Origin: a bacterium
Lineage (GTDB): Bacteria > SM23-81 > DAOVCL01
Length of the DNA stretch: 21,298 bases
Direction of reading: 5' to 3'
NCBI GenBank assembly: GCA_029932675.1
Contig: JAOZPP010000057.1
Span: forward strand, 1 to 21,298
In this document: positions 1 to 21,298 of the stretch, in pieces
Numbering within the stretch: position 1 is the first letter of the stretch
Layout of the letters: every line of letters starts with the position of its first letter
Notes under the pieces: model-generated
What the model was told of the DNA's origin: nothing
The model's input: the letters and a program-made list of their open reading frames with translations, nothing else
Databases searched by the model: none
Translations under genes and position numbers: made by a program

Positions 1-2
1 TT

Positions 3-530
3 GCCTATGCCGAGGAGAACACTACTACCAATGCTGCTTTATTTGCCTGGTATTTAAGGGATGTGGTGTAGAGGTGGCCCGGGTGATATTTCAGATAGAT
101 AATGGGGCTAATTTATTAGTAATCGGTTGAAGGGGGGCAAGAATGTTTTCAGGAGGTATTGGAGAGCTTTGGGGTAAAGGGGGTGCGCATACCTCCCTCA
201 TCACCCACTTGGAATAGTGATGTAGAAGCATTTCATGGGCTGATTGAGGATGAGTTTTATGAGATTGAGGAGTACAGAGGTAGAGAGGAGTTTATGGGGA
301 AGGCTTGGGCTTATCAGCTTTGGTTCAACTACAAGAGGAAGGTTCCGCTGGAGATATTTGAGGAAGTACCCCATGGGGAGATCTCCCTTGGGGTCTTCAA
401 TCTTCCTCCTCTCATCGTTGACCAGGCTTCTGTCTATCTGGCTAGAAAAGAGAGAATCTATCCAGGGTGGTTACCATGTGGGGGCATCAGCCAAATTGTG
501 GTGGAAAAACTGTTGACTTTTCCTGGTTTG
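3..530 (+). pseudogene. Decayed integrase-core (DDE, IS481/rve-like) transposase
   Basis: This is the C-terminal half of a retroviral-integrase-fold transposase, broken into three or four frames. Frame 3 (3-80) encodes a peptide with AYAEENTTTNAALFAWYL and then a stop. A second frame (83-130) carries IDNG at about 95-106, matching the second catalytic Asp of the TDNGxEF motif, then a stop. From about 129 a third frame reads on through GVRIPPSSPTWNSDVEAFHG to IEDEFYEIEEY, typical of the region around the catalytic Glu (E in VEAFH), and WFNYKRK. Near 450 another shift seems present, because GGYHVG, an expected tail motif, lies in a different frame. The start is cut by the window edge. It is non-functional as read; inverted repeats at its ends were not found. 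The family is clear; the exact IS family is uncertain. Confidence 0.85.
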
Positions 531-549
531 GCTATTAGCTTTTAATGGG

Positions 550-1638
550 ATGCGTACTGGAATTGCCAACCTTCCCCTTCACTATGGGCGGGCTCCCCGC
601 TGGCTCTTTAGCCGGATGGAACTCCTTTCCCGGCAGATCATCCTCTTCATAATAGGCGAGCTTGGCCCACAGGCCCTTCTCCGGAAGATTTCGGACCCTT
701 TCTGGTTTCAGGCCTTGGGAGCGGTATTGGGCTTCGACTGGCATTCCAGCGGTCTGACCACAACGGTCTGTGGAGCATTGAAGGCTGGCCTTAAGGGGGT
801 GGAGGAGGAAGTGGGGTTCTTTGTGGTGGGAGGGAAGGGGGCCGCTTCTCGTCAAACTCCCTCTGAAATCATTGGCTGGGGGGAGAAGTTATCCTTTGAT
901 CCTCAAGGACTCGTCTATGCCAGCAGGATGGCGGCTAAAGTGGATAGTGCTGGACTGCAGGATGGCTATCAGATTTATCACCACACCTTTTTCTTTACCT
1001 CAAGGGGTGAGTGGGCGGTGGTGCAGCAGGGGATGGACCCCACTGTGCGGATGGCTCGCCGGTATCACTGGCTGAGTGAAGGGGTGAGGGATTTTTGTTG
1101 CGAACCACATCAGGCAATCTGTTCCGAAAGGGTGGGTTGGGCCCTGAACATGGTCTCTCATAAGAGCGGTGAAGCCAGAGAGGTGGTAACCTCCTTAGCT
1201 GGGGAGAGGCCGGAGAAACTTTTAGGGGAGTTAAAATTTCTGCAGAGATTGGATCTTCCCACCCGTCACAAGATACTTGTCGGGGATATTAACCCCCAAC
1301 GATTAAAAGGGATTTTCCTGAGCACCTACGAGCGAAAGCCGCGTGGATTTGAGGACCTTTTGGGGAGGAAAGGGGTCGGTCCAAAGACAATCAGGGCCCT
1401 CTCCCTTATCTCCGAGCTTATCTATGGGGTGGCTCCAAGCTTCAACGATCCGGCCAGGTTTAGCTTTGCCCATGGGGGAAAGGATGGCCATCCCTATCCT
1501 GTGGACAGAAGCATTTATGATGAGTCCATCTCCATACTTGAGGAAGCCCTGCAAAAGGCCAAATTGGGCCCTGCCCTGAAGAGGGATGCCCTAAGGAGAC
1601 TGGTGGGCTTTTGGGAGCAAGTAGATGGAGAAGTTTAA
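550..1638 (+). CDS. DUF763 family protein with helix-hairpin-helix motif
   Basis: This 362-residue protein matches the DUF763 family, widespread in archaea and thermophilic bacteria and still without a firm function. It begins MRTGIANLPLHYGRAPRWLF, the family's diagnostic N-terminus, so the ATG at 550 is the natural start, although no clear Shine-Dalgarno precedes it. Around residues 272-293, GRKGVGPKTIRALSLISEL looks like a helix-hairpin-helix, which in other proteins binds DNA backbone non-specifically. A nucleic-acid role is therefore plausible but unproven. The conserved stretch FAHGGKDGHPYPVDRSIYD follows. Its start lies only a few bases after the transposase relic. A weak TTGACT at 513-518 might be a -35 box, but no good -10 follows, so its promoter is not identified. 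The stop overlaps the next gene by 14 bases, so the two are probably co-translated. Confidence 0.9.
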   Translation: MRTGIANLPLHYGRAPRWLFSRMELLSRQIILFIIGELGPQALLRKISDPFWFQALGAVLGFDWHSSGLTTTVCGALKAGLKGVEEEVGFFVVGGKGAASRQTPSEIIGWGEKLSFDPQGLVYASRMAAKVDSAGLQDGYQIYHHTFFFTSRGEWAVVQQGMDPTVRMARRYHWLSEGVRDFCCEPHQAICSERVGWALNMVSHKSGEAREVVTSLAGERPEKLLGELKFLQRLDLPTRHKILVGDINPQRLKGIFLSTYERKPRGFEDLLGRKGVGPKTIRALSLISELIYGVAPSFNDPARFSFAHGGKDGHPYPVDRSIYDESISILEEALQKAKLGPALKRDALRRLVGFWEQVDGEV

Positions 1639-2401
1639 GAGGGTAGCTATTGATCTTGCTAAGGCCTCAGGTCAGATGCTCATTGAGGACCTCGGGAGGG
1701 TAATGGATGTGGAGCATAAAGGGGAGATTGACCTGGTAACCGAGGCAGATAAGAGATCAGAAGAGTTCATTGTAGGAAGGTTGCAGGAGGTTTTTCCTGG
1801 CCATTCCATCATAGCAGAGGAGAGGGGAGGGATAGGTGATCCAACCGAATACCTTTGGTTGGTGGACCCACTTGATGGAACCACAAACTATGCCCATGGA
1901 TTCCCCTGGTTCTCGGTCTCCATCGCCCTCCTCAAAGGGGGGAAGCTAATCGTGGGAACAGTTTACCATCCAGTCCTCAATGAACTCTTCTGGGCCGCCA
2001 AGGGGGAAGGGGCTTGGTTGAATGGGAAGAGGATCTACGTATCCAAAACTGCCCAGCTTTCCCAGAGCTTTTTGGCCACTGGATTCCCTTACGATATAAG
2101 GGAGAGCGAGGTAAACAACTTAAATCATTTCTCCAACTTTGCCCTTAAGGCGTTAGCCATCAGAAGGGCGGGCTCTGCTGCCCTTGATCTGGCTTATCTG
2201 GCTTGTGGTAGGTTTGATGGCTTCTGGGAACTGAAGTTACAGCCTTGGGATATGGCGGCAGGTTTCCTATTGGTGAAGGAGGCCGGAGGGAAGGTTACTG
2301 ATTTCAGAGGGGGAAAGTTCGACCCTTTTGGAAGGGAGATACTGGCCTCAAATGGGCTAATCCACGGTGAAATGTTGAAGGTGTTAAACGGGGAGGGTTA
2401 A
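1625..2401 (+). CDS. suhB: Inositol monophosphatase family phosphatase (SuhB-like)
   Basis: This 258-residue enzyme of the Mg-dependent inositol-monophosphatase/FBPase superfamily hydrolyses phosphate monoesters such as myo-inositol 1-phosphate; thermophile relatives also act on fructose-1,6-bisphosphate. Motif 1, DPLDGTTNYAHG (from D81), supplies D81, D84 and G85-T86 for metal and phosphate binding. The upstream AEERGG (about residues 65-70) gives the metal-binding Glu, and motif 2, LQPWDMAAG, gives D209. The length is normal and all catalytic residues are present. The ATG at 1625 lies inside the end of the DUF763 gene (14-base overlap), indicating translational coupling, and the next gene begins one base after its stop. 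It is cytoplasmic. Substrate cannot be read from sequence, so the symbol is by family resemblance only. Confidence 0.93.
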   Translation: MEKFKRVAIDLAKASGQMLIEDLGRVMDVEHKGEIDLVTEADKRSEEFIVGRLQEVFPGHSIIAEERGGIGDPTEYLWLVDPLDGTTNYAHGFPWFSVSIALLKGGKLIVGTVYHPVLNELFWAAKGEGAWLNGKRIYVSKTAQLSQSFLATGFPYDIRESEVNNLNHFSNFALKALAIRRAGSAALDLAYLACGRFDGFWELKLQPWDMAAGFLLVKEAGGKVTDFRGGKFDPFGREILASNGLIHGEMLKVLNGEG

Positions 2402-2402
2402 A

Positions 2403-3011
2403 ATGGAAGACATTAAGTGGTTGGGGCATGCCAGCTTTAAGATCGGTGGGGAGAAGATTGTCTATATTGACCCCTGGAAACTGGAGGGAAGAAACGAGAG
2501 GGCAGATGTTATCCTCATTACCCACGACCATTATGACCACTGCTCGTTGGCTGATATCGAAAAGATAAAAGGGAGGGAGACAACCGTAGTTGCTCCTCCC
2601 GATGCAGCAAGAAAGATAACCGGGGATGTGCGCCAGGTAAAACCGGGTGATGAGCTTACGGTTAAGGGGATACGGATTGAGGCGTATCCGGCCTACAATC
2701 TGGGGAAGAAGTTTCATCCCCGAGCCAATGGTTGGGTGGGATATGTCATCGAGATCAATGGGAAGAGGATCTACCATGCCGGGGATACGGATCATATCCC
2801 GGAGATGGAGGGAATAAAGGCTGATATTGCTCTCCTCCCAGTGGGGGGGACCTATACGATGACCGCCAAGGAGGCGGCAGAGGCTGCCAATAGGATGAGC
2901 CCCAAACTGGCCGTTCCTATGCATTATGGGTCTATTGTCGGTTCCATCAAGGATGCAGAGGAGTTTAAATCCCTCTGTAAGGTACCGGTAGAAATTTTGG
3001 AAAGGAGTTGA
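2403..3011 (+). CDS. UlaG-like metallo-beta-lactamase-fold hydrolase
   Basis: This 202-residue MBL-fold protein is of the compact UlaG-like type. The zinc motif THDHYDH is seen at residues 40-46 (H41, H43, D45, H46). H125 and D128 in YHAGDTDHI supply the bridging ligands, and H174 in PMHYGSI completes the site, so a dinuclear metal centre should be intact. Such proteins act as cytoplasmic phosphodiesterase/lactonase-type hydrolases, often on cyclic phosphates or nucleotides, but the substrate is not predictable. The gene starts one base after the suhB-like stop and carries the next gene's Shine-Dalgarno (AAAGGAG, 3001-3007) in its last codons, consistent with a single operon. Confidence 0.92.
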   Translation: MEDIKWLGHASFKIGGEKIVYIDPWKLEGRNERADVILITHDHYDHCSLADIEKIKGRETTVVAPPDAARKITGDVRQVKPGDELTVKGIRIEAYPAYNLGKKFHPRANGWVGYVIEINGKRIYHAGDTDHIPEMEGIKADIALLPVGGTYTMTAKEAAEAANRMSPKLAVPMHYGSIVGSIKDAEEFKSLCKVPVEILERS

Positions 3012-3012
3012 T

Positions 3013-3267
3013 ATGGAAGAGAAGATAGGAGTTGTGGAGGACTATTTCGCCAGGGTGGGTGTGGCTGGGGTGAAGATCACCGAGGGAGGCTTGAAGGTGG
3101 GGCAGACGATTCACATCAAAGGCCATACTACAGATCTAACCTTCAAGGTCGACTCTATGGAGATCGAGCATAAAAAAGTGGATGAGGCTAAACCGGGTGA
3201 TGAGGTGGGGATAAAGGTCTCTGATCGGGTAAGATCGGGGGATATAGTCTATTTGGTCACCGAGTAG
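3013..3267 (+). CDS. Translation elongation factor-like (EF-Tu domain 2) protein
   Basis: This 84-residue single-domain protein resembles domain 2 of EF-Tu/IF2-type GTPases, with no GTPase domain. The pattern GVVEDYFARVGVAGVKI, then LKVGQTIHIKGHTTDLTF, then VDEAKPGDEVGIKV and RSGDIVYLV is the six-stranded beta-barrel signature of that domain. Stand-alone versions are annotated in archaea and some bacteria as translation elongation factor-like protein; their job is not known. Candidate roles such as binding a tRNA acceptor end or a small RNA are inference only. The AAAGGAG ribosome site, 5 bases before the ATG, lies in the previous gene. The next ATG follows its TAG stop directly. Confidence 0.88.
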   Translation: MEEKIGVVEDYFARVGVAGVKITEGGLKVGQTIHIKGHTTDLTFKVDSMEIEHKKVDEAKPGDEVGIKVSDRVRSGDIVYLVTE

Positions 3268-3609
3268 ATGAAGATAGATTCCTATGGCTTTGGTCGAATA
3301 GTTGTGGGAGGAAAGGCTTATACCCGGGATCTGATCATCTATCCGGAGAAGGTGGAGGCCCATTGGTGGAGGAAGGAGGGGCACCTCCTCCAGTTGGAGG
3401 ATCTGCAGGGGGTGATAAGGTATAGGCCACAAACCATAGTTGTTGGCACGGGAGCCAATGGGTTGATGAGGGTTGCTCCCCAAACCAGGGAAGCAATTAA
3501 GGCTCTGGGCATTGGCTTCATCTCTAAACCCACCGAGGAGGCCTGCAGGATTTATAATGAGATCTCCAGCTTGGAAAGGGTTGTAGCCTGTCTCCACCTT
3601 ACCTGTTGA
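3268..3609 (+). CDS. Mth938-like domain protein (DUF498 / NDUFAF3 family)
   Basis: This 113-residue protein spans the single Mth938-like domain. It opens with MKIDSYGFGRIVVGGKAYTR, has the WWRKEGH strand and the central TIVVGTGANGLMRV motif, then the GIGFISKPTEEACRIYNEI helix typical of the fold. The eukaryotic relative NDUFAF3 is a complex I assembly factor; bacterial members such as those in the SecDF neighbourhood have no defined reaction. The ATG follows the preceding TAG with no gap, so it depends on translational coupling. It probably acts in the cytoplasm. The C-terminus VACLHLTC holds two cysteines, which may or may not matter. Family assignment is firm, function is not. Confidence 0.9.
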   Translation: MKIDSYGFGRIVVGGKAYTRDLIIYPEKVEAHWWRKEGHLLQLEDLQGVIRYRPQTIVVGTGANGLMRVAPQTREAIKALGIGFISKPTEEACRIYNEISSLERVVACLHLTC

Positions 3610-3612
3610 GCA

Positions 3613-4479
3613 ATGCAGGGGGGGAAGATTTTTGGGGTGGGGCCTGGGCAAGAGCCCTTGGCGAGCAGCCGATCCTGGTGGAGCTCTGGGTGGGTGCATA
3701 TTCTTCTCTTCTTTCTTACCCTCCTCTCCACTTATTGGGTCGGTTCCGCATTTTTGGGAGGGGGGGGATGGTATTGCTTCTCCTTAATGACCATTCTCTT
3801 AGCCCATGAGCTTGGTCATTGGTTGATGTCCCGCAGGCATAGGGTGAAAGCAAGTTTCCCCTATTTTATCCCCTTTCCCCTTCCTCCCTTTGGCACCTTA
3901 GGGGCGGTGATTAGGATGCGCTCCCCGATGACCACAAGGAAGGCCCTTTTGGATATCGGTGCAGCCGGTCCCTTCGCTGGCCTCGTATTTGCCCTACCAG
4001 CGGTGGTGGTAGGCCTTTCATACTCCTCTGTGGTGGAGAAGATGCCTACAGAAGGACTCCCCTTAGGGAGTTCCCTCCTCTTTCATATCCTCGTTCGGTG
4101 GGTAAAGGGACCCATCCCTGGGGGACAGGAGGTTCTACTTCACCCTTTGGCCTATGCCGGGTGGGTGGGGCTCTTCGTCACCGCCCTGAACCTGTTGCCC
4201 ATAGGTCAACTGGATGGAGGTCACATCCTCTACTCCTTAATTGGTGAGCGGAGTATCAAGGCCTTTAAGCTCGCCTTAGGCGTCTTTGGATTGATCTGTA
4301 TCGTCTTCTATCCCGGCTGGTTTCTGCTGATCTTGCTTCTCCTTCTCTTTGGCCTTCGCCATCCGCCACCTCTGGATCCAGTGACCCCTTTGGGCAAGGG
4401 GAGGGTTATAGTTGGCCTTCTGGCCTTTTTAATATTCTTTCTCTGTTTTACACCTGTCCCCTTTCAGATATGGGGGTGA
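3613..4479 (+). CDS. Site-2 protease family (M50) membrane metalloprotease
   Basis: This 288-residue integral membrane zinc protease has the active-site helix ILLAHELGHWLM, with H65, E66 and H69, and the second ligand motif NLLPIGQLDGGH (193-204, D201). Between them lies GAAGPFAGLVFALPAVVVG, the conserved PDZ-free M50 core helix. Hydrophobic segments are seen at about 27-48, 55-75, 112-135, 180-200 and 215-255, with another at the C-terminus. The conserved FPYFIPFPLPPFGTLGAVIRM loop marks the plant-EGY/thermophile-like subgroup. Substrates are likely membrane-bound regulators or leftover signal peptides, but nothing here identifies one. The ATG at 3613 begins four bases after the upstream stop. 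An eight-G run at 3760-3767 lies early in the gene, and the frame reads cleanly through it. Confidence 0.92.
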   Translation: MQGGKIFGVGPGQEPLASSRSWWSSGWVHILLFFLTLLSTYWVGSAFLGGGGWYCFSLMTILLAHELGHWLMSRRHRVKASFPYFIPFPLPPFGTLGAVIRMRSPMTTRKALLDIGAAGPFAGLVFALPAVVVGLSYSSVVEKMPTEGLPLGSSLLFHILVRWVKGPIPGGQEVLLHPLAYAGWVGLFVTALNLLPIGQLDGGHILYSLIGERSIKAFKLALGVFGLICIVFYPGWFLLILLLLLFGLRHPPPLDPVTPLGKGRVIVGLLAFLIFFLCFTPVPFQIWG

Positions 4480-4515
4480 TCCGGTTTATCTCTGGTAGGA
4501 TTGGAATAAAGATCA

Positions 4516-4522
4516 GAAAGGA
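4516..4522 (+). promoter_or_regulatory. Shine-Dalgarno deciding the thioredoxin start
   Basis: AAAGGAG (4516-4522) sits 6 bases before the ATG at 4529. It directly abuts the in-frame GTG at 4523, so the ATG is the better start and the reading from GTG is two codons too long. Confidence 0.7.
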
Positions 4523-4528
4523 GTGGAG

Positions 4529-4861
4529 ATGGCTAAACTCATGGAAGTCAATGATGCTAACTTTGAGCAGGAGGTCCTTAAGTCCTCACTTCCCGTTTTG
4601 GTGGACTTTTGGGCCCAATGGTGTGCCCCCTGTAGGATGATCTCCCCTATTGTAGAGGAGATCGGGGAAGATTATGAGGGGAGGCTGAAGGTGGTTAGTC
4701 TCAATGTGGACGATAACCCGATCACCGCTTCCCAATATGCGGTGATGAGCATCCCCAGTCTTCTCATCTTCCAAGATGGGAAGGAGGTGGAGAGAATAGT
4801 TGGGGCACTACCTAAAGAATACCTTGTCTCCAAACTTGAGGGGATACTGGGGAAGGGATAG
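4529..4861 (+). CDS. trxA: Thioredoxin
   Basis: This is a cytoplasmic thiol-disulphide oxidoreductase of about 110 residues, the usual length. The VLVDFWAQWCAPCRMISP segment carries the classic WCAPC redox site (the common form is WCGPC; the Ala for Gly change is frequent in bacteria). SIPSLLIFQDGKEV provides the conserved cis-proline (IP), and the fold is complete through the C-terminal helix. It would be reduced by thioredoxin reductase, which is not in this window, and would supply electrons to ribonucleotide reductase and similar enzymes. It lies 49 bases downstream of the M50 protease with no visible terminator or promoter between, so it is probably the last gene of the 550-4861 unit. 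The start was moved to the ATG at 4529 because of the ribosome site. Confidence 0.95.
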   Translation: MAKLMEVNDANFEQEVLKSSLPVLVDFWAQWCAPCRMISPIVEEIGEDYEGRLKVVSLNVDDNPITASQYAVMSIPSLLIFQDGKEVERIVGALPKEYLVSKLEGILGKG

Positions 4862-4873
4862 GGAATCTTTCCC

Positions 4874-4902
4874 TTGACTGATGGGCCCCCTTTTCATATA
4901 TT
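4874..4902 (+). promoter_or_regulatory. Sigma-70 type promoter for the DUF151 gene
   Basis: TTGACT (4874-4879), a 17-base spacer and TATATT (4897-4902) form a near-consensus housekeeping promoter 12 bases after the thioredoxin stop. Transcription would begin near 4909 and leave a leader of about 25 bases before the ATG at 4934. Confidence 0.75.
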
Positions 4903-4921
4903 AATGGGAAACAATCCCCCG

Positions 4922-4926
4922 GGAGG
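4922..4926 (+). promoter_or_regulatory. Shine-Dalgarno for the DUF151 gene
   Basis: GGAGG within GGGAGGAGAG lies 7 bases before the ATG at 4934 and 10 before the ATG at 4937. It decides against the in-frame TTG at 4874, which is the -35 box. Confidence 0.7.
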
Positions 4927-4933
4927 AGAGATT

Positions 4934-5419
4934 ATGATGCACTTAGTCTCGGTTAGCGGTTTGGCTATAGATATGAGCTCAAACTCCCCCGTGGTGCTCC
5001 TTAAAGAGGCGGAGGGAAAGAGGGTCCTTCCCATTTGGATAGGTCCCTATGAGGCAATGGCCATTGCTATGGAGTTAGCAGGGATCACTTCCAAGCGTCC
5101 CCTCACCCATGATCTAATGAAGATGATAATCTCCGGCCTTGGGGGCAAGATTACTAAGGTGGAGATTACCGAGCTCAAGGATCAGACCTTTTACGCCCGT
5201 ATTTGGATCCAGCAGGATGATGCCATCGTGAATATCGATGCCCGTCCCAGCGACTCCATTGCCCTTGCCTTAAGGGTTAAGGCCCCTATCTATGTGGCCT
5301 CTGATGTCTTCAACTTTCATTTAGGTGCTGAGGAGAGCGAGGAGGAGAGGGCCCGCAACCTAAGGGAGAGGCTGAAGAGGATAAACCCTGAGGAGTTCGG
5401 GAACTTCTCCCTTTCTTAA
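4934..5419 (+). CDS. Bifunctional nuclease family protein (DUF151)
   Basis: This 161-residue protein is of the DUF151/BFN family, whose plant and Thermotoga members have been studied as nuclease-like, trimeric proteins. MHLVSVSGLAIDMSSNSPVVLLKE leads the domain, followed by VLPIWIGPYEAMAIAMEL, THDLMKMIISGLGG and the family hallmark IDARPSDSIALALRVKAPIYVA. The C-terminal tail (about residues 135-161) is charged and rich in Glu and Arg. Most bacterial copies are of unknown physiological role; a nucleic-acid function is inference from the family. In-frame TTG at 4874 would extend the N-terminus by 20 residues, but that codon lies in the promoter, so the ATG at 4934 (or the adjacent one at 4937) is preferred. 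The remnant of a gamma-carbonic anhydrase lies directly downstream. Confidence 0.92.
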   Translation: MMHLVSVSGLAIDMSSNSPVVLLKEAEGKRVLPIWIGPYEAMAIAMELAGITSKRPLTHDLMKMIISGLGGKITKVEITELKDQTFYARIWIQQDDAIVNIDARPSDSIALALRVKAPIYVASDVFNFHLGAEESEEERARNLRERLKRINPEEFGNFSLS

Positions 5420-5503
5420 GAGGGGTGTTGCCGGACCGCTGGACTTGGGGGCCCATTGCACCCTTCTCTGTGGTGGATAGTGGCTCCTTTTTGTTTTGGG
5501 TTG

Positions 5504-5855
5504 ATTAAGCCATTTATTGATAGCAGGCACTATCTCATTCACCCCACAGTTTTTGTGGCTCCCCAGGCAGGGGTTGTCAGGGCGGTCATGCGCGGGGATA
5601 TAAACTGCATTCGCATTGGGAAGAGGAGCAACATCCAGGACAGTTGCCTAGTGAAGTAATCGGGGGAGATCATGCCATCCTCCATAGATGTGGGATAGGA
5701 AGCCGATCGACCATAGGGATGGGGGAAGACCAAGGGGTTCCCCTGCACAGTCTGGTGGCCACCCTACCTGCGGTAGCCGAAAGGGAAGTGACCGAAAGGG
5801 AGTTAAAGAGGATAGTCAGCTCTGTTTATCACCATGAAGATCTGGCCTGTAAGCA
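5504..5855 (+). pseudogene. Decayed gamma-class carbonic anhydrase (YrdA/PaaY-like)
   Basis: Two frames together give a shrunken hexapeptide-repeat protein. Frame A (to the stop at 5657-5659) reads KPFIDSRHYLIHPTVFVAP, then abruptly MRGDINCIRIGKRSNIQD. The stretch that normally holds the IGDV...SSVWFN repeats is missing. Frame B (from about 5656) reads VIGGDHAILHRCGIGSRSTIGMG, the second metal-ligand region with two His residues, then a shortened tail ending ELKRIVSSVYHHEDL. The loop with the first metal-binding His (usually in the LHV or IHV segment) is deleted between the frames. Intact homologues are about 165-180 residues, while this remnant would be nearer 115. So at least two internal deletions and one frameshift are present. 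Its 3' end overlaps the start of the next gene. Sequencing error could explain the shift but not both deletions. The 414 bases from 5420 to 5833 hold nothing else. Confidence 0.82.
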
Positions 5856-7624
5856 TAAGGATATTTAAGGGATTGGTTGTTCTCTCCCTCTTGATGACCT
5901 TGGTAGTCTCCTCATCAGGGGGGGAATCTGACCAGCTAAGGTTTAACCGAGCTGTGGAACTCTTCCAGAAGGGGAGGTATCAGGAGGCCTTAGATAACTT
6001 TCTTCTCATCTCCTCAGATTACCCTCATTCCGCTTACATCTCGGCGGTTGATTTGATGGTGGCCAAATGTTACTATCATTTGGGCAGTTTTCAGCAGGCC
6101 ATCGCTGCGGCTCAGAGGTTCCTCCAGGAGTATCCCTCCAGTTCCTATCTGGATAATGTCCATTTTCTCATCGGTAATTGTAGGTACCTCCTGGGTGAAA
6201 AGAGGAAGGCAGCAAAGGAATACTTGGTATGCCTGGAGAGAACGAAGGATGAAAGGTTGAAAGATCTCTCCCAAAGATCCCTTTTGCCTCTCCTTGAGGC
6301 GGAACTCTCCTTGGGTGAGCTGGAACGGCTAAAGGCGGAGGTTAAAGTAGGGAAAGGGATGGTAACCTTCTTTATTGGGAAGAGGAGGTTTCAGACAGGG
6401 GATTGCTTTGGGGCCAGTCGGGCCTTTAAGGAATACATCGATGGTTTCCCTCGAGGGGCCTATATAAAGGAGGCCAGGCGTTTATGGCGTGAGGCTGTAG
6501 AGAGGTTGAAAAAGGTAGTCTATATAGGGGTTCTCACCCCGCTTAGTGGAGAATATAAACCTTGGGGAGAAAGGCTTCTAAATGGGGTGAAGATGGCCCT
6601 GGAGGATTTTGCTCGGGGGGGAGATGTTCAGTTGAAGGTAAGGGATACAGAGGGTGATCCAGTTACCGCAGTCAAAGCTGCCCAGAGTTTAGCCGAAGGG
6701 GGATGTTTAGCTATCCTTGGGCCACTTCTCTCCAGCACCGCGGTAGGTGCAGCATCAGTCTCTCAATTTTTGGGAGTTCCCCTCCTTACCCCCACTGCCT
6801 CCCAGAGGGGGTTAGCCTCCTTAGGGGAGTGGGTATTTCAAGGGAGTGTGGGGGCAGAACTTCAAGGGAAAGCCCTAGCCCACTATGCTATCAAGGATTT
6901 GGGTCTGCAGGAGTTTGCCGTCCTTGCTCCCTTGACCCCTTGGGGGAAGGAGATAAGCAGATGCTTCATTGAGGCGGTGGAAGGAAATGGGGGAAGGATC
7001 TTGGCTCAGAGCTGGTATCAGGAGGGAAGCACTGACTTCAGGGATCAATTTAGGGCTATAAGAAAGCCTCTTTTGGCCAGGGTAGACTCTATCGAATTGG
7101 CCGATGATACAACGGATCTTGATTTCTATACCCCTGGCGGAAAGTTAAAGCCACCTGAGGAATGGATACTCAATTTGGATGGTCTCTTTGTCTCTGCGGA
7201 TCCAGGGGAGGCAGCAATGATCGCTCCTCAGGTGGCCTTCTATGGTCTCCACACCCAACTTTTAGGGGATGGGGGTTGGGGTTCTGAGGAGGTGCGCAGG
7301 GTGGGGGGGAGATATGCTGAAGGGACCATCTTAGTCAACGACTTCTACCCTCAAGGGGAAATCTGGGAGGATTTTCAACGGCGCTTTGCGAAGAGGTTTG
7401 GCTACAAACCGGATAGGGTGGTTACTCTCTCCTATGATATGGCCTCCCTGGTTTTGAAAGCTCTTGGCAAGGGGATCAGGGATAGGGAAGGGTTGAGGGA
7501 GAGCCTCTTGGCGTTGAACGGGTATCAGGGGGTAGGGGGGAGGATAGCCTTTAATCCCAGTGGGGAGAACAGTGAGGTGGTTATCTTGAAGATAGAGGAG
7601 GGGAAGGTGGTGAGGTTGAAATGA
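5834..7624 (+). CDS. Secreted TPR + type-1 periplasmic-binding protein (LpoA/LivJ-like)
   Basis: This 596-residue protein has three parts. Residues 1-30 are a Sec signal peptide (LVVLSLLMTLVVSSSGG) without a lipobox Cys, so it should be soluble in the periplasm. Residues about 36-225 are tetratricopeptide-like helices (FNRAVELFQKGRYQEALDNF, CYYHLGSFQQAI, GNCRYLLGEKRKA), as in BamD/YbgF proteins. From about 226 to the end runs a type-1 periplasmic-binding fold (VYIGVLTPLSGEYKPWGERL, LAILGPLLSSTAVGAASV, VPLLTPTAS, DGLFVSADPGEAAMIAPQVA, QLLGDGGW). This fusion resembles LpoA-type penicillin-binding-protein activators as well as branched-chain amino acid receptors. No permease or ATPase genes are adjacent, which argues against transport. 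The ATG at 5834 has only a poor ribosome site; the signal peptide supports it. The stop overlaps the next ATG by four bases. Confidence 0.85.
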   Translation: MKIWPVSIRIFKGLVVLSLLMTLVVSSSGGESDQLRFNRAVELFQKGRYQEALDNFLLISSDYPHSAYISAVDLMVAKCYYHLGSFQQAIAAAQRFLQEYPSSSYLDNVHFLIGNCRYLLGEKRKAAKEYLVCLERTKDERLKDLSQRSLLPLLEAELSLGELERLKAEVKVGKGMVTFFIGKRRFQTGDCFGASRAFKEYIDGFPRGAYIKEARRLWREAVERLKKVVYIGVLTPLSGEYKPWGERLLNGVKMALEDFARGGDVQLKVRDTEGDPVTAVKAAQSLAEGGCLAILGPLLSSTAVGAASVSQFLGVPLLTPTASQRGLASLGEWVFQGSVGAELQGKALAHYAIKDLGLQEFAVLAPLTPWGKEISRCFIEAVEGNGGRILAQSWYQEGSTDFRDQFRAIRKPLLARVDSIELADDTTDLDFYTPGGKLKPPEEWILNLDGLFVSADPGEAAMIAPQVAFYGLHTQLLGDGGWGSEEVRRVGGRYAEGTILVNDFYPQGEIWEDFQRRFAKRFGYKPDRVVTLSYDMASLVLKALGKGIRDREGLRESLLALNGYQGVGGRIAFNPSGENSEVVILKIEEGKVVRLK

Positions 7625-7851
7625 AGGGAAAGCTCGACGATGATGTAGCCCTGAGGATAGTGATGGGGGATAAGGAAAAGGAGGTGAGCTACAGGGAGCT
7701 CTGCCTTTCCAACAACCTCTCCCAAGAGGCATTGGTTAGTTTGCTGGTGAAAAAGAAGTTAATAGACCCCAAGGAGCTCTTAGAGGAGATCAAAAGGGTA
7801 AAGGAGGAGAGGTATAGACCGGTAGGTGATGGGGCCCACGCCGCGAGATAA
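7621..7851 (+). CDS. Small helical protein of unknown function
   Basis: This 76-residue protein has no family I recognise. It is mostly charged and predicted helical: DDVALRIVMGDKEKEVSYREL may include a beta-hairpin, then SQEALVSLLVKKKLIDPKEL and EEIKRVKEERYRPVGD form amphipathic helices. The SYRELC...LSQEALVSLLVKKKLI pattern looks like a small winged-helix or helical-bundle piece, but that is guesswork. It has no signal peptide or membrane segment, so it should be cytoplasmic. It overlaps the upstream gene by four bases (ATGA) and the downstream membrane gene by about 23, which is evidence of translation as part of the chain 5834-13076. Confidence 0.7.
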   Translation: MKGKLDDDVALRIVMGDKEKEVSYRELCLSNNLSQEALVSLLVKKKLIDPKELLEEIKRVKEERYRPVGDGAHAAR

Positions 7852-8260
7852 AACTTTGCACTGGAAGGTGCATCCTCTGAGGCGGGATTGGAGGGTAACT
7901 ACGGGGGTTATCGTTTTGCTCTTCTTGGTTTGGTGGGGGGTCTGGTTGTGGACGAAGAGCAAACCCCTTACCTTCCTTTCTGTAATTATTATGTTGGTCT
8001 CCCTTTCCTCTTTCTTCCTCCCGGTAACTTTCTCCCTTAGTGAGGAGTCTGTGACGGTGAAATCCCCATTTTCCACCAAAGAGAAAAAGTGGGGGGAATT
8101 CAAAAGCTTCTGGATAGATAGGCATGGGGTCCTTTTGAGCCCTTTTAAGGGGAGGTCGAGGTTGGAATCCTTTAGAGGTTTATACATTAGGTTCTCCGAT
8201 AATAAGGAGGAGGTAGTGGAGTTCATCCAGCGGAGGTGGAGGGGGAATGGATTGGCTTAA
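7829..8260 (+). CDS. Two-helix membrane protein with PH-like soluble part
   Basis: This is a 143-residue protein of unknown function. Two hydrophobic segments (TTGVIVLLFLVWWGVWLW at about 24-41 and LTFLSVIIMLVSLSSFFLPV at about 47-66) form a membrane hairpin. A soluble C-terminal part follows with alternating strands (TFSLSEESVTVKSPFSTKEKKWG, FKSFWIDRHGVLLSPFKG, GLYIRFSDNKEEVVEFIQRR). Its layout, W(G/E)EFKSF...GV.LSPF then a final helix, resembles the bacterial PH-like domain of small YdbS/DUF-type membrane proteins, which I offer as a suggestion. The ATG at 7829 is preferred to the adjacent GTG at 7826. A GTG at 7868, closer to a GGAAG, is possible and would remove 13 residues. It overlaps genes on both sides. 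Confidence 0.72.
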   Translation: MGPTPRDKTLHWKVHPLRRDWRVTTGVIVLLFLVWWGVWLWTKSKPLTFLSVIIMLVSLSSFFLPVTFSLSEESVTVKSPFSTKEKKWGEFKSFWIDRHGVLLSPFKGRSRLESFRGLYIRFSDNKEEVVEFIQRRWRGNGLA

Positions 8261-8564
8261 GAAGGCTTTCTCCATCGAGAGGAAAGGATCTACCCTTACC
8301 CCCAAGCAGGAAGAGCTCCTGGATAAGCTGGCCAAGAAGATAGCTAAATGGCAGATGGGGGTCCCAGCGATAATGTTCTTGGAATCAATAAAGCCATTGA
8401 GTTTCATCGGGAGCCAGGTCCTTGTTTTTCTTGATCCGTTGGTTAAGTCGGTGTTTACCTCCTCCGATTACGATGAATATACTAAGTTAATGGAGGACAG
8501 GGGGAATGTGGAACTTCTCATCCGCAAGATAGAAGACCTAACCTCCAAGGAGAAAGGAGGGTAG
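8247..8564 (+). CDS. 105-residue protein upstream of the MutL-type ATPase
   Basis: This conserved-looking small protein has no family name I can give. Residues 1-35 are basic and helical (WLKKAF, LLDKLAKKIAKW). The middle (about 38-68) is moderately hydrophobic: VPAIMFLESIKPLSFIG and SQVLVFLDPLVKSVFTS, with two Pro breaks. It could be a peripheral membrane hairpin rather than a true spanning segment. The C-terminus is an acidic helix (YDEYTKLMEDRGNVELLIRK). Two purine-rich ribosome sites (GGAGG at 8232-8236 and GGAGGGGG at 8238-8245) precede the ATG. It overlaps the preceding gene by 14 bases. Its stop is immediately followed by the ATPase ATG, with AAAGGAGG in its last codons, so the two are expressed as a pair. 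Confidence 0.75.
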   Translation: MDWLKKAFSIERKGSTLTPKQEELLDKLAKKIAKWQMGVPAIMFLESIKPLSFIGSQVLVFLDPLVKSVFTSSDYDEYTKLMEDRGNVELLIRKIEDLTSKEKGG

Positions 8565-10388
8565 ATGACGAAGAGCCCTGAGGAGATAAATGTTATTCTG
8601 GCCACAGACTGTGGTAGCACAACCACAAAGGCCATACTTATAGAAAAGAGGGGGAAGGAATATAGGCTGATTGTGCGCGGTGAGGCTCCAACAACCGTGG
8701 AGGCCCCCTTTGAAGATGTGACCATGGGGGTACTCAACGCAGTTGCGGAAGTGGAGGAGCTATCAGGAAGGAAATTGCTCACTCCTCAAGGGAAGATAAT
8801 CTCTCCGGCCAAGAATGGGGAGGGGACGGACATCTATATCTCCACCTCCAGTGCAGGAGGGGGGTTGCAGATGATGGTGGCTGGGGTGGTGAGGAGTATG
8901 ACTGCAGAAAGTGCAGAAAGGGCCGCCTTAGGGGCAGGGGCTATAGTGATGGATGTAATTGCCTCCAATGACAAGAGGCTCCCCCATCAGCAGATAGAGA
9001 GGATAAGGCAGCTTAGGCCGGATATGATCCTCCTCTCTGGTGGAATAGATGGGGGGACTACGACCCATGTTGCCCAGCTAGCCGAACTGATTGCTGCCGC
9101 AGACCCCAAACCGAGGCTGGGTATTGGTTATAAACTCCCGGTGATCTATGCCGGAAATGTTGATGCGCGGGAGGCGGTCAAGGCTCCATTGGCTGCCAAA
9201 ACTGATCTGGTGATCGTCGATAACATCAGGCCGGTATTGGAGAGGGAAAATCTCAAACCGGCCAGGGACAAGATCCATGACCTCTTCATGGAGCACGTAA
9301 TGGCTCAGGCCCCCGGATACAAGACCCTTATGTCCTGGACAGATGCCCCCATTATGCCCACCCCGGGAGCTGTAGGGGAGATCATCAAGACCATCGCCGA
9401 GAAGGAAGGGATAGAGGCGGTGGGAGTGGATATTGGGGGTGCCACCACTGATGTCTTCTCCGTCTTTCAAGGGGTCTTCAATCGCACGGTGAGCGCCAAC
9501 TTAGGGATGAGCTATTCCATCTCCAATGTCTTCGCTGAGACAGGGGTGGAGAACATTATGAGATGGGTCTCTTTTCCCTTAGATGAAAGGGAACTGCGCA
9601 ACTGGGTGCGCAATAAGATGATTCGCCCCACAACCATCCCCCAGTTAATGGAGGAACTCATCGTCGAGCAAGCCATTGCTAAGGAGGCCTTGAGGTTGGC
9701 CTTCGAACAGCATAAATCGTTTGCTACCACCCTTAAAGGGGTGCAGAAGCAGCGGACGATAGCTGATGCCTTTGATCAAAGCGCATCTGGGGCCACCTTG
9801 GTGGATATGATGAGCCTGGATATTTTGGTGGGCAGTGGTGGGGTTCTCTCCCATGCGCCACGCCGTAACCAAGCGGCGATGATGCTCATCGATGCCTTCT
9901 TGCCTCAGGGGATAACAAAATTGGCTGTGGACAGCATATTTATGATGCCCCAATTGGGGGTTCTCTCTACCATTCACCCGCAAGCGGCCACCGAGGTCTT
10001 CGAAAAGGACTGCCTCATCCACTTAGGCACCTGTATAGCTCCGGTAGGTGAGGGGAAGGCAGGCAAGGAGTGCCTGAAGTATCAGGTTCAACTCCCTGGG
10101 GGGGAGAAGGCAGAGGGCTCGCTGACCTATGGGGAGCTTAAACTCATTCCCTTAGGAGTAGGTGAAGAGGCCAAGGTGACTCTGGACCCAGCTCGAGGGT
10201 TTAATGTGGGAGAAGGTAAGGGAAGCCGGGTGGAGGCTGTAGTTCCTGGAGGGGTGGTGGGGATAATAATTGACTGTCGGGGGCGTCCTTTCTCCCTTCC
10301 TCCCACTGAAGGGGAGAGGATCGCCAAGCTTAAAGAGTGGATGTTGGAGATGGCCGCCTATCCCTCAGAGGCTCTGAAGAGGGTTTAA
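8565..10388 (+). CDS. glmL: MutL/GlmL-type ASKHA ATPase (glutamate mutase L family)
   Basis: This 607-residue protein belongs to the acetate kinase/hsp70/actin superfamily group first named MutL in Clostridium glutamate mutase clusters. It is unrelated to DNA mismatch-repair MutL. The phosphate-1 loop is VILATDCGSTTTKAILIE (about residues 11-28), and the phosphate-2 motif VGVDIGGATTDVFSV comes near residue 290. The conserved STSSAGGGLQMMVAGVVR, LSGGIDGGTTTH and VGSGGVLSHAPR elements are present. Full length and no lesions suggest an active protein. In characterised neighbourhoods the family is found with B12-dependent aminomutases and is thought to reactivate or load cofactor, but no mutase gene is in this window. 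The ATG follows the upstream stop directly, behind AAAGGAGG. The next gene's ATG follows its TAA with no gap. Confidence 0.9.
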   Translation: MTKSPEEINVILATDCGSTTTKAILIEKRGKEYRLIVRGEAPTTVEAPFEDVTMGVLNAVAEVEELSGRKLLTPQGKIISPAKNGEGTDIYISTSSAGGGLQMMVAGVVRSMTAESAERAALGAGAIVMDVIASNDKRLPHQQIERIRQLRPDMILLSGGIDGGTTTHVAQLAELIAAADPKPRLGIGYKLPVIYAGNVDAREAVKAPLAAKTDLVIVDNIRPVLERENLKPARDKIHDLFMEHVMAQAPGYKTLMSWTDAPIMPTPGAVGEIIKTIAEKEGIEAVGVDIGGATTDVFSVFQGVFNRTVSANLGMSYSISNVFAETGVENIMRWVSFPLDERELRNWVRNKMIRPTTIPQLMEELIVEQAIAKEALRLAFEQHKSFATTLKGVQKQRTIADAFDQSASGATLVDMMSLDILVGSGGVLSHAPRRNQAAMMLIDAFLPQGITKLAVDSIFMMPQLGVLSTIHPQAATEVFEKDCLIHLGTCIAPVGEGKAGKECLKYQVQLPGGEKAEGSLTYGELKLIPLGVGEEAKVTLDPARGFNVGEGKGSRVEAVVPGGVVGIIIDCRGRPFSLPPTEGERIAKLKEWMLEMAAYPSEALKRV

Positions 10389-13076
10389 ATGAGGTTTTTT
10401 CTTCTCTTCCTCTTCCTTCCTTTGCTCGAGGGTAATCCCTCCCCCCCGCTGGATGGGTGTATAGATCCCCTTCCCTGGATTAGTCAAGGAGTAGTTGGGC
10501 CAATGGGGCATTCTGCTTCCGGATGGGAGGGAAAGGAGTTCCAGCTCAACGAAGAGGACTATCCTGGGGGATTTCCCCAGTGGTATCCGGCCATAGCCTC
10601 CCTTTCCGATGGCCGCTTTGTGGCCGTCTGGATGGATGAGCGCAATGGTGATTATGATATATATGCTCAGATGTTGGGGGGGGATGGTGAACCTTGGGGT
10701 GAAAGTGTGCGGGTCAATGATGATTGGGGAGGGGCAAATCAGTGGACCCCAGGGATTGCCTCCGATGGGGAAGGGAGATGGGCTGTGGTTTGGAGCGATT
10801 ACCGGGAGGGGAAGCCAGAGATATACGCCCAGATATTCGCTGGAGGGAGAAGGGGAAGGAATTTTAAGCTTAGTCAGGGTAAGGGGGCAGAAAGGTATTA
10901 TCCAGATGTAGCCGGATGGAAGGGGATGTTCCTTGCCGTTTGGGAGGACCGCCGGGATGGTGAGCCGGACATCTATGGGCAGTTCTTTGATCTCGATTCC
11001 CTTTGGGGGGACAACTTCAAACTCAATGATCCCACCCCGCGGGCTTCGCAACGTTATCCCCAGGTGGCCTCCTCTGGGGATGGGGTCTTTTTTGTGGTTT
11101 GGCGGGACTACCGGAAGGGACCAGCTCATATCTTTGGCCAATTCATCAAGGAAAGTGGCAAAACTTGCGGAGATAATTTCTGGGTGGATGATGATAGCTT
11201 AGGGTATGCGGCTTGGTATCCCTCAGTAGCGGGGAGCGAAGGGTTTGTGGTGGCCTGGGAGGAATGGATGGGTGAGGATTACGACGTCTTTGCTCGCAGG
11301 TATGATTCCCAAGGGAGGGCCCTTGGCAAAGTGATAAGGGTAAGCCAAGACCCCACCCAGAGCGAACAGTCTCTACCCTCAATAGGTGCAGATTCAAGGG
11401 GCTTTCTTGTTTCCTGGGCCGATAAGAGGGAAGGCAACTATGATATCTACGCGCAGAGGTTTGACCGAGAGGGCAACCCTCAGGGGGGGAATTTTCGGGT
11501 AGATGATGATCAGTCTGAAGCCGATCAGCTTTGGCCCACGACGGCTTGTGGGAGGGATGGGTTTTGTATCTGTTGGCGAGACCGCAGGGAGGGGTTGGCC
11601 CAAGTATTTGCACAAGGTTATGACTCCATTGGGGGGCCAGAGGGCTGTAACTTTAAGCCCGGGGGGGATATTGGAGGCGCCCATCAACTTTCCCCCTCCT
11701 TGGCCTCTGACCACCAAGGGTTGACCCTCTCGGCCTGGGAGGATTATAGGTGGGGAAAGGCTAAGCTCTGTGGACAGTGGTTTACCAGGGATGGTCAGCT
11801 TTTAGGGGGGAATTTCCTCATCCAGGAGAGGCCCTGGCCTTGTACCCAACTCTCTCCTCAGGTGGCCACCAATGAAAAGGGGAGATTCTCCCTAAGCTGG
11901 ATGGAGTGGGAGGAGGGGGACTGGGATGTCTGGCTGAAGGCTTGGCCAGGGAGTAGCATTAGGGTTAATGATCAAAGCCTCGGCTTTCAGGGTTTTCCTT
12001 CCCTAAGCTATGGAAATAATGGACTCCTGTTGGTCTGTTGGGAGGATTGGAGGGAGGGGTATGGGATCTTTTGTCAAGTTTATGATTCTACCCTTTCACC
12101 TCTCGGTTCAAACTTCCGGATAGACGAGGGGACAAGGGATTCTTATCGGGATCATCCTTGGGTAGATGGAGCGAAAGGCTTTGCTACTGTGTGGAGGGAA
12201 CGCTTATATGACGGTTTTCAATGGGATTCTCACATCTATATTCAGATTTTGGATAGCTTGGCCCACCCAATTAGGGGAAACTTCCGAGTTGGCCAAGAGC
12301 AGTCCTACCAGTTGTCCCCCCAGGTGGCTTATGGTCGAACCAACGAGTTTTGTGTAGTCTGGATATCCAAGGAGGGCGAAGAGAAGGATATCTATGCTCA
12401 GTGGTTTGATAATTATGGTTTAGCTCTTACGGATCCGGTTAGGGTTAACGACGATGTTTTTGGGACAACCCAGGTTGACCCAACCGTGGTTGGTCATCAA
12501 GGGAGGTATATCATTGGCTGGACCGACTACAGGGAGGGGGATGGGGATATCTATTTCCAAAAGTTTAAGGCACCAGGGGTTAGGGAAGGGGGAAATTTTC
12601 GATTGAACTTAGATCCAGGAGGAAAGGGTCAAGGCAAACCCGCTTTTTTCGTTGCCGATACCCTGCTTATGGCCTGCTGGGAGGATAGTCGGGTCCCCGG
12701 AGATGGATGGGACATCTGGGCGAAGGTGTGTAGTTGGAAGGGGACAGGGGTAGATGATGAACCTTCTTTAAGCCCTGGGGTCAGTTCATTTACCCTCTCT
12801 CAGAATTATCCCAATCCGTTCAACTTGGCTACAGCTATCAGCTATCGGCTGTCAGCGGTCAGCACCCAGGGATCAGCAGTCAGTTTAAAGATTTATAACA
12901 TCCTGGGGAAGGAAGTGAGGACGTTAGTAGCCAGTAGCCAGAAACCAGGGGAGTATCAGGTGATTTGGGATGGAAAGGACGATAGGGGCAGGCCGGTGGC
13001 TAGTGGAGTATACGTTTGTAAGTTAGAGGTTAAGGGTAAAGTGAGAAAGACGAGGAAATTGGTGGTTTTGAGGTGA
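10389..13076 (+). CDS. Secreted 14-repeat beta-propeller-like protein, T9SS/FlgD C-terminus
   Basis: This 895-residue extracellular protein has a signal peptide of about 16 residues (MRFFLLFLFLPLLEGN). About 14 repeats of roughly 52 residues (residues 60-785) each carry a core of the form F..VW.D.R.G..DIYAQ, as in VWMDERNGDYDIYAQ, WSDYREGKPEIYAQ, WEDRRDGEPDIYGQ and WADKREGNYDIYAQ, followed by G.NF.VNDD. Asp-rich loops suggest ion binding. Fourteen blades would make two seven-bladed propellers, which is inference. Residues 800-895 are a FlgD-like Ig/T9SS sorting domain (LSQNYPNPFN, then SLKIYNILGKEVRTLV and GVYVCKLE), pointing to secretion and surface attachment. It sits directly behind the MutL-type ATPase without a gap. 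A ligand is not predictable; adhesion or substrate binding is plausible. Heptamer repeats interrupt the sorting domain. Confidence 0.88.
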   Translation: MRFFLLFLFLPLLEGNPSPPLDGCIDPLPWISQGVVGPMGHSASGWEGKEFQLNEEDYPGGFPQWYPAIASLSDGRFVAVWMDERNGDYDIYAQMLGGDGEPWGESVRVNDDWGGANQWTPGIASDGEGRWAVVWSDYREGKPEIYAQIFAGGRRGRNFKLSQGKGAERYYPDVAGWKGMFLAVWEDRRDGEPDIYGQFFDLDSLWGDNFKLNDPTPRASQRYPQVASSGDGVFFVVWRDYRKGPAHIFGQFIKESGKTCGDNFWVDDDSLGYAAWYPSVAGSEGFVVAWEEWMGEDYDVFARRYDSQGRALGKVIRVSQDPTQSEQSLPSIGADSRGFLVSWADKREGNYDIYAQRFDREGNPQGGNFRVDDDQSEADQLWPTTACGRDGFCICWRDRREGLAQVFAQGYDSIGGPEGCNFKPGGDIGGAHQLSPSLASDHQGLTLSAWEDYRWGKAKLCGQWFTRDGQLLGGNFLIQERPWPCTQLSPQVATNEKGRFSLSWMEWEEGDWDVWLKAWPGSSIRVNDQSLGFQGFPSLSYGNNGLLLVCWEDWREGYGIFCQVYDSTLSPLGSNFRIDEGTRDSYRDHPWVDGAKGFATVWRERLYDGFQWDSHIYIQILDSLAHPIRGNFRVGQEQSYQLSPQVAYGRTNEFCVVWISKEGEEKDIYAQWFDNYGLALTDPVRVNDDVFGTTQVDPTVVGHQGRYIIGWTDYREGDGDIYFQKFKAPGVREGGNFRLNLDPGGKGQGKPAFFVADTLLMACWEDSRVPGDGWDIWAKVCSWKGTGVDDEPSLSPGVSSFTLSQNYPNPFNLATAISYRLSAVSTQGSAVSLKIYNILGKEVRTLVASSQKPGEYQVIWDGKDDRGRPVASGVYVCKLEVKGKVRKTRKLVVLR
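10600..12740 (+). repeat. About 14 degenerate tandem coding repeats of roughly 156 bases
   Basis: Fourteen W(x)D/E-(x)-R-(x)-G...D-I-Y cores can be counted from residue 77 to residue 764, a mean spacing of about 52 residues. The repeats differ at most third positions, so they are an old protein repeat and not a recent DNA duplication. The weakest copies are the eighth (WEDYRWGKAKLCGQ), ninth (WMEWEEGDWDVW) and eleventh (WRERLYDGFQWDSHIY). Confidence 0.8.
12829..12884 (+). repeat. Heptanucleotide repeat inside the first sorting domain
   Basis: Eight consecutive 7-base units with the consensus NNTCAGC (for example TATCAGC, TGTCAGC, GGTCAGC, GATCAGC) run in exact register from 12829 to 12884. 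They encode the stretch TAISYRLSAVSTQGSAVS between the NYPNPFN motif and SLKIYNIL. The same kind of repeat recurs at 15950-15984. Confidence 0.8.
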
Positions 13077-13097
13077 GAGGTGTTGGGTGGGAGGCGA

Positions 13098-13133
13098 GAA
13101 CTGAATACCGATAAGCTGAAAAGCGAATAATGG
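13098..13133 (-). repeat. Degenerate heptamer-like repeat in the intergenic gap
   Basis: Read on the minus strand, the gap between the two secreted-protein genes contains TTCAGCT, TATCGGT and ATTCAGT in series, resembling the TCAGC heptamers in the flanking genes but in the opposite orientation. It is short and degenerate, so it could be chance. Confidence 0.4.
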
Positions 13134-13134
13134 A

Positions 13135-13141
13135 AAGGAGG
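13135..13141 (+). promoter_or_regulatory. Strong Shine-Dalgarno for the M1 peptidase
   Basis: AAGGAGG (13135-13141) lies 5 bases before the ATG at 13147. It indicates independent initiation after the 70-base gap. No promoter is seen in that gap. Confidence 0.65.
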
Positions 13142-13146
13142 GGGAG

Positions 13147-16100
13147 ATGAGGAAATCCATCCTCTCTGTTCTTTTTTTAGCCCTGCTTGCGGGCAGGTGT
13201 TTGGGGGCTGAGGGGGGGGAAGGGAGTGGGTGGCCGTTAGCGGATGGCAAGGAGATTTACCTAAAGGGGAGGTCTCCCCTTCCAGTGGTAGCCGAGTCCA
13301 CCCATACCTATGATGTTCTGCATTACCGGCTTGACCTCTATTTTCCGATGACCTCGGACTACTTAGAGGGAACGGCAATTATTGCTTGTCGCAGCCAGGT
13401 GGAGGGGCTCTCCTCGCTGGATCTGGACTGTGTTTCTTTTTCTGTGGATACAGTGAAGATAAATGGGGTAATCGCTCCCCTTTGGCAACTCTCCGATGAG
13501 AAGTTGCAGATTGAGGATATGGGTATGACCTTCTCCCTGGGTGACTCCTTTGATGTGGAAGTCACCTACCATGGGCACCCAGCAAGGGGGTATTATTTCT
13601 TTTATGCCAGTGGTGGGGTGCCTGCCACAGGCTTTACCACTTGTGAGCCCTCCGACTCGCGATATTGGTTCCCTTGTTTCGACAAGCCCTGGGATAAAGC
13701 GGACTACGGCAGCCAGTTAAATGCCACTGTCCCCTTGGGCTATCAGGTTGCCTCCAACGGCCTTCTTATGGAGGTGGACACAACATCCACCAAGAAGGGT
13801 GACCTGGTTACCTACCATTGGGATGAAACCCACAGCATTGCTACCTACCTGATCTCGGTGGCCATCTCGAAGTATGCTATTATCAATGATAACTTCTACT
13901 CGCCCTACGGGGATACCATCTTGGTGCAACACTTCGTCTATCACCCAGACTCTATCAAGGCGTTGCAAAACTTTGCTAAGGTTCCCGATATGATGGGATT
14001 CTATGCCAGCCGCTTTGGAGACTATCCTTTCTCTAAGTATGGGATGGCCACAGTAGCTGGCTTCGGTGGGGGTATGGAGCACCAGACGATGACCACCATT
14101 GGCCGGTTTGCTGCGACGAGTGGATGGGAGGAAGGGGTGGCCCATGAGCTTGCCCATCAATGGTGGGGGGATATGATTACCTGTGCAGACTGGGCAAGCA
14201 TCTGGCTCAACGAGGGATTTGCCACCTATTCTGAGGCCTTGTGGGTAGAAGATGAATACGGTTCGGCAGCAATGCATCAGGAGATGAATGGAAGGGCGAA
14301 CACCTATTTTAGGGTGGCTGGTAATGACTTTCCCATTTATGATCCCCCTCCCGGGCGTCTCTTTGATCTAGCCCGCATCTACTATAAGGGAGCATGGGTA
14401 TTGCATATGTTGCGGCACGTGGTAGGGGATGACAATTTCTGGGGGATACTTCAGGCATATTACGATGCCTACAAGTATGGGATAGCGACTATCCCCCAGT
14501 TCCAGGAGGTCTGTGAGGGGGTGTATGGTGGGGATCTGGACTGGTTCTTCCAGGAGTGGATCTACCAGGCTGGTTATCCCCAATATGAATTTCTCTGGAC
14601 CTCCCAAGATGTTGATCCTGGCTACTTAGTTGATGTCTATATCCGACAGGTGCAGGATGATTTCCCCCCCTTTAAAATGCCGATGGATTTGGATATCATC
14701 CTGCCCGATACCCAGATAACTGAAAGGGTTATGGTGGACGATTGGGGGGAGCATTTTGAGTTTATGGTGGACTCTCTGCCCACGGGGGTTGTACTGGACA
14801 AAGATAACTGGGTCTTAAAGGAGGTAATCCCGATAACCACCCCTCTTCTTTCTACTCTTGGCTATACCGTAGAAGATGGGGTGGGGAACGATAATGGCCG
14901 CCCTGACCCAGGGGAGGTTGTGGAGTTAAGGGTGGAGGTTTACAATCGGGGGATACCTGCCCTTGATCTTACTGGCACTATCTGGACCAGATGTCCCTAC
15001 ATCAACATTACCGATGCCCAAGCAGACTTTGACTCGGTAGGGGTGGAGGACTCGGTGGAGAACCTAACCGATCCCTTTGGCTTTGCGGTGGATTCTGATG
15101 CCCCCAGCCATACTGCCCTTATCTTCTTGGAGCTAAATGCGGATGGTGGTTATCACAAGACTGACAGCCTCTGGGTTGAGGTTGGCCCTTCCCCAGTCCT
15201 CTTGGTTGACGATGATGGGGGGGCTAATTATCAGGGCTATTATGAGGCCAGCCTTTCCAGACTTGTCCCCTATGATCTCTGGGAGACGGCCGGGCAGGGT
15301 TCACCTGGGGAGACATTAAGCCATTACCAAGCGGTTATTTGGCTTACGGGAAATGACTCCTTGAGCAGTTTGACTTCCGGGGAGCAGGCCGATGTTGCTG
15401 CTTATCTGGAGGGGGGAGGGAACCTCTTCCTCAGTGGGGAGGATATAGGTTATGATCTGGTAGAGGAGGGGGATGCTTCGGACACAGCGTTTTATCATCA
15501 GGTTCTCCATTCCGCCTATGGAGGCCAGGTTGAGGAGAGGGATATGCTCTTTGGGGTAAGTGGTGATCCTATTACCGATGGGTTAATGCTCTATCTCAAT
15601 GGCTATGGGGGGGCAGACAACCAGAGGCATCCAGATGCGGTCTCTCCGCTTTCCGGGGCGGTGACCATCTTTAGGTACTATCCTTCCGGGTCTCCTGAGT
15701 CCGCGGCTATCAGGTATGCGGGTTCCGGACATCTGGTCTATTTTGGTTTTGGGTTTGAGGCCCTTACTGGGGATACCCCTGGGCAGAGCTTGGAGGCGAG
15801 AACAGAGCTGTTAAACAGCATCCTGAGTTGGTTTGGGGTAACTACTGGGGTCAAAGGGGAAGGGGAGAACGAGTCCATCCCCTCGGGGTACACCCTGCTG
15901 CAGAACTACCCCAATCCGTTTAACTCCGCTACCGTTATCCGCTACTACCTCCCAGCGGTCAGTGGACAGCAACCAGTTGTCAGCCTAAAGATCTACAACA
16001 TCCTTGGTCAGGAGGTGAGAACCTTGGTGGATGGGGAGCAGGCCCCTGGTCGCTACTCTGTGGTCTGGGACGGTCGGGATGGAAGGGGTAGGAGGGTTGC

Positions 16101-16173
16101 CTCAGGGGTGTATCTCTGCCGAATGAAGGCCCCAGGTTTTGAGCAGGTTAGGAGGTTGATCCTCATAAAATAG
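13147..16173 (+). CDS. Secreted M1-family metallopeptidase with T9SS/FlgD C-terminus
   Basis: This 1008-residue extracellular aminopeptidase has a signal peptide of about 20 residues (ILSVLFLALLAGRCLG), then the M1 N-terminal beta domain. The zinc site HELAHQWWGD has H333, E334 and H337, with the third ligand E356 in LNEGFAT, exactly 18 residues after H337. The substrate-binding GAMEN loop reads GGMEH (308-312), so the Asn is replaced by His. A second part (about 565-680) looks like an Ig/CARDB-type stalk. Residues 685-890 begin PVLLVDDDGGANYQGYYEA and resemble a glutamine-amidotransferase-like fold common in such secreted proteins. A C-terminal sorting domain starts at NYPNPFN (residue 920). 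It should digest peptides outside the cell. Neighbour and domain sharing suggest it works with the upstream repeat protein, and a terminator closes the unit. Confidence 0.9.
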   Translation: MRKSILSVLFLALLAGRCLGAEGGEGSGWPLADGKEIYLKGRSPLPVVAESTHTYDVLHYRLDLYFPMTSDYLEGTAIIACRSQVEGLSSLDLDCVSFSVDTVKINGVIAPLWQLSDEKLQIEDMGMTFSLGDSFDVEVTYHGHPARGYYFFYASGGVPATGFTTCEPSDSRYWFPCFDKPWDKADYGSQLNATVPLGYQVASNGLLMEVDTTSTKKGDLVTYHWDETHSIATYLISVAISKYAIINDNFYSPYGDTILVQHFVYHPDSIKALQNFAKVPDMMGFYASRFGDYPFSKYGMATVAGFGGGMEHQTMTTIGRFAATSGWEEGVAHELAHQWWGDMITCADWASIWLNEGFATYSEALWVEDEYGSAAMHQEMNGRANTYFRVAGNDFPIYDPPPGRLFDLARIYYKGAWVLHMLRHVVGDDNFWGILQAYYDAYKYGIATIPQFQEVCEGVYGGDLDWFFQEWIYQAGYPQYEFLWTSQDVDPGYLVDVYIRQVQDDFPPFKMPMDLDIILPDTQITERVMVDDWGEHFEFMVDSLPTGVVLDKDNWVLKEVIPITTPLLSTLGYTVEDGVGNDNGRPDPGEVVELRVEVYNRGIPALDLTGTIWTRCPYINITDAQADFDSVGVEDSVENLTDPFGFAVDSDAPSHTALIFLELNADGGYHKTDSLWVEVGPSPVLLVDDDGGANYQGYYEASLSRLVPYDLWETAGQGSPGETLSHYQAVIWLTGNDSLSSLTSGEQADVAAYLEGGGNLFLSGEDIGYDLVEEGDASDTAFYHQVLHSAYGGQVEERDMLFGVSGDPITDGLMLYLNGYGGADNQRHPDAVSPLSGAVTIFRYYPSGSPESAAIRYAGSGHLVYFGFGFEALTGDTPGQSLEARTELLNSILSWFGVTTGVKGEGENESIPSGYTLLQNYPNPFNSATVIRYYLPAVSGQQPVVSLKIYNILGQEVRTLVDGEQAPGRYSVVWDGRDGRGRRVASGVYLCRMKAPGFEQVRRLILIK
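15950..15984 (+). repeat. Heptanucleotide repeat inside the second sorting domain
   Basis: Five in-register 7-base units (TCCCAGC, GGTCAGT, GGACAGC, AACCAGT, TGTCAGC) encode LPAVSGQQPVVS immediately before SLKIYNILGQE. This is the same loop and the same repeat class as at 12829-12884. Confidence 0.72.
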
Positions 16174-16213
16174 GCCATCCATTTCAGGGGGAATAGGTGT
16201 CCAATAGAGGGAG

Positions 16214-16243
16214 AACCGCCAGAGGGGTTACTCTGGCGGTTTT
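16214..16243 (+). terminator. Intrinsic terminator after the M1 peptidase
   Basis: An 11-base-pair perfect stem (AACCGCCAGAG / CTCTGGCGGTT) with a GGGTTA loop ends in a short T run, 40 bases after the stop codon. The T run is only about four bases, so strength is uncertain, but the stem is GC-rich. Confidence 0.8.
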
Positions 16244-16341
16244 CATATGAAGTTCCCTCCTATCCCTATTGCTTCACAAGGGGTGTTTAAGGGCCTTCTT
16301 CTAATGCTACTTCAGCGTCAAAGAGGGTTGGTTTTTTCACC
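16244..16341. other. Intergenic stretch with no recognised gene
   Basis: No ORF, RNA or repeat of note was seen here. AAGAGGGTT occurs at 16321-16329 and again at 16352-16360, flanking the -35 box of the next promoter; it might be an operator repeat, but nine bases may be chance. Confidence 0.4.
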
Positions 16342-16370
16342 TTGACAGGGCAAGAGGGTTTTGCTAATTT
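16342..16370 (+). promoter_or_regulatory. Promoter of the helicase gene
   Basis: TTGACA (16342-16347), 17 bases, then TAATTT (16365-16370) preceded by TGC, which gives an extended -10. Transcription would start near 16377 and leave a leader of about 65 bases. No LexA-like GAAC/GTTC palindrome was seen. Confidence 0.65.
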
Positions 16371-16440
16371 TATCGATCAGAATCCTTCAGAAATCTCGAT
16401 TGGTTAAAGTTAACTATGTAAAGGGCTAAACTTAGCATCG

Positions 16441-18585
16441 GTGGCTATGAAGAATCTTTTGGATGATCTCAATCCAGCACAAAGGGAGGCGGTTGAACAC
16501 ACAGAGGGTCCGCTTCTAATTTTGGCGGGAGCAGGAAGTGGGAAGACAAGGGTGCTCACTTATCGGGTGGCCTACCTTATTGCCCATAAAGGGGTTAGCC
16601 CGATGAACATACTGGCTGTCACCTTCACCAATAAGGCAGCAAAGGAGATGGGGGAGAGAATTAACCAGCTTCTCCCCCAAAGGACAGCGAGCCCCTGGGT
16701 GGCCACCATTCACTCCACCTGTGCTAAGATTTTGAGGAGGCATATTGATCTAATGGGATTTACCCCCCGATTTACGATCTATGACGAGGATGACCAACTC
16801 TCGCTGATTAAGAGGCTGATGGAGGAGTTGGAACTTCCCAAGTTGCGCTTTCCACCGGCTCTGGTGAGGGCGAAGATTGAATGGGCCAAGAACAACCTCA
16901 TTGGAGATGAAGAGTATGGTCGAGATAGCAGGGATTATTTGGAGAGGGTGGTGGCTGAGGTCTACGAGCATTACCAGCAAAGACTGCGCAGCTACGATGC
17001 CTTAGACTTCTCTGACTTAATAATGAAGACAGTTGAGCTTTTCTCAGCCTTTCCCCACATCCTTGGTCATTATCAGCAAAGGTTTAGGTATATTTTAGTG
17101 GATGAATACCAGGATACAAATTATGCCCAATACAGATGGCTTAACCTCTTGGCCTCCGCCCATCACAACCTCTGCGTGGTCGGGGATGACGACCAGTCGA
17201 TTTATGGATGGAGGGGAGCCGATGTAAGGAATATACTCGACTTTGAGAAGGACTATCCAAAGGCCAAAGTGGTTAAGTTGGAGAGGAACTATCGTTCCAC
17301 CCAAATGATCTTGCAGGCTGCCGGCTCTGTAGTAAAGAACAACTTTGGCCGGAAGGGTAAGCAACTCTGGACGGAGAGGGAAGGAGGGGAGAAGATTATC
17401 CTCATTGGGTGTGGGGATGAGAGGGAAGAGGCAGCCTCCATCCTTCAGGTTATTGAGGACCTAATGAGGAGGGAGAGGAGGAGATATGGAGATTTTGCCA
17501 TCCTCTACCGCACAAACGCCCAGTCCCGGATATTGGAGGAGGAGTTCAAGAGGGAGGCTATCCCCTATACTATCGTAGGAGGATTGAGGTTCTATGAGAG
17601 GAGGGAGGTAAAGGACATCCTGGCTTACCTGAGGGTTATCGCCAATCCCTTGGATGAGACCAGCCTCCTGAGGGTAATTAATGTTCCCCCCCGCGGGATA
17701 GGTGAAGGGACGAGGGCGAAGATCGTCAGATATGCTCAGGAGCAAAGTATCCCCCTTTTCGAAGCAATGCAAAGGGTTGCGGAGGTGGAGGGACTGCAAA
17801 CTTCTTATAGGAGGGCAGTTGAAGGATTTGTTCGGTTGATAACCCAACTGCAAGTCGAGTCAAGGAATATTTCTTTGCCCAAGCTGGTAGAGATGACCAT
17901 CGCCCGCACTGGTTACCGCTCACTATTAGAAGCCCAAGGAACCCTGGAAGCCCAGGGGAGGATGGAAAACCTTGGGGAGCTCCTTAATTCAGTTAGGGAC
18001 TTCGCTGAAAGGAATCCGCAGCCATCTCTGCAGGCATATCTGGAGGAAGTTTCTCTCCTCACCGAGATCGATGGTTGGGAAGGAACTTCTCAGGCGGTCA
18101 CCTTGATGACCCTACACAATGCTAAGGGGTTGGAGTTCCCAGTTGTCTTCATCTGTGGGTTAGAGGAAGGGCTCTTCCCGGTTACTCATTCCTTAGATAG
18201 CTTGGAGAAGTTAGAGGAGGAGAGAAGGCTCTTCTATGTGGGTCTTACTCGAGCCAAGGATAGGGTCATTCTCACTTATGCCAAGAGGAGGAGGAAATTC
18301 GAAGGGAATTACCGGAGCATACCTTCCTGCTTTTTGGGGGAGATCCCCCCGGAGCTTTTGGAGAAGAGGGTTCCAGATTCTGGGTGGGGTGGGGGGTGGA
18401 AGAGCGAGTTTACCCCCTTTGGGCTCAAGAAGGGAAGCGTCATCAGGCATTCATCCTGGGGGGAAGGGGTGGTGATGAAGAGCGAAGGCTCTGGGGAGAA
18501 CCTTAAATTAACCGTTATGTTCCCTGGCCACAGCCTAAAGAAGATTCTGGCCAAATATGCGGACTTAGAGATTATCTCCTATTAA
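16441..18585 (+). CDS. pcrA: ATP-dependent DNA helicase of the PcrA/UvrD type
   Basis: This is a 714-residue superfamily 1A 3'-5' helicase. The Q-motif region LNPAQREAV and Walker A AGAGSGKT (residues 29-36) open the protein. AVTFTNKAAKEM is motif Ia, DEYQDTN (221-227) is motif II, and VGDDDQSIYGWRGA is motif III. LERNYRST is motif IV, TLHNAKGLEFPVVF is motif V, and VGLTRAKDRVILTYA is motif VI. The C-terminal GSVIRHSSWGEGVVM...LTVMFPGHSLKKIL tail is the Tudor-like domain that contacts RNA polymerase in PcrA. All motifs are intact, so it should unwind DNA during repair and conflict resolution. The start is uncertain: GTG at 16441 or ATG at 16447, neither with a clean ribosome site. It is transcribed alone from its own promoter. 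Confidence 0.95.
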   Translation: MAMKNLLDDLNPAQREAVEHTEGPLLILAGAGSGKTRVLTYRVAYLIAHKGVSPMNILAVTFTNKAAKEMGERINQLLPQRTASPWVATIHSTCAKILRRHIDLMGFTPRFTIYDEDDQLSLIKRLMEELELPKLRFPPALVRAKIEWAKNNLIGDEEYGRDSRDYLERVVAEVYEHYQQRLRSYDALDFSDLIMKTVELFSAFPHILGHYQQRFRYILVDEYQDTNYAQYRWLNLLASAHHNLCVVGDDDQSIYGWRGADVRNILDFEKDYPKAKVVKLERNYRSTQMILQAAGSVVKNNFGRKGKQLWTEREGGEKIILIGCGDEREEAASILQVIEDLMRRERRRYGDFAILYRTNAQSRILEEEFKREAIPYTIVGGLRFYERREVKDILAYLRVIANPLDETSLLRVINVPPRGIGEGTRAKIVRYAQEQSIPLFEAMQRVAEVEGLQTSYRRAVEGFVRLITQLQVESRNISLPKLVEMTIARTGYRSLLEAQGTLEAQGRMENLGELLNSVRDFAERNPQPSLQAYLEEVSLLTEIDGWEGTSQAVTLMTLHNAKGLEFPVVFICGLEEGLFPVTHSLDSLEKLEEERRLFYVGLTRAKDRVILTYAKRRRKFEGNYRSIPSCFLGEIPPELLEKRVPDSGWGGGWKSEFTPFGLKKGSVIRHSSWGEGVVMKSEGSGENLKLTVMFPGHSLKKILAKYADLEIISY

Positions 18586-18592
18586 GAGTTTA

Positions 18593-18611
18593 GGTTTAAA
18601 CCGATTTTTTT
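18593..18611 (+). terminator. Weak terminator-like palindrome
   Basis: GGTTTAAACC (18593-18602) is followed by GA and seven T residues. The palindrome has no loop of its own, so any hairpin is small; treat this as a possible weak stop for the helicase transcript. Confidence 0.3.
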
Positions 18612-18612
18612 C

Positions 18613-18641
18613 TTGACAATTATAGGTTGGACTATTATATT
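18613..18641 (+). promoter_or_regulatory. Promoter of the dtxR-feoAB operon
   Basis: TTGACA (18613-18618), exactly 17 bases, then TATATT (18636-18641) is a near-consensus sigma-70 type promoter. The start point falls near 18648, inside the DtxR-like box. Confidence 0.8.
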
Positions 18642-18659
18642 TAGCCATGCCTAACATTG
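18641..18659 (+). promoter_or_regulatory. DtxR-like operator over the feo promoter
   Basis: TTAGCCATGCCTAA (18641-18654) is a near-perfect 14-base palindrome, mismatched only at its fifth and tenth positions. The 19 bases from 18641 match the DtxR/IdeR consensus (TTAGGYTAGSCTWACCTAA) at 13 positions by eye. It abuts the -10 box and covers the start point, so bound repressor would block RNA polymerase. Autoregulation by the regulator encoded just downstream is a natural reading. Confidence 0.65.
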
Positions 18660-18661
18660 TT

Positions 18662-18667
18662 GGGAGG
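18662..18667 (+). promoter_or_regulatory. Shine-Dalgarno deciding the regulator start
   Basis: GGGAGG (18662-18667) is 8 bases before the ATG at 18676. The in-frame GTG at 18667 overlaps this site itself, so the ATG is the likely start. Confidence 0.65.
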
Positions 18668-18675
18668 TGGTGGAG

Positions 18676-19143
18676 ATGACAGACTTGACCCCAAGCCTCG
18701 AGGATTATTTAGAGGCCATCCTGATCATCGGGTCGAAGGAGAAGGTGGCCAGGGTGAGAAACATAGCCAAGTTCCTTGATGTGAAGACGGCTTCGGTAAT
18801 AGGTGCTCTAAAGGCTCTTGTGGAGAGGGGGTTGGTAGTTCACGAGAGATATGGCTATGTGGAGCTTACCCCCCAAGGTAGAGAGATAGCCGATGAAATT
18901 TACGCCAAACATCAAACCCTGGTCAAGTTCCTCAATGGAATACTGGGCGTGGATCTGGAGACGGCGACAAAAGATGCCTGTAAGATTGAGCATTACATTC
19001 ATCAGGAATCCTTGGTGAGGATCAACAAGTTCATAGAGTTCATAGAGACCTGTCCTGAAGGTTTTCCCTCTTGGCTTGCCAGTTTTAGATACTTTGCTAA
19101 ATTTAATAGACGGCCAGAATCCTGCCCAAAGGGAAGAAAGTGA
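18676..19143 (+). CDS. DtxR/MntR-family metal-dependent repressor
   Basis: This 155-residue regulator has an N-terminal winged helix (LEDYLEAILI, VRNIAKFLDVKTASVIGALK, LVVHERYGYVELTPQG) and a dimerisation/metal-binding domain, but no SH3-like third domain, as in MntR. H79, C102, E105 and H106 take the same numbers as in diphtheria DtxR (DACKIEH motif), while D10 and E13 correspond to the D8 and E11 of MntR. The site therefore mixes iron-type Cys with a manganese-type Asp. With Fe2+ (or Mn2+) bound it would dimerise and repress the operon. A C-terminal tail (ETCP...ESCP) adds two Cys residues. The start is the ATG at 18676. The neighbouring feo genes and operator support an iron role, but the metal is inference. 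Confidence 0.88.
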   Translation: MTDLTPSLEDYLEAILIIGSKEKVARVRNIAKFLDVKTASVIGALKALVERGLVVHERYGYVELTPQGREIADEIYAKHQTLVKFLNGILGVDLETATKDACKIEHYIHQESLVRINKFIEFIETCPEGFPSWLASFRYFAKFNRRPESCPKGRK

Positions 19144-19182
19144 ACTTTAATGTTTTTGAAAATGAAAACTAAGTGGTGAGAG

Positions 19183-19410
19183 ATGAAGGAACTTGCGCAG
19201 ATGAAAAGGGGAGAGAGGGGAAGAGTGGTGAAGATTGAGGGTGGATTTGGGCTCTTAAGGAGGTTAGAGGCTCTGGGGATAAGGGAAGGTATAAAGATCA
19301 CTAAGGCAAGCGCCCAAATAATGAGGGGGCCTATTACCGTAAGGGTGGGTAATACCGAGGTAGCTATTGGCTATGGAATGGCCAAAAGGGTCTTTGTGGA
19401 GGTAGAATGA
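19183..19410 (+). CDS. feoA: FeoA, ferrous iron transport accessory protein
   Basis: This 75-residue cytoplasmic SH3-like beta-barrel protein assists FeoB. Typical features are MKRGERGRVVKIEGG, LLRRLEALGIREGIKITK and the strand-rich IMRGPITVRVGNTEVAIGYGMAKRVFVEVE. The length is normal for a free-standing FeoA. It starts 39 bases after the regulator, probably on the same message, and overlaps feoB by four bases (ATGA), the common arrangement. The ribosome site is weak (purine-rich GTGAGAG), so expression may rest on translation from upstream. How FeoA stimulates iron uptake is still debated. Confidence 0.93.
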   Translation: MKELAQMKRGERGRVVKIEGGFGLLRRLEALGIREGIKITKASAQIMRGPITVRVGNTEVAIGYGMAKRVFVEVE

Positions 19411-21128
19411 GGAGAATTCTCTTAATGGGTAACCCCAATGTGGGGAAGAGTGTCGTCTTTACCCGTTTAACGGGGGTGAATGTCATTACCTCCAATTACC
19501 CTGGCACAACAGTGGAATTTAGAAAGGGATATATGAAATATGGGGATGAGAGGATAGAGGTGGTTGATGCTCCAGGCACTTACACCCTTGAGCCAACTTC
19601 AAGGGCGGAAGAGGTAGCTGTGGAGATATTGAAGGAGGCTGAGGAAGAAGAGGGGGCGATTGTGGTAAACATCGTAGATGCTACCAACCTGGAGAGAAAC
19701 CTGAACCTCACCCTACAGTTACTTAAAAGGAGAATACCTCTCATCGTTGCCCTAAATCTCTGGGATGAGACGAAGCATACCGGTGTCTCCATAGATGTGG
19801 ATAAACTTGAAGAGAGGCTTGGCGTTCCTGTCGTCCCTACAGTGGCGGTGACCGGCGAAGGTGTAAAGAAACTGGTGGATAGGCTGGAGGAGGCCAGGGA
19901 GGGAAGATATGAGTATGAGGATGAAGAGAGATGGCATGAGGTAGGAAAGATCGTGGAGGAGACTCAGCGGGTAGGCCATCGGCACCATACTTTTTTGGAG
20001 AAATTGGCTGAAGCCTCGATTTCTCCTCCCACCGGGATACCCATTGCCTTTCTCGTTCTACTGGCTACTTTTGAGATAATCAGGTTTATTGGGGAAGGAC
20101 TTATTGGTTATGTGTTTGATCCCCTCTTTGATATACTATGGATGCCGGTGATGACGAAGTTTTCCCTCCTTCTTAGTGGAGGAGGTTTCATCCATGAGAT
20201 ACTAATCGGGAAGCTCATAGACGGCAAGATAGACTTCTTCCAGTCTTTTGGCATCCTGACCACGGGGGTCTATATCCCCATAGGTGCGGTGCTCCCCTAC
20301 ATATTTGCCTTCTATTTGGCCCTGAGTTTCTTGGAGGATTCAGGTTATCTACCTCGGCTTGCCATCCTTGTGGACAAGATAATGCATCAGTTAGGGCTTC
20401 ATGGGATGGCCATAATCCCTATGATGTTAGGGCTTGGTTGTAATGTTCCGGGAGCCCTGGCTACCAGGGTTTTAGAGACGCGGAGGGAGAGGTTTATCGG
20501 TGCTACCCTAATGGCGATTGCCGTTCCCTGTACAGCACAGATTGCTATGATTATCGGGCTGATTGGCAAATACGGAGCTAAGGGATTGGGTTTAGTGTTT
20601 GGTACACTTGTCGCCGTCTGGTTCTTGATGGGTGTTTTGATGAACTTGCTCTTCAAGGGGGAGAGTCCGGAGATTTTTGTGGAGATCCCCCCCTATCGCA
20701 TTCCCTACTTTCCTGCACTGGCTAAGAAGCTGTGGATGCGGGTTAAGGGGTTTCTCAGGGAAGCTCTGCCCTATGTCCTCTTAGGGGTATTTATTGTAAA
20801 TGTCCTTTATTCACTGAAGGTCATAGACCTTTTAGGTCGGGTTGCTGCCCCCTTGGTCACCAGGATATTGGGCCTCCCCATTGAGGCGGTGGGAGCATTG
20901 ATTATCGGTTTTTTAAGAAAGGATGTGGCCGTCGGTATGCTCGCCCCCTTGGGTTTATCTCTGAAACAACTGGTGATCTCCTCAGTTGTCCTGGCTATGT
21001 ATTTCCCCTGTGTGGCCACATTCGCTGTGCTCATCAGGGAGTTGGGTATAAAGGATATGTTGAAATCTGCGGTTATTATGATAATCTCCGCACTTCTCGT
21101 TGGAGGATTACTTAATTTGATTCTTTGA
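19407..21128 (+). CDS. feoB: FeoB, ferrous iron transporter with GTPase domain
   Basis: This 573-residue inner-membrane Fe2+ uptake protein is compact compared with about 770 residues in E. coli. The G domain carries G1 GNPNVGKS (8-15), the G2 Thr in NYPGTT, G3 DAPG and G4 NLWD. The linker (about 165-203) leads to TGIPIAFLVLLATF and the first Gate motif GLGCNVPGALATRVLETRRER with its Cys. The second Gate half has FLRKDVAVGMLAPLG and the conserved Cys in MYFPCVATFAVLIREL, and the protein ends shortly after. About eight hydrophobic segments are seen. It lacks the long periplasmic inserts and C-terminal Cys-rich extension of some homologues but appears complete. Its stop is followed by a T-rich run without a hairpin. 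Confidence 0.95.
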   Translation: MRRILLMGNPNVGKSVVFTRLTGVNVITSNYPGTTVEFRKGYMKYGDERIEVVDAPGTYTLEPTSRAEEVAVEILKEAEEEEGAIVVNIVDATNLERNLNLTLQLLKRRIPLIVALNLWDETKHTGVSIDVDKLEERLGVPVVPTVAVTGEGVKKLVDRLEEAREGRYEYEDEERWHEVGKIVEETQRVGHRHHTFLEKLAEASISPPTGIPIAFLVLLATFEIIRFIGEGLIGYVFDPLFDILWMPVMTKFSLLLSGGGFIHEILIGKLIDGKIDFFQSFGILTTGVYIPIGAVLPYIFAFYLALSFLEDSGYLPRLAILVDKIMHQLGLHGMAIIPMMLGLGCNVPGALATRVLETRRERFIGATLMAIAVPCTAQIAMIIGLIGKYGAKGLGLVFGTLVAVWFLMGVLMNLLFKGESPEIFVEIPPYRIPYFPALAKKLWMRVKGFLREALPYVLLGVFIVNVLYSLKVIDLLGRVAAPLVTRILGLPIEAVGALIIGFLRKDVAVGMLAPLGLSLKQLVISSVVLAMYFPCVATFAVLIRELGIKDMLKSAVIMIISALLVGGLLNLIL

Positions 21129-21139
21129 ATATATTTTTT

Positions 21140-21166
21140 TTGACCTAAATTAGGTTTGCCTATTAA
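21140..21166 (+). promoter_or_regulatory. Possible iron-regulated promoter downstream of feoB
   Basis: TTGACC (21140-21145) and TATTAA (21161-21166) are separated by only 15 bases, shorter than ideal. It precedes the strong ribosome site at 21188-21200 and is entirely covered by the boxes in the next entry. Confidence 0.45.
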
Positions 21167-21182
21167 AGGTAGGCTAACCAAT
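21143..21182 (+). promoter_or_regulatory. Double DtxR-like operator
   Basis: ACCTAAATTAGGT (21143-21155) is a perfect 6+1+6 palindrome. GGTTTGCCTA (21153-21162) and TAGGCTAACC (21170-21179) form a 10-base inverted repeat with one mismatch and a 7-base loop. Aligned to the DtxR/IdeR consensus, TTAGGTTTGCCTA (from 21150) and AGGCTAACC (from 21171) match it well. This contains the same TTAGG/CCTAA words as the feo operator, supporting a regulon-like control of whatever lies downstream. Confidence 0.6.
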
Positions 21183-21187
21183 AAATA

Positions 21188-21200
21188 AAGAAGGTGATCC
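21188..21200 (+). promoter_or_regulatory. Extended Shine-Dalgarno
   Basis: AAGAAGGTGATCC matches the bacterial 16S 3'-end complement AAGGAGGTGATCC at all but one position, and lies 6 bases before the ATG at 21207. It is the longest such match noticed in the window, suggesting strong translation of a gene starting there. Confidence 0.65.
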
Positions 21201-21206
21201 CAGATT

Positions 21207-21287
21207 ATGCGTTACGAAACCACGAGATTATCACCAGATATTCAAACTAAACTACTACCGCCTAAAGGCGGTAGGTTTATGGGGTAG
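21207..21287 (+). CDS. Short ORF after the iron boxes, possibly a disrupted gene start
   Basis: Twenty-six codons begin with MRYETTRLSPDIQTKL and then run through the palindrome at 21255-21274 to a TAG at 21285-21287. The promoter-like region, operator and ribosome site suggest a real gene begins here, but the reading ends so quickly that the original gene may have been interrupted by a mobile-element end. The peptide resembles nothing I know. The alternative is a leader peptide or chance. Confidence 0.3.
   Translation: MRYETTRLSPDIQTKLLPPKGGRFMG
21255..21274. repeat. IS200/IS605-like hairpin or similar palindrome
   Basis: CTACCGCC TAAA GGCGGTAG is a perfect 8-base-pair stem with a four-base loop, close to the subterminal hairpins of IS200/IS605 and TnpB elements (often CACCGCC..GGCGGTG). 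No transposase or other end can be seen because the window stops 24 bases later, so the assignment is a resemblance, not proof. Confidence 0.45.
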
Positions 21288-21298
21288 CCATAGAAAAT

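Follow-up and report, generated by a model that had tools for sequence, protein, structure and literature searches.

How do two neighbouring protein domains come to be built, at the same short position, from seven-base repeats? The question is raised by a 21,298-nucleotide stretch of bacterial DNA (contig JAOZPP010000057.1, assembly GCA_029932675.1, termed here as the window), where two consecutive genes encode proteins with a C-terminal T9SS sorting domain (Table 1). An earlier note on this DNA had placed two heptanucleotide arrays, in register, exactly between the NYPNPFN motif and SLKIYNIL of these domains, and we confirm both the coordinates and the register. It also suggested that the loop is a landing or expansion site for a dispersed minisatellite. 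One part of this idea stands, since dispersed 7-base repeats recur at this position both genome-wide and in a congener; however, several repeat families are involved, the arrays reach beyond the loop, a second hairpin is used, and copying or replacement takes part too. We therefore consider it probable, with moderate confidence, that the hairpin between strands 2 and 3 is a module that has been rewritten repeatedly, with dispersed heptamers captured there and then copied among paralogs by short-tract recombination.

Two heptamer arrays in register

The eight units of the first array read CTACAGC, TATCAGC, TATCGGC, TGTCAGC, GGTCAGC, ACCCAGG, GATCAGC and AGTCAGT, and the five units of the second TCCCAGC, GGTCAGT, GGACAGC, AACCAGT and TGTCAGC. 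The unit NNTCAGC, which had been assigned to both, is exact in only four of the eight and one of the five (in each array three units have one mismatch and one has two), yet the arrays themselves are real and far above chance. In 60 Markov-shuffled windows the best 8-unit score had a mean of 22 and a maximum of 25, against 35/40 observed, and the best 5-unit score outside the 8-unit array was 20/25, against a shuffled mean of 16 and a maximum of 18. Lag-7 matches also exceed those in synonymous re-codings of each array's own peptide (31 vs. 15.9, p<0.0002, in the first; 24 vs. 17.5, p=0.02, in the second), thus the period of both arrays lies at the DNA level, beyond what the amino acids demand.

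The degenerate copy reported between the two genes is present but weak. Additional heptamers, absent from the earlier note, lie in other hairpins of sorting domain 1 (AGTAGCC and AAGTTAG/AGGTTAA), the latter belonging to the same family as those in the last hairpin of about 30 paralogs. Downstream (3′) of the second gene, at 16210-16250 of the window, a strong inverted repeat is followed by a T run (CCGCCAGAGGGG..CTCTGGCGG TTTTC), which we read as an ordinary intrinsic terminator.

Table 1. Coding sequences, sorting domains and heptamer arrays, in window coordinates.
Feature	Position	Strand	Basis
CDS 1, 895 aa, secreted protein with C-terminal T9SS sorting domain	10389..13076	+	ORF list; TIGR04183 30.7 bits (cut-off 23)
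T9SS type A sorting domain 1	12807..13067	+	TIGR04183 35.1 bits in genome profile search
Heptamer array, TCAGC family, 8 units; codes for strand 2, the loop and the first part of strand 3	12829..12884	+	Sequence, shuffle and re-coding tests, AlphaFold strands
AGTAGCC AGTAGCC AGAAACC, another hairpin turn (ASSQKP)	12926..12946	+	Tandem-repeat finder 12926-12941, 100% match; sequence
Degenerate AGGTTAn (AAGTTAG AGGTTAA GGGTAAA GTGAGAA), last hairpin (LEVKGKVRK)	13020..13047	+	Sequence; lag-7 14/21 at 13016
Weak degenerate TCAG-type array between genes, one 8-base spacing	13098..13131 (approx.)	-	13/20 informative bases over the best four units
CDS 2, 1008 aa, M1-family metallopeptidase with C-terminal T9SS sorting domain	13147..16173	+	Peptidase_M1 1e-28; TIGR04183 26.9 bits
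T9SS type A sorting domain 2	15907..16161	+	TIGR04183 32.2 bits in genome profile search
Heptamer array, TCAGC family, 5 units; codon register as in first array	15950..15984	+	Shuffle and re-coding tests

The domain and the hairpin that the arrays encode

Both window proteins exceed the TIGR04183 cut-off. Pfam Por_Secre_tail scores 21.1 in protein 1, below its cut-off of 27, and is not among the Pfam matches listed for protein 2, where FlgD_ig is listed. A T9SS translocon is encoded in the same genome (SprA family TIGR04189, cut-off 200; the matches in a single frame add up to 758.7 bits). This 3.03 Mb genome, a draft of 116 contigs, holds 144 TIGR04183 matches, a very large cargo set.

An AlphaFold model of the domain construct has seven strands (pLDDT 84), and Foldseek found no PDB match to it at E<=0.001, with FlgD among the best matches and RgpB absent from the best 50 listed. 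The model places strands at residues 25-31 (TAISYRL) and 39-46 (SAVSLKIY), and the first array codes for approximately residues 24-42, so that by this prediction the array is strand 2, the turn and the start of strand 3, beyond the loop alone. The pattern T-x-I-x-Y-x-L is kept in 200 of 201 domains, though four unrelated heptamers encode it.

Distribution of heptamers in the genome

Across the whole 3.03 Mb genome, the pattern (YCAGYnn)4 with one mismatch allowed gave 54 matches against 4 for the reversed pattern, a frequency above that of shuffled sequence, as expected of the dispersed repeat that the earlier note had in mind. The matches merge into 27 TCAG-type arrays. T9SS sorting domains, at 1.13% of the genome, hold 21 of them (binomial p 4e-36), every one on the sense strand, and 19 of the 21 have the same phase modulo 7. 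When sorting-domain-bearing stretches (444 kb of the 3.03 Mb) were scanned for periods of 3-30, the sorting domains held 27 strong period-7 windows vs. 0-1 at every other period. The mean lag-7 z over synonymous re-coding is 3.1-4.4 in loops of families A, B and D and of family C in this genome (families defined below), vs. -0.2 to 0.1 in short loops.

Several families at one hairpin, and a second hairpin

At least four heptamer families occupy the same hairpin position in the loop alignment. In this genome, family A (TCAGCnn) is carried by 27 domains after reclassification, family B (ATTAAGA/ATTATCA) by 12 and family C (CGTTAYT) by 15, the last sometimes followed by a spacer and an inverted copy, CGAGCTA; family D (GTCCGCn) is carried by 3 domains here and 11 in the congener. 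The intergenic DNA of the 444 kb examined also contains families A, B and C, as well as CTGAAAG, which is A on the other strand. In the congener, loops of a further family, H (GATAGAGATAGAG), occupy the same hairpin in eight domains and are species-specific, with two units there and one here (G000 C53 near 7822); this GATAGA type was rejected as a heptamer, being a 6-base duplication.

Loops of families B and C have long non-repeat tails in common (CCCCTGTCCGCACCACC; foldback segments). The family C strand can fold back (folding z about -2.4 to -2.5), which may hint at template switching. In the long family C loops (e.g. G000 C108 near 5820 and C28 near 6244), the array and its inverted copy surround a spacer as in a single-strand DNA foldback.

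The last hairpin of the domain carries heptamers of its own, AGGTTAn/GGTGATA, its length going from 12 to 16 residues, and the mean lag-7 z is 2.3 in 40 long loops vs. 0.23 in 156 short ones. Some CTGAAAG arrays are translated in this hairpin, and in all three cases seen the unit that would give an in-frame TGA is CGA or CAA. Palindromic segments, CCGAAGGA..TCCTTCGG and CCCGAAGGGA..CCCTTCGGG (peptide RRTPDSFG; 31-aa loop), have landed in the same hairpins (G000 C94:32242-32436 and C116:2494-2703; G001, the congener, C175 near 2686 and C107 near 727), therefore these sites take other repeat elements too.

Repeat loops are mostly 18-20 aa and loops without repeats 16 aa. That loop length follows repeat number holds loosely (Spearman 0.67), but lengths of 16, 18, 19, 20, 22, 26 and 29 occur, whole-unit steps are rare, and 16 aa are kept in some heptamer loops of other phyla. 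Simple whole-heptamer growth was rejected as the main account, the observed lengths not being in steps of 7; one step from 19 to 26 in the congener (G001 C118 vs. C20) fits it.

Loops decoupled from their flanks

Among paralogs of this genome, same-family loops are 90% (B) and 80% (D) identical vs. 57% between families, but this likeness does not extend to the flanks, where same-family pairs match no better than pairs of different families, except for about 30 bp downstream in B. Loops of the TCAGC family are 68% identical, too diverged to separate copying from independent expansion. A tree built from the flanks only, using 74 columns and leaving most forks unresolved, has 43 changes of family against a possible minimum of 5, and the supported branches alone force 7 changes for A, 4 for C, 5 for D and 3 for B. 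The state of short vs. repeat loop changes 15 times on this tree against a shuffled mean of 66, repeat loops being concentrated in part of the tree.

Five orthologous domains of the congener, where upstream protein identity is 61-75% and downstream DNA is 63-91% identical, have a different loop type: A/H, A/H, C/D, A/D and short/D (this genome/congener). In the C98/C117 pair, DNA identity is 70% on the left, 44% in the loop and 85 and 91% on the right. The loop is thus not constant among relatives, and the different families in orthologous domains imply replacement or copying besides landing or expansion. Ten repeat-free ortholog pairs with domain identity of at least 60% keep 16-residue loops, and each of the two genomes has its own mix of families (p 2e-8). 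The conserved downstream DNA of the five key pairs led us to reject swapping of whole domains as the sole account there; two other pairs do fit it (G000 C116 genes, domain identity 36%). Neither a donor/recipient pair with matching breakpoints nor recombination or insertion machinery was identified in this genome and the one congener.

Other genomes and phyla

TCAG arrays were found in all four genomes of this phylum examined, with 34 pattern matches vs. 2 for the control in the congener; the few loops read in G002 and G003 are not heptameric. In other phyla, period 7 at the loop position reaches threshold in 4 of 80-odd sorting domains, and other periods in 0 or 1. These four are from Calditrichaceae (L138, p 0.0005), Kryptoniota (L156), Ignavibacteriae (L180) and Zixibacteria (L132), the last three with uncorrected p of 0.009-0.04, and two more genomes with heptamer loops were found by pattern. 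At an unchanged 16 aa, the loop is heptamer-coded in L138 (synonymous p 0.0005) and in genome G004 (p 0.04). Because only L138 and L274 are strong singly, recurrent heptamer use across phyla is likely rather than proven. Many TCAG-type heptamers were also seen in the distant genomes G019, G021, G034 (33) and G042 (22; control 0 for both counts), and in G019 and G021 the reversed pattern is frequent as well, indicating that the repeats there differ.

Captured and copied, or grown in place?

We base the capture-and-copying reading on the arrays with their period, phase and strand, on the intergenic relatives, on the decoupling of loops from flanks and on the differing orthologous loops. Dispersed heptanucleotide repeats of several families would be captured at the strand 2-3 hairpin, the first capture probably by insertion or slippage. 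Since 3 does not divide 7, all forward frames of a 7-base array encode one and the same 7-residue peptide. In one phase per family this gives the T-x-I-x-Y-x-L alternation needed by strand 2, and then a turn, and the minus strand of the TCAGC family would introduce TGA stops. The captured segments would then be copied among the approximately 150 paralogous domains as short tracts (the loop, in one family with about 30 bp more), most likely by ectopic gene conversion. The hairpin may be tolerant of such change since only the alternating pattern would matter for folding and export. The shared phase could also be inherited from an ancestral array, and the interrupted, frame-neutral nature of the arrays argues against a phase-variable contingency repeat.

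The main rival is expansion in place from a seed, as the T-x-I-x-Y-x-L codons already repeat bases at lag 7 (C, A, T, T) and slippage could regrow arrays without any import. In repeat-free domains the motif-fixed positions do agree at lag 7 in 68-100% of cases, and the 16-aa heptamer loops of L138 and G004 put heptamers at the same place in other phyla. However, repeat-free loops have no lag-7 excess over synonymous expectation, slippage does not make the long tails common to B and C loops, and the same families occur between genes. We consider seeded slippage rather unlikely as the whole account, though it may act alongside capture and copying.

Plain inheritance, where an ancestral domain with a heptamer loop was duplicated and drifted, would suit the clustering of repeat loops in part of the flank tree, but it is improbable given the scatter of families on that tree and the decoupled loop identity, and it is contradicted by different families at orthologous sites with conserved flanks. 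Still less credible is selection on the peptide, in which the machinery for export or anchoring would read the loop as an address and the period in the DNA would follow from the peptides that are favoured. In its favour, T-x-I-x-Y-x-L is nearly always retained and the last hairpin of the domain is a recognition region in RgpB (PMC4804311), but the periodicity exceeds synonymous expectation and orthologous cargo proteins of the two congeners carry unrelated loop peptides. Chance or an assembly artefact, for which one may point to the 116-contig draft, is contradicted by the shuffle tests, the reversed-pattern controls and the finding of such arrays in another genome of the genus (34 vs. 2), and is extremely improbable.

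Beyond the capture and copying that we favour for this hairpin, we put forward only tentatively that T9SS edge hairpins are cassette-exchange sites and frame-independent repeats a raw material for new beta-strands, with this lineage continually re-making its hairpins from heptamers, and independently so in several T9SS phyla. About 150 paralogs with two or three sites each offer a countable natural experiment on how dispersed heptamers spread, a question open since their first description, and bear on how simple repeats can turn into working secondary structure of proteins. In these domains, motifs such as AVSxQ or YELRIKN derive from repeats and probably do not represent functional signatures.

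Comparison with known systems

STRR heptamers of heterocystous cyanobacteria are dispersed and are found even inside the RNase P RNA gene. Compared by description, both they and the repeats studied here are short dispersed tandem heptamers that a conserved molecule tolerates in one of its variable parts; there the site is an RNA gene, whereas here it is protein beta-hairpins, with selection for codon register and exchange among many paralogs.

The C-terminal domain of RgpB is a seven-strand Ig-like sandwich with an alternating hydrophobic pattern, where a crossing loop links strand 2 to strand 3 across the sandwich and the strand 6-7 recognition hairpin is protease-sensitive (PMC4804311). The strand 2-3 crossing corresponds to our main heptamer site and the strand 6-7 hairpin to the second. 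In the passages of this source considered here the RgpB loops are described as short, without mention of repeat-derived loops, unlike the heptamer-coded loops here.

Also close are the TAACTGA direct repeats of Beggiatoaceae, Cyanobacteria and Bacteroidetes (MacGregor 2015, PMC4679880), which likewise consist of tandem units of exactly 7 bases. Their reverse complement TCAGTTA has the TCAG core in common with our arrays and encodes LSVISYQ, for which antiparallel beta structure was predicted. They too are interspersed with other heptamers, and how they are transferred is not known; the few copies inside genes lie mostly near protein ends, in proteins without similarity outside the repeat (PMC4679880). 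The unit TAACTGA/TCAGTTA is not tandem in the NNTCAGC-like window arrays, and TCAGTTA-like units occur in a few paralogs. TAACTGA repeats are mostly intergenic and upstream of start codons (PMC4679880), whereas most TCAG arrays here (21 of 27) belong to a single type of domain, where they keep to one position and, in 19 cases, one phase, and several families replace each other. We found no report in the open-access literature that ties heptanucleotide repeats to T9SS sorting domains; the kind of repeat is thus already known, and its recurrent, register-locked use of T9SS hairpins appears to be new.
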